Assembly (NCBI GenBank): GCA_000827205.1
Contig: KN832555.1
Coordinates: 2,881,011 to 2,945,010, forward strand
From: Plicaturopsis crispa FD-325 SS-3
Taxonomy: Eukaryota; Basidiomycota; Agaricomycetes; Amylocorticiales; Amylocorticiaceae
Length of the DNA: 64,000 bases
Direction of reading: 5' to 3'
The notes beneath the pieces were generated by a model that saw only the letters and a program-made list of their open reading frames with translations, did no database searches and had not been told where the DNA came from. This document shows positions 1-64,000 of the stretch, one piece after another. Each line of letters begins with the position of its first letter. Position 1 is the first letter of the stretch. A program made the translations under genes and the position numbers.

Positions 1-416
1 TGCGGCTCTCATCGAGCACACCAATGCGTACAAGCCGGCGAATGAGGGCGTTACCCTCGAACAGCCGCTTGGGGTCCTTGTCGTCGAGCTTGAGAAGCTC
101 TCGCGCGGCACGACGAATCTTGGACAGAATGAGCGCGATACGCCAAATCTCGCGCTTGTTGCGGAGCCCGTATTCACCCGCAAGCTGCGTAAGTAGTCAG
201 TTGTCTGTCCGTTCCTCCGCGTGAACCAGAACATGACCAGCGCACCTTCAACTCGGCATCAAGACGAGCGGATTCGAAAGGTCGACGAGGGACCTTGTAA
301 CTGTTAAGTTATAGTGGGGCACGGCTTTCAATCAGCACGTCTGCAACCCTCCACATAAAGTGGATCTTGAAGTATGGAAAACGGATGCTCACGTCTTGCT
401 GTGGTTACGCGGGGCC
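1..416 (-). CDS. RPS9: 40S ribosomal protein uS4 (RPS9), partial
   Basis: Component of the small ribosomal subunit, involved in decoding fidelity. Read on the minus strand, three exons are visible: 393-416 (PRNHSKT), 246-300 ([18 protein letters not shown]) and 184 down to the window edge ([14 protein letters not shown], then [19 protein letters not shown] and GVLDESR). These match the N-terminal half of eukaryotic uS4 almost residue for residue, and the splice sites are canonical (GTGCGC...CGCAG and GTGAGC...AACAG). The C-terminal half lies outside the window. The start codon is not resolved: the exon at 416 begins with the last base of a codon, so the initiating Met probably sits in a tiny upstream exon, as in many basidiomycete ribosomal protein genes. 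Divergent from RPL21. The identity is sure; the 5' end is not. Confidence 0.9.
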
Positions 417-730
417 CTGCATTGGACACCGTTAGTACATAGCGCAGCTCCAGGCGATTTCGACGACGTTACCTAGGCATTTTTCTTGAGGATGTCGACT
501 AAACGAAATGCAGGCGCAGTGCAGAACGCGGCGGGGTATGCTGGTGCAAATGAATGTAAACAGAGTGCGCCACAACTGTAAAGTACCTCGGCAAGCCACC
601 CGGAGGTATTCCCGACACCCGATCACTTTTCTCTACTCGCCACCCCCAACGACGCCGACGCCTGTGCGTGCTATTTCTCTCTGTTTCCTGTCCCGTTCGT
701 CTTGATTGACAGCCCCGCCCAGTCCTCAAG
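417..730. promoter_or_regulatory. Shared upstream region of RPS9 and RPL21
   Basis: About 310 bp lie between two divergently transcribed cytosolic ribosomal protein genes, so both promoters must be here, together with the unplaced first exon of RPS9. There is a pyrimidine-rich run at about 640-710 just before the RPL21 start, as expected for TOP-like or TATA-less fungal promoters. I see no clear TATA box or telobox. The head-to-head arrangement suggests co-regulation, which is an inference. Confidence 0.5.
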
Positions 731-1384
731 ATGCCTCACTCATTCGGTTACCGCGCGCGTACGCGCGACATGTTCAAGCGGGGCTTTAAGGGTGCGTCCA
801 TCTGCTGTATATGCGCGATCGCATCCAGGCTGACAGGAACTCGCTACAGAACACGGTTCCATAAAGCTCTCGACTTACCTTATCACCTACCGCGTCGGTG
901 ACATCGTTGACATCAAGGCTAACGCGGCCCAGCAAAAGGGCATGCCCCACAAATACTACCACGGGTGCGTTCCCCGCCCTTCATAAGTGTAGTCGGCATG
1001 CTGAAGGAAATGTATGTAGCCGCACTGGAATTGTCTACAATGTGACGCCCAGCGCCGTTGGTGTGATCGTGTACAAAGTCGTCGGCAACCGCTACCTCGA
1101 GAAGCGCGTCAACCTCCGCGTCGAGCACATCAGGCATTCGAAATGCCGTCAGGAGTTTTTGGACAGGGTGAAGCGGAATGGCGATCTCCACCGTGAGGCG
1201 AAGGCAAAGGGCGGTGCGTACATCATGCGTTGTCGATTCCGCCTTGGTACTGACTCGCTTCGGTTCCCCAGAACGCATCACGCTCAAGCGCGTCCCTGCC
1301 CTTCCCCGGGAGGCACACACCGTCTCGTCGACAGAAAACGCCGCACAGACTATCGTCCCCGTCCGGTACGAGACTACGATCTAA
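731..1384 (+). CDS. RPL21: 60S ribosomal protein eL21 (RPL21)
   Basis: Large ribosomal subunit protein of the eL21 family. Four exons join in frame: 731-791, 850-964, 1020-1213 and 1272-1384, giving about 160 residues, the normal family length. The protein starts [15 protein letters not shown], continues with [52 protein letters not shown] and ends VPVRYETTI, all hallmarks of eL21. All introns are 50-60 nt with GTGCGT or similar donors. The start is the first ATG after the pyrimidine-rich leader and is conserved in the family. Divergent from RPS9, and convergent with the esterase gene downstream. Confidence 0.97.
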
Positions 1385-1597
1385 TCGGGACATACGCGCG
1401 CTACTTCTTTGCTGCTGTTGTTTCTATGAGGTTCATTTGTATGTCACCCACCACCTTTTCCATGTCCCCATGCAATGATCACGCAAAACTACATGAATTT
1501 CGTGTGCAATGAGTTCAACTGTTCCAGGGCACGTCTTTCACGAAACAGATCGCCAACTGATGTACAGGCAGAGCATTATTCAACGGATGGGGTATTT

Positions 1598-2958
1598 CTA
1601 GGCCAACGTATGCGTGAAGACCTCGTTCATGATCAGCCACTGGGCAAGATTAGCGCCTATCTGCAAATGGCCCGCGACGGAGGGATGCAACCCGTCCAGA
1701 GTAAGGTCACCCACGAGAAGTTCCGCGGGCGTAATCGTGTGTGCTTTGATACTGATCATGCTTTCATTGTGCGAAAGTGAAGAGACGGCTGAGCGTATTG
1801 CAAGCTCGTAGGGCACGACATCGCCGTCCTCCTTGCGGTCAATGAAAGGAAGCTGTGGCACACATCAGTTGTGCAGGTAGTAGCGGGAGATCTTGACGGA
1901 CTATGATGATAATGTGCTTGAGGGTAGGACCGTGGAGGTGGTGTATCCGCGTAATGAAGCTGAGTAGGGAGGGGATGAATATATCGGATGCAACATCGTT
2001 AGCTGCATCGTTCGTTCCTGCATATGCGGTATGAGTACGAACATGGGGGAGAGGACCAAAAGACACAAGGCAATGCTGTCCGAACCTAATGCGAGAACAA
2101 TAGTCTCTGGTGTTTCGGTTGAGCACGCTGCTGGAGCACCTTCGTCAACGGTCCACGGTGAATTCTAGTATTCGAAACTAAGCGCTCAGCCAACAGCAAG
2201 CAAGATGCACGTCGTCGTCGCAGGCGCACCTGCCAATATCTGTTTTCCATTCCCTGAGGGCCTGTCAGGCAGACTCCAGGATACGCAACGACGTCCACGC
2301 CGTTCTGTATTCCCCGACGCGCCAGTTCGCGGCTGCACACGTATGGGTATGCGTCGTAGACGCCACGGGGAAACTGTCCGTCGTACGGACTAAACCCCGA
2401 TGTAATGCTGTCTCCAATGAATAGGAACTGGTGGACAGCAGACATCTCAGTCGTAGGCGGGGATATCCGCGCATCCTCAAAGTAAAAGACGGTCAGAACG
2501 ACGGTAGCATCTGAGCGCTGATGATAGAAACATACCATAGCTAGCACGAAGTGCTTTATCTGCAGCTCGGAAGCCCAGTCGACCAGCCATACCCTGACGT
2601 GTTTCTGCCCGTCCGAGACGACACCCATGGACTCAGGCCGGAGCAAGTCAACGGTGACTCCCGGATACACGTCGGAGACTAGAGCATCATGCCCGTCTAT
2701 CGACCACGCAATTGTAGCCGTCCCGCAGTTCCATTTGTCACGGCGCTGAGAGGAAGGGCCCGGAACGAGACTGAGGAGATTGCCAGTGAAAAGGAATGAA
2801 ACAGACGCGCTCGCCCAAGAAGCCGTACAGTTATTGTGCCAGCGCCCTGCGTATCTCAGCGATGGGTGCGCAGCATCAACTACCTGATGCATGGTCTGCA
2901 ATGATATGTTGGTAAGCAACTTGAACGCGGTGACGCATAAATGAACCTCACTTCGCAT
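1598..2958 (-). CDS. SGNH/GDSL-type esterase-like hydrolase
   Basis: Putative SGNH-fold ester hydrolase acting on an unknown substrate. The N-terminal ~130 residues look like a beta-sandwich (RYAGRWHNN...), as in two-domain carbohydrate esterases. Then come the block I motif FIGDSITSG with the catalytic Ser, a Gly block (VVAYPG), a block III-like LALGTNDAANDV reached after splicing, and the C-terminal block V motif DGLHPS with the catalytic Asp and His. At least four introns are needed. One candidate, between LAM and DARIS, is 60 nt, in frame and carries a CTGAC branch point, so the same stretch could also be read through. Start is either the ATG at 2958 or the one at 2892 (MHQVVD...). No obvious signal peptide. 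The family is clear; the substrate and the exact exons are not. Confidence 0.75.
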
Positions 2959-3128
2959 AGAATAAATATCGGACGGTCACATGGAACATGGAACAGGGCG
3001 TACAACTATAGGTCCAAGAAAGTAGAAGGTCCGTACAAGACGTTGTGCGTAACAAACAAGAAGGAACAACTTGGATTGAACGATGCCGGTAGGCCGTTCG
3101 TGCACCAGAGAGCTTCTTCACTTAGGCC

Positions 3129-6096
3129 TCACCCACCACCACCACATCCGCCTCCGCCGCCACCTCCACCTCCACCACAGCCTAAAAAGGATACGTTTCA
3201 ATACGCCTAACGCCATGTTATAGGGTGCGGAAACCTACCTCCGCCTCCTCCCCCACCGCCGCAGCCACCACCACCGCCTCCTCCGCAGCCGCCACCTACA
3301 GACATGGCGATGCGCTCAATAGATTGGCAATAGAGCGTTGACACAAAGATCTCACCTCCGCCTCCACCTCCACCTCCGCCGCATCCGCCAGCGCCACAAG
3401 AAGCGCCACCAACACCACATGCACTTCCAGCTGCGCCCTATCATCAATTCCTCAATAGTTAGTGCATAGGTAGACCCCTCCGAGCAATGATCGCTTACGC
3501 CGCATCCTGCTCCTGTAGCCTTCACGAGAAGAGTGGTCAGGACAGAAATGCTTATGCAAGTGAAACTACTTACGCAGCCTCCGCCGACGACATTGCCAGC
3601 CGTTCCCGCACATGCTCCATACCCCAAGCCACCGTAATAGTACATCGGAATGGGGTAGAGGAAAGCAGCATCGTGCTGTGCACCTCGCTGATATGCAGCA
3701 CGGTCCATCTTGCCCTTCTCCAGATCTTTCGCATCCCGTTGGCGCCGTGCTTCTAGTTTAGCCTTCCGCCGCTCCCGCGCTTTGTCGCTTGTCTTCTTGT
3801 GATGGAATGCGAAGACCGCATTGTGGTCGCTCGGGTGGGTAGCAGCGAGGACCTCGGCATTCTCTGGAGGTCGCAGGAAGTCGTGCTGGAGGCTGTAGTT
3901 GATTGTCATACGCTTTATCTTCTGCCCGATTGTCTCTCCCGGGAGTGGACAGCCGCAGTACATGTACGGCACGTGGAACCGCGTCTGCACGGATAATGTC
4001 AGACATGCTACACTGGCTGAGATCGCGGGAGAAAAGACCGACCTGCCAGGCCCGGCATGTCAGGTCGAAGGAGGTTGCAAGGTGGCTCTCCTCGACCTTG
4101 TCGTCACTGATCGCGGGTCAGTACATCGCGGGATATATACAGCCTAATCAGAGAATTTTGGGCGGTGAAACGCACTGATCAACGTAGCGCTTGACATATT
4201 TCGCGCAGTCAGCGTTGTACTTCGTGCCACGCTGTACGACGTTGACGGTCAAGACCGGTTGCAGTGCGATGGATAAGGTCATCACTCACGAGCTGGTGGC
4301 TATGCCAAGCGAGGTCGATGTCTAGAGTTGGGACGAAAAATGAGCCCGGAGACGCTGACATAAGATCCAAGAACCTGGATAGCGATGTTGGTCAGATAAA
4401 CAATGTTAATAGGATGAAAAGATTACTGACGCGTGATATCTAGCAACACAGTGTTCAAGGGCAACGGAATCTTCTCTGCTATTGAAGAACCCAGGTTCGG
4501 TCCAGCCCAGATCATGCATCTTTTTTACGAAGGAGCCTTGCCGCAGAACCTGTAGGCATTAACAATGATGAGTACATTTCTGAGTGGGATTGTAGTTGAA
4601 CACACTGCGCCGACTAGGTCAATAGAGAACATTCTGTCATCGGAATAGGCACTCATTATGCGCCCTAATCTGTGATCCGAGTCAAGATCAGCCTTTGTGT
4701 ATCGAAAGCAGAATACTAAGGGCAACCCACAAACGGCCGCCGCCATTTCGCATCTTCGACGCAAGGATAGCTTGTAGGCGAGGTCTCGATCCTTTGACTT
4801 TGAGGATTATCTGCTGCTTCCATTTGTCGCCAGAGAGTTTTGGGCCGGTGTGCATGATCTTGGTATACTGCGTGAAGGTACTAAGAATACGAACGATTCC
4901 CATCAGCCAAGCCGCGTACAATGCGAGCGGGATTGTACCTTGCAGTCAAGATCTTCATCTTGATCAGAGTGGCCCGACTCGTGTCCTCAGCTTGCGTAGG
5001 CGTAAACAGAGTACCACTGTATCCGAGTTCAGCCAAGTTATATATTGTGATATGGGGCAACAGCGGATGCTCACGCTAAAGCAGCATCGAGTCCCCCGGT
5101 CTTTACTAGGGTGTCCACAAATTTCGCAATACCAAGGGTGTCTTTGTTGATAGTGTATCTGCACGATGAACAGCTGATGCTGAAGTTGGGTTGCAAATAA
5201 CCGGTTCCAGCTTCCTCGATGAATACTATCGCCTATGTCAGCTCCGGCGTTGTTTATCAGTAGGGGAATCATGGCACTCACGGGTCTGGTTGTTGATTCC
5301 GCACTGGGGACATTTGACGTTCCTGTGTGTCAGCTGTGCTAGTGCATCGAAGGGGTCGAAGTTTGTCGCTGTGCACGTTGCCCAATGATTGACGCTGGCG
5401 TAAGAGGGTGCGCTAGCGACTATGGCAGCGATTCGATGCTACATGTGTCTTCGGAGTGAGACACCCGGCGTAGCGTTTCAAGACAAACGAAATCACTTAC
5501 CAAGTACCAGTCAAATATCAAACCCAGCGGTCTCAACTTTTCCAATACCGGCAAACGTCCTGTATCTTCCAGATACCACCTGGTAGAGGACACCGCTCAG
5601 TGTTGTATCTATGTGCTACAGCATAATATGACACTCACCCAGGGTTCAGGAGGTAAGCGTGCCACACCATAATAACGTCAAGAGGAGGCAGATATTCAGC
5701 AATGAATGTGTCGATGTCATGAAGTCCGACAGCCAACACCCATCGTTCAAACCTGTGGTGTTGTATGTGTTTAAATATTCCTTGAAAATCCGAAGAAACC
5801 TACCTTTCTACTGCAAGACCAACAAACCATGCCCATCTCCGCTCCGGGTCGACTTTCGTCGACCACTCGGGTAATCGGGGGTCTGAGCCTTCTTCCACTT
5901 GGCATCTCAGTGAATAAAAGGCATGGAGGAGACCCAGATGTCCCTTCAGCTGATCCGGTTGTACTAATGGTCCTGTTGTAGTACTGGATCCAATCTTGAA
6001 CGTCTTGGGGAAAGTATACGTCGGGGGCTCAGCGGATGGGTCTTGTGGAACGCCCCGTGTGGCATATTCGGGGGGCGGAGGCGTGTTTTCGTCCAT
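3129..6096 (-). CDS. GRDP-like (DUF1399) protein with Gly/Cys-rich tail
   Basis: Glycine-rich domain-containing-protein-like family, function unknown in fungi. The start is at 6096 (MDENTPPPPEYATRG). Many short exons follow. GLAVERFERWVLAV and PPLDVIMVWHAYLLNPG lie near 5640-5830, RWYLEDTGRLPVL near 5560, a CPQCG zinc-ribbon-like motif near 5310, MSAYSDDRMFSIDLVGAV near 4620-4660, and PTLDIDLAWHSHQL near 4290-4330, the signature of the family. FDLTCRAWQ and a basic helical stretch (KARERRKAKLEARRQRD) come next. The protein ends in a tail almost wholly of Gly with spaced Cys, encoded by successive small exons from about 3600 to 3129 with clean GT/AG borders. The GGT/GGA/GGC-rich repeats at 3129-3400 are therefore coding. 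Roughly 20 exons; individual borders are approximate. Confidence 0.8.
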
Positions 6097-6729
6097 CTTC
6101 GCGTTATGGGGAGTCGAGTCGAGTTCCGATGTTCTTGCCAATGCGGGGTATAAGTACTATGTCATGGCCGGGGCTATGCAGACTCGGAAGAGACAATTGA
6201 TCGTACCGTGGTAGAGGCTCCGGCGCCGCGGGACGGTCGTGCTCCTCGCGCCACCACAAACCTGTTCGAAAAGATGATGGATCTGTACCTTAACATGACC
6301 ATTGCCTTGAATTGCATAGCAGCTGCCGGTACCCATCGGTTCCGCCAAGTATCATTGTGGAATCTGTGGAGGTATACCATGCCCGTTTTGCGATACTGCA
6401 TTATCCATGATCGTCGTCTGACAGTCTCATCGAGGTCGAGTAGTACCTTGCGACATGATCCACTGGAGTCGGATCTAATTTCAAGGTGAGGGCTGCGCAC
6501 GCATGCAAGGCAAGATGAGGACAATGCCAAGGCAGTGCCTTGAATTTTATCGCGCGAGACCCAAGCGCAGCATATAGCGGGACAGGACAAGATGAGGAGG
6601 CTTGAAGTAACTTTAAGATCATGATGCAACACCGCTGCAGTTACTGATTTACGTAAGCAGATATACAGCACTTGCCACTTACCTACACCAAAACTGTCAC
6701 CTGTGTTCAAAACGCTGAGCCCTGCTATA
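6097..6729. promoter_or_regulatory. Divergent intergenic region between GRDP-like and SCI1-like genes
   Basis: About 630 bp separate two divergent starts. A 178-codon minus-strand open stretch crosses it (6174-6710), but it has no recognisable domain, a Cys/Ser/Arg-rich random-like composition and no splice context, so I do not call it a gene. Both promoters must lie here. No clear repeat or RNA gene seen. Confidence 0.4.
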
Positions 6730-7875
6730 ATGCCGTTTCGTCACGACCGCTCTCAGTCGCGTTCCAGGTCCCCCGAAAGACCAACGCAGCTCCCCCACGA
6801 TGCAAAACCGATATCGGATACCGATTATTTTCTGAAAAGCGCGGAATTCAGAGTGTGGCTAAAGGACGAGAAGGGCAAGGTCGGTCCGTCAATCGAGCAT
6901 GAAGCGCCTTGTTCACATTTACTCAGTACTTTGATGAACTATCTGGAGAGAAAGCACGAAGGTTGGTACGCCCGTGCTTATTCGAGCAGCGTACGATTCT
7001 AACCTGTTCCACAGTTATTTTCGCAAGTTTGTGAAGGTGCTTCATCTTATAGGCTCGGAGATCACCAGTGCCCACGTCTAACCCATACTCAACAAGGCTT
7101 GGAACAAAGGAAAGCTCCCCAGTGCGTCGCGCAATTCTTTCGATCGTGTTGCCTCTGACCGTATAACGCCAGACTCCCTATACACGGGAATTGACCCCTC
7201 GTCACAAGCAGCAAATAGCCAGACGGCGTTCAAATGGTCGTTTGCCAAAAACCGATCTAGAGTGGACAGCGAGGCCCTCCGTGCGGCGCGTGAAGCGGTA
7301 GGCGCGGCAACGTACGGACGCGACCCGTCGCCACCTGCGAAACCGAGCGGCAGCGGCCGTGTCCTCGGGCCCACACTCCCCTCGTCCTCCGACCTTGTCC
7401 TCGCACGCGAGAGCGCATCGGAATATGAAGCCGCAGACCGGAGCTACAAGCGGAAGAGGGAGCGGGCGGAGGAGAAAGAGCGGATCGAGGACCTAGTCGG
7501 TCCGAAGCCAGTTGGGCGGGAAGGCATGCTGGAGAAAAAGCGGGCGAGGAGGGAAGGTGATCGTGCGTTCAGGGAAAAGGGGGACGATGGCTTTGTAGAG
7601 GCGGATGAGACGACGCTGCTTGGGGGCGGAGACAGTTTCAAAGAACGGTAAGCACGCGAATTCTTCAGACGCCGGTTTCTAGATATTGATGGGCCATCTT
7701 GTGACGCGACAGAATTGCGAAACGAGACGCGGCTCGAAAACGATTCGAAGAGAAACGGAACGCGGGGAAGGAAGACAGGACATCTGGACTGCGCGAGCGC
7801 GCGTCTGAGCTTCGCGAAAAAGACAAGGCAACGATGGACATGTTTCAGCAGATGGCCAAACAGCGATTTGGCTGA
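6730..7875 (+). CDS. SCI1-like (style cell-cycle inhibitor 1 homologue) protein
   Basis: Small, basic, probably nuclear protein. The N-terminus is an Arg/Ser segment (HDRSQSRSRSPERP). It is followed by the family core, assembled from four short exons: ISDTDYFLKSAEFRVWLK, DEKGKYFDELSGEKARSYF, RKFVKAWNKGKL and YTGIDPSSQ. This matches the N-terminal domain of SCI1-like proteins known from plants and animals, which associate with splicing and cell-cycle control. The rest is Lys/Arg/Glu-rich and probably helical (SYKRKRERAEEKERIEDLV), ending MDMFQQMAKQRFG before TGA. The last intron is at about 7649-7711. The start is the ATG directly before the SR-like run. The function in fungi is inferred from the family only. 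Confidence 0.62.
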
Positions 7876-9808
7876 TACTTTCAACGTACGACATGTAAGT
7901 AGCACTTTTGGTCTATAGACACCATAATATAGCCCACAGTTTTCTTCACATAACGTTAGAACGGCGTGAATTATTTTGATTTGGTACAACACATTCTCCT
8001 CAGTCTCGAGGATAATAAGATACAAAATTTAAATACATACATACTTCAGTGAGACCGAAAGAAAACTTCAATTAGCAAGTCGTCGACCGTACTCACATCC
8101 AAGCACGGTCCTCCTGGTCGAGATCCTGGGGCTAGTGATTATTCTATCAGTACTGACCACAATGATCGCGAAGGTCAGGATAGATACGTACCACAAGACC
8201 TTTCTCCGAGGGACCCGACACACATTTACTTTTGTCGTGGAGCGAAAATAAAGCACGGAGCCGTTTCTTGTCGGCGTGCGACGCGGGGGGAGAGCCCCAA
8301 GCCCGGTCTTCTGGGTCAATCACTCGCGCCTGTATTATAAATTGCATGAGAAACCATTGCCGACTTTACGAGGAGCGGGCGCACTACCTCCAAGGACTCA
8401 TTAGACCCTGGAGAGCTGATGTACCGAGAGTCGGGAGACGTGGAACGGCTGTCGAAGATTTGATGCGCCTCGATAGGGAAGTCAACCTAGTGGATGGGCC
8501 CGTGTTAGATGAGATCACAGCAATTTGGTCTTTCGCGCTCACCAAGGTGCTGCATTCCGAGTGTGCGGTGGAGGGGCATACTGGTACTAGCTTCTCCCAG
8601 TCGACTTGTTTCTGAAGAAAATGTCAAACCCCAAGTCGCGTACTTCGGACAGTATTTTAAGCACCTTCTGGCGCCGTCGATCAAAAGTTGAACGGACAGC
8701 AGTCGCCAAAGGCTGTGATGAATGTGCACCGCGGCTCGAAGTCTATACGCCAAGTTTTGTGAGCCTGAGGGTTCCACTACGAGGTGAGATACACGCACCA
8801 TACTGATATACCGTGTAGATCAAAGAGTAGTGCGAGATGGTACTTGTCGATGATACTGGAATTTGCCCATCCACTTCACCACCCTAGTTTAAGTACTTTT
8901 CGGACGGGCCGGTACCTCATACCTGGCAGCATGCGTAAAGAACACGTCCATGCTCTACTGGCTGCCCCGGCGGTCGCGCAACAACAGTAGCCCGTTACAG
9001 CGGCACGCCGCCACACGTGTTCTAGTCAGCAGCCCGAGGTTGGGCCAGAGCACAGAAGGATGCCACTGCGTTGAGAGCTAGGACGAATCGTGACGTCGAT
9101 GCCAAATCATGGGACATATCTCCCAGACAGAGCTGCATGCCGCTCAGAGTCGGCAAATTCATCGGAGCGAGAGCGCTCCAGCGGTGCCGAAATCCAATAT
9201 CGCCTACATGGACGCGAGAAAAGATCTTGCTGAACGCTTTGACTAGTCGTTGGTCTTGGGACTATCGAGGGAAGAATACGACGAGTATGGCCCTACGAAG
9301 ATAGATTGAAGGCCGTGCAATTGTCGATTCGACCTAATGAGGCAGAGTTTTCCTATCCAGCATATGTTTGGAGGGCGGGAACAAGCTAGTGCACGCTGAG
9401 AGAAAGGCAGCAACGTTGGGTTGAGCGAGCCATCCTTGTGATGCCCGTTTTTATAATAAGCCCGTGCTATATAACAAGAAAAGAGAAGGCTCGGGCGCAC
9501 CTTTGTCGGACAACGAAGCGTTTAACTTATGTATAGACCAGGCAGATGCTCACCTGAGTCAGATGTCACGAGCAGCGTCGTGAGGTGAGTACCCGTATAA
9601 CAGAAATATCATGAGACCGACTGGTTGAGGCCATCTCGGTCAACGACCTTGTAAAAGTCGCTAAATCACCGAGAATCGACCTGTGCTTCAGAAGGGCTCA
9701 AAACAAGTCAAAAAAGAATCATTATATGCAATCCTCTGTGAGACGACGTGAGTAAATATCCGGCCCCAGCAGACTCACAGAAACGCACCTAGATACAAAA
9801 TACAACGC
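7876..9808. other. Gene-poor stretch, no supported gene
   Basis: Nearly 2 kb lie between the SCI1-like gene and the 3' end of RVB2. Several open stretches of 60-130 codons occur on both strands, for example 8232-8615 and 8606-8806 on the plus strand. None gives a recognisable domain or a convincing spliced model. A plus-strand reading near 9100-9300 looks protein-like (AYMDARKDLAERFD, then SREEYDEYG after a stop), so a decayed or unrecognised gene is possible. No tRNA, tandem repeat or terminal inverted repeat was seen. Confidence 0.4.
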
Positions 9809-11543
<1,735 letters not shown>

Positions 11544-11869
11544 TGCCTAAGGCTCTGTCAGTAGCTCGAACGTACAGGCAACATTAAGATCGTTGAGACG
11601 CGTACCGCCATATTTGACGCGTTCGAATGCCCGATATCGGTATCGCGAAATATCTGGTATTTTGTCTGTGCTTCGTGATGAATCGTTAAGGGAGGCTTTG
11701 AAGGAAAATTTTGTCAGACCGAAGATAGCAAAGCAAGACAGAAGAAAGAGCGCCGCTTTATTTACAGAAACTCGAGGGCAAGAGAATGCAGCGTCGGGAT
11801 CCGGGACTTGAATCCGACAGCATTTTCGTCGCGTCACGCCCAGAGGTATCACCTTTACCGCCAAAACGC
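11544..11869. promoter_or_regulatory. Divergent promoter region of RVB2 and mitochondrial uL2m
   Basis: A 326 bp region between two start codons facing away from each other. It must carry both promoters. I see no TATA box or repeat of note. Confidence 0.45.
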
Positions 11870-13097
11870 ATGCTGTCTGTTAGAGGCGGGTCCAAATTCC
11901 TTCGGACCTGCGTGTCCCCTTCCGTGCCCCCGCCCTCGACACTTTGTCGACAGGTCGTTCGATGCTATGCTGCAGAGGCGCGCGTCAAATACAAGGGTGA
12001 CTCGGTGAAAGGGTCTCTCCAACAGACCATTAGCCCATTCAAGACATACAAACCAGTCACACCGGGTATTCGACATCTGAAACGAGTTCGGAACGACCAC
12101 CTTTACAAGGGCGGACCTGTTCCAGACCTCACCATCGCGAAGAGGAAAACCGGAGGCCGGAATAACCAAGGACGTATAACCGTTCGCTCGCGCGGAGGAG
12201 GGCACAAGCAGCGCATTCGCACTGTTGACTTCAAACGTATAGAACCTGGCCCACACGACGTCGTCCGCATCGAATATGACCCCGGTCGTTCCGCTCATAT
12301 CGCGCTCGTTAAAAACCGAGATGTAAATGCCGAACTGGGAAAACGATGGAGCTATATATTGGCATGCGAGGGCATGAAGCCGGGCGACGTTGTGCAGAGT
12401 TTTGCGCAGGGGGTCCCGCTGGGATATGTGCCCGGATATGTCGACTCGAAGGAAAATCGAGGGAACATGGGAGTAGGATCCGAAACCGGCTTCGAGAGTA
12501 GGACGTCCCTCGCGCTGGGTCTGCTCCGCTCAATGACGCTGAAACCCGGCAACGTCCTTCCTTTCCGCCTCATACCTCCTGGTACCATCATCCACAATAT
12601 CTCTCTTCGCCCACTTGACCGCGGTATTCTCGTTCGCTCCGCTGGTTCGTGGGCGGAAGTCGTCAAACATGACGAAACGGGCGAATACACGCATGTGCGT
12701 CTGCAGAGTGGCGAAGTACGCAAGGTGCTGCAAGATTGTTGCGCTACTATCGGGAAGGTCAGCAATCCGTTGTGGAGGTACGAGAATCTGGGCAAAGCTG
12801 GCCGTAAGCGGTGGTTGGGCCGCAGACCTCACGTTCGTGGTGTGGCGATGAACGCGTAAGTCATGTTCACGTCAATGACTTGGACAAAATGCTCACGCAC
12901 CATCATGTAGTAACGACCATCCCCACGGTGGTGGACGTGGTAAATCGAAGAGTAACAAGCATCCTGTCTCGATATGGGGTTGGCAAACGAAGGGAAAACG
13001 TACCCGCAAACCTGGTCCGAAAGGACCCAAGAACAGCAACAAAATGGTCATATCGGAGCGGCCAAGAGGCAAGGGCGGCAAGCGGGTGGACGGGTAG
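11870..13097 (+). CDS. RML2: Mitochondrial large-subunit ribosomal protein uL2m
   Basis: Mitochondrial homologue of bacterial L2, placed near the peptidyl transferase centre. Two exons, 11870-12855 and 12911-13097, encode about 390 residues. The first ~45 residues are basic and Ser/Pro-rich ([14 protein letters not shown]...), fitting a mitochondrial presequence. The core carries [37 protein letters not shown] and the highly conserved [10 protein letters not shown] in exon 2, which contains the His equivalent to the essential L2 histidine. The C-terminus is basic and ends GKGGKRVDG. An upstream in-frame ATG exists at 11786, but the one at 11870 starts directly before the presequence-like stretch. 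Divergent from RVB2. Confidence 0.93.
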
Positions 13098-13931
13098 TCG
13101 TATCTTAATCGTCGGGGAATGCCATGTCTAATTTTTGCTCGTTATGCTGAGTGGTGATATTTCATCAGTTAATCGTTATTAATGGCCCCAGGTTTCGTTC
13201 GCATAGCCTATGCTCGAAAGGTGAGGCCCGTCTTCGTGGATGTCTCCACTGGCACTTATGCTCTTGCCTTCCTATCCCAGGTGAATAAACGTCGCAGACG
13301 TAGTGCTAAGAAGAAGCTTTTGAAAGCCATCTCAGTATGGGCGAGTCGCGTTGCAATTTTGCGGCGCTCTAATCATAGAGAACACATAGAGAGTTGATGT
13401 TACCCTCTTCGACACTCCTTCACCACGGTGCGTTGATATACATCTATTTCGCCTTTGGCCTTCACATGATGCGAACTTCACTACCATGGAGAGACGAACG
13501 TCTCGGTGAAACCCTCGACTGGCTCTGTATCCCTGGTACGCTGGCCTCGTTTGGTCAGAAACCGGGTACGGAGTAGGTCAAGAACGGAAATCTGACACAC
13601 GACTATTCATTGCCTGCAATTGACTTCATGATTGTTCTCGAGCTGATGCTGTTGTTTTTGCGCAGAACGACAAATTGGTTGCATGTGGAGGCTCATATGC
13701 CCGTAGCATTCACCCTGGTGGTCAAAGCAATGTCTCAGTTCAACGATACGCTCATTTATTTGGAACGGCCACGCCACCCACTCGGTCTATTGTGGTTGAA
13801 GCGGTGGCGCGCTCGAACAATGGGCGACCTTCTGCGGACATTGAAACGTAATCTCGCTCTCAATCTGTCCACTCGACTTTCTTTCTAAACTCTGTAGGAA
13901 CGTTGTTTACTCGTGTTCGTGAGCGTCGACC
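13098..13931. other. Intergenic region, nothing supported
   Basis: About 830 bp between uL2m and the F-box-like gene. A 92-codon plus-strand stretch (13610-13888) has a hydrophobic N-terminus, but neither a recognisable family nor splice context. No repeat or RNA gene seen. Confidence 0.4.
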
Positions 13932-14926
13932 ATGTCGATGCGTCAGAGGCTCCCAATAGGCCCGCAACAAGCTTTTCCAGCTCTCCCGCTTGAGCTCATC
14001 CTCATTATCTTCAAATTCGCCGCTGCCGACTCCAAAAACGAATGTCTTACGCTGTGCCGCGTCTCTTCGTGGAGTAACCAACTTCTCCAGAGCACACTTC
14101 ACTCTGTAGTGGAACTGCGGAGTGAACGGCAGCGGTTCACGTTCAGGCGGCATATCATCAACTGGCGCCCCGGTTCTATCGACGTCTTGAAACTCGCGTC
14201 GATCGTACAACACATTAGCTTCCCAACCTCGAACCTTCCAACCAACTCACATGCCAACATTTTCTGTCTGTGCATGAATCTATGGGACATAGCTCTCACT
14301 ACGTCGGCGCTGTTGGCGCTTGTGAACTACGTCAGGGAGCACGACCTGCCGAAATGGAGAATTCAGCGAGGTGGACTTCATCTCACCATGTTCGGTCCAT
14401 CGCCGGAATGGGAGGTCATCATCGACTTGTCAAGGGCCGAACCCCGATCACCTCTCTTCGCAATGGTCACTCATATACGCATCAACAATCTTCTGCGGAT
14501 GACATTGGAGCACGTCGTGTTTCCATTCCCGAATATCACGCACGCCGCCATACCCTTCAAACACAGTATTCGTGTCGCGGCGGCGTGGTATCGCTTTTAC
14601 ACGAAGAGCCTTACCGAAGATCTTCCACCACAACTAGAAATGGGTGTCCTGATGATACAGAGTGCCGAGCTCATCGGCACTGCAGATTTCGCATCGTGGA
14701 TCCGCGACATAAGGAAAGCGGAACCGCGAATATATTTCCTCGCCACGAACAGCGACGATCTCGAGGATCACTGGAGAACTGAAGCAAGGGGTGGCCAAAC
14801 ACTGTGGGCCACGGCTGTGGAGGAAACTCTTCGATGGGAATCCGAGCATTCCACATCGCAGGGCGATCGTGAGTCTCGAACTCGCTGCTGTTGGCATTCC
14901 TGACGTGAATGTATACAGGGCCATGA
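13932..14926 (+). CDS. F-box-like domain protein
   Basis: Probable substrate receptor of an SCF-type ubiquitin ligase. The N-terminus carries an F-box-like helix set, LPLELILIIFKFA, followed by LTLCRVSSWSNQLLQ, the usual pattern of the large F-box expansions of Agaricomycetes. The remaining ~260 residues have no named repeat, but show an alternation of hydrophobic strands and helices (LHLTMFGPS, MVTHIRINNLLRM) like degenerate leucine-rich regions. One long exon from 13932 reaches a stop at 14903. A GTGAGT...ATACAG intron near 14870-14918 would instead end the protein at the TGA at 14924-14926, giving QGDRP. Both ends are possible. The substrate is unknown. Confidence 0.65.
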
Positions 14927-15068
14927 GCACGGTCCGCCATGGGCACCACTTCCGGCGCCTCTACTAATCTCGATTCTCGATGGTACTAGCAAGTTGGCGC
15001 AATTGTCAACAGAAACAAACGTAAATCCGGCATGTGGAGACGAGCTGTAACACAGTAATCAATAACAT

Positions 15069-16801
15069 TCATATCTTAGCATCGTTTCTGTCAGAGTTCT
15101 GGTAAAGGGGAAGTGACGCTGCGTCATCGTTGTCGGAATATCCAGATTCTCGACTCCGCTGCGAACCTCCTGGCACGTTGGCCATATCTGTCGATGCCAT
15201 TTCTATGCCTTCAGCGGCATCAACTTCAACGATAATTTCCATCTCCGTGGTGCCATTTTTCCAGCGTACGCGACTCATCTCAGCATTGTTGAGTAGCCAG
15301 ATAGGATCCACGGATAAGTTGGCTGCTAACGAGCCGATGGAAAGCATGAGCCGCGACATGCACACAGAATTGATCGCAAACGTGAATCTAACATTGCTGC
15401 GACGTCAGCGTTGAAGGGTCTGTGCATAATGATGCTTATAATTACGAGGATTCCACAGCGGGCAAGTTAATCTGAGTCATGGTTCAGTATTGCAATGGTC
15501 TTAGGGGCCTAGGGATGCGGATCTCACCGTCGGGATGTTCTTCATAAATGCAGCGAGTTCAGCAAATCCAACCGAAACTGAAGTGTTCAAGTATGAATCA
15601 ACATGTCTATGCTGCATATCAGAAACGGGACACACAGAAGACGACCAAGTAGAATAAACATCCGCTGCCCAAAAAGAAGGCGTTAGAGCGCAGTAGCAAC
15701 GAGGGCACCCAGAAGACTCACTCCCTCAATAGCCGTTTCGAGATGAGTCTATTCCGAAGGTGGTGTGCTGATTTGAAACCTTTCGCGGCCGTAATCCCGT
15801 AGAGCATTGTGTGTAATACGAACGCAGGGAAAAACAAAGGCCAAAAATCGGCGGTGAGACTTGGCGGTGTGCAGAATTGCAAGTTGTTCAGCCCCGTTGC
15901 GGCTATAGCTATGGTTGCCACGGTGCAAACCGCGAACAAGGACACGGCGAGGACGCGGATGGTCTTGTAGCGTATGAACATGTGCCAGATGCGGGTGACC
16001 AGAATTGCTGTTACATACACGTTGCATCTTAGCGCAAAGGTAGACGCTCTAGTAAAGGAAACGGAAATACCTTGAACGAAAAACATACTGGAGATACTCA
16101 ATGCCAAGCAGGCGTATAATAGCCCGTTGCATCTGTATAGGGATGCGTGTGAGGATTTAAATTGCCTCTAGTGCGCGGGAAAATTACAGCTGACGAGCAG
16201 GGAATAAATATCAGCGATTGGAAATATCATATCCGATAAAGATCACACCTGTAGAACGGGACCGTGCAAAGTCACCACTGCGATGCAAATACAATGGTGT
16301 TAATCGGCAAAGTCCGCACATGATCGTACAGAAGCCTCACAAACAACCGACAAACTACGCGGAATATCATCATTTCGAATCAATACAAACTGCCTGGATA
16401 TGATTACACACCTTGACAGGCAAGGGGTGATATAGCGGTTCTATACGCTAACTTGTTAAGACGAGTGCTACACAAAAGCTTGTAGTGTACTTACTACGAT
16501 GAAGAGCGTACGCGACACGCCCCATTTTCCGGTCCAAAAATATCTGATCTAGTTTCACAGTCGGCGTCAGGAATTTTCTGAAGGGGTCACAAGCATGATG
16601 CCCGCTTACTTCGTCATCCAAAGTAAGAAAATGATCATAAACTACAAGAATGAACGTAAGTATGGGTTCATAATCAGTTATCTTCTTCAGGACTCAGATG
16701 GAGATGCAGGAGTGCAACGTACCGACGAAAGTCAATGTTGCAATCGCTAGGTACCTGGTATCAATCTCGCCCTCGACATAGTCCTGGTCAAAGGAAGCCA
16801 T
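15069..16801 (-). CDS. DUF6533 seven-helix membrane protein
   Basis: Integral membrane protein of the DUF6533 family, abundant in Agaricomycetes and thought to be GPCR-like. The start at 16801 reads MASFDQDYVEGEIDTRYLAI. Spliced exons then give VYDHFLTLDDE and IRYFWTGKWGVSRTLFI, the diagnostic N-terminal pattern (YDHxLTL...W...KW...LF). Later exons show membrane helices at about 15990-16110 (ALSISSMFFVQGISVSF), 15880-15960 (VLAVSLFAVCTVATIAIAA) and 15770-15840 (FFPAFVLHTMLYGITAAKGF). The C-terminal tail, ending RNDAKI at 15069, is hydrophilic and acidic/Ser-rich. About eight introns. Ligand and role are unknown. Exon borders in the middle are approximate. Confidence 0.75.
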
Positions 16802-17603
16802 TGGATCGTGAGTTCAGCAGCTAGAAAGGTTTGTGGCAGAGAAGTACGAGCTTTGAGATGAGGGTAGCTCCACTTCACAGCTTGCGTCTGCCTTAGGGCT
16901 AAATACGAGCTGCGAGCGAGACGTATCGCGTCCATCGCGCCCAGAAGCCGTCCATCCCATCCGATGGCTCATACGGAACGCCCGGCAATCTACGCCATTA
17001 TGCTAGCTGATAGCACTGACATAGCGTATATTCTACACGGCGCATTTAGGGACGCATACACGTTGAGTCCTAATTCTCTGGGTACTGTGTTTCGCACTCA
17101 CTAAGATCTAGCCATAGGCCGCCAGTGCAAGGATATGGAGACAGCACACCGCCGTCCTTAAGCAATATTGCAATGCTAGGCGCCAATCTCGAGAGGAAAA
17201 ATAACACAGGAAGACTTGAAGCATTTATCCGAGATAAACGCTGAGAAACTTGATGGTTAAGACGCATACAGTTCAGCGTAATGCTGTGCCTCTCATTGAG
17301 CAATGCACACGACACGCACCTCAATCAAGGTTAGCCAGGCGCTTTCTCAGCATAGAACCATTGAGCTTGAGTACACCGAGACACGTTTCGATCGACTCGC
17401 ACTGGCATCTGCCAGGTACTAGTGGAGAATTTCTCACCCACCTCATCGAAATCGCGTAAGTAGGAGGCTCTCAGCCGACAACTTGAACCTGCCGGTTCTA
17501 CAGCGCTCTACCGCTTTCTCGGCATCGGTTCGCACTGTTATTGGGAGCAGGTAAGGTCCGAATTAGTCAAATTCAAGTCAAGTGTCACGGTGGTACTGAA
17601 GAA
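16802..17603. other. Intergenic region upstream of the DUF6533 gene
   Basis: About 800 bp with no supported gene. It contains the presumed promoter of the minus-strand DUF6533 gene. Short open stretches (for example 17070-17324 minus) show no family resemblance. Confidence 0.4.
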
Positions 17604-18074
17604 CATCTGCAAAAAGGGAAAACGCTCGCGTAACTCTCAGGTGTCTCAGCGCTCTCAGCAGCTGTCAGTTTCGGCACATTTCTGAGAACATCTGAGAACC
17701 TCGGGCCGAGCGTGCGCGGGGGGCTTGATTGGATTCAGTAATAATCTTCTTGTTGCTTCAATAATTGGACTCTCGCTGTGTAAATAATCTCAAGGTAAAG
17801 TACCATGGTATAGCTATGCCTGCACGCTACAGGAAGAAAAATCGGAGGGACAGCTTGCCCACAAAACAAGCTACAAGCTGTTTCGTAGCAGGAAAGGTTG
17901 TCAAACGCGAACGTGCTTGCGATCAATCACCGATGCGGGCACGTGGCGTCTGAGAGATGCTGAGAGCTCTGAGAACGTCTGTCAGCACCTCTCAGATCGC
18001 GTTAGGTTGCGGAGAGCCTGAGAGCGCTGAGAGAGTTGTCAGACGCTCTCAGCAACCTAATTTTTTTGCAGATG
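17604..18074. repeat. MITE-like element rich in CTGAGAG/CTCTCAG words
   Basis: The 12-mer CATCTGCAAAAA at 17604-17615 recurs in inverted orientation at 18063-18074, bounding about 470 bp. Next to each end are many copies of CTCAG/CTGAG-type words (about 17635-17700 and 17945-18055), including TCTCAGCGCTCTCAG on the left and its complement on the right. Within the right arm, 18002-18060 forms a near-perfect hairpin: TTAGGTTGC pairs with GCAACCTAA and the stem runs on with one mismatch. No transposase is present. I could not find a convincing target-site duplication, so the borders and the superfamily are uncertain. Confidence 0.45.
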
Positions 18075-18389
18075 AACTCGCAGGCTGCACCGGTCATAGC
18101 AATCTGATTATGTAACATGCCGTTTATGGTAGGCGTAGTAGTTAATGGACCTCGCCGCTCGCTCGCTTAGTACCTTTCAACCAACATCATCACTGTTTTC
18201 ATGGAGTATTCAATTGGTGGCTGGACGCTTCACGGGGGCTGGAATTTTGCCCGGAGACCTACTCGACGAAGGCTGACCGTTTCAAAATGAACTACTGGTC
18301 AGCCGCTCTACACCAAGCGGGGTCCGTATTTAGTTCTCTGTTTCATCTTCACGCTCTGTATCTTTCTCTTTTAGAGCGGCTACTCTCGC
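18075..18389. promoter_or_regulatory. Upstream region of PRM10-like gene
   Basis: About 315 bp between the repeat element and the PRM10-like start. It has a pyrimidine-rich run just before the ATG (about 18340-18372). No other element recognised. Confidence 0.35.
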
Positions 18390-20780
18390 ATGTCCCCCGC
18401 CAAGCACCTCCACCAGGACGATGGTTCGACTCGCGATCAGGGCGACGAGCATCGCGCTCCCTTCGTCGACGCTCCGGGAATAACTGAATTTCCGTTCATG
18501 AATGCGCCTTCCGGCGCCGCACCCTCGATCTCAACCTCGTACGATTTCAACAATTCTGTGCCCGAATCCCCGTATAGGCGAGCTGTCTACAATACATCAA
18601 ACGTTGGCAACAACAGCGGCCGCAAGGATCCGCCTGGCGTACAGGAATTTGACAGGCCTGAAGTGGAACGCACTTTCAGTGCGCTCGAGGAAGGCCGACC
18701 GGACGACACGGGACGGTCAAGTATCATGTCTTCCCACATGAGCCCCTCCTATGGCCAAGCACCTGAACGAGGACCTGCGACAGAAGCTTTCGCATTGCAT
18801 AGGCCTAGCATGTTCGCACCGATAAACATGCTAGGGTTAGGCGGGAAGGATGATTCAGTGCCTCATATGGACTACGAAGAGATGCGTGATGTAGAAGAAG
18901 CGCCGTCTAGCGCCAGGCGCAAAAGCGTGGCGCAATTTCGCCGTCCGAGCTTTATGGCCCACCGACCAAGTTTTATGAGCAAACCGCAGCCCTCGTCCAA
19001 GATCAGCAAGCACGTCGAAGGTACGTTTTCTCATTATATCCAGTCGCATCACCTGTCCTCAACCTGTTTATGTCAATGCTCAGAGGTAGTCGTGCGACGT
19101 AAATTCATCCTCAAGCTTGCCAAGGCACTGCTCAAATTTGGCGCGCCGTCCCATCGCATCGAATCCCAGCTCACTGCTGCATCCCAAATTCTGGACGCAC
19201 AAGCTAATTTCGTACACATCCCAAATATCATCATCGTGACTCTCGGCAATGGCGAGACGAAATCAATGGAGACTCACTTCGTCCGAGCCGGTGGAAAAAT
19301 CGCTCTGTCAAATCTACACAATGTCCATCTAATTTACCGCGATGTCCTGCACGACAAGATGGGTGCAGAGGCCGGCACCGAGGCCCTCGACAAAATTCTC
19401 AAAGCGCCCCCCATATATCCGCTTGCTGCACGATGCGGTCTTGCGTTCATCTGCTCATCGATCATGTGCGTCTTGGCCTTCGGAGGTTCTGTACTCGACA
19501 TGGGAATTAGCGGCGCCTGTGCTTGTGTGCTCCAATATCTTGGCTTGAATGTTGCGTCCAAGAGTGCTATGTATGCCAATGTTTACGAGTAAGTTGCCGT
19601 TTCTCCCTGCATGTCGCCGTCTGCGTTCTGATAGCCTGTCTTCAAGGATCTCTGTCACCATCATCGTATCATTTGTAGCCAGGCTTTTGAGCACTGTCCC
19701 CGGGAACGTTTTCTGCTACAGCGCCATGTCGTCTGCCGGAGTCATCCTCGTCTTACCAGGTTTTACCATATGTAAGTTGTGACCTCCAGCTTATACACTA
19801 AAATACTCATGAGATGTAATATAGTGACAAGCGCGCTGGAGCTCACGTCGAGAAACATCCTATGTGGGTCGGTCAGAATGGTGTATGCCATCATATACAC
19901 CCTATTTCTTGTGAGTGACACACCATATATCAACTTCACGACACCCTGATGTTCACGAATGCAGGGATTTGGGTTAACAATCGGGTCCGATATATACCTC
20001 GTCATAAACGCGCACGCCCGTCATGTCTTCGAAGACGGCGGCCTGGCGAAGTTGACTCAGTACCATGGCCAATTTACTGCAACAAATGGTTCACTGCCAA
20101 ACTTATCGATTGGAGCTACATTCGGGATCGCATCCGCCTCAGAGTTACAAAATGTCGTCAAAGGTAAACCTATTTGTCTACTTTATCTCACGCATGCTTA
20201 CGCTCCATCAGGATGCTATCGTGAGCCAGAATGGCCTTGGTGGAGGCAGCCACTTCCGTGGTGGACGATGTTCTTCTTGGTCCCGCTATACACGACGTGC
20301 TCGTCCCTATCTAACCTCCAGTCTTTCCGGAGTCGCCACCTCCCAGTCATGGTCCTGTTCGCTTGCTGCTCTTACGCGGCTAACAAGGCTGCTAGTATAT
20401 ACCTGAAAGATCGGGGTGATATCGTGTCGGCGGCAGGTGCGCTCGTCATCGGCATATTAGGAAACACGTATTCTCGGGTCGTCCGTGGAACGGCGTTCAC
20501 GTCGATGGTTACTGGAGTTTTGTTCCTCGTTCCGGTAAGTCGTACAATACCTCGTATCAACTCGATCCAGGAATTGACGCTTGCTCGCTAGTCCGGAATC
20601 GCACAAGGTGGTGGACTCACCCAGACCTATTCTACGTCCGCTGCGCAATACTCGAACGGCTTCGCACTCGCGTTGCGCATGATCCAAGTTGCTATCGGCG
20701 TTACAATCGGGCTGTTCGTCAGTCAGATCGCTGTCTACGCCATGGGCAGGCGCAAGAACGCGGCTCATTTCGGTTTTTAG
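18390..20780 (+). CDS. PRM10: PRM10/ThrE-family membrane protein
   Basis: Multi-pass membrane protein of the ThrE/Prm10 family (pheromone-regulated membrane protein 10 in yeast, related to bacterial threonine/serine exporters). A long hydrophilic Ser/Pro/Arg-rich N-terminus (~200 residues, with repeats like RRPSFMAHRPSFM) precedes the first ThrE domain: FILKLAKALLKFGAPSHRIE, then NIIIVTLGNGETKS and a helix (ARCGLAFICSSIMCVLAFGG). Further exons give ISVTIIVSFVARLLST, SSAGVILVLPG and NILCGSVRMVYAIIYTLFLGFG. The second domain has FLVPLYTTCSSLSN, LVIGILGNTYSR and a final helix before GRRKNAAHFGF. The stop at 20778-20780 lies in the last exon. At least seven introns. Transport substrate unknown. 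Convergent with the SNF2-RING gene, 150 bp apart. Confidence 0.88.
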
Positions 20781-20931
20781 TTTCACCTTGGTCATTTTCT
20801 CTTCCTATTGTCGATATAGTATGCGGGTTAAATGGCAACGGACAATGTCATTATTGTAATGTAGGATGTGTGTTGAAATACAGAAAAAAAACGGATGAAA
20901 CAGGTACACAAACGCATATATGATAACATTA

Positions 20932-23900
20932 CTACCCAAATAATTGATTCAGCTCCTCCATTCTGCGCTGCAGCATCTCCGCTTTGCTGAAGTTCTGCCC
21001 AAGCGTCATATTTGCCAGAGCAGTCTTCTTACGCTGCACCTCGAGAAGGCGCGCCTCGATCGAATTCTCTATAATCAGCTTGACTGTTGTGACTGGCCGT
21101 GTCTGGCCGAGACGATGCTGGAATAGGAGTATGAATCAGCTTCATGCACAGGCGGATAAGGTGTAAGAGATGAAACGCACTATACGATCCACAGCTTGGT
21201 TTTCGACCGCGGGATTCCTGAATAATTGCGTCAGCGCTCGAATGAACCAAAGCCGATAGGCACTCGACTCACCAATAAGGGTCCATGAGATACACCCGTT
21301 GAGCAGCCGTTAGATTGAGACCAACACCTCCCGCCTTTAGACTGACTAAAAGGACTTCGCAAGACGGGTCGTGCTTGAGAGCTTCCATAGCCCGTGTACG
21401 GTCGTCTCGCTTCATTGTACCGTCAAGGCGGTCATAGCGTATTCCAGCAGCTTCTAATGCATCCTCGACCCTAGGTGGAAAAACGTTAGAACGATAACGT
21501 GGTGGTACGGTGGGAAAGACATACTTGTCCAACATAGAAGTCCATTGAGAACTGAGTGAACAACGGAATGAGCAGTGATACACAATGTAATGGAGGGATC
21601 AGGACTTACAAGACCACCGTCTTGGTGACACCTTCGTCGACGTCATTGCCATGATCGTCCACCATTTGCACCTCAATAGATGCAGGATCGTAATTCGCGG
21701 AATGTGGGTTCGTCCGCGAGAACTGCACTAAATCCCCCAACAACGCCTTCACCTTCGTCGACGGATGGAAATGCTCCAACGACATGCCCTTCTGCCGCTT
21801 CTCCCTCTTCACCGGCTTCTTCTTGGCCTCTATCGGTGTCGAGTCGGCCTTGACCTCCACAGCATCGTACGGGCTGAGTCCTGTCTGGCACGCAGAACAC
21901 GACCGGCGTGTATCAGGCGATACGTTCGGCCACCCAGGGCAAACGGAGTTCCGATAGCAGTTAACACAGAACAAATGCTGACAGCGCGTCAGAACTAGCT
22001 GCGGACCAGAGGGGCTGTTCCCGCGCGTTGGTGCCCGCGAGGATCCCTTCGTTTTCCGCCCTCGTTTGGGTGCACTTGTGCCCTCCGTATCAGCCATGGC
22101 ACTCTCCCCAGAAGCCGGATCTACCGCTGTGCAAAGCTCACCGCCACACTCGACGCATTGAGTCGTACCCGACTCGCGCAGGAGCGAGAATATGGCTGCC
22201 GCGCGGGCGGCATTGAGACCCTCGTGGGCGATAGCGGTAACGATGTCCTCGTAGGACAAGCTCGGATCCTGAGACTGCCCATCGCTCGCGCTCTTCCCCT
22301 GCACGAGCTCGAAATGATCACAGATCTGCCGTAGTCGCAGGATCTTCTGCAGAATCCCGACGTAGTTCTTCATGACCTCGTTTTTCTTCGAGAGGTCATT
22401 GAACTCAGCCTTCGACTCGTTGAAGAACTGGTCGTAGATCGCCTGCTCTTGTTCATCGAACCTGAGGTACCGAAGCTCGTCTCGTCGGGGCGGAAGCGCC
22501 AGTATCCGCTGACCGTCCTGCAGCTTGGTCTCCTTCGTGCGACGCAGCGTAATGCACTTCATGATTGTCTGCAAGCGCGCGACACCCAATGGCTGACCGT
22601 ACTTGACCGGCGTACCGATGAACTCCGTCCATACGTTCTTGTCGTCGAACGGCTCCAACCGCAAGAATTTGATGAGCGCAAAAACGTCGTCTAGTTTGTT
22701 CTGTACGGGTGTGCCAGTGAGACACAGCCGTCTGTCGGCCATCAGGTCGCACGATGCGCGACTGCCGACGGTATTGGTTTCCTTGATAGAGCTATTGAAG
22801 GAAAACAGAGTCTAGTTAACGACGTGTCGAGGCGATACGATAAAATGCAGCTCACTGTGCTTCGTCCAGCACCACTCTGAACCAATGTATACTTTGGAGC
22901 GCACTTGTCGCCTCGCTCGCACCCGCCGCCAGACCCAGCGTCGACTTCTTTCGCTTCAGCTTCCGCGCCTTCGGCAGCCTCAGCACCTGATTGCCCCGCT
23001 CGTCAAACTCCACTCCGCCCCCATCGCTGCTTCCCTCATCCTCCTCGTCCTCTGCCTCCGCACTCGCGATGCTGCGGCTCTGCTTCGAGAATTCGGACGC
23101 CAGCGTCGCATACGTCGTGATCACGGCATCGAAATCCGCAAGAAACGAGGGATCAGGGCGACGCGCATTACCGTGGTAAATGTACACACGCATAGGTCTG
23201 CCTTCCCGCTTACGAGCCGGGACGGGCTTTTCAACCTTGACATCCTGTCCCTGTGTTAGAGACGGAGCGGTTCCGACAGGTGCCGTTAGCGAGCAATTGA
23301 CCCCTCCTGCACCACCGACGACCGTCACCTCCCCTCGCCAGTGCTCCCGGAATTGGTCCTCCCAATTTGATACCGTCGACAACGGGCATACGATCAGTGT
23401 GGCACGACTCCGCGCCTTTATGCGGCATACCCTCGAATATTCAATGTCGGCCTTGTTTTGCTCCTTGGCCTGCTGCTGTTTCGCTTTGGCAGATGTTGCG
23501 CCGCCGCCCGCGTCCGACGGAGCGGGCATGCCCCAGACGCTGCCTGCAAAATGAGAAGCCGATAAATCGGGCGCGGATGCTCCGTGGCTGACAGGCGGAG
23601 GTCGGCGTTCAACGGGCACCGCTGCAAATGCGTTCGCTGCGTCGAGCGTCGCCGCAATGAGTGACACACATGTTATCGTCTTGCCAAGACCCATCTACAG
23701 AAATATGAACAGTCGATCAACATCGTCCCTTAGAAAAGCTAACGGCTTGAACAACAGTGTACGAACATCATCAGCCAATATAGCGCCCTTCGCCTCCTGT
23801 GGTTCCTGCAGGACTTCCCGCTGGGTGACCAGGTGGAACCACGTCGTTTGTCGCGATATCGGATTCACCCGCGGCTGCCACAACGATGAATATGTCCCGT

Positions 23901-25409
23901 CCGCCGTGGTCTTTTCTCGTTCGCGTTCCAGTAGAAAGGTGATCGCCTTCTTCTGATGGGGATACAGCTTCGTCGCCACTTCCTTCGCTTTTGTACGAGC
24001 ATGTTAGCAAACACATCCCTGAGAACGGCACAAATGCAACACGTACATGGTTCTGTCTCCGGCAGCTCGTCCCCGCTCTTCAAACTCTTGAATAGCTCGT
24101 CCACTTGGCTCCTCTGTACCTCGACGCTCTTTCCTGACACGGCGGGTGTGTTCCACCGACCCATGTTGGCGCCGCGCGAGCCGGGGAAGCCGGGGCGATT
24201 ATCTAACGCCATGAGCGAGCGACTGTGTCCACCAATCGGGGGATTGTGCGGGTTATGGTAGTGATAATTGGCGAGGCGGGGGTCATCGTACGCGGGGCCC
24301 GGGTGGTCAAGGAAAAGGCCGCATTGGTGGAGGTAGTTTCCGACGACGGGTATATTACCTTTCGGTGTGAACACTAGCATTTGCAAAGGTAAGATAGGAA
24401 GCTATGGGACCTGTCCTTCAATGACGCCCTGATGTTGATATGGTAATAAAGCACGCACGTTAGGCATTCCTCTACGGATTTTCGCATCTAATCTGATCAA
24501 GCCTTTCCCAAGCATGGGGCCCAGATGGGTGGCGACTTTCTGTTCGACAACAGCAAATACCTCGTTCGAATATATCTCGCCTGTTGGACTTTTCCCAGCG
24601 GGCGGCCGAATATGGATAGTCTCCGACTCTCCAGGTTTGCTCGCATTATGCTCGTAATGTAAACGCACAGTCCCCCAATCTGCCTCGCTACCATTTCCCG
24701 TCGAGCGTAGATATGGCACAGGATACAGAACCAGTGCAGTGACCGTCAACTGTCCGATACAAACGGGTGTCTTGGGAGCGAGGTCATGTGGGAGGGTGGA
24801 GGCGGAGAGTTGGGCTTGTGAGTGGGACACAGGAGCGGGAGGCTGCGGTGGCGGCGATGGCGAGCCGGTGAGATCTATAACCTGCGGGCGCGGCTCGGAC
24901 ACATGCCGGCCCACGAACGGAGAGGGGGCAGAGAAGGAAGGGCTGTGCGTCAGCTTCGATTGTGTAAGGGGAGGAGGTCCAAACGCAGAGGCCATCGACG
25001 GGCCTGCAAACGCGGGTCGGTACGCAGGGGCTTGCTGAAGCTGGGGTTGCGCGTGCCCGGGAAACCCGGGAGACAGCGGAAATGGGTTATGCCCTCCGTG
25101 CATCATCGGAGACCCCATATGCGCCCGTTGGTTGAAAACGGAGGGCGAGGATATGGCTGGGGATGGGGTGGTCGATACGGATGCGGTTGACGCCGCAAAG
25201 GGACTGTTAGACGCGAGCGTGTGCGGATCTGCATTGTGTTCTGTGCGCTGACGCTTTAGTTGGCGTTCACCACTGAAGGAGCCGCTCCTAGAATCGCTCG
25301 AACTGTCCTCGTCGTCGAGGGTGAGATCTATCGGACTTGAGTTCCTGTACGCGGACAGGGATAGATTTGAAAAGCTAGGAGCTGAACCCGCGGTGGTGTG
25401 CGTTGCCAT
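20932..25409 (-). CDS. SNF2-RING translocase of the Rad5/Uls1/HLTF class
   Basis: DNA translocase with an embedded RING finger, of the group acting in post-replication repair or as SUMO-targeted ubiquitin ligase. The start at 25409 is followed by a ~250-residue disordered Ser/Pro-rich N-terminus with two SUMO-interaction-like motifs, PIDLTLDDED and VIDLTGSPSP. A conserved ~150-residue region of unclear fold follows (VCIGQLTVTALVL...). SNF2 motifs: LYPHQKKAITFLLERE, ILADDMGLGKTI, LIVCPLSTVSNWEDQF, VVLDEAH, RLCLTGTPVQNKLDDVF. The RING (CQHLFCVNC...CSAC) lies between the two lobes near 21880-22000. Lobe two: YDRLDGTMKRDDRT, LLVSLKAGGVGLNLT, HRLGQTRPV. It ends MEELNQLFG. SUMO-dependent function is inferred from the motifs only. 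Confidence 0.88.
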
Positions 25410-26313
25410 TTGAGCAGCTAGATCATGGAAAAGCGACTGTGATGATGGCAGTAAGAGGAAGAGAGAGAGGCGTCGAGGATGCCCGAATAAAATGTGTGTC
25501 TGCCCTTTGGTATTTGGAAAGCCTTTGCCGCAGAGATTTGAGGCAGTCGGACCCGGCGCCTAATCGAGACACACGTGGCCTGAGTCAGTGGCGGTGCGAA
25601 TTTGAAGCGGACGGCAAAGCAAACAAAGAAAAATGGACAAAAGCGCAGTGCAAAATACAGCAGACAGCAGTTGCAGGACCTGGTAGGAGGAAAAGGGCAG
25701 GGAGGCAGGCAATGCAGCTTGGGAGTGCGTTGACGCCGGGCACCTTCGTTTCCCAGTATAAACCCATAACTCCGACATCGCCATGCTCCTCCTGGCCTGG
25801 CAGAGTCTGGCAAGACGCGGCTGAGTACAAGCTGAGTAACCCTCCGAACGGCTGATTTGCAAGACAAATGCCGGATTACACAGTCGCACATTCTCTACAC
25901 TCCTCTGCCTACTATCCGTGGATCATAGCATTGATGACCAGTAATACACCGAAAAGTACGCTGTATGCAACTCGAGTCGAAATCCTGGATTCTTTACGGC
26001 CGCCGATTCGTCCGTCACGGCTAGCCGTGCAATCCTTGGCGCCTGATGCTCTTCCAGTGCGTTCTTGACGCCCGTGTTCATCCACGCCTTCTACGGCCTG
26101 TGTTCAACACGGTGCAATGCTCAGGACATAGGGGTATAGCCGCTCACCGGGTGAAGGATATGCCTACTCGGCGCACAGGTGATCACACTTGGGATTATAC
26201 GTGGGTGCAGGTGATTTATTCCATGGTGCACAGTAGAGTTACAGAGGGCCCCACCGCCACTGTCCAGAGCAGTGCACGTTGGGAGCTGCACTGGGGGACA
26301 GCCTCTCAACCTC
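25410..26313. other. Intergenic region upstream of the SNF2-RING gene
   Basis: About 900 bp. It contains the presumed SNF2-RING promoter and the 3' flank of the RNase III-like gene. Open stretches of 60-157 codons occur on both strands (25403-25855 plus, 25418-25891 minus), but they overlap each other in shadow frames and have no family signature. Confidence 0.4.
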
Positions 26314-27605
26314 CTACAATTGACGATCAGTCACATAACTACCCAAATCGAGGGAAACGAGCTCACGAGGCGCCCATCCCATGGCGTAAAACGCTTCTCG
26401 CGCGGCAGCCTCTTTAGAAACTTGCTTACTCTTCCCGACACCTTGCCCCATAGATATTCCGTTCACTAACGGGACGGAAAATAATAAAACGGAGGAGCAC
26501 GGATCAAAAAAATGGTTATCACAATTGCCGCATGTGCGCGAGAGTCAAAGCTGAGGACAGGGGACTTACCGACGCACTGCACGACCCATTGGCCGGAATG
26601 TGGTGATCCCTGGAATGTCGCGGGATATTCAACCGAGACGCGCCGTTGCGCAGCGGCTTGATTAAATCGGGGGAGAAAGGGGGCATTCGGTTCTGCAGGG
26701 GCGAGGGGATTAGAAAGTGGCGGTGGGAGTGGCGGAGGAGGCAATCTAGGAGGTGGTGGCGGTCCTGGAGGCGGGGGGCCGGGAGGCGGTGGCGGCCCAG
26801 GTGGAGGCGGCTGGTAGAACGTAGGCACCGTTTTCGAACTGGATGGAAATGCGCTCTGAAAATTCTGGTAAGTTATATCTGCTTTGGCCTTTTTTCGAGG
26901 GAAGACGTCTTGTGGCGGAGGTGGGGGTTTGGCCTTCACGTCGATGATGGGCACGTAATTTGGGTCCACGAGTTTACCGATCCAATTTCGCAGTCCGTGG
27001 TACCCGTCTTGGATTACTACGGCTCCGGCATACGCATGAAGCACAGATGGCGCTTCCTTCGGGAAATGAATGTGCGAGTTAGTGCTATGATCGTAGTAGT
27101 TGTCTGGCCGAACGACGTACTGCAGCCAAATCTATGGGTGCCGAACGCGAGTATCGCAACTTTTGCATCAGACGGTACCGGTTCGACCATGCGTCCATAT
27201 TGTTGTCCCATAGCAGGATCTCCCTCTCACTCTGCCGCCCCATTAACCGTGAGCCACACCAGTACACATTGACGTTGTGTAGAGTATTCGACGCACCACA
27301 AGCTCCGCATACTTTATCGTCGGAGTCCGCGCAAACAAGACATCCGTGATCACCGCTTCCAAAGTTGTCCGGCCCAGCTCCGCAAGACGCTGGTTGTCGG
27401 AGTAGTCCTTGGTCGGCGCGCCACCCCGGCTGAGAGATCGGTGCGTGAAGACCTCGAGCGCAAGGTCGCCAGTTAGAGATGGAAGTGCGGGGAGAGCGGG
27501 ATCGGACTGCGTATCGCTGCTTTTTTCGTGTGGGACGAATGCCGACGGCGAATTGGGGCTCGAGTAGACGTCTCCTTGAAAGTGGTCGGAGTGCGAGCGT
27601 TTCAT
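26314..27605 (-). CDS. RNase III-fold plus dsRBD protein with degenerate active site
   Basis: Starts at 27605 (MKRSHSDHFQGDVYS). The RNase III-like domain reads DLALEVFTHRSL, NQRLAELGRTTLEAVITDVLF, then a middle exon with DAWSNRYRLMQKLRYS and an exon with LHAYAGAVVIQDGYHGLRNWI. In active RNase III the signature is NERLEFLGD and the second site is D..EAYIGA. Here the signature Asp is Arg and the late Glu is His, so catalysis is unlikely, as in mL44/Mrpl3-type proteins. A run of Pro-Gly (PPPPGPPPPPGPPPP) links to a C-terminal dsRBD split over two exons: GQWVVQCV, then GKSKQVSKEAAAREAFYAMGW. It ends DLGSYVTDRQL. A role in dsRNA binding, possibly mitochondrial ribosomal, is inference. Five or so introns. 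Confidence 0.72.
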
Positions 27606-28257
27606 GATATCTCGGAGGTGCTATCGCACCCAAATCCCTGGACAAATAGATGAAGATAGGGTAAAATCAGATAGACGTAGCAATGCTGAAAGTCTTGGTG
27701 GCTTGGTCCAACTTAGTCGCGCAGTATTTATCTTGGAGAGATGGGAGTCAGTGGTAAAGCGCTGCAGGTTCAAAGCACTCATTGTCCAGCTATTTTCGGC
27801 AATCGCCGGCCCCGAGCCGCACGTGGCCAAATCTACTGAACGCGTCCGAGTCAAGCGCCTCCACCAAAGAACTTGAAGACAAACAAAACGTGGTGCTGCC
27901 GGTACGCGAGCGCACAAAGACCGACCAAGCCTCAAGGTGGAGGGCATACACAATTTTTATTGACAAGTCATAGCACAACAACAAGCACAACGATATTACA
28001 TTCGCACTATCGTATCGTAAAACAGCGGGCACCCTTGGCTAATAAAAAGTCGTGCTACCCAAGAAAGGAGAAAAACAAAGATAGGTAAAAACGTTCGGGG
28101 GCGCATCGTACACCGGAGCGTGTGGATCGTAGGGGTCGTATGCCGACTAACTTATCATGGCTGGGTCAGACGCATGCCATGCAGTCGAGGGCGAACAGGG
28201 ATACAACGTGTTTTCAAGGGGACGTGCAGGAGAAAGGAGGCGGGTGAGAGGGGTTGT
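27606..28257. other. Intergenic region, RNase III-like promoter side
   Basis: About 650 bp holding the promoter of the RNase III-like gene and the 3' flank of the MARVEL gene. No supported coding region, repeat or RNA gene seen. Confidence 0.4.
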
Positions 28258-29091
28258 TCAGGCGATGAGGTGCCCCCTGAACCCGTCACCACGTCGTGCG
28301 GACGAGATGCCGCGGAAGAGTACGACGATGAGCGCGAATGTGATGAGTATCCTGGGCGCCGCCACAGGCAGTCAGTCAATTGCGCGAACGGGGTGCAGCG
28401 AGCGAATGAGTAGACGCACCAGATCACCCACGCGAAGCCTTCGAGCGCGTTCAGCTGCCCGCAGTACACGAACAAGCCCTCCGCGTTGTTTTGCCTGGAA
28501 TACGCGTTAGGATCGGAAAATTGGGGCGCAGACGCGGGCGCGGGGGGTACGTACTTGCAGTTGAGCCCACCACCAAGATTCTCGGTGATCGCAGCCGCAC
28601 CGGCCGTCCACAATATCCATGTTATGATCAAGCTAGGAAGGCAATCGCCCGTCGTGTCAGTACGCGTGTTGGAGCGCAGGTGCGGCGGGGGACTCACAAG
28701 ACGCCGTGGCTGGCGACGCTGGTGAGCGCGCTGCCGTTCGGGGAGTGAGTAAAGAGCACGCCGTAGAAGAGGCCGAAGAATATGGTCCAGCAGGAGTCGA
28801 AGAGGAGCAGGCGCACGCGGTCGCGCTCGGTCAGGGACTGGTAGTTGTGGTGCGCGTTGAAGCGCGAGGTCAGCCACGCGGAGATGGCGAGCTGGGCACG
28901 GTGTTCGGGTGCCGTTAGTTTTTGGCTTTGATGATAGTCGGGGAACTGACCTCGATGATGCTGAAGAAGACTAGGAGACCAAAGACAACTGCGGAGACCG
29001 ACCGAGTTAGATTTTGGTTGAAATTGCTTTCAATTCAGCGAGATGTGTACTGACTGGGATGGCCCCTGCGAACATGCGTGTCGATTGCCAT
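28258..29091 (-). CDS. MARVEL-domain four-helix membrane protein
   Basis: Small tetraspan membrane protein of the fungal MARVEL type. The start at 29091 reads MAIDTHVRRGHP. Spliced helices: 1 IVFGLLVFFSIIELAISAW; 2 LLLFDSCWTIFFGLFYGVLF; 3 LIITWILWTAGAAAIT, followed by LGGGLNCKQ; 4 ALEGFAWVIWILITFALIVV, ending FRGHLIA at the TGA 28258-28260. The last intron (GTGCGT...CTGACTG...CCCAG) is needed to make helix 4; reading through it gives a hydrophilic Ser-rich tail instead. The Cys pair around the second loop is usual. Length about 170 residues. Role probably in membrane apposition; substrate or partner unknown. Confidence 0.8.
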
Positions 29092-29450
29092 TGCGTTTGC
29101 GTTGTTGCAGTCGTCAAAGTTCGTAGAGAGGGGAAGTGTCTTGGAGCTTGAGAGTGGAACGGAACGATGGGTCGTGTAGAAATACGTTTGCGGGACGCGG
29201 GTACACGGAACCAAAAAAACAATATATTTGTGGCACGACCGACGTCGGACCTACGTCATCTGCCGTGCCGCAGACTCGAGTGCAGTAACTCGAGGTCTCC
29301 AAGGTTATAATTCTATATTATCTCGAATGCCAGTACCGCTTATCAGCAACAAATGATTCTGGAAAAAGGAAAAAGATAAATGGTGTAAGTACAATATAGA
29401 TACATGGTCGGAAAGTCAATTCCCGATAACAAAGTCAGTATTACCATCCT
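29092..29450. other. Short intergenic region
   Basis: About 360 bp between the MARVEL start and the LysM 3' end, both on the minus strand. It is AT-richer than its surroundings near 29310-29400, consistent with a 3' flank and promoter. Nothing else seen. Confidence 0.35.
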
Positions 29451-30191
29451 CTACGGCGGCGGCACGCATACCCGTGCGCCCACAGCCAATCTGTCGCACT
29501 CCAGCCCCACATTCGCAGCCATGAACTGCTCCAGCTTGACCCCATGCGCGCGTGAAATTTCCCAGCAGGTGTCTCCGGCGTGGATGCGATATGGGGTGCT
29601 GCTGTCGGGACAAGGCGATGGCGGTGGGCGGCTGGGCACGAAGCTCGGGTAGACGACGAGCCGCCAGACGAGCAGGAGCACGACGCAGATGATGAGGAAG
29701 AATGGGAACATCGTGCGATAGGCCGCGCCGTTGCCACCAGTCATGTACCGCGCTGGTGAGCGCTGCATCCGCTTCAGTCAGCGGACATGCTCGGAAGAGG
29801 AACGAAGGCATGGCGTACGAGATCCGTCGCGAGCGGTGAATAGCCATCGCCTCGCCTGGGTGCGCCCTCCAGGTCATTGCCCTCCTCCTCCACGCTGCCT
29901 ATCGGTCCCCGCCCGTCTTCGACTGCCACACGGATAAGGACTCTGTATTCACAAATGCGACTTACACTCACCCTTTGTCATCTCGCCAAACTCGGCGCCC
30001 TGTGCACCGCGCCATAAGGAGCCGTCTGAGGTGTCGCGGAAGAAATACTGGCTGGTGTCTGCGTCGTAGCCCACACGTTTCATGCCAGACGGGAGGCGGT
30101 ACTCGTCCTATACACCGAGATTAGCGTGCGTGGTGAGTGCTAGACAATATTGTGCACGACGCACCTCGTCATACTGCGTCCAGCGGCCCAT
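29451..30191 (-). CDS. LysM (CBM50) protein with internal membrane anchor
   Basis: The start at 30191 gives MGRWTQYDE, joined to DEYRLPSGMKRVGYDADTSQ and YFFRDTSDGSLW, a WW-like aromatic N-terminal module with no signal peptide. A linker rich in Asp/Glu/Gly leads to a single strong membrane helix, FPFFLIICVVLLLVWRLVV, then a Pro-rich spacer and one LysM: YRIHAGDTCWEISRAHGVKL, EQFMAANVGLECDRL, ARVCVPPP, ending at 29451. LysM binds chitin or peptidoglycan glycans. The layout (soluble module, helix, LysM outside) suggests a type II membrane protein. Exons in the linker region (29780-29970) are approximate. Confidence 0.75.
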
Positions 30192-30416
30192 GGCACTGTT
30201 ACTGGTGCTTTGCTGTCAGTAGTTGTAGTCTGAGAGTCCAGAGAGACCTCGACGACGGCGGTGGCCCGCTTCCCGTGAGAGCGCTATTTATCTCCGACGG
30301 CGATGGCGTTCTCCGCGCCTATCGAGACAGGGGCTTTCGCATCAAATCTTTCATGTCACATCCATTCGAAAGCAGATCTTTGCTTGATCGTGGCATGGCG
30401 AGCTGCGCTTTACAAT
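30192..30416. promoter_or_regulatory. Promoter region of the LysM gene
   Basis: About 225 bp between the LysM start and the tRNA gene. No distinct element recognised. Confidence 0.3.
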
Positions 30417-30499
30417 TCCCTCTTAGCTCAGTTGGTAGAGCGCGTCACTAGTAAATATACGACATGACGAGGTCAGTCGTTCAAATCGGCTAGAGGGAA
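30417..30499 (+). tRNA. tRNA-Thr (anticodon AGU) with a 10-nt intron
   Basis: The cloverleaf folds cleanly. Acceptor TCCCTCT (30417-30423) pairs with AGAGGGA (30492-30498), discriminator A. D-stem GCTC/GAGC, anticodon stem CGTCA/TGACG, T-stem AGTCG/CGGCT with loop TTCAAAT. The anticodon loop reads CT-AGT-A, and a 10-nt intron (30454-30463) follows position 37, the canonical place for nuclear tRNA introns. AGU decodes Thr (ACU, and ACC after A-to-I editing). Lies alone between the LysM and malic enzyme genes. Confidence 0.93.
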
Positions 30500-30791
30500 T
30501 ATGTTTTGCTCATTTTCGGTGCCCCGACTGCCTTCTAGGCCTCTTTCGAGCGTTCTGGCACCCCGCCGCGTTCCAGTCAACGACGCCAAAACGACGCGTT
30601 CATCTTTTGCTGCGACAGCTTGTCGACTTGCCCTTGACTTGCCTATCGATACCATTTGTTTCCGTGCCTTCCATGCTGCGCAGAGTGCACGTCATTGCTA
30701 TACCCATGACCGGTCCTAGAACCTGATAGCACCACAACCCTGCCAGCCCTTGGCTCCCCACTGGCGGACGTGATCCCAAAATAAATAACAT

Positions 30792-33210
30792 ATGCGTGCT
30801 TTCATCTCCGCGCGAGGCCTTATAGCAATCTTTCGCGATAGCAAAACCAAACCATCGATCCGTCCCCCCTTCATACGCACCGCAACCCATCTCCCACCCG
30901 CTGCAACAGAAATGGCCGCGAAACCAGTGAACTCAGAGCCGGACGACGTCGTGCACCGCGTCGCGAAGCGCGGATCGGCGATTTTGACCGCGCCCCGGTG
31001 GAACAAGGGCACAGCGTTCACCGTGGAGGAGCGCAAGGACTTTCATCTCATCGGCCGACTCCCCTGGCAAGTCAACACGGTGCGTTCTCCCGATTCCCCC
31101 ACTGCATTGTGACGCGGGCGGCGGCTGATATGGACGTGGACGCGCAGCTCGACCAGCAGTGCGCGCGGGCGTACGACCAGCTGAAGTCGCGCGACTCGGA
31201 CATCCGGAAGAACTCGTTCTTGCAGAGCATGAAGGACCAGAACCTCGTCCTGTACTACAGCCTGCTCAGCCGCCATCTGCGCGAGCTGATCCCCATCATC
31301 TACACCCCGTGCGTATAGCCCGTCCCATACTACCACGATGCACGCCTGACGCGCCTTTCGTTGATAGGACAGAGGTACGCGCGAGCTTTACAAGTCTAAC
31401 GCGACTTTGTTGTTGAATCATGCTAGGCCGACGCTATTGCAAATTACTCGCATCTGTTCCGGCGCGCCGAGGGACTTTATCTGACTATAGCTGATGCGGA
31501 CAGTATGGAGGAGGCATTCCTCGAGCAGACGCGCGGGCGTACTATTGATTTGATCGTGTGTTCCGACGCGGAGGCCATCCTCGGGATCGGTGATCAGGGA
31601 GTTGGAGTACGTGAATGTTCAATCACCGTCGAGACCCCACTCATCTGGTTGACGTTATAGGGCATCGGTGTATGTTTCCCCTTCAGACAGATGCCGATTG
31701 GGAAACTAAACGTATAATCTAGATATCTACGGCGAAAGCAGCCATATACACGTATGCCCTTGACTGAGATGACATGTCCCTCTGCGGTATTAACAGTAAG
31801 GCGGCAGGCTGATCGGCGGCATGGATCCTTCAAAGGCGCTCCCAGTCACTCTGGACGTGGGCACCAACAACGAGGACTTGCTCAGTGACGAGCTATACGT
31901 CGTACGTCCTGCCGCAATCAGCTGACCAAACGGTGTCCCTCACACGGACTCGTAGGGATGGCCACACCACCGTGTGCGCGGCAAGGAGTACGACGACTTC
32001 ATCGATAAATTTGTGCAGCTAGTGCGCAAATACCACCCGCACAGTCTCCTGCACTTCGAGGACTTTGGCGTGACCAATGCACAGCGCCTCCTGGAGCAAT
32101 ACCGCGACAAGCATTCGGTGTTCAACGACGATATGTGCGTTATTGATTCTGCGTCCATGTTTTACCACCGCCAGGACACTACTCACGAAAATATAGCCAG
32201 GGCACTGGAGCAGTTACGCTCGCAGCAGTCATGTCCGCGATCGGCGTGACCAAGTCGACACTCGCAGAGCAGCGCTTCGTAGTGTACGGCGCAGGCTCCG
32301 CAGGCCTCGGCATCACGCGGCAGCTACGGGACGCCATCGTGTCCGCAGACAACGTCGACCGCGCCGCCGCATCGAAGCAGTTCTACCTCATCGACAAGCA
32401 CGGGCTCATCAAGGCCTCGCTCGGGCCGGACAACATCCGCGCGGACCTCGCGGACTTTGTGCGCCCGGACGACGAGTGGGGCGCCGCGGGCGAGGTTAGC
32501 CTGCTCGAGGTCGTGCGCAAGGTGCGCCCGACGGTGCTGATTGGGTGCAGCACGCACGCGGGCGCGTTCAGCGAGGAGGTCGTTAGGGCGATGGCGGAGG
32601 GTACGGAGCGCCCGATCATCCTGCCGCTCAGCAATCCGAGCCGGCTGGTCGAGGTCGACCCGAAAGACGCGAACGAGTGGACTGCCGGACGCGCGTTGCT
32701 GGCGACGGGAAGCCCCTTCCCTCCCGCGAAGATGCCGAACGGAAAGGACTACATGTACGTGCCACTTCCTCGACAGCGTCCGCGTGTTCTAACCGTGCGA
32801 TGACCTCAGTATTGCGGAATGTAACAGTAAGAAACGTCTACGTTGGCACCATGACGGTATCAAACTGACGAGAAATGTGTGTAGATGCCCTTATATACCC
32901 CGGACTCGGGTTTGGTGCGATGCTCTGCCAGTCGCGACAGATGACGGACACCATGATCATCGCTGGCGCCCGCCGTCTCGCCTCGCTCTCGCCCGCGCTC
33001 GCAGACCCAGACGACGCCCTGCTGCCCGATTTCGCCGACGCACCCGCCGTAAACTTCGAGGTCGCCGTCGCGGTCGCCGAGCAAGCCGTGGAGGAAGGGA
33101 CTGCCGGTGTTGACTGGGGCAAGGACGAGGTGAGAGCGAAGGCCGAAGCGAAGATATGGAGGCCCGTGTATGGGCGGTATGTGTACGACCCGCAGGGCGA
33201 GGAGTTTTAG
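30792..33210 (+). CDS. MAE1: NAD-type malic enzyme, mitochondrial
   Basis: Oxidative decarboxylation of malate to pyruvate with NAD(P)+. The first ~40 residues ([18 protein letters not shown]...) are basic and free of acid residues except Asp16, fitting a mitochondrial presequence. Spliced family motifs: RNSFLQS-like [95 protein letters not shown] (dinucleotide fold), [27 protein letters not shown]. Two micro-exons are needed: 9 nt at 31660-31668 (GIG) and 17 nt at 32810-32826 (IAECN). The C-terminus ends [10 protein letters not shown]. About ten introns. Cofactor preference cannot be told by eye. Confidence 0.92.
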
Positions 33211-33553
33211 GGGAGGAGATGTCCTGACTCAGTGGGGTCGAAGTAAATGCGCGGACTTCTATGTGTAGCAAGGTGTTCTTGATAGGTGCCATTTGAATGT
33301 AATTTGTACTTGCCCAATTTCTGCATCCGTCGAAACAAACCGTCTTCATTGACGCGGGCCCGGATATCCTTGTTGTGACGCGTAGCGAGCTGGGTACTTA
33401 CATTATTATTGTACGATTATGAATGAGTAGAGTGGTCCTTCGCGATTTGTTTGAGTAGGTATATCTGGCCGAGATTTGCATGCACTCACCTGTGTTACAA
33501 AGTACGCCCAAGTCTTGTATCCTACACATCAGACCTGGCGTGCGGTTCTTCAA
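33211..33553. other. Convergent intergenic region
   Basis: About 340 bp between two 3' ends (malic enzyme and the Trf4-like gene). AT-rich stretch near 33400-33430. Nothing supported. Confidence 0.35.
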
Positions 33554-35345
33554 TCAGGTACTGCGATTTGTTGATGGCTTGCGTTTGTGTTTGCGTCTCG
33601 CCTTGCCGTTATGGGTTGCGGTACTGTCGGCGCGCTGTTCGTTCTTTGCTGCAACCGAGCTCGAATATCCGTCTGGTGGCGCGGGCAGCCTGCCATTAGG
33701 TTGGTTCGTATGTGGCGCCGCTTTCGAAGTGTAATACTTGTCGAAATGCTCCATATCATCTTCCGGCGACATTTTGTGGCGTTTGTGGCGTTTTCCGGGA
33801 GCGCCTGAGCCAACGAGTGAGCAGACTGTCTCCCTCCACCTTAGTGTCTGAGGTTCGTTGTGAGAGCATAGGACATCATTTTATCAGTAAGAGGTGTGTT
33901 CAGGGCGATGCAACGCAACACTCACGTTGCTCGAGATAGACAAGATGCTTCCCAAGAGGTTGTGCGGATCCTGTGCTGGCCGCTGAGAATTTAGAGTAGA
34001 AAATGCTTCCCTGAAGGCCGCGCGGATAGCACGGATACGACCGGCGGATTTTCCGATATCATTCTCGGGATGGACAAGGCACTGCACTGCCAGCTTATCG
34101 GGCTGCTTAGAGTCTACCTTGATCCATGGTGCATCAGCCTTGGGAAGAAGGGCGCGCTTGGTAAGGGAGATATATGACGTCGCATACGGAAAATCGTGGC
34201 CATAGTAGGACAGGAATCCGAGGAGCAGAGTGCCGAGAGACTCCGACTCCAGTGGGTTAGATATGGATTCTTGCGGGAGGCTGGTAGGATTGAGCTTTAT
34301 GCGATGAGCAATGAGTACGCGTTCACATATTAGAGGAGATGGATGTGCGCACCTGGAGAAAGCTGGCCACCATGCAGAATACCGTGTAGCTACTAAGACC
34401 GCTCGTGGATGCATCGGCCATTCCTCGGTGGACAAGGAACATTTTGAGTACGAGGACGAGCGGACGAAGGGCAGGGAACTCGCGCATATACGCTTTCATG
34501 GGTGCGATACCATCAATGCCATCGCCGTTGTTGATGCCGATGTCGACCTTAATCGAGCCTGCAACCCACCGATCAGCCGTTGTTGTCACGCGCCGTAGAC
34601 GAAAACTCGCCGTATCGAGGTGCAGTCTTGAACTGAACTATGGGCACGCGGGCAAAATGCCTCACGTCAACACGGTCCGTGATAGAGTTGTCTATCAGTA
34701 TCCTCTGGAGGGCGAACAGCGAACGTTTCGTCTCATTGGGCCTCCGGACGTCTGGAAGCTTCAGCGCCAGGTCTATATCGCTATATGCCCAGAGAGCAGT
34801 ATGTCGGCGGGGGCTCTATATGTTTAGCGAATTATCCTGACGCACCCATCTGGCAGACACAGATCGACCGCGAGGCTCCCAAAAAGATAGACTTGCGTGT
34901 CCGGATGGCGGAATCTACCACTGCTGGTGATGGTCTGTGTGATTTTGTCTATCACAGTAGAGCGGATCCTCTTCTCTTCTTGCGTTGGCATAATATATGA
35001 CGCAAAGGCAACAATTTCATCGTGCAGTCTGTGCAAAGTGTAGCATTAAATTGCAGATACAGAGTACGGAATCTGCGAAACGCACCTTTGTTCTTTACTC
35101 TCGTATCCAGCAGTGCCCAGAGTGGCGCGCCATGGTGGGTCCGTAGATCCTAGCCCCGGCCCGGGACTATCACTGTGTGGCCTCTTGGTTCGTTTCTTCA
35201 CCTCTGGTAATGCGAGAGGAGTGGTATTTTCGGGGTCGTGCGTGCTGCTTCCTTGAACAAATGTGTTCGGGGAAGGAGATGTCTCTCCCGGGACTGATTG
35301 CATGACCGAAGAATGGCTGTATGATTTCGACGACCCAGATTGCAT
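33554..35345 (-). CDS. Trf4/5 (PAPD5/7)-type nucleotidyltransferase, catalytic residues present
   Basis: Non-canonical poly(A)-polymerase family of the TRAMP complex, which adds short A tails to nuclear RNAs. After a Ser/Pro/Lys-rich N-terminus comes WRATLGTAGYESKEQR, joined to LHDEIVAFASYIMPTQEEKR. Then VYLFGSLAVDLCLP (nucleotide-binding GS), SDIDLAL (34762-34782, first two catalytic Asp) and KVDIGIN (about 34530-34550, third Asp). The PAP-associated domain shows LSSYTVFCMVASFLQ, LNPTSLPQ, ESESLGTLLLGFLSYYG and FPYATSYISL. A last spliced exon gives TLRWRETVCSLVG and a very basic tail (GKRHKRHK, RRKHKRKPS), ending at 33554. Start at 35345 or an upstream ATG at 35417. Divergent paralogue at 36658-38460. 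Confidence 0.78.
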
Positions 35346-35680
35346 GGCGAGAAACACTCTAGTGCGACGTTGGCAAGTCGTTCGGGCTAGGCTAAGAATC
35401 AGACTGCAGCTGCGCATGCCAGTTGCCAGTGCAGTACGTGAGATATATGCCAAGCAGAGAAACGAAAGTGCTAGCGGGACGAATCCAGAGACGGGACTGA
35501 AGCAAGACCGACTCGGAAGCGACACAAGCGTCTTTTCCTGGGACGCGATTGGAACTCAGCGGCGCGCAACTGGTCGGATGCAATACCACGGACCTTCCCC
35601 GCATTCAATCATCTTCCAACTTGCTTCACTGCTGCCAGTACCACCTCTGTACCATCGTTCTACGCTTGCATCCAAACAAT
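35346..35680. promoter_or_regulatory. Divergent promoter region of Trf4-like gene and small conserved gene
   Basis: About 335 bp between two divergent starts. The true start of the Trf4-like gene could lie inside it, since the reading frame stays open to 35525 with a hydrophobic segment (LALSFLCLAYISRTALA) that would be odd for this family. Confidence 0.4.
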
Positions 35681-36188
35681 ATGTCTAACATCCTCGCTCA
35701 ATATCCGCCAGCCCGTAGGCACTCGCCGTGTCATCCGTGTCGCATAGCATCTAACACAATGAATCAATCATTCCAGTGAAAGTCGGAGGCAGGCGCCTCT
35801 CTGTCTCGAAGAGTCAGGCATCCGCATTTTCAAAGGTGTCAAGCTCGCCAACGTATGTACACATCATATCGTTCTGCTTTCCTCAAGACGTGCTCAGGTA
35901 CTCACTTTCCGATGCAGTGACTCTTTCCCCACTCTACCTTCTGAGCCGCGGAGCGTGACACCCGACTACCCCCGCCCCGCCGCTCCAGGCGAGGAGCAGG
36001 AACACTATGCCCCTCCTCACCACGACGAAGACCCTCTGAAGAAGGATAAGAAACAGCAGAAGCATATATACGATATGCAAGGGCGTAAGGCAGACATTCG
36101 GCGCCCGACTAGAGACCTGCTAGGCGGGAAAGGGGCATTCGGTGGCGCTGGCCGCATCGCACAGCCGGCTGGGAAAGGGCTGCAATGA
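35681..36188 (+). CDS. Small conserved hypothetical protein, Lys/Pro-rich
   Basis: Three exons, 35681-35714, 35777-35852 and 35918-36188, join in frame to about 126 residues: MSNILAQYPPALKVGG, RRLSVSKSQASAF, PDYPRPAAPGEEQEHY, KDKKQQKHIYDMQGRKADIR, GGKGAFGGAGRIAQPAGKG. Intron donors are GTAGGC (unusual) and GTATGT. I do not recognise a named domain. The composition (RRLSVS phospho-site-like, basic middle, Gly-rich end) suggests a short, largely disordered protein, perhaps regulatory. It sits between two Trf4-like paralogues that point away from it. Confidence 0.62.
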
Positions 36189-36657
36189 GCTAGTGAGTCA
36201 TGCAGTCGCGAGTGTATGATTATCAAACTGCAGAAAGAAGGGCAATATTGTACGAATAGCCTCACGCCGTCGAAACGACATGTAACACCACCTGTATTCG
36301 CTACCCTCTGTAATTGTTTTATCCCAAGTCCCATTAGTCAAACCTTTCGTTAAAGCGCTGCAGGTTGTGGTACTGGTATATGTGCAGCATTTCGTCGCAT
36401 ACTTCTGAGTTCAAAGCAAGTGAGATGACTCCTCGGAGAAATAGAATCCACGTGGACTTCGCGTGAGCACTCCGACAGACCTCGTGTCGCGGTTCACTTT
36501 GTCACGGACGGTCGATCTTCATATCGTCTTGGGCAGTACTGACGAAGGTTTAGCTTGCCATAGTCGCTGTGGGTGTATCTGCTTGTTTTAGGAGCATTTC
36601 ACTTACTGATCTGGAAGCTACATTAGTGTCGACCTGGTGTCGACAGAGCGATCTGAC
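36189..36657. other. Intergenic region upstream of second Trf4-like gene
   Basis: About 470 bp. Nothing supported. The first exon(s) of the following gene may extend into it, because its visible 5' exon is open upstream of the first ATG. Confidence 0.35.
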
Positions 36658-38460
36658 ATGCATACCAGGCGTCATGTATCAGCTGGCCTCTGGCGAACTG
36701 TTTGCGAACGTCAACTGCAGGCCATACAATACAGGCCCTTTGTATCATATACTCCTGCCGCGACATCTTCCTCTCCACTCCCTGGAGCACTCGTTGACAA
36801 ACTCATGCATCAATACCGCGATGGAACGCGTGAAGTGAAGTGGATGCACAGGCGCAGACCGTCGAGACGGGAATATGCGCACTCAAGTTCGCCGTGGCTG
36901 GCCTCGCTGGGCTCCACTGGGTATTACCCAAGCAAATGGCAACGGTGCGCACTGCCGCCTCTCATTCGCTCACTGATTTACATGGCGAAAGATCAGACTG
37001 CATGAGGAGATCGTCGTGTTCAAAGCTTACGCGATGCCAACATCGCAAGAGCGCCTCATTCACTCATCTGTGATAGCGGCGATCAGCAAGGTGGTAAGTG
37101 AAACATTTCGCGACAAAATGGAGGACCCGCAAGTATTGCTTTACGGGAGCACTGCGACTGATCTTTGTCTACCGCGTGGGTGGGTTACCGGTATCTGCGG
37201 CCAATTGTGAAAAGGTGTTCACACTCAGATTCCAAGCGTTTAGTTCGGACGTAAACCTGGCACTCAACTTCTCCGACCTTAAAGGGCGCTCTGAGCTGCG
37301 TTTATTATCGACCCTCCAGCGCAGGTTGGTGAGGCACGGAATCACGGAAAGCGTATCTACCCATTTCTGGGCGGATGTGAGTGCGCACAAAATCCACTTC
37401 ACGACGATCGATGACTACGGCAAGTGTCTCGATATGCTGAGCATGCTAGTCCAACATTCTGATACAATTGGCCGCAGGGGCAATCAACGTAACTATTGCG
37501 ATCAATTACGAGGGAGGGCGGGAAGCTGTTGTACCCATGAATGCATACTTGGATGAGATACCCTCCCTGCGTCCCCTTTTCCTTGTCCTCAAAGCTCTCC
37601 TTTCCCGCCACGGTCTGGATAATTCATCTACGGGTGGCCTCAACAGCTACGCGCTGTTCATCTTGGTAACGAGTTTCCTTCAGGTGCGTATCTGCACATA
37701 TCCCCCAGAGGATGCTCATCTACCACGAACTGAAGCTCAACCCCACCGGCCTGCCGAGCGACTTCATATCCGACCCGCAGAAGTCGGAGTCCCTCGGCAC
37801 TCTGCTCCACGCTTTTCTGATATACTATGGCGACGCCTTCCCGTACAAAACATCGTATATCTCCCTCACCGACCACGCGATCCTTCCCAAGGGCTCACCT
37901 AGGCACTGGACGCCTCTCAGACACCCTCAGAGGCTCGCAGTACAGTGCCTCGTTGACCCCAATAGTAATGCCGCCGCATCTGCTACCCGCATCCACGCTA
38001 TTCGACGCGCCTTTCGCGTAGCCGCTACCGCCCTCGAGTACCCGCATTCAGCAGATGGCCCGCACGACATACTGGGAACTATCGTGGGCATATCGAGCCA
38101 TGTGAGTGCCATTGCATATCCTAGCTAATAAACTCTGGTTTAACGGTGTCGTTTCTTTCCATTCGGTTCTTCAACGGCCCCTAGACATTGAAGTGGAGGC
38201 AGAACATACGCAAGCTCGTCTACTTGGGCGGCTTACCCGACGAGCTACTTCCCGTGCGCGAAGTCCGCCCTCCTGTGAAGCAAGAAGTGCTCCATGACCC
38301 TCGCGCCTACGTGTCTAGGCCCCGACGGCGCCGGCCTCCCAAACTCGCTGAGCAGCTGGACGAGGAAAATATGGACTATATCGCCAGCGAGGCCTGGCAC
38401 GACGAAGTCATGCAAGATTTCCTGTCCCATATCCCTCGGCACCGCTTACAGGGCGCGTAA
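36658..38460 (+). CDS. Trf4/5-type nucleotidyltransferase paralogue, probably inactive
   Basis: Same architecture as the gene at 33554-35345. WLASLGSTGYYPSKWQR joins LHEEIVVFKAYAMPTSQER, then VLLYGSTATDLCLP with the Gly-Ser motif kept. The next exon reads SDVNLAL: the second catalytic Asp is Asn (codon 37254-37256). The third site reads INVTIAIN, with Thr (37492-37494) where the other copy has Asp. PAP-associated region: LNSYALFILVTSFLQ, LKLNPTGLP, SESLGTLLHAFLIYYG, FPYKTSYISL, then TLKWRQNIRKLVYLGG and an Arg/Pro-rich tail ending HRLQGA. The start is the first ATG in the frame, but a start further upstream is possible. Loss of two of three metal-binding Asp predicts a pseudo-enzyme. Confidence 0.75.
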
Positions 38461-38760
38461 GAAGAGTCGCAGCCGAGAGGACTGACTCACTGCTCAGCAC
38501 CGGCCTCAGACTCGAACGCGAGCAACTCGACGGGATGGGACTCCATACTGCAACCCAGTACCACTCTCGATGCCCTCAGGAAGCGGTGTACGACCACTGA
38601 AGCTGGTAGCTCGCACCAGCTCGAGGAAGACAAGACGGAGACAGCTTTGCGGGAGGACGGAGACCTCATCAGACTCGACATGATGCATGTACCGCATAGT
38701 ATTTTGTTTTATAGTCGTGCATGAACATACGGCGAAAGAATACAAGGAACATCATCAAAC
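38461..38760. other. Convergent 3' flank
   Basis: About 300 bp between the 3' ends of the second Trf4-like gene and RPL28. A 64-80 codon minus-strand open stretch has no family features. Nothing supported. Confidence 0.35.
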
Positions 38761-39775
38761 CTAAGCCTCCTCCTCAACGACGGTGGCAGCGGCAGCAGCC
38801 TTCTTGCCTCTCGGCTTCTTGGCTGGTCGGGGCTTGGGCTCCCTCTGTGCGGCAAGAAGGGCAGAAGTGCGGGCGATGGCGGCCTACAAGGACAATATCG
38901 ATGTTAGCGCTTGTAATAGATATGGCCATGCAAAGTATTCAATAGAACAGATCTAGAAAGAGGGAAATCTTGTGTTTGGGAAGGGTAAAATTGTGATCAC
39001 CAACGAGTCGGGCCTTCCGCGTAGAGCAACAAACGGCGTCCGATAGCGACAAGGTGAGTTCCGCCCAAGGGTTTGATCGACCACTTGGTGCGGTTGGGTT
39101 GATATTGCAAACATGTCCACGCCCAACTTTCATGCCCGCCATTTTACAAGCGGGATTTCCAGCGGGTTCTAACGAGAGTGCGTCCGGGTGTAACCAAGAA
39201 AAACGTAATTGAAAGAAATGATATAGAAAGCCAAAACAGAAAGGAAAAAACAGAAGTGTTGAGCTGTAACGCACCTTGCGGAGGTCAGGACGGTAGCCGT
39301 TCTTCGCTTGGCTGGCGACGACACCGAGTGCGCGGCGGGGCCCAGAGCGGTTGCGGATGACGGAGGTGTGGCGGGCGGCACTGACGTGGTGCGGCGATGC
39401 CTTTCCCTTCCGTGTCTGCACCTGGATACCGTTGCCCGAATCGTGGATGTGGATCGTCTGCATGATCACCCTCATGAGCAACGTCACATGAAAGTGGTAG
39501 GTAGTTCGTACCTTCGCGTTAGCGAGTCCAGAGTATTTGTGCGAGTGGAGGTTGGTGAGGTTTCCCTGTAGATTTGAGGATGCATGAGCGCAGTAGGATG
39601 GCATATGCGTAGAAGAGACGCACAGGCTCCTTGGAGAATATGGGACCCTCAGGAACTCGCTTCACAATGAAGGAGTTGTTGTTCTAAGAGCCGTAGACAA
39701 AGTCAGCCAAAGGAAGATTTGGAGCAGACGAGGAGAACGAACGCGGAGGAGGAGCCATTGGAGATCGGTGGACAT
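38761..39775 (-). CDS. RPL28: 60S ribosomal protein eL28 (RPL28)
   Basis: Large-subunit ribosomal protein of the eL28 family (absent from budding yeast but kept in most eukaryotes). The start at 39775 gives MSTDLQWLLLR, spliced to NNNSFIVKRVPEGPIFSKEP, then GNLTNLHSHKYSGLANAK, TIHIHDSGNGIQVQTRKGK, ARHTSVIRNRSGPRRALGV, NGYRPDLRK. After a long 391-nt intron (38884-39274) come AAIARTSALLAAQREPKPRP and the basic/acidic end TVVEEEA. A telobox-like motif lies about 115 bp upstream. Identity is sure; small-exon borders are good. Confidence 0.94.
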
Positions 39776-40370
39776 GGCGGGCGGCGGTGGTGAAGACTGC
39801 AGAACTCGACATTCAGAAATTGGGCGGGGCGACGAAGGCCGTGGGAAAACTTAAGGCAGGTCCTGTACAGTACCATCCACAAAGTCCTTTAGGGTTAGGG
39901 TTACGCGTGGCGCATTCGAGGTTCACCGCTCAGCTCTGTCCACAATATTAATGTCAAGGTCCTCTTGCGTTTGCATACACTACATACTATATGAATGTTC
40001 GTTGTGCAGTACATTCGGAGAGGAGCCCACGAAACCACTTCACGCTTCCGTCCCCGCGCCGAAGGACCTGTACTCTAGATGTCTTAACTTGCCAACTCAA
40101 AGCAAGGAGTCCACCACGACATGGGGCGTTGGTAGACCATCGCACAATAAATGCAGAGGTCACCAAATCGTGAAAGAGGCCCTGTTTTCTTTCACATTTC
40201 TGCAGAAATTGAGATTCCTATGCTCGCTAGAGTGCGTCGAGTGTGCGCCACATACGCGCCCCGTCACTTCTGTTGTGACACTGTGACAGGTCGCGTCGAC
40301 ACAGTACTTGCTGCTCTGCCAAAGACCTTGATCACCCTGCTCTTTTATTTGCTGATTACTCAACAACGAT
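39776..40370. promoter_or_regulatory. Divergent promoter region of RPL28 and first F-box/Cys gene
   Basis: About 595 bp. It contains the telobox-like repeat near the RPL28 side. On the other side, the segment at about 40255-40340, just before the F-box start, resembles the segment before the second F-box copy (about 43235-43350), suggesting that the promoter was duplicated with the gene. Confidence 0.5.
39888..39903 (-). promoter_or_regulatory. Telobox-like motif in the RPL28 promoter
   Basis: The plus strand reads TTTAGGGTTAGGGTTA, so toward RPL28 the strand reads TAACCCTAACCCTAAA, two telomere-type units. It lies about 113-128 bp upstream of the RPL28 ATG. Tbf1-type factors bind such motifs in ribosomal protein promoters of several fungi. 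Binding here is an inference from the motif and its place. Confidence 0.55.
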
Positions 40371-43008
40371 ATGTCTGAAGAAACCAGCCAACAACCAACC
40401 AAAAAACACAGGATCAATGCTTTTAACGCTGGTCGGATACTCAGTTCCACCCCAAAACGCTCGCAAACTTTGCCTGCGAGTAGCAGTCAAGTTCTCCATC
40501 GGTCAAAACCGAAGGGAAAGCTGAGACTACTTCCGTCTCTCCCTCTGGATATCTTGTTCGAGGTATGGACGCGTAAAATACTATTGCGGAGTCGCGAAGC
40601 TCACGCGCTTACAGATTTTCGGACATCTCCTTCCTTTGGACCTCCTGCACCTCGCGCGAACGACCAAGTCATTCAGAGGCCTACTGATGCGAAAGTCCTC
40701 TACCTCGATGTGGAAGGCTTCCAGACGGAACGTAGAAGGACTTCTCGATTGCCCGAAGGACTTGTGCGAGCCCGCGTACGCGTTTCTCGCGTTCGATACC
40801 CGGTGTCACGTAAGTACTCGACTCACTCATGCTATTGACCTACCAACCCATGTTTATATCATTGCCTAGAACTGCTCGGTAGGCGCATATACGTATAATT
40901 CTCTGGCGAGTAACGCCTCAAAATAATTCTCAGGTGGTAGGCATCCACTATGTTAACTGGGCCTTGCGCGCCCGTTACTGCGGTAGATGCGCGAAAACTT
41001 GGTGAGTCTCGTGTGCTGACCTGTCGAATTCTTGCTACAATCTATACTTACCATATTGGGCCCCCATTAAAATAGCCTCATTCTGTATGATGATAGCAAC
41101 GACGAAACTGTTGCGGAGGAGATTTCCCGGGAATGTGTAACTTTCGCAGATTGGCCCTCCAGTATGTGCTCAATGCACCTACACTGTACATGCGAGACGT
41201 TGTCTGACCCAGAGCCGTACGCTCATGTAGATGGAAATTGCTGTACCGTGGACGCGAGAGACCGCATGCTAAAAGAGGGTGCCGCACTCAACCATGAAGA
41301 TGCAGTCACCTTTGCCGCGTTTCTGAAAAGGGTCCATGACGAGATGGAGGCCGTTAAGCAGGTAGCGCTCAGCCCGCAGGCTACCACCGAGGTCGTAAGC
41401 TGATTCGTCGCACGCAGCATGCTCTTCTCTGCGAAAAATGGGAGCGGGCGCGGATTGTGCAGCGAGAAGCTGAGCTGAATAGTCTACGCAACACCAGACA
41501 GGAGGCGTGCGTTCGTTTGCAACTGTCGTCCAACCTGTGTTCTATTGTTCGGCTCACACTGTTGATCTCTGCAGCATCCTCAGCAAGCTCAGAGAGCTTG
41601 GGTACAGCAAGGTGATTGAAAAGATGCCGCGCTGCCGGACAGAATGGACGTACGATGATCTGTTCCTCCTGAGCGAACATCCCCTTGTCAGGCAGCCGAA
41701 GCCTCTTACCGAGCGGAGTGCGTCTAGTATTCATGCTTATGGTCCTATTCTACCACTGACATGGCCGCAACTGAACAGTATGGAACAACATCAAAGATGA
41801 AATGATTAAATGGATGGAGCAGATGAAAGACTACCTCGTCAAGGACAAGCGGAGGCGTGTTCTTAGTGCCCGCAAGGAATTTGCCATGTCCATCCTGAGA
41901 AGGTATAAGGAGACGCACCGTACCTCAGACATCAGCCTTGGCCCGCTGGACTTCTTCGACTGGGCGGAGGTGAAGCAGATTCTCGACCGGAAAGACACAA
42001 AACGGGTCTGTGCAGAGGATTTCTCGCGCGTACTCGAAAAGCTCCCCGTATACATCGAGCAGTGGCGTACAGCGGTCAGCCGAGACCTTGTGCTGAAGGC
42101 AGGTGCCGAGGGCGCTGGGGCCCCGCTAGACCTCGCCGTCCACGTCTTCCGCTGCACCTGGAATTTGTGTCCCCATCATTCCCTGCATAGCTTGCACAAC
42201 CCCGAAGGATCCGCTGACCTCGATCGGCTTTGGTACCCAGAAGTGCTCCATCACCGATGCTGCGGGATCAAAACGTACACTCTCGAAAGCCCGCTCCAGC
42301 CTGATCCGGTCGATGTAATTGGGATATGGTACCACTTCCTTGTGCGCCAGAAGTGGAACATCGAGCGCCTGGTGTTCGACGACAAGGCGTCGCGTGTGGT
42401 GAGGCGTATCCTCGAGGCGTGCGGACTGGACGCGTCGGTCGCAACCGTCGCCGATATAGACGCACTGGACCCGCGCCTCGTGTGTCTGAAATGCAGCTAC
42501 GGGAGTCGATGCGACGGCGAGCGGATTTTCCCCGTCAGAAGCTGGAAATCGGCGGTCAGTTTCTTTTTGCCACGAGTATTTGGGGCACGGCCAGACAACT
42601 TACGCGTCTCTGGGGTTATCAGGTGTATCATTGTCTCAGAACGCACTGGGGAGACTCCTCCGTAAGGTGGGAGCGCATCTCCGACCAGGACGCGATGGCA
42701 GCTTGCAGGAAAGAGCAAGACAATATTGTTAATAACCCCCTGATTCCCGAACGCGCGCCTCAGTGGCAATGCTTGCGTTGCATCGACACGCCTGATGAGG
42801 TCGGGCCGATGACTAAGGCGCATCTGTGGAACCATATGAACATGTGAGCCATCTGTTTGGTTGTACCCACAGGCGTGAAAGCTCATTCCGAGACAGGATA
42901 GAGGAGTTAGACAAGGAGGAATGTGAGGAGGGTGAGGACTACGCTCTGTACAGAGGCCTCGCTACGATTAGCCCGCCGACAGTGAAACTTACACCGCGCG
43001 GCGTATAA
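40371..43008 (+). CDS. F-box protein with C-terminal Cys-rich fingers, copy 1
   Basis: Large Agaricomycete F-box protein, tandem partner of the next gene. The start reads MSEETSQQPTKKHRINAFN. The F-box is spliced: LRLLPSLPLDILFE joined to IFGHLLPLDLLHLARTTKSF. Then LCEPAYAFLAFDTRCH joins a 9-nt micro-exon (40870-40878, NCS) and VVGIHYVNWALRARYCGRCAKTW, a putative Cys4-type finger. Central helical exons follow (KEFAMSILRRYKETH, DFFDWAEVKQIL). The C-terminal part has LVCLKCSYGSRCDGER and WQCLRCIDTP, two CxxC pairs, and ends LTPRGV. Likely an SCF substrate adaptor; target unknown. About ten short introns. I saw no disabling change. Confidence 0.72.
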
Positions 43009-43353
43009 CGAAGGAGTGTTTGGAAGTCGTTTGTATGCATGTACATGCGTTTGCAACAGACGATGACGCGTTGACGACCTGTACATATAGGTCCTATATT
43101 ATTTGGTACTTGTTTTGGGCTTTCTTCCGAATTTCGACTCATACTTGAATTTTTTGATGTAACCTTGCCACACACAGTGAACATGTTGTAAAATATCAAT
43201 GGACTTCGGCGATGGGAATCGATGCGCCACAAACGCGTTCTGTCACTGCTGTCACGTCCGTGACATGGCGCGTCGTCAGCGTCGCAATTTCGTTTGCTTT
43301 CTTTCTTACCACTACCTCCTTTGTCTCGCCTTCTCCAATACTCATACTCAAAG
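43009..43353. other. Intergenic region between tandem F-box copies
   Basis: About 345 bp. The part just before the second start resembles the region before copy 1 (CACTGCTGTCACG-like words and a pyrimidine-rich run). No other feature. Confidence 0.4.
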
Positions 43354-45978
43354 ATGTCCGAAGAAACTGGCCAACAGCCGACCAAAAAACTCAAAATCAA
43401 TGCTTCCAACGCCGGTCGGATACTCAGTTCTGCCCCCAAACGTTCGCGGACTCTGCCTGCGACCGGCAGTCCAGCTCTCCATCCTTCAAAACCAAAAGGA
43501 AAGCTGAGACTACTTCCGTCTCTCCCTCTCGATATCTTGTTTGAGGTATGGGCACATAAACAGCCATTGTCAGACTCACGCAGCTCACGCAACCCAGATT
43601 TTCGGGCATCTCCTGCCTCTTGACATACTGCATCTTGCGCGCACGACCAAGCCATTCAGGAGCCTGTTGATGCGAAAATCGTCCATCTCGATTTGGAAAG
43701 CTGCTCGAAGGAACGTTGATGGGTTCCCCGACTGCCCGAAGGACTTGTGCGAGCCTGCGTACGCGTTTCTCGCGTTTGATACCCGTTGTCATGTGAGCAT
43801 ATGGCTCACTCGTATGCTTGACCTCCCGAACGACGCTGACATGACATAGAACTGCTTGGTAGGTTATTCTCCGTGTCACGCATTAGCGAGCAATGCCTCA
43901 ACAATCATTCTTAGGTGGTAGGCGTCCGCTACGTAGACTGGGTCCTGCGCGTTCGTTACTGCAATAAATGCGCCAAAACCTGGTGAGTGTGAACCATAGA
44001 GCGTTTGCCTAATAGGTATAGTTAATTTGCCGATTTGCCTCCTCCTGCACCTGCAACAGTCTCGTAGTGTACAAAGACCGCCGCGACGAGACATTTGCTG
44101 AGGAAATCGCGCGCGAATGTGTAGCTTTTACTGACTGGCCCTCCGGTACGTGCTCCCTGTTTGGGCATCGATAATGTACCAGTTGGAGCACTCACTGATT
44201 GAAACTTCGTGTAGGTGGATACTGTTGCACCGTAGAGGCGAGAAACCGCATGCTGAAGGAGGCCGAAACACTTGATCCTGAAGATGCGGTCGCGTTTGAC
44301 GTGTTTTCGAGGAGGGTCGATGATGATATGGCCGCTGTTAAGCAGGTACTCTACTAGACCTATGCTCTTGAGGTCGGTAGCTGATTCTCATCCACGCATA
44401 GCATGCCCTGTTGTGCGCCAAATGGGAGCGCGAGCAGGCGGAATGTCGGGCATCCGAGCTGGAAACTCTTCGCCACAGCAGACGGCGCGCGTACGTCCAT
44501 CCGAGCCCTCTAACGCGGCATACATATTTTGCTTATCACTGCAATCCTTGCAGTATTCTCGATAAACTCAAAGAACTGGGTTATAGCGAAGAGATCAAGA
44601 AAATGCCGCTCAGCCATACGGAGTGGACGTATGATTTGTGTCTGTTCGACGACCATCCCCTCGTCAGGCCGCCGAAGCTCCTCACAGAACGAAGTGCGTC
44701 ACTCCTCCGGTTTTGAGGCATATCCAGCTGTTAATCGCGCTATCTTTGCACAGTCTGGAACAACATCAAAGATGAAATGATTGAGTGGATGGAGGATATG
44801 AAAGACTACATTACCCAGAATGAGCACAGGCTCGTCGTCCGTAAACGGAAACAGGTCGCCATATCTGTCCTGAAGGAGTATAAGGAAAGACATCCCACCG
44901 CAGACATCACACTTGGTCCGGCGGATTTTTGGGAATGGATGGAGGTGAAGCAGATACTTGGCCGACCCGACAGTGAACGCGTCTGCCCGGAGACCTTCTC
45001 CTCCGTTGTCGAAAAACTTCCGGCATATATTGAACAGTGGCGTGGACATATCGTCCGAGGGCTTATGTCGCAGACAGGCCATAGACGTGTCGACACTCCG
45101 CCAGACCTCGCCGTTCACGTTTTCCACTGCACTGGGAGTATGTGCCAGGAGGCACGCCACAATTCCAGGACCAATGAGCCCCCCAAACACGTACTACTCT
45201 GGTATCCAGAGACACTCCATCATCGGTGCAACGTGATTACGAGGCACGATTTTTCATCTCGGCGTCCACCCGATCCAGTCGACGAGATTGGGATCAGGTA
45301 CAATTTCTTCGTTCGCCAGAAATGGTCCAGCGCGCACTTGACGTTCGACGACAAGGCCTCACGGACGGTAAAATACATCATCGAGGCGTGTGGGATGGAC
45401 GCCTCAGTTACAACGGCCGCAGACTTGGACGCACTGGACCCGCGCTTGGTGTGTTTGAAATGCAGCTATGGCAGTCGATGCAACGGCGAACGGATGTTCG
45501 TTGTACGGAGCTGGAGATCGTCGGTGAGTCTTTGCGCGGTAGTACCCCTTGGAATAGATTACCTACTGTTTGCGTATATAGGTACACCACTGTGTTACAA
45601 CGCACTGGGGGAGTTCCCTGGTGAGATGGGAGCGCATATCCGACGAGGACGCCGCGAAGTCCCGCGACGAAGAGTCGCGTAAGGACAGTGCTCACCAGAC
45701 GGACAATGACACCACACGTCAGTGGCAATGCTTGCATTGCATTGACACGCCCAGCGAGATTGAGCCTATGGGTAAAGCGGTTCTATGGATCCATATGGCC
45801 TTGTGAGTTATGATTCTGCCGTTGTTTACCATCTACGATGCTTATACTGGCATGCCGACCTAGTGTAGAGGGTATAGAACAGCAGGACTGTAAGGAGGGC
45901 GAGGACTATGCTCTGTATAAAGGTCTACCTGTGGCTCTTCCTCCGCAAGTCACACTTGTTCCACGTGGCGTGCAATAA
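43354..45978 (+). CDS. F-box protein with C-terminal Cys-rich fingers, copy 2
   Basis: Paralogue of the gene at 40371-43008 with the same exon plan. The start is MSEETGQQPTKKLKINASN. The F-box is LRLLPSLPLDILFE joined to IFGHLLPLDILHLARTTKPF. The micro-exon at 43850-43858 codes NCL and joins VVGVRYVDWVLRVRYCNKCAKTW. Later exons: VWNNIKDEMIEWMEDMKDYI-like, EYKERHPTADITLGPADFW, LVCLKCSYGSRCNGERMF and WQCLHCIDTPSEIEP, ending LVPRGVQ. The strongest conservation between copies is in the N-terminus, the first Cys finger and the CLKCSYGSRC region, while the central helices differ more. That pattern fits selection on the fingers. Function as for copy 1. Confidence 0.72.
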
Positions 45979-46235
45979 AAAGGGGGCCTCCACAGATATC
46001 TTTGTATGCATGCGCTGTATATCTGTGCTCTGCTAGAGGGCGCTTGTAACGTCGTGTACATCTTACTTGTCGATCTTGCACTTCACTTTCTGCGAGTCTG
46101 CGACTTTCGTTCTCGAATCTTGACGCCACCTTTCCTAAAATAGGTGAGATAACAAATAAGTGTAAACTCGACCTCTGCCCGCGGCTGCAGTCCTCCGAGT
46201 CGAAGAGATAATCTCACCCATCCTCGTACAACGCT
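45979..46235. promoter_or_regulatory. Intergenic region upstream of the U2B''-type gene
   Basis: About 255 bp between copy 2 and the next start, same strand. No distinct element recognised. Confidence 0.3.
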
Positions 46236-47382
46236 ATGGCTGAAGTTGCTGCACCACAAATACCGCAAAACGGGATGGAGGGCGTTGTTCCTACACCGCC
46301 GCCGCAGGAAGCTGCAGCACCCGCGGCCCCAGAACCCAATGGGGAGCCCGAGCTCGTCTCGGAAACGCTGTATATACAGAATTTGAACGAGAAGATAAAA
46401 CCGGATGGTGCGTCTAAACATCGACTGTGGCCCGTGCTTTTTCGGGATACTGATATTGAGTATAAACAGTCCTAAAAACCTCGTTACGGGGGCTGTTCAA
46501 GTCGTACGGCGAGGTCCTCGATGTTGTCGCTCATGGAAATCTGCGGATGCGGGGTCAGGCGTTCGTGTCATTTGCGGATGCGGACATTGCGAAGAAAGCG
46601 ATGAAAGAAGTCCGTGGATTCCCTCTGTATTCCAAGCCGATGGTTCGCCCATTCTCTCTTCTGTCTGTCCTACGCGTACTGAACTCCTGGCTGCCCTATC
46701 AGCAAATATCGTTCGCGAGAACACGATCCGATGCTGTTGTGAAGAAGCTAGACGAGGAACACTTTGACGAACACAAGGCACGGAGGGCCGAACACAAGAG
46801 TGGGAATGCTTGTGAAATGACGAATCGCATATACTCATACGCTACGACAGAAAAAACCCGCTACACAAACCCGTTAAAACAAAAGTTCCGTGCAAAGCGT
46901 TTGGCAGCCGAAAGTACGAAGTTTTTCTCTTTTCTTTATCTTGTCTCTTATATTCTAATCTGCTCTTTCCATAGTGGATGGCGCCGCAGCTGCACCCGCA
47001 CCGAAACGGCCAAACGTCCAGATGCCGGACGAATACCTACCCCCAAACAAGATTCTCTTCCTGCAAAACCTGCCAGAAAGTGTCACCAAAGACCAGCTCA
47101 TGGCACTATTTTCTCAGTTGCGCCCCCCTTTGTCCCTGCTGCGAATTCACTTGCTGACTTATCCATAGATACCCAAACCTATACGAAGTCCGTCTCATTC
47201 CTACGAAGAAAGACATCGCCTTCGTCGAGTACGCGGACGAGGGCAGTGCGGGTGTCGCCAAGGATGCGTTACACAACTACAAGTTGGACGGCGAGAACAA
47301 GATCAAGGTACAGTTGCAATATCTTTCGAAACGCTTACTATCGACTCACATTATTCTTCAGATTACGTTCGCAAGAAAGTGA
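46236..47382 (+). CDS. MSL1: U1A/U2B''-type snRNP protein (two RRMs)
   Basis: Spliceosomal RNA-binding protein of the U1A/U2B'' family. The start is MAEVAAPQIPQNG, followed by a Pro/Ala-rich leader. RRM1 is spliced: ETLYIQNLNEKIKPD joined to LKTSLRGLFKSYGEVLDVV, with RNP1 MRGQAFVSFAD and ISFARTRSDAV. A basic linker (NPLKQKFRAKRLAAE) leads to RRM2: PNKILFLQNLPESVTKDQLM, YPNLYEVRLIPTKKDIAFVEY, ending IKITFARK at 47382. All of this matches the family closely. Whether it serves U1, U2 or both cannot be told by eye. Four or five introns. Confidence 0.88.
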
Positions 47383-47726
47383 TCGACTCCCGGTTATCGC
47401 TGCCCTCTTTGTCGTCGCTGTTGGAATATTCTTTTCTTGTACCACGAGCTATTTTGTACTTTCCCACTAATGATTAGGGTGGTGTCTACCGGTGCTTAAT
47501 TTTGGTCTCTGACGCAAGTGGACGCTGTAACTGGGTTCTGTTCTGGTCTTGAAACATGCGTGCAGTAAAGGTGACTGTGCAGCGTGTATTTTGAACGGAG
47601 CCGGCTGCTTTCGTTGAGGCTGTTGTTTACTCGAACCAAACAACGCGAGGCACAAGTCGTCTCAGACTTTGTCAAGCAGCGCTCAACGGCCAACGTCGCT
47701 CAACTCTCCCTTCTCTTCCCGTCATC
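47383..47726. other. Short intergenic region
   Basis: About 345 bp between the snRNP gene and the Whi2-like gene. Nothing supported beyond a presumed promoter. Confidence 0.35.
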
Positions 47727-48899
47727 ATGGCCGCAATATCTTCGTCGTCTCCGATAACACAGGTCTCGCAGGTGCCTACGCATACGAACCTGCAGCCCCA
47801 GCTATTGACAAAATTGCGCCTCGACCTCCGAGGCTCTGTCTTCCACGTCGATCGAGAGACTATCATGAACCTGCCGGAATCAGTCTTGCTCTGTCTCTTT
47901 CCGAATGGCCTCGTACTGAGTCGTCAGAGTATGGCACTCTCTGATGGTGAAGATAATGAGGACGACGAGGAGGTTTACGGGGTCGACGTACGTCCCATTA
48001 ACGATTGAGATGGACACTATACTAAACCTTTATTCAGTTCGACCCAAATTGCTTTCGTTACGTGCTGCAGTTCTTCAAGAAGGCAGGAGATGATTTCTAT
48101 GGCACTGCGTCGACGCCAGGCCTATTTGCTGCCCAGCAGCATTTGATTGATGGCTCGCCATCTTCAGACTTCGGTCCATCGACGTCCCAAAACCCATTAC
48201 TCACGAAACAAGCGATCATCGTCCTCCGTGAAGAGCTCGAATATTTCTCCATTCCTCCGAAAAACGGGAACGCGACGACGAACGAGAATGGCATCGCGAA
48301 CACACCGCTCATCGAAATCAAGCGTCAATGCGGCGACTACCTCATGGGAAAGCGTAACATATTCACGGCCCTCCAGCGGAATGTCAACAAGGAAAATAAT
48401 CTTGCGGAACAGCATCTCATTGACATGCTTTGTATGAGGTATACCATAATGATTTATATAGGTAAGCGTAGCCGCTAATATATGTGGCACAGCGGTTTTG
48501 ACCGTGACGACGAGTGGGGTTATCGCGCCCTGGAGCCGGAGCGGTGTTGCATCTCTTCGATAGCGCTCGTCCTCCTGAAGACCGGTCTACACCATACCAC
48601 TGACCCAAATGGTGAACGTACGGTGACGGTCGACTATAGCCAAATGGCTACCGCACAAAAGCTTCTTCTGTTCTGGAGAAAACCTGCTGTACGTTCTATA
48701 TCCCTCCGAGTCATTCGTCGCACACCCTGAACAGATGTTTAGCGGAAATGCTGGTGGGACGGTATTGAAGTGCAGCTACCGGGCGACAAGACTGTGAAAC
48801 TATGGGCAAGGAGAGTCTGGACACTCGAGCTTAGTTTGGTATGTGCAATGTGTTGCTAGCCGTGGCCTAACTGACAAAATATATCTGCTGCAGGTTTAA
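47727..48899 (+). CDS. WHI2: Whi2-like BTB/POZ-domain growth regulator
   Basis: The start is MAAISSSSPITQ. The BTB-like core is LRLDLRGSVFHVDRETIMNL, PESVLLCLFPNGLVLSR, then an acidic insert, FDPNCFRYVLQFFKKAG and LREELEYFSIPP. The later part (CGDYLMGKRNIFTALQRN, WGYRALEPERCCISSIALVLL, WWDGIEVQL, LWARRVWTLELSLV) is typical of fungal Whi2-like proteins, which act with Psr-type phosphatases in stress and TORC1 signalling. The last coding exon holds one codon plus the stop (48894-48899). Four or five introns. The family is fairly clear; the link to TORC1 is from known homologues. Confidence 0.7.
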
Positions 48900-49956
48900 T
48901 AGTCCGCACAGGATCTCCCTTTCTGTCGCGCCACCCTCATTCTTCCACATATCGCGGCTTTCTTACTTAGGACACTCGTTGGTTCTTTTCCGTGCATAGA
49001 TACCCTTTATTTCCACAGATCAACATACTACACACGTATTAACGCCAGCTGTAATCGGAACACGCATTTTGGGATGGGGAAATGGTCCTATTCCTTCTCC
49101 CTTGCCGCACATGCCACATGTTATACTATCATGAGTCCAGTGTTCGATAATCTCAGTTAAACTTTTTTTCTGGCTTCAACCACAGCTCCGTTCTTCCTCG
49201 GCTCTTTTGTACACACAAGTATACCTTCTAAGCTTCATGGTTCCGATTTTTTCGAGGCAAAAATGTTGCGCAAAGCGCTTGCGGATGCCCAAACGAAAGG
49301 GACCCAGTGTTCGATAATTTTGTCACGGAGTGTCACGGTTTTGATGGGCTGCCGAGGGCGATCTCCACGCCCAGCGGAGTTTAAACTGTCACATTGTGGC
49401 GTCTCAATGTAACGCTTCATGGCGATTTCGTTTCGACAACATACAGAATGAGATCTTTGACACTCGGAATTGCATACGGGCGCTCATACTACACGTACTG
49501 ATGTACTGCATTTTTTTTTGCGAAGAAACGTTGGCATCGGAAGGCTCCCGGCGGCATTCAATCCAAAAACCGCTCATTTTCGGCACTGTTCGATTTTTCA
49601 CCATCCACAGACTCGATATTTTAAAAATCGGACTTCACAGTCGTGTTCAGGGCCATTGAAAGGCCTTACTACAAAAAAGAATCAAGGGAAAGGATGAGGA
49701 AACAAGCGTGCAACGAGGGGGGGTCCAGTGTTCGATAATTATCGAACACTGGACTCCTGATAGTACCAGTTGTTCTTTTGCAACTTCAGCTCCGGTGACC
49801 GGCCATCGTTCTTCCCCGGAAACTTGAAATGCGGGGTAATTGTAAACCTGTTTACGACGACTTGCTTTGAGACCCTGCTACTTTCTTCGAACAAGTCAAA
49901 CGCAGCGGGTTCAACGCGAATTCTGCTACTCTACCACAACTCCACCAGACATAGCT
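48900..49956. other. Intergenic region holding a MITE upstream of acyl-CoA oxidase
   Basis: About 1.06 kb between the Whi2-like gene and the acyl-CoA oxidase start. Apart from the repeat at 49126-49763 I see no coding region. The remaining ~190 bp before the oxidase ATG must carry its core promoter. Confidence 0.45.
49126..49763. mobile_element. TA-flanked MITE with 26-bp terminal inverted repeats
   Basis: The ends are CTATCATGAGTCCAGTG.. on the left and its inverted partner CTATCAGGAGTCCAGTG.. on the right, both running into TTCGATAAT. This makes 26-bp inverted repeats with one mismatch. TA flanks both ends (49124-49125 and 49764-49765), as expected for Tc1/mariner or pogo-type insertion. 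The 15-mer CCAGTGTTCGATAAT occurs at 49137, again at 49305 and 49725, and inverted at 49738. The last two form a perfect 32-bp palindrome (49723-49754). No transposase is encoded, so it is non-autonomous. The superfamily is inferred from the TA only. Confidence 0.65.
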
Positions 49957-52690
49957 ATGACAAAGATGCTCAATCCAATCGAGCGGACGAAGCTCGACAT
50001 GGCCATCGCACGCGACGCAGTGTCCTTTGATGTCGCAGCGGTCAGGAACTTTCTCTGGAGTGAGGCGACCCGGCATAACTCCATGTCTTAGCTAACTCTT
50101 GGGCAGACGGCGCAGAAGAGTGGAAAAGGCACTCAGGAATCATTGACGTGCTGAGACATGACCCGGTGTTCGATAAATCACAGAGGCGAGTAAGCTATGC
50201 CTTAACGCCCTAGTGTTCAACTTTGTTGACGGTCGAGATTTCAAGGCTCTTCATGACCCGCTCAGAACAATATCAACGTGCTCTCAAGATAACGAATCAC
50301 GTTGATGAGCTCAAGGTGCAAGGTGCACTTTCCAGTGAAGACGCCAGACTCGCGTTCGAGTTCTTGGACGAGCAGATTCCCATATTTCTCCATCTATCCG
50401 GTATGTGTTATTGCACTTTCAGACGCGCCAAATGAGCTCTGACAGCCTTCCGAAGCTTTTGAGCCCGTTTTCAATTTGCAAGGCTCGCCGGAACTCATCT
50501 CTCAGTTCTCGGACCTCATTGCTACCCGAGGCATCCTGGGATGTTATCTCCAGACTGAATTGGGCCATGGCACAGCTGTGTCGTCGCTAGAGACAACCGC
50601 TACCTATATTCCCGAGACGCAGGAGTTTGATATCCACAGCCCAACGGTCACATCGTCCAAGTGGTGGATTGGCGAGCTGGGGAAGACAGCTACACACGGG
50701 GTTTTGCAGGCGAGACTAATCTTGCCTGGCGAGGTCGACGTGGGTCCGCATTTGTTCTTTCTACAACTTCGGTCGTTGGGTACGCATCTCCCTAGACGGC
50801 CAATGCCGCGGACTGATCGTGCTGTCCGACAGAGACTCACGCGGTTCTCCCTGGTATCAGGATTGGTGATATAGGTATGTTCCTTGCCTTTCTAAGTCTT
50901 ACTCACAACTATGCATGCGATCTGACGATATTGGTACCTGCGTAAAGGTCCGAAAGCGCTGGGTGGATTCGCGCCCACGGATAATGGGTTCGCGACGTTC
51001 GACCACGTACGCATACCGCGTGAGCACATGCTCTCAAAATTCGCGCAGGTCACCAAGGAAGGAAAATATGTGAAACCTCCACACGCCAAGCTAAGCTACG
51101 GCGGGGTAAGTCGTGCTACTCTGACACATTACGGTCCATCGGGTTGACGTCCAAGGACAGATGCTGTATATTCGATCAAAGTAGGGTCCTTTTGCTTGCT
51201 GATCGGCATCGACATTTAGTGAACATATCCCGTAGTATGATTAAAGGCGCTGGCTGGCTCATGGCGAAAGGTGAGGTTTTCTGGACACGTACTTATCGAC
51301 ATTGCAATCACTGACTTTCCATAGCCGCCACTGTTTCCATTCGATACACAACCGTTCGCCGACAGGGTACCAAAGATGCTAACGGGATAGAGCGTCAGGT
51401 TATCAGCTACCCCTCCGTTCACTATCGTCTCCTGCCCATACTATCTCGATCGTATGTCTTCATACTCTTAGGGCGGAATCTGGTGGGATAGCTTTTCCTT
51501 TTCTCCACTCCCGCTCTGACAGGATCAACGATGCAGGTGAATGCGTTTAGCACCCTGGCTACACGTCTCAAAACTGGAGACACATCACTGTTACCCGAAA
51601 TGCACGCCCTGACATCGGGTCTCAAGGTTCTCACGTCGACCGCTGGCGTCCAGGATCTCGAGGTTGCCAGGCGCGCCATGGGTGGTCACGGATACAGTGC
51701 CTTCTCTGGGCTCGGGCGGCTGTATGCCGACTACCTACCTAGTGTGACGTACGAGATCCACGCTTCGTCCGATATTATGCTTGCTAAATATGCGCAGGTA
51801 CGAAGGCGACAACTTTGTGCTTGACCAACAAGTCGTCCGGGCTGCAGTCAAGTCATATAAGAACTTAATGACGTCGAATGACCCGTCGGTACTATCGCCA
51901 TCATCTAACTACCTGCGACTCCTCCTCGCACCCCCACACAACCCATCCGTAACGTCTTGGAATGATCCGGCGGTCGCGATACAATACCTCGAATGGCGGG
52001 CAGCTCTCCTGGTGCGGGAGCGGGCTGTGCACCATGCCGACCCTGACGCGAGTGCCGACCAGCGCGTGTCCAAGGCTGTCACGGAGGCGTTTGTCGCTGT
52101 CCAAGTAGGCGACATCATTGCCTCTCTTCCACTCGCACCGAAAGAGGGCGCAGCCGTGGGCGCTCTGTTTAGGCTGGTGAGGCCTTGTCCCGAGTGTTTA
52201 CAACATACTGCATGCTGATCCCTTTTCATAGTACCTTTTGACGACGCTGGAGGCAGGGCTTACGGATCTGCTATCATTCGGTGCGTTCTCAACAGGGCCG
52301 CTTCCGGGCGAGGATGCTACACGGAGTTTACGCATGGCTGTTGCGGATTTGTGCCGCGAGCTGCTACCGCATGCTATCGGGCTTACGGATGCATTCGGAT
52401 TCACAGACTGGGAGCTTGACAGGTCGATCAAATTCTATGTCTTGTGCAGTTCAACGCCTGACGATATGACTAGTGCTCTCGGTGTTTATGACGGGAATGT
52501 CTATGAAGCGCTCTTCCAGGCTGCACAGACGGATCCGCTAAACCGCACTGAGATACCTGCTGGGTATGAGGTAGGTAGGCCAATTACATGTACATTGGCA
52601 CAGCTCTGATAGTATCTATCTCAGGAGCATATCAGGCCGATGCTCGAGAGGGGAAGGAAGTTGGCTGCAGCGAGGATCAGCAAGCTTTAA
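49957..52690 (+). CDS. POX1: Peroxisomal acyl-CoA oxidase
   Basis: First enzyme of peroxisomal fatty acid beta-oxidation: FAD-dependent oxidation of acyl-CoA with release of H2O2. The start is MTKMLNPIERTKLDMAIARD. Spliced motifs: GCYLQTELGHGTAVSSLETTA (substrate/FAD region), VLPGIRIGDIGPK, GFATFDHVRIPREHM, SVHYRLLPILSR, RRAMGGHGYSAFSGLGRLYA, YEGDNFVLDQQVVRA. The C-terminus, reached through a last intron, is RISKL: the tripeptide SKL before TAA (52688-52690) is the canonical peroxisomal PTS1 signal. More than twelve introns. A MITE lies just upstream. Confidence 0.92.
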
Positions 52691-53372
52691 AAGCTCTTCC
52701 TTGTATTCCTCTACACAGGTCCGATCACAAGCGACTGCCTGCCCGGCATGTTCTCGAGGTGAGTGTAACTCGCCAGTCAGAGTTACAGACTCATCTCAAA
52801 CATATGCGTTTTTTTGTCTAGTAGCAAGGTACTAATCATGCATTCTTCAATTTCTTGCCTTTACAAGACTGTGGCACTTCTCGGCAGAACATTGCGGACA
52901 GCCCCGTCGTGCGCGTGAATGCTTTCAAAGGTCATGTCCCGAGTTCTGTCGATCTCTTTCATCACGAAACAATTATGTCCCTCCAAAAGGACATGCACTA
53001 GATTTGAAGGCAAGTTTCTTGCCTCCGTCAAACTTATTGAGGTCCCTTTTCTGACTTGCCGTTAAACATTCCCTCTCGTTTCTATGTCATCACTTGAACC
53101 ACATGCCACTAGCTCCTGTATAAGCATCAGTGTTCAATCTTGTAGAGAAATTCGAACACAGTATGCACTAAGTATCGTTGGGATTATCACTGAGCTTGTT
53201 ATAGATGCCGGCACCGCCTTCGGGTCCTACTTGTTGACTTCTTTTGACTTCAGGCCCGAGTCACCAGTCTTCCGGGATGCGGTAGCCTGCTACACTCAGT
53301 GGTCTCCCGGACGGCGGAGATTGCGAACACCACGTCTTCACCTTGTTCCATTCCTTGATTACTTTGGACCTT
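52691..53372. other. Intergenic region between acyl-CoA oxidase and the RNA-repair gene
   Basis: About 680 bp. It contains a short perfect hairpin, AGGCAAG-TTT-CTTGCCT, near 53019-53036 that could be a transcript-end structure. The RNA-repair reading frame stays open slightly upstream of its first ATG, with no other ATG in it. Nothing else supported. Confidence 0.4.
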
Positions 53373-55976
53373 ATGGATCTACTACAATTCCGTGGCACCT
53401 TGGCGCTTGTAGGCCAGGGCGTTGCAGCCATCGCAGACGCGTCCATAGCATCTACCAAATCTGGAGAGCCCGACAGTCTCTCGGCCTTGATCGGCACGGA
53501 AACACCATACCATATCACTCTTGCTACGAAAGCAGAACTCGCGAATACTCCTAGCACACGGAGGGACATATCCAATCTCCAAGTCGATACCCGGAGTATT
53601 TTCCCGATAGGCATAGGTGCGGACAGGGAAACGGGGACTTATTTCGTGGTTATCATTTGGGTCGCAGGCCAACAATTGCGCAAGCAGCTCGGCCTTCCGC
53701 CCAAAGATTTCCACATCACACTCTCTCGACACGACAACCATGGCGTCGACAAGGGCGTCGATTCTCTCCTTCCCGGGGAATTTCCCCCTTCACCTAGCAT
53801 CGATGCTCTCGATCACCTCGTTCTTACCCTATTCCTTTTTCATCGTGACGAAAAGGCGCGGTCGTTCTGCTTGAAGCTCATCCACGCGTATCCCACATCC
53901 GAACGCGGCTTTCTTCGATTAGCAGACGGTGCTCTTCGGCAAGGGCAGCACAAACTAGCCATGCTCTCCTATGCAGGCGCATCTCACCGCACCTCCGACA
54001 CGAGGACTCAACAGTACTGCGTCAAAAATATGTTCACCTGTTCAACGCAGACAGAATGGGGTTGCGTATTCTGCGAGCATGAACTGGCTCAGATACCTCG
54101 AGACCTTATGAAGGTACTTCTAGTTCCATGGATGCCGGAGTTACGCTCCCTCATCAGCGAGACTGCTACCGTCCCTGTCCTTTGTTTGGACGCCCGCATA
54201 CACATGGCCATCCCTCCGAGGCCTGGCAACAGCCTTGCCAGCGATAACTTCGTGAAACTACCCCGATTTTTTCGGTGGCTTATTCCTTTCCATATCGCAC
54301 TGATGTCTACACCTCGCCACGCGTCCGACATCGCAGCTCTCTCCGGTCCTTACATAGGAATCCGCCACGTCCTCACTTTGACGGAGGAGAGCCCCCTTGA
54401 TAAATCGTGGTTCGCGCAACATGGCATCAAGAATACCTTCCTTCCTATTCCCAACTTCGATCCACCGTCTATCGAGCAGATGCAGCTGATTATCCGCCTG
54501 TTAAATAACGAAGACAACACGCCGATGCTGATTCATTGTGGCGGTGGCAAGGGACGAGCAGGTACCGTTGCAGCATGCTACCTCGTGGCCTACGGTTTTG
54601 CGAAGCCGCAGCCGGACCGTACGCAGCCTGCTATGACTGCTCGAGAGGCAATCGATGCTCTACGAGCAATCAGGCCGGGTAGTATTGAGACACTACAACA
54701 GGAGGCATTTGTCGCGAAGTGGTGCAGCACCATATGGAAAACGCAAGTCATCCTCCCCGAGCTACCTCCAGAGCCACTGGACTGTGCACTCGAGATCGAA
54801 GGGTCTCTGGACGCTCAAGCTGACTTCCTCATGTTGGTCGGTCTTCCTGGCTCAGGCAAGTCGTGGTTTTCCAAAGCCCTTCTTGTTAGAGACCCTCGGA
54901 TTTGGACGCACATATCGCAGGATGAGTCCGGGAGCCGCTCCTCCTGCGAGAGTGCCATCGGTCGTACAAAAGGCCGCGTCTTGCTTGACCGGTGCAACGT
55001 ATCGCCAGCAGACCGCAAACTTTGGCTCGAGCTTGCTTCCTCTGCGACTACCCACCCAGTGGCAGTTTGGTTTGACTACGATCGGGAACTGTGCATCTCT
55101 CGCGCCCAGAATCGTTCTGACCACCCCACGCTGCCACCGGGGAGCAGGGTCTGTAATGCGGTCGACCAGATGCAGAAGGCTTTCGTGCGGCCAGATCTAA
55201 AGGAGGGGTTCAAAGCGATCGTCGTCGTTCGCTCTTTTGCAGCGGCCCAGGAGCTTGTCACCCGTCTCTCCCCTGCCGTAACTTTCTTTAAATTTCCTCG
55301 CATCCCTCACCTCCTCAATCTTGGTGGCGCAACGTCGGACGACATCGTCCTAAACGCGCCTGTTCTACCGACCGCTGGGAATGTTGTCATCACGGAGAAG
55401 GTCGACGGCGCTAACATGGGATTTTCACTCTCACCGTATCGGACAACAATCATGGTTCAGAACCGGTCCAATTATGTGAACCCATCGACTCACGAACAGT
55501 TCAAAAGGCTCGGGCTCTGGACGGAGCATCACGGGAAAGAGCTTCGCCGTATATTGCACGACGAGCACTTCGCCCAGCGATATATTCTCTTCGGCGAATG
55601 GCTCACGGCGACGCACTCTATCCCTTATACACGCCTTCCTGACCGGTTCCTCGCTTTTGATCTCTATGACCGGAGCACAAATACGTGGGCCGACAGAAAG
55701 ACGCTATCGGCCGTACTATCCTCCACGAGCATACACATGGTTCCGGTGATCCACGAGGGTCAATGTCCCTCTGAAATGGAGCTCAGGAGCATGGTCCAGC
55801 TTCAGTCAAAGTACTATGACGGGCGGGTTGAGGGCTTGTTTGTGAAGGTAGAGAACCATGGCAGGGTTCTGAGTAGGGCCAAAGTCGTGCGCGGAGATTT
55901 CATTGCCGGGAACGATCACTGGAACAAAGGAAAGCTGCAGTTGAACGGCATCGCATCAGAGGAAGGCAGTAGCTAA
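53373..55976 (+). CDS. Swiss-Army-Knife RNA-repair fusion: 2H phosphoesterase, PTP, kinase, RNA ligase
   Basis: Single intronless frame of 867 residues from the first ATG (MDLLQFRGTLALVG). Residues ~1-140: 2H phosphoesterase with two H-x-T motifs, YHITLA (His47) and FHITLS (His114). ~150-330: helical, TPR-like linker. ~330-460: dual-specificity-type phosphatase with HCGGGKGRAGT (Cys389, Arg395). ~480-640: P-loop kinase with GLPGSGKSWF (Lys496) and DRCNVSPADRKLW. ~645-855: nucleotidyltransferase ligase with KVDG (Lys676), QNRSNYV, LFGEWL, FLAFDLYD, VEGLFVKVE and SRAKVVR. Together these could remove or reshape 2',3'-cyclic and 3' phosphates, phosphorylate 5' ends and seal RNA. This matches the 'Swiss Army Knife' RNA-repair architecture known from comparative genomics. 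All visible catalytic residues are present. The activity itself is inferred. Confidence 0.88.
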   Translation: MDLLQFRGTLALVGQGVAAIADASIASTKSGEPDSLSALIGTETPYHITLATKAELANTPSTRRDISNLQVDTRSIFPIGIGADRETGTYFVVIIWVAGQQLRKQLGLPPKDFHITLSRHDNHGVDKGVDSLLPGEFPPSPSIDALDHLVLTLFLFHRDEKARSFCLKLIHAYPTSERGFLRLADGALRQGQHKLAMLSYAGASHRTSDTRTQQYCVKNMFTCSTQTEWGCVFCEHELAQIPRDLMKVLLVPWMPELRSLISETATVPVLCLDARIHMAIPPRPGNSLASDNFVKLPRFFRWLIPFHIALMSTPRHASDIAALSGPYIGIRHVLTLTEESPLDKSWFAQHGIKNTFLPIPNFDPPSIEQMQLIIRLLNNEDNTPMLIHCGGGKGRAGTVAACYLVAYGFAKPQPDRTQPAMTAREAIDALRAIRPGSIETLQQEAFVAKWCSTIWKTQVILPELPPEPLDCALEIEGSLDAQADFLMLVGLPGSGKSWFSKALLVRDPRIWTHISQDESGSRSSCESAIGRTKGRVLLDRCNVSPADRKLWLELASSATTHPVAVWFDYDRELCISRAQNRSDHPTLPPGSRVCNAVDQMQKAFVRPDLKEGFKAIVVVRSFAAAQELVTRLSPAVTFFKFPRIPHLLNLGGATSDDIVLNAPVLPTAGNVVITEKVDGANMGFSLSPYRTTIMVQNRSNYVNPSTHEQFKRLGLWTEHHGKELRRILHDEHFAQRYILFGEWLTATHSIPYTRLPDRFLAFDLYDRSTNTWADRKTLSAVLSSTSIHMVPVIHEGQCPSEMELRSMVQLQSKYYDGRVEGLFVKVENHGRVLSRAKVVRGDFIAGNDHWNKGKLQLNGIASEEGSS

Positions 55977-56326
55977 AGGTACGTCCCCCCTCGCTTTCAA
56001 CGACGTATGAGTAACGTAGTGTTTTTTAGTTCCCTGCTGCGGTTCTCGAGGAGCACATTTCGGTCCAATGTCAACACAGGCGTTCTCGAGCCTCATTAGA
56101 TCGTCGACAGATATATGTACCTCATTTTGGCTCACCTCGCTGTCGAAGCCGCCACCTGAGTGAGACCTTGTGAGACTTGCACACAATTTTTGGATGTACT
56201 ACAGAGAAGACAAGATCTTCCATAGATTTGATTGCGATCGATGTCGGTCGCGATAATTGTGAAATGAAGTCCAACGCTTGAGCTTTCCTCTACCGTTATC
56301 CTTTTACGACCACACATTCGACGACC
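55977..56326. promoter_or_regulatory. Upstream region of adenosine kinase
   Basis: About 350 bp between the RNA-repair gene and adenosine kinase, same strand. It includes a pyrimidine-rich run before the ATG (about 56283-56320). No other element seen. Confidence 0.35.
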
Positions 56327-57634
56327 ATGGCCAGCCAAACTTACCCGCTTTTCTGCATCGGAAACCCCTTGCTCGACATCCAAGTCACCGGCGGTGAAGC
56401 GCTCTTGGCGAAGTATGACTTGAAGGCAAACGATGCCATCCTTGCGGAAGAAAAGCATCTTCCTCTGTAAGTTGCCAAACTTTCCCACTAGATCGCGAGA
56501 ACACTCAACGAGCCATGCAACAGATACGACGAGATCGTCAAGGAATACAAGACCACCTATGTCGCGGGAGGTGCTGGCCAGAACGCTGCCCGAGGAGCTG
56601 CGGTAAGGATATGACCGCGGAATTGACGCGCCAGGATGCTTAACTTTGCCATTACAGTACGTTCTCCCCCCAAACTCGGTCGTCTATACCGGATGTGTCG
56701 GAGACGACGAGCTCGCAGAGCAGCTGAAGGCTGCTAACAAGCGCGAAGGTCTCCGCGATGTTTACCAGGTCAAAAAAGGCGAAAAGACGGGCGCATGCGC
56801 GGTCATCATCACTGGTCACCACCGGTAGATATGCCCCTCATACCCCATGGCTCACAAACTGATCTGGGAAATAGATCGCTTGTAACTACTCTGCGTGTTG
56901 CCGAGAAATTTGAGCAATCGCACCTTGCATCGCCCGAGGTCGCACCACTCGTCGAGGCCGCAAAGGTCTTTTACATCGAGGGTTACTTCCTGACCCACGG
57001 TGTCGACACCCTCGTCGAGCTCGGTAAAAAGGCATCTCACGCCGGGAAGGTATGATGACCTGCTCCCAGCTCAGAGACCCTATCTTGACACCGATGTTTT
57101 AGGTGTTCGCATTGAACCTTTCCGCCCCCTTCATCCCCCAATTCTTCGGCGCCCAGCTCCAGCAGGTCCTCCCGTACACTGACATCGTCATCGGTAACGA
57201 GGCCGAGGCCGAATCGTGGGCCAGCGCCACTGGCCTGCCCGACACCAAGAGCCTTCCCGCCATCGCCAAGGCCCTCGCTGCGACGCCAAAATCCAACGCC
57301 TCGCGGCCCCGTATCGTGATCTTCACCCAGGGCCCTCTGTCTACCTTCGTGGTGTCGTCCGCGGACGTCGACATCGTGAAAGAGTTCAAGGTCAACCCGC
57401 TGAGCGACGACCAGATTGTTGACACGAACGGTGCCGGCGACGCGTTCGCGGGTGGATTCCTCGGCGCGTACGTTGCCGGCAAAAGCCTCGACGAGAGCGT
57501 TGAGGTAGGGCACAAGTTGGGCGCGATGACTGTCGGCCAAGTACGTTGCGATGTCTTAGCATGTACTGGACAGACACTAATGCACTCATCAGATTGGACC
57601 CCAATACCAATGGCCCAAGGTCGCCATCCTCTAG
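56327..57634 (+). CDS. ADO1: Adenosine kinase
   Basis: Purine-salvage enzyme of the ribokinase (PfkB) family: adenosine + ATP to AMP + ADP, and a sink for adenosine made in the methyl cycle. The start is MASQTYPLFCIGNPLLDI. Spliced motifs: YVAGGAGQNAARGA (substrate-binding GG), VVYTGCVGDDELAEQLK, FALNLSAPFIPQFFG, IVIGNEAEAESWA and the PfkB signature DTNGAGDAFAGGFLGAYVAG with the catalytic Asp. The end is GPQYQWPKVAIL before TAG. Six exons or so. Length about 340-350 residues, normal for the family. Confidence 0.95.
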
Positions 57635-57963
57635 GTGGCTCAGCCTGCCGAATTGTAAATCTGGACGCTCGTAGCATATACTCGCTTTCAACAGCGATCC
57701 CCTATCATGTATCACATCGCACGTATCGCAGCTCTCCACAGCTTGTAGCGCACATATTCACTCGCTCAGAAATCGCTCAGAAATCGACGGAGGTTTAGAA
57801 TACAACATTGCTCTGGCATTGGTCACGCAAAGAGAAACTTGTCCGAGACAACAACACGAAAACACAGGTGAGAAAGCATCATACGACGATCAGGAGTCAG
57901 GACGGTGGTGGAGACGCAAGAGATTCCTACGGCTGACAGTCAGTTCATGGATGCACGTTTATT
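57635..57963. other. Convergent 3' flank
   Basis: About 330 bp between the 3' ends of adenosine kinase and the zinc-finger gene. An AATGAAATAAA-like polyadenylation word follows the zinc-finger stop on its own strand. Nothing else seen. Confidence 0.35.
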
Positions 57964-59480
57964 TCATTCGGGGGCAAAGTGTACCTGAGTCAACAGTTCG
58001 GCTGGGTTGAGCATAGGTTCGCCATCCTCCGTCAGCATGTGCTCCATCGGTGGCGGCCGATTACCGTCGTAGACGTGGGCGGTCTCTAGATCACTAGCAC
58101 TCCTTCCCTCGCCCCGCTGATCATCACCTGCACCTGCACCGTCTTGTCCACCGCCGTCAACCAAGTTATCGACTTCCATCTCCTCCGAGCCATGCGATCC
58201 AGCGCTGGGCGAAATTTGACCGTTGGGTGCCGCCGCGGAAGGCGAGTGGTTCGTGCCCCCGGAGCTTGCAGAGGCCTGCGCTTGACTGGTTTCGCGTTCA
58301 GCCGATTTGAGGACGGCCTCCATTGCAGCCTTCGTCATCTCCAGAGAAACACTGTCATCTGCACCTTTGGCTGGTGTAGGCGGGGACGCGTCAAGCGAGG
58401 GGTCGATTACCGGTGCCTCCCTCTTGGCCTCAGCCGCCAATGTTCTGTCCTCGAAGCTCACTAGTCCTTCCTGGGGTGGCCCTTCACCGTCGACGGGGCC
58501 ATTTGAGTTGGGCGTGCCGTTACGCGACGCATGATTCGAGTGATGCGGTGGAGGATGCACATAGCCAGTGGCTTTGAAAAGTGGATGTAAGTATTTCAAC
58601 ATAGAGAAAGGCACGAGCGCTCTTACGATAGTATCGATTGGGCGGTGGGCCTTGTCCAGGCGGTACCGCCGGATGATATGCCATAGGGGGCTGCATCTGA
58701 GCAGGAGTGCCTTCGCCCCAGGGCGGACGCACCCATGTCGCCTCGTTGAGTCGCGTGGCTGAAGTCGGCAGGGCTACACCTTGAAAGGGGTAAGATGTAT
58801 TGTCACGAAGCAAAATATGGGACGTACTCGTTTCCATTGTATGTGGTCGGTAATAACTAGACGGACCAGCAGAGGGAGGCGGGGGCAAGTTGTTGGGCGC
58901 ATTTCCTTGCGATTGCGTAGCATTGCCCTGAGTCTTCGAGGGTGTAGGACTTGGAGTGTTATGCTGGGATCCGGAGGGGCCAGCTCCCTCCTCGCCGTCG
59001 ACCTTCATTTTATCCTGCTCGGGGGGTTCGATGATCACACCGTTATGCCTAGATTTTTGGTGCCTTCTCAAAGCATCGGTCTGTAGCAATGATTTAGCGA
59101 TAATCCAACGTAAGAAGACACCACGTTGCGCACCCGTGTAAATGCAGCTTCGCATTGGGGGCATGCACTGACCGATAATTAGGAGGACGACAGCGCGACA
59201 CACGAGGTACAACTCACAAGCCGGGCTGAGAATGGGTCTTCGTGGTCCTCTGGTGCCTCTTAAGATCGGCCTCCCGAGCGAACTGCTTGTTACATCCGTT
59301 GATCTTGCAAGGCCAGACGCCCGTCTCCGCAGCCTTTTTCTTCTGGGGTGTCTTCTTCTTGGTGGTGGTTTCCTTTTTGTCCTCGGACTATTACGATGTC
59401 CGCGAACGCGCTTGAGATGTCTATCCAGCGCTTCGAAGTGGTATATGGCTCACCGGTTGTTTCTGATGAGCTCGGACCAT
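57964..59480 (-). CDS. C2H2 zinc-finger transcription factor
   Basis: The start at 59480 gives MVRAHQKQP, joined across a ~55-nt intron to SEDKKETTTKKKTPQKKK. Finger 1: CKINGCNKQFAREADLKRHQ ... TKTH. Finger 2 is spliced: CPQCEAAFTR joined to TDALRRHQKSRH. The long C-terminal part is disordered and rich in Pro, Ser, Gln and Gly (NLPPPPSAGPSSYY, PAVPPGQGPPPNRYY), with acidic stretches near the end (EEMEVDNLVDGG) that could activate transcription. It ends LLTQVHFAPE at 57964, or just after LLTQ if the final GTACAC is a donor. Two-finger proteins of this type are common basidiomycete regulators. Target genes unknown. Confidence 0.75.
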
Positions 59481-59918
59481 GGTGCAGGTGCACGAAATTA
59501 GGAGGAGATTCTGCAAGCATCGTTAGAATTATGAGGGGGCTATATAGCATTATGCGACGGTCAATAGCTGACATTTAGTAGCGACCAGGTAAAGTGGCGT
59601 GCAGCGGTGGCGGAGAGTCGTTGCCACTGGGATCGTCAGTGGGTGGCTGAGACTGGAGGGTGGCGCGGACGTGGCGGAAAGAATGGCGCCAAGTGGCGAG
59701 TGTTGCTATTTGTTTGGCTCAGGCCGCGTTCGGGCCGCAATCTTGTACCACTGGCAGTTGACTGGCAGTAACAAACGTATCGTACTGCATGGCGTAGGCT
59801 TGCAAGAATAAGTATGTTATACGTTGAAAATTCATTGGCGGTACATGCAGACGCAGACTACACGAGAATAAAAAAAAACAGGCCGCAAAGCAAATCGATA
59901 GCAAAAATTTACCCCAGA
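59481..59918. other. Intergenic region upstream of the zinc-finger gene
   Basis: About 440 bp between the zinc-finger start and the 3' end of the Raptor gene, both minus strand. It contains an A-rich run at 59867-59878. Nothing supported. Confidence 0.35.
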
Positions 59919-62900
59919 TCATGTCATCTTGCATCCCATGATTTTAACTGCGAGCACGTCAGCGAGGTAGATTGGGAAGGAATGGATGTACTCACTAGAG
60001 CCATCAGGACCACCAACGCCATACAGCATTTCCGTTGGGTGGAATACAAGAGAAGTTGATCGTGGGATGAAGGGAGAGGGGTAGCCACGCGAAGGATAGA
60101 CACTCAGCCCGCTTGAGATATTGAGAGTAGACAGCGGCTTCGCGCTTGAAATCGGCTGCACTACTGTACGTTGTGCCCTCCAGTTCGACAGAGTCAATGC
60201 AGCAGTCCTGAATAGAACAATAAATACGGGAACGATAGCGCAGCAAGCTGAGTACTCACGTCGCGAAAACTCCCGTTTGTGCATGCACGTCAAAGTTGGA
60301 TAGGCCGTGAGTGAGATGCGGCTCCCATGCCTGGACAGGCTTATTTGCGCCCCGGAGGTCCCATAGCTTCACGTCGCCATCCAGACTGAGAAACAAGACC
60401 ACTCAATATTGGCACTGACAGATACGACGAACGACAAAGTCAGACGAACCTGGCAGACAAAAATTGGCCTCCGACAAGAGGATTCCAGCCGACGTTCTGC
60501 ACCCATGATGTATGACCGGCGTACGACCGTACTATGGCGTCCTCTTCTTCTAACCGCCGGTCGAAGAATTTGACCTCTCCGTTGGCAAAGCTCGCCACGA
60601 ATGTCGACGGCGCCCCCTGGTCAGAGGCGATTGCGGTCATGGGGCTCTCCGAATCCGTATCAATATCCTACACACACCGGTCAATATCAACTATGGATGT
60701 ACAAATGTCAATTCGTACCATTGTTTGAGTCTCCGTATGGGCATCCCATAGGCGAATGAGTCGCGAGTCACCACCTACCAATAGCGATCCACCCGACTGC
60801 CTCCAATCCATAACGATGCCACTGCCCCGCTTGGTCGGGATGACTTCGTTCAAGCACCGGAAGGAGCTGACCATCTGGACTGGACCTTGCCCTTCCGATG
60901 AATCATAGTTGCGGTACAATCGGACCATCCCGTCGGCTGAAATGAATTCCAGAACGGATGAGAGACTGGGCGGCAAATGGCTATGGAAGACGTACCTGCA
61001 GCCGTTAGAATCATGCCGCCGACATCCTGGTTGATGATGTGCAGCGACGTGATGCTGGTCCCTTTCGGATTGCCGTTGCAGAAACGGCTGAGGCGCTTCC
61101 GCTTCGACCAGTCCCAAACACTGTCCCAAATATGAGAAGAATGATATATTGACGAGGAATAAACACTAACTCTATCATGTCGGTCTCGTTGGTGACTACG
61201 AGGTGTTGGTCGAACGAGTGGAACGCCATCATCAGCGGGTGGCCTTGGACGTGAAGAGTGGCTACAGGTTTGTCCCAAGTTCGCGTTTCTGACACCGCAA
61301 AGTCAGGAATTTACCTAAAGTAAACACTGAGGATTGCACTTACGGGCATGTTCCGCCTGATTGCGAGTCTCTGCGACGACTTGCTCGTTCCGCTGCTGCC
61401 GCCATACTTGATGGTTGTACTGAATACTTCCCGGCTCATCGACCTCGGCTTGCTAGAAAAATCAAGACGCTTTGAGCTTGGCATGAATTCACGGCTATAA
61501 GACACACTGACCCGCATTTGTGGCTCTTTGAAATACTCGCAACACCAGTCGAAGAACGAGCTTTTCAGCGGTAGCACGTCGCGTATGCCAACGCCAGTTC
61601 CGAGCCCGAGAATGACACTGCTGCTGGTCGAGTCGATGGACAAGGTGCTGCCGGAAGGACTCGGAAGCGAGCTGTTCCCTGCGCCGTTAGAGTGGCGCCT
61701 TGGCTGCGAACCCGTCCGTCGTCGAGCTCGGAGGCGCTCCATGTCTTCCTCTATCAGTGCCTCCATCACGTCGCAAGGTAAGAAATCCATCGGCGGTGGG
61801 GCGCTAGAATCCACAGATGAGTGAAGTAGACTTTGTTGCGATGGTTGTGTGCGGAACGGATGATCATTGAAGGCCTGGGGTTTCGAATAAGGGGATGTGT
61901 ACTGGGCGAGGTTCAAGTTTGGTGAAGGGGGCCGAGAGACCTCGAGCGATTCCGGTGGGCGGGCTGAAATCGGGCTAGGAGAGGAGCGCCCGTCCTCGGT
62001 CGAGGGAAATGCGATCCCACCAGCAAGGTTTTTGAGGGCGTTTGCAAAGGACGTGGTACGCCGGATTGTGTTGTTTACGCCTGTCGAAATCGTGCTCGTC
62101 ATCGTGTCGCTGCGGCTAAGACTTGGCCGCAGGATGTTAGTGGAGAGTTTGTCTGGGGAGGTCTGTGAAGGTACACGCGAATGGAAACCGCCAGATTGCG
62201 GGGTTCCTCCGTGAGAAGAGCCTGGCGGAGGGATGTCGAGAGAGGTACAATCGAGTCGGGTGAACGGTGATTCTAGGAGAAGCGCCATAATGTAGTCGAC
62301 GACCGTTTGTGCATTAGTTGCTACTTCGTGATAGGGGTCGACGGACAGTTCGAGCAGCACGACGAAGATAGTGAAGAGGGAGGAGAGGAGCACCCTATTC
62401 TCCTCACGCACATTCTCGTCGTCTCCAAACCCATCTAACCACTCTGTCATTGCCTGCAAGGTCACATCGTCCTCGTACAGATGTGTCGGTTCGGTCTTTG
62501 ATTTGCGGTTTTCCTCCCAGTAGAACCACGCGCAAACAACAAAGTAGCCGCGCCATTCTTTGACCAAACAGCTGATCAGCACGGTTAGCTCCTTCCTGAC
62601 CATAGGGCTCGCGTCGTCCTTGATAGTCAAAGCCGCGCCTGTAGCCACGGCCACCTCCATGCGGAAGTGGATGCGCTCGTCGAGCTGGTGCATGTGTCCG
62701 CTTCCGCCGCCACCCTGTTTCGCAGGGTCTGCGGATCCCGTAGCACCCAAAAAGGTACCAAGCGCGAAGAGCGCAGCCGTGCGCACCTCGGGGGAATCAT
62801 CCGATAGAAGTCCGATTAACTTGTCTTGGGTCCCTCGGTCAACACCATATACTTTGATGTCGTCGTTGCCGTCCCATATCTGTCCAATACAGAGGGCTGA

Positions 62901-64000
62901 CCACTGTCGTAGCAAGAAATCGCCTTCATCCAGTCGCTCAAAGCAGTTGTCGAACACTCGCTCGCGCCAACACGCGTTCTGCCCGTGCGGGAAGTCTCGT
63001 GCGATCGCAGCCAGAATGAAAGCGCACATGGCCTTGTGCTCGGAGCTGTTGGGTAAGATTGAATGTGTCGGTTCATCTTGAACGGCTAGCACGCTGGCGA
63101 AGTACTTGTATCCCTGGGTATTGTACAAGTCTCCTTGAACCGTAGGGTCAACTGCCAGGATGCGCGCCCAGATAAATATGAGCACGGGCCGCAAGTCTTG
63201 GCCCGCAGCCAAAAGCAGCTTGGAGATATACGGGAAGATTCCGATAGTCAGAACAAGGTGGACGGCCCAAGGACCGAGGTCAACGAATTGAGAGATGAGA
63301 ATGAGGGCGCGAAGACGATGCGGTTGGGATAACAGGACTTGCAGCACGATGGGGAGTTGGTCGGGGGGTTTGCGAGGGACAAGATGCTGCTGCTCTTGCG
63401 GGCTATCAAAGGGCGGCGCAGTTTCTACGTCGCCATTCAGTGTCGCGACGTACTTCGGGTCGCCATTTGGTGGTGGTAGCGATAAGGGACCACGCTTCGT
63501 GAGCGCCGCGCCACCTCGCGAAATCCAAACCTCAAATGCAGTGAGCTGGTCCGTAAAAAACCTATTCGGAATGTATTTGTAGCCGTTCTCTTTGGGCGGG
63601 GGAAGCGGCGGCCTGTCCTGCTGTCGCGCAGTATGAAGAAGCCGCTGTGGCTTGGCTATCGGGGCGATGGTGGTGGGGGTGTCTCCGGGATCGAGGTCCG
63701 TCTCAATGCCAAGCAGCTGGGGTAGCTGGCGTAGGCATGTATCAACCGCAAGATCCCAGGCAGCCCACATCGGATGAGTATTCGTTGGCGGAAGAGGAGG
63801 ATAGGTATGTGGCGTGCAGTTGTAATTCTTCATTATCCGCTCCGCGAGCAAGAAATTGCGAAACAGGGAAGCGATAAGGAGGTCTGATCTGTACAGGCGA
63901 GTGAATACCTCGCGGGAGAATGTGGTCCAAGCGATTGTGTCCGTTATGGCGGTGAATATCCAGTTCAACTCGCCCAAGGGCGTGCGGCGATCCTTAAGGT
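59919..64000 (-). CDS. KOG1: Raptor/Kog1 (TORC1 subunit), C-terminal part
   Basis: Scaffold of TOR complex 1 that recruits substrates. The frame is open to the window edge (LKDRRTPLGELNWIFTAITD), which is the end of the caspase-like RNC domain, so the N-terminus lies outside. A long exon then gives the HEAT-repeat region (SRGGAALTKRGPLSLPPP, LPIVLQVLLSQPHRLRALIL, FDNCFERLDEGDFLLRQWSAL, PEVRTAALFALGTFLGATG). It continues into a Ser/Pro-rich variable segment (about 61850-62230). The C-terminal WD40 propeller is spread over several short exons: VWDWSKRKRLSRF, LLVGGDSRLIRLWDAHTETQ, VASFANGEVKFFDRRL, SLDGDVKLWDLRG. It ends KIMGCKMT. The order matches yeast Kog1 and human Raptor. Confidence 0.94.

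What the first reader, a model, noticed from the sequence alone, without database searches (positions are those of the whole stretch)
53373..55976. Four-enzyme RNA end-repair fusion in a basidiomycete
One chain carries two H-x-T motifs (2H phosphoesterase), a CX5R phosphatase loop, a Walker A kinase and a full set of RNA-ligase motifs including KVDG. This is a complete healing-and-sealing kit: end trimming, phosphate removal, 5' phosphorylation and ligation. Comparative genomics has named such proteins 'Swiss Army Knife' RNA-repair proteins, but few are studied in the laboratory. The linker at residues ~150-330 looks TPR-like and may hold the substrate. No tRNA-splicing role can be claimed.
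Basis: partly seen in the sequence, partly recalled or inferred. Interest (0 to 1): 0.88.

Follow-up and report, generated by a model that had tools for sequence, protein, structure and literature searches.

The report
Fungal four-in-one RNA-repair enzyme
A fungal-looking gene encodes one long protein that joins four enzymes thought to clean up and rejoin broken RNA; the family is already known from comparative genomics, but relatives also turned up in viruses, giant viruses among them, which hints that such repair kits move between viruses and hosts.

Summary
Window 53373-55976 (+) is one 867-residue frame without a stop. Pfam finds, in order, 2H-SAK (E 4.5e-18), PTP-SAK (2.2e-55), a P-loop kinase (AAA_33, 1.4e-11) and RNA_ligase (2.9e-32), with catalytic motifs intact. 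Two of these Pfam families already bear the name 'Swiss Army Knife' (SAK), so this is a new member of a known kind. The linker has two TPR-like repeats at residues 143-210 (unproven), not 150-330: the phosphatase begins at 297. The ligase models as a minimal nucleotidyltransferase (pLDDT 90), nearest to Naegleria RNA ligase and T4 Rnl2. Two additions. First, virus relatives: a contig classed as viral splits the kit into a 2H-PTP-kinase protein beside a separate ligase gene, and an 859-residue Terrestrivirus protein matches both halves in fold searches (the second with a poor model). Second, of the best 80 bacterial relatives of the ligase, 55 have both an ATPase and a PIN-like gene upstream, like the HEC-03 defence candidate. 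Best reading: an RNA end-healing and sealing enzyme; substrate unknown, no activity tested.

The parts
53373..55976 (+). SAK-type RNA-repair gene, one uninterrupted frame, 867 aa plus stop
53400..53741 (+). 2H-SAK phosphoesterase domain, residues 10-123, H47-x-T49 and H114-x-T116
   Evidence: Pfam PF22547 E 4.5e-18; both H-x-T motifs invariant in an alignment of this protein with 4 relatives
53799..54002 (+). two tandem TPR-like repeats, residues 143-176 and 177-210 (inconclusive)
   Evidence: tandem signature score reached by 3 of 5000 shuffles, single window by 281 of 2000; helix pairs in a low-confidence model; Pfam TPR_14 only E 0.17 and no hit on the linker alone
54261..54713 (+). PTP-SAK dual-specificity-type phosphatase, residues 297-447, C389-x5-R395
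   Evidence: Pfam PF22784 E 2.2e-55
54825..55232 (+). P-loop polynucleotide-kinase-like domain, residues about 485-620, Walker A 490-497
   Evidence: Pfam AAA_33 E 1.4e-11; solved kinases 9drz E 2.1e-18 and 9d8a (Rhizopus azygosporus) 4.8e-17, polynucleotide phosphatase/kinase entries about 1e-6
55284..55958 (+). RNA ligase (covalent nucleotidyltransferase), residues about 638-862, nucleophile K676 by motif
   Evidence: Pfam PF09414 E 2.9e-32; AlphaFold2 pLDDT 90.2, nearest solved folds Naegleria RNA ligase and T4 Rnl2

Best explanation
It is a fused RNA end-healing and sealing enzyme of the SAK family. Inferred cycle on an RNA broken by a transesterifying RNase (2',3'-cyclic phosphate and 5'-OH ends): the 2H domain opens the cyclic phosphate to a monoester (probably 2'-phosphate); the Cys-phosphatase removes it, leaving clean 2',3'-OH; the P-loop kinase phosphorylates the 5'-OH; the ligase takes AMP on K676, transfers it to the 5'-phosphate and joins the strands. 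The TPR-like linker probably positions RNA or a partner. Shown: domains, order, intact motifs, conservation of the healing order in one virus protein. Inferred: every reaction, their order, the RNA specificity of the phosphatase. If right, unlike fungal Trl1 it leaves no 2'-phosphate at the junction and needs no Tpt1. The likely use is repair of RNA cut by stress or by toxic RNases, not constitutive tRNA splicing.
For: Four profile matches in one frame with all motifs. The same healing trio in the same order in virus protein P0010, with a SAK-type ligase gene tail-to-tail beside it, so the ligase goes with the healing domains whether fused or separate. Terrestrivirus A0A3G4ZM97 (859 aa) matches the ligase model (E 6e-21, 34% identity, TMq 0.86) and the N-terminal 632 residues (622 columns, E 5e-21, 24% identity, but TMq 0.22). 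The ligase model is a confident nucleotidyltransferase fold. That Trl1 leaves a 2'-phosphate removed by Tpt1: passages seen in PMC6592678.
Against: No activity, transcript or substrate data. Nothing here shows that a Cys-phosphatase of this family acts on RNA 2'- or 3'-phosphates, and the PTP-SAK profile is not specific: it also rang in 5 of 9 bacterial genomes (best E 4.9e-23) and in 9 of 14 control genomes. The ligase lacks the extra OB or C-terminal domain of its well-studied relatives, so it may need a partner. The fold of residues 1-632 was not confirmed by structure prediction (mean pLDDT 48). No RNA-repair gene was recognised among 10 window frames scanned with Pfam.
Confidence: 0.72

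Rival explanations
1. The phosphatase acts after sealing: the enzyme works like Trl1, the ligase needs or tolerates a 2'-phosphate at the 3' end, and the PTP domain removes the junction 2'-phosphate, taking the place of Tpt1.
For: Trl1's phosphodiesterase leaves a 2'-phosphate that stays at the junction (PMC6592678 passages). The virus relative's kinase weakly matches the Pfam tRNA_lig_kinase family (E 0.0095, below cut-off).
Against: The ligase is nearest to Naegleria RNA ligase and T4 Rnl2, which by recalled knowledge join plain 3'-OH ends; tRNA ligase entries are weaker structural matches (best 6n0t at 4.2e-5 against 5.9e-8).
Confidence: 0.15
2. The PTP domain is not an end-healing enzyme but acts on 5'-polyphosphate RNA ends, on protein or on a nucleotide signal, and only the other three domains form the repair kit.
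For: The closest solved relatives by sequence are dual-specificity phosphatases such as DUSP23, and the PTP-SAK profile also matches bacterial phosphatases.
Against: The phosphatase stays between 2H and kinase in the virus relative P0010.
Confidence: 0.1
3. The frame is a decaying or inactive copy.
For: No expression data.
Against: 867 codons without a stop; the expected motifs intact.
Confidence: 0.03

Closest known systems
SAK (Swiss Army Knife) RNA-repair proteins, Pfam PF22547 (2H-SAK) and PF22784 (PTP-SAK); Burroughs and Aravind 2016, NAR, doi 10.1093/nar/gkw722 (not held; known here through citations and recall)
   Same: 2H-SAK and PTP-SAK domains plus kinase and RNA ligase in one chain
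   Different: No difference could be established; the founding paper could not be read
Fungal tRNA ligase Trl1 (LIG-KIN-CPD)
   Same: Fuses ligase, P-loop kinase and a cyclic phosphodiesterase; heals and seals
   Different: Ligase first and phosphodiesterase last, no phosphatase, needs Tpt1 afterwards (PMC6592678 passages); no Trl1-specific Pfam domain is among the 14 families listed for this protein
Naegleria gruberi RNA ligase and T4 Rnl2
   Same: Same nucleotidyltransferase fold (Foldseek 5.9e-8 and 1.4e-7; profile 4.6e-7 and 0.0039)
   Different: 14-18% identity over the fold; the SAK ligase has no extra OB or C-terminal domain and is fused to healing domains
Stand-alone ligases of bacterial ATPase-PIN-ligase operons (HEC-03-like)
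   Same: 34-40% identity in the best segment (80 loci kept)
   Different: No 2H, PTP or kinase match (E up to 0.01) to this protein's domains in any of those 80 loci

Membership tests
SAK RNA-repair protein | 2H-SAK domain with two H-x-T motifs | tested here: met
   E 4.5e-18; motifs at 47 and 114
SAK RNA-repair protein | PTP-SAK phosphatase with CX5R loop | tested here: met
   E 2.2e-55; C389, R395
SAK RNA-repair protein | P-loop polynucleotide kinase | tested here: met
   AAA_33 E 1.4e-11; NCBIfam PNK-3'Pase 1.8e-10, far below its full-length cut-off
SAK RNA-repair protein | ATP-dependent RNA ligase | tested here: met
   Family E 2.9e-32; fold; use of ATP itself not tested
SAK RNA-repair protein | exact domain order and linker as first defined in 2016 | not testable with these tools
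   founding paper not held
SAK RNA-repair protein | RNA end-healing and sealing activity | not testable with these tools
   needs an assay
TPR protein | tandem 34-residue helix pairs | tested here: inconclusive
   tandem score 3 of 5000 shuffles; single window 281 of 2000; Pfam E 0.17 or none
Fungal tRNA ligase Trl1 | LIG-KIN-CPD order and its own Pfam domains | tested here: not met
   order is 2H-PTP-kinase-ligase; no tRNA_lig family among 14 hits at E up to 1

The most novel reading that the evidence does not exclude
SAK is a mobile RNA-repair kit shared by fungi and giant viruses. Klosneuvirus-type viruses carry it fused (Terrestrivirus) or split into a healing trio and a separate ligase (the L248 contig, possibly Bodo saltans virus), as an antidote to host RNases; the fungal gene was exchanged with such viruses or their hosts. 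Its Cys-phosphatase would be an NAD-independent replacement for Tpt1.
Probability: 0.3. Interest if true: 0.75.

Novelty: new member of a known kind. Interest (0 to 1): 0.55.

Why it matters
It makes an open question directly testable with one recombinant protein: can a cysteine phosphatase clean RNA 2'- or 3'-phosphates so that a eukaryotic ligase leaves a scar-free junction without Tpt1? The virus relatives suggest that eukaryotic giant viruses, like phages, may carry RNA-repair kits against host RNases, and the split virus form gives a natural way to test the parts separately.

Tried and rejected
Rejected: a two-gene chimera (same order in virus P0010); a Trl1 variant (order and Pfam). Not found: a bacterial SAK fusion. 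The 2H-SAK family was sought in eight searches: 0 of 9 genomes, 1 of 282 below cut-off, 2 of 299 over cut-off, 1 of 247 at cut-off, 27 bits, 0 of 149, 0 of 194, 0 of 201 and 0 of 199. Open frames at the four hits were 144-247 aa. No control genome rang in any of the eight, so absence is not proven, and only seven phyla were sampled.

Led nowhere: scans with the whole protein in genome contigs and viral contigs; a composite alignment of all domains, visibly misaligned and unused; structure prediction of residues 1-632 on two rows (mean pLDDT 48). That poor model was used for one Foldseek search, where I read the two top matches as evidence of architecture, not of fold; the tool warns that low-confidence models give meaningless matches, and the same list holds other long alignments (566-634 columns) at E 1.6e-4 or worse, some plainly chance. 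PADLOC on the fungal protein (no hit); PDB profile search with 2H (no recognisable 2H relative); Pfam on the linker alone; ageritin-type ribotoxins with RNA repair in papers ('rna repair' count 0 in all six listed of 100); PMC11090510 (passages: its 'swiss army knife' is a Cdc48 reference) and PMC9931718 (passages).

Results against my reading: the single-window TPR score is ordinary (281 of 2000 shuffles; virus linker 1210 of 2000); the fungal and virus ligases pair in the tree with moderate support (92/82, under the tool's star mark) and long branches; the PTP-SAK profile is unspecific.

Full report
Observation. The frame at 53373-55976 is intact and far longer than chance. Pfam gives 2H-SAK at residues 10-123, PTP-SAK at 297-447, AAA_33 at 486-603 and RNA_ligase at 670-839. 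NCBIfam gives matches to PNKP-type kinases (1.8e-10, 7.6e-9) and a weak one to Rnl2 (0.15), all below their full-length cut-offs. The expected motifs are present.

Linker. Between 2H and PTP, two windows at 143 and 177, exactly 34 residues apart, each match 6 of 8 TPR signature positions (consensus recalled). The tandem score is reached by 3 of 5000 shuffles and is the best of the whole protein, but a single window is not significant (281 of 2000) and Pfam gives at best E 0.17. A poor model shows helices at 142-156, 160-172, 177-189 and 193-206. I call it TPR-like, not proven.

Kinase, phosphatase, 2H. The kinase is closest to two solved kinases, 9drz (organism not shown) and 9d8a (named Rhizopus azygosporus kinase, a mucoralean fungus), then to entries named metallophosphoesterase (recalled as bacterial Pnkp) and polynucleotide phosphatase/kinase. 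The phosphatase is closest among solved proteins to 25xa, a dual specificity phosphatase family protein, and DUSP23. The 2H domain has no recognisable solved relative by sequence; its two H-x-T motifs are invariant in an alignment with four relatives, two bacterial and two viral.

Ligase. A profile of 44 rows finds Naegleria RNA ligase (4.6e-7), an Aquifex and archaeal ligases (5e-7 to 4e-6) and, weaker, T4 Rnl2 (0.0039) (organism names in part). AlphaFold2 on that alignment gives pLDDT 90.2 and pTM 0.89. Foldseek: Naegleria 6vt1 5.9e-8, T4 Rnl2 2hvr 1.4e-7, T. brucei editing ligase 1.1e-6, tRNA ligases from 4.2e-5 (6n0t). The chain runs from the kinase end (about 620) to the ligase start (about 638), so there is no room for a separate OB domain, and it ends soon after motif V.

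Bacterial relatives of the ligase. Stop-to-stop ligase frames are 227-423 codons in 79 of the 80 and 1215 in one, L051. By tblastn with three PIN queries and one ATPase query, 66 of 80 have the ATPase within 3 kb upstream, 59 the PIN-like gene within 1.5 kb, 55 both and 10 neither, some of these near contig ends. Of plasmid copies scanned, one ATPase matches PADLOC HEC-03B best (7.1e-61; it also hits 51 other families), two small genes match HEC-03A (1.9e-24, 3.1e-23) and two ligases match nothing. That the small gene is a PIN nuclease is my reading of its sequence; Pfam had no hit for three of them. PIN nucleases as a rule leave 3'-OH and 5'-phosphate ends (recalled), which a ligase can seal without healing; the fungal protein adds the healing domains.

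Virus relatives. A scan with the 2H alignment found the contig L248. It encodes a 565-residue protein with 2H-SAK (1.2e-12), DSPc (5e-14; PTP-SAK 8.2e-10 over the same part) and AAA_33 (5.7e-11), 30% identical to fungal residues 1-632. On the other strand, overlapping its end, lies a ligase gene 44% identical to the fungal one. The contig comes from IMG/VR, a virus collection; neighbours include a methyltransferase and frames that look by eye like a peptidase M13, an IMP dehydrogenase or GMP reductase and tail-collar repeats. A giant virus is likely but no hallmark gene was tested. In a 44-row ligase tree the fungal and L248 ligases pair (92/82) apart from the other 42 rows. Among 287 loci held, repeats of one place included, only this contig had all four domain kinds; 13 other loci, all from viral contigs, had kinase plus ligase only. 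In BFVD the ligase model best matches a Terrestrivirus protein of 859 residues (6e-21, 34% identity, TMq 0.86; next 5.8e-11). The N-terminal model, low in confidence, best matches the same protein over 622 columns (5e-21, 24%, TMq 0.22) and a 649-residue Bodo saltans virus protein over 619 columns (1.3e-14, 19%; next 1.2e-5). Terrestrivirus belongs to Klosneuvirinae. So viruses appear to hold both fused and split forms. I could not read those two BFVD sequences.

Literature. Ten paper searches were answered, each seen as a capped listing. The founding 2016 paper is not held. Passages of PMC7824862 cite it and name a 'Swiss-army-knife' HAD phosphatase family of phages, a different domain from the PTP here. 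[quoted passage not shown] The rows listed showed no experimental study of a fungal SAK protein and none on SAK in giant viruses; this does not show that none exists.

Physiology. Basidiomycetes make ribotoxin-like RNases (PMC8068006, passages), so damaged rRNA or tRNA is a plausible substrate; this is inference only. Of 10 window frames scanned with Pfam none is a known RNA-repair gene.

Verdict. A complete member of a known but, as far as I saw, hardly studied family. The new points are the virus relatives in fused and split form, and the likeness of its ligase to those of HEC-03-like bacterial operons.

Noticed in passing
L007-L086; L001-L004: Bacterial ATPase-PIN-RNA ligase operons, also on plasmids: HEC-03-like candidate defence pairs with an RNA ligase as a third gene that matches no PADLOC model (two ligases tested); possibly a cut-and-reseal system.
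   Followed up: partly
L249:2728-3432: A stand-alone 2H-SAK gene on a 152-kb viral contig, near a gene with a poly(A)-polymerase head domain (L249:264-1388).
   Followed up: partly
L175:1165-1890 and L176:1465-2067: Rare stand-alone bacterial 2H-SAK proteins whose N-termini look by eye like signal peptides, with no obvious repair genes in the 3.3 kb seen.
   Followed up: no
L179:2339-3907: A plasmid ADP-ribosylglycohydrolase-family protein whose N-terminal part matches the PTP domain (36.6% identity), near ATPase, WYL and PD-(D/E)XK genes.
   Followed up: no
L051:3028-6675: One open frame of 1215 codons holding both an ATPase match and the ligase, a possible fusion of the operon.
   Followed up: no
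window 56327-57000: The neighbouring adenosine-kinase-like gene has short introns of 57 and 55 nt, whereas the SAK frame runs without one.
   Followed up: partly
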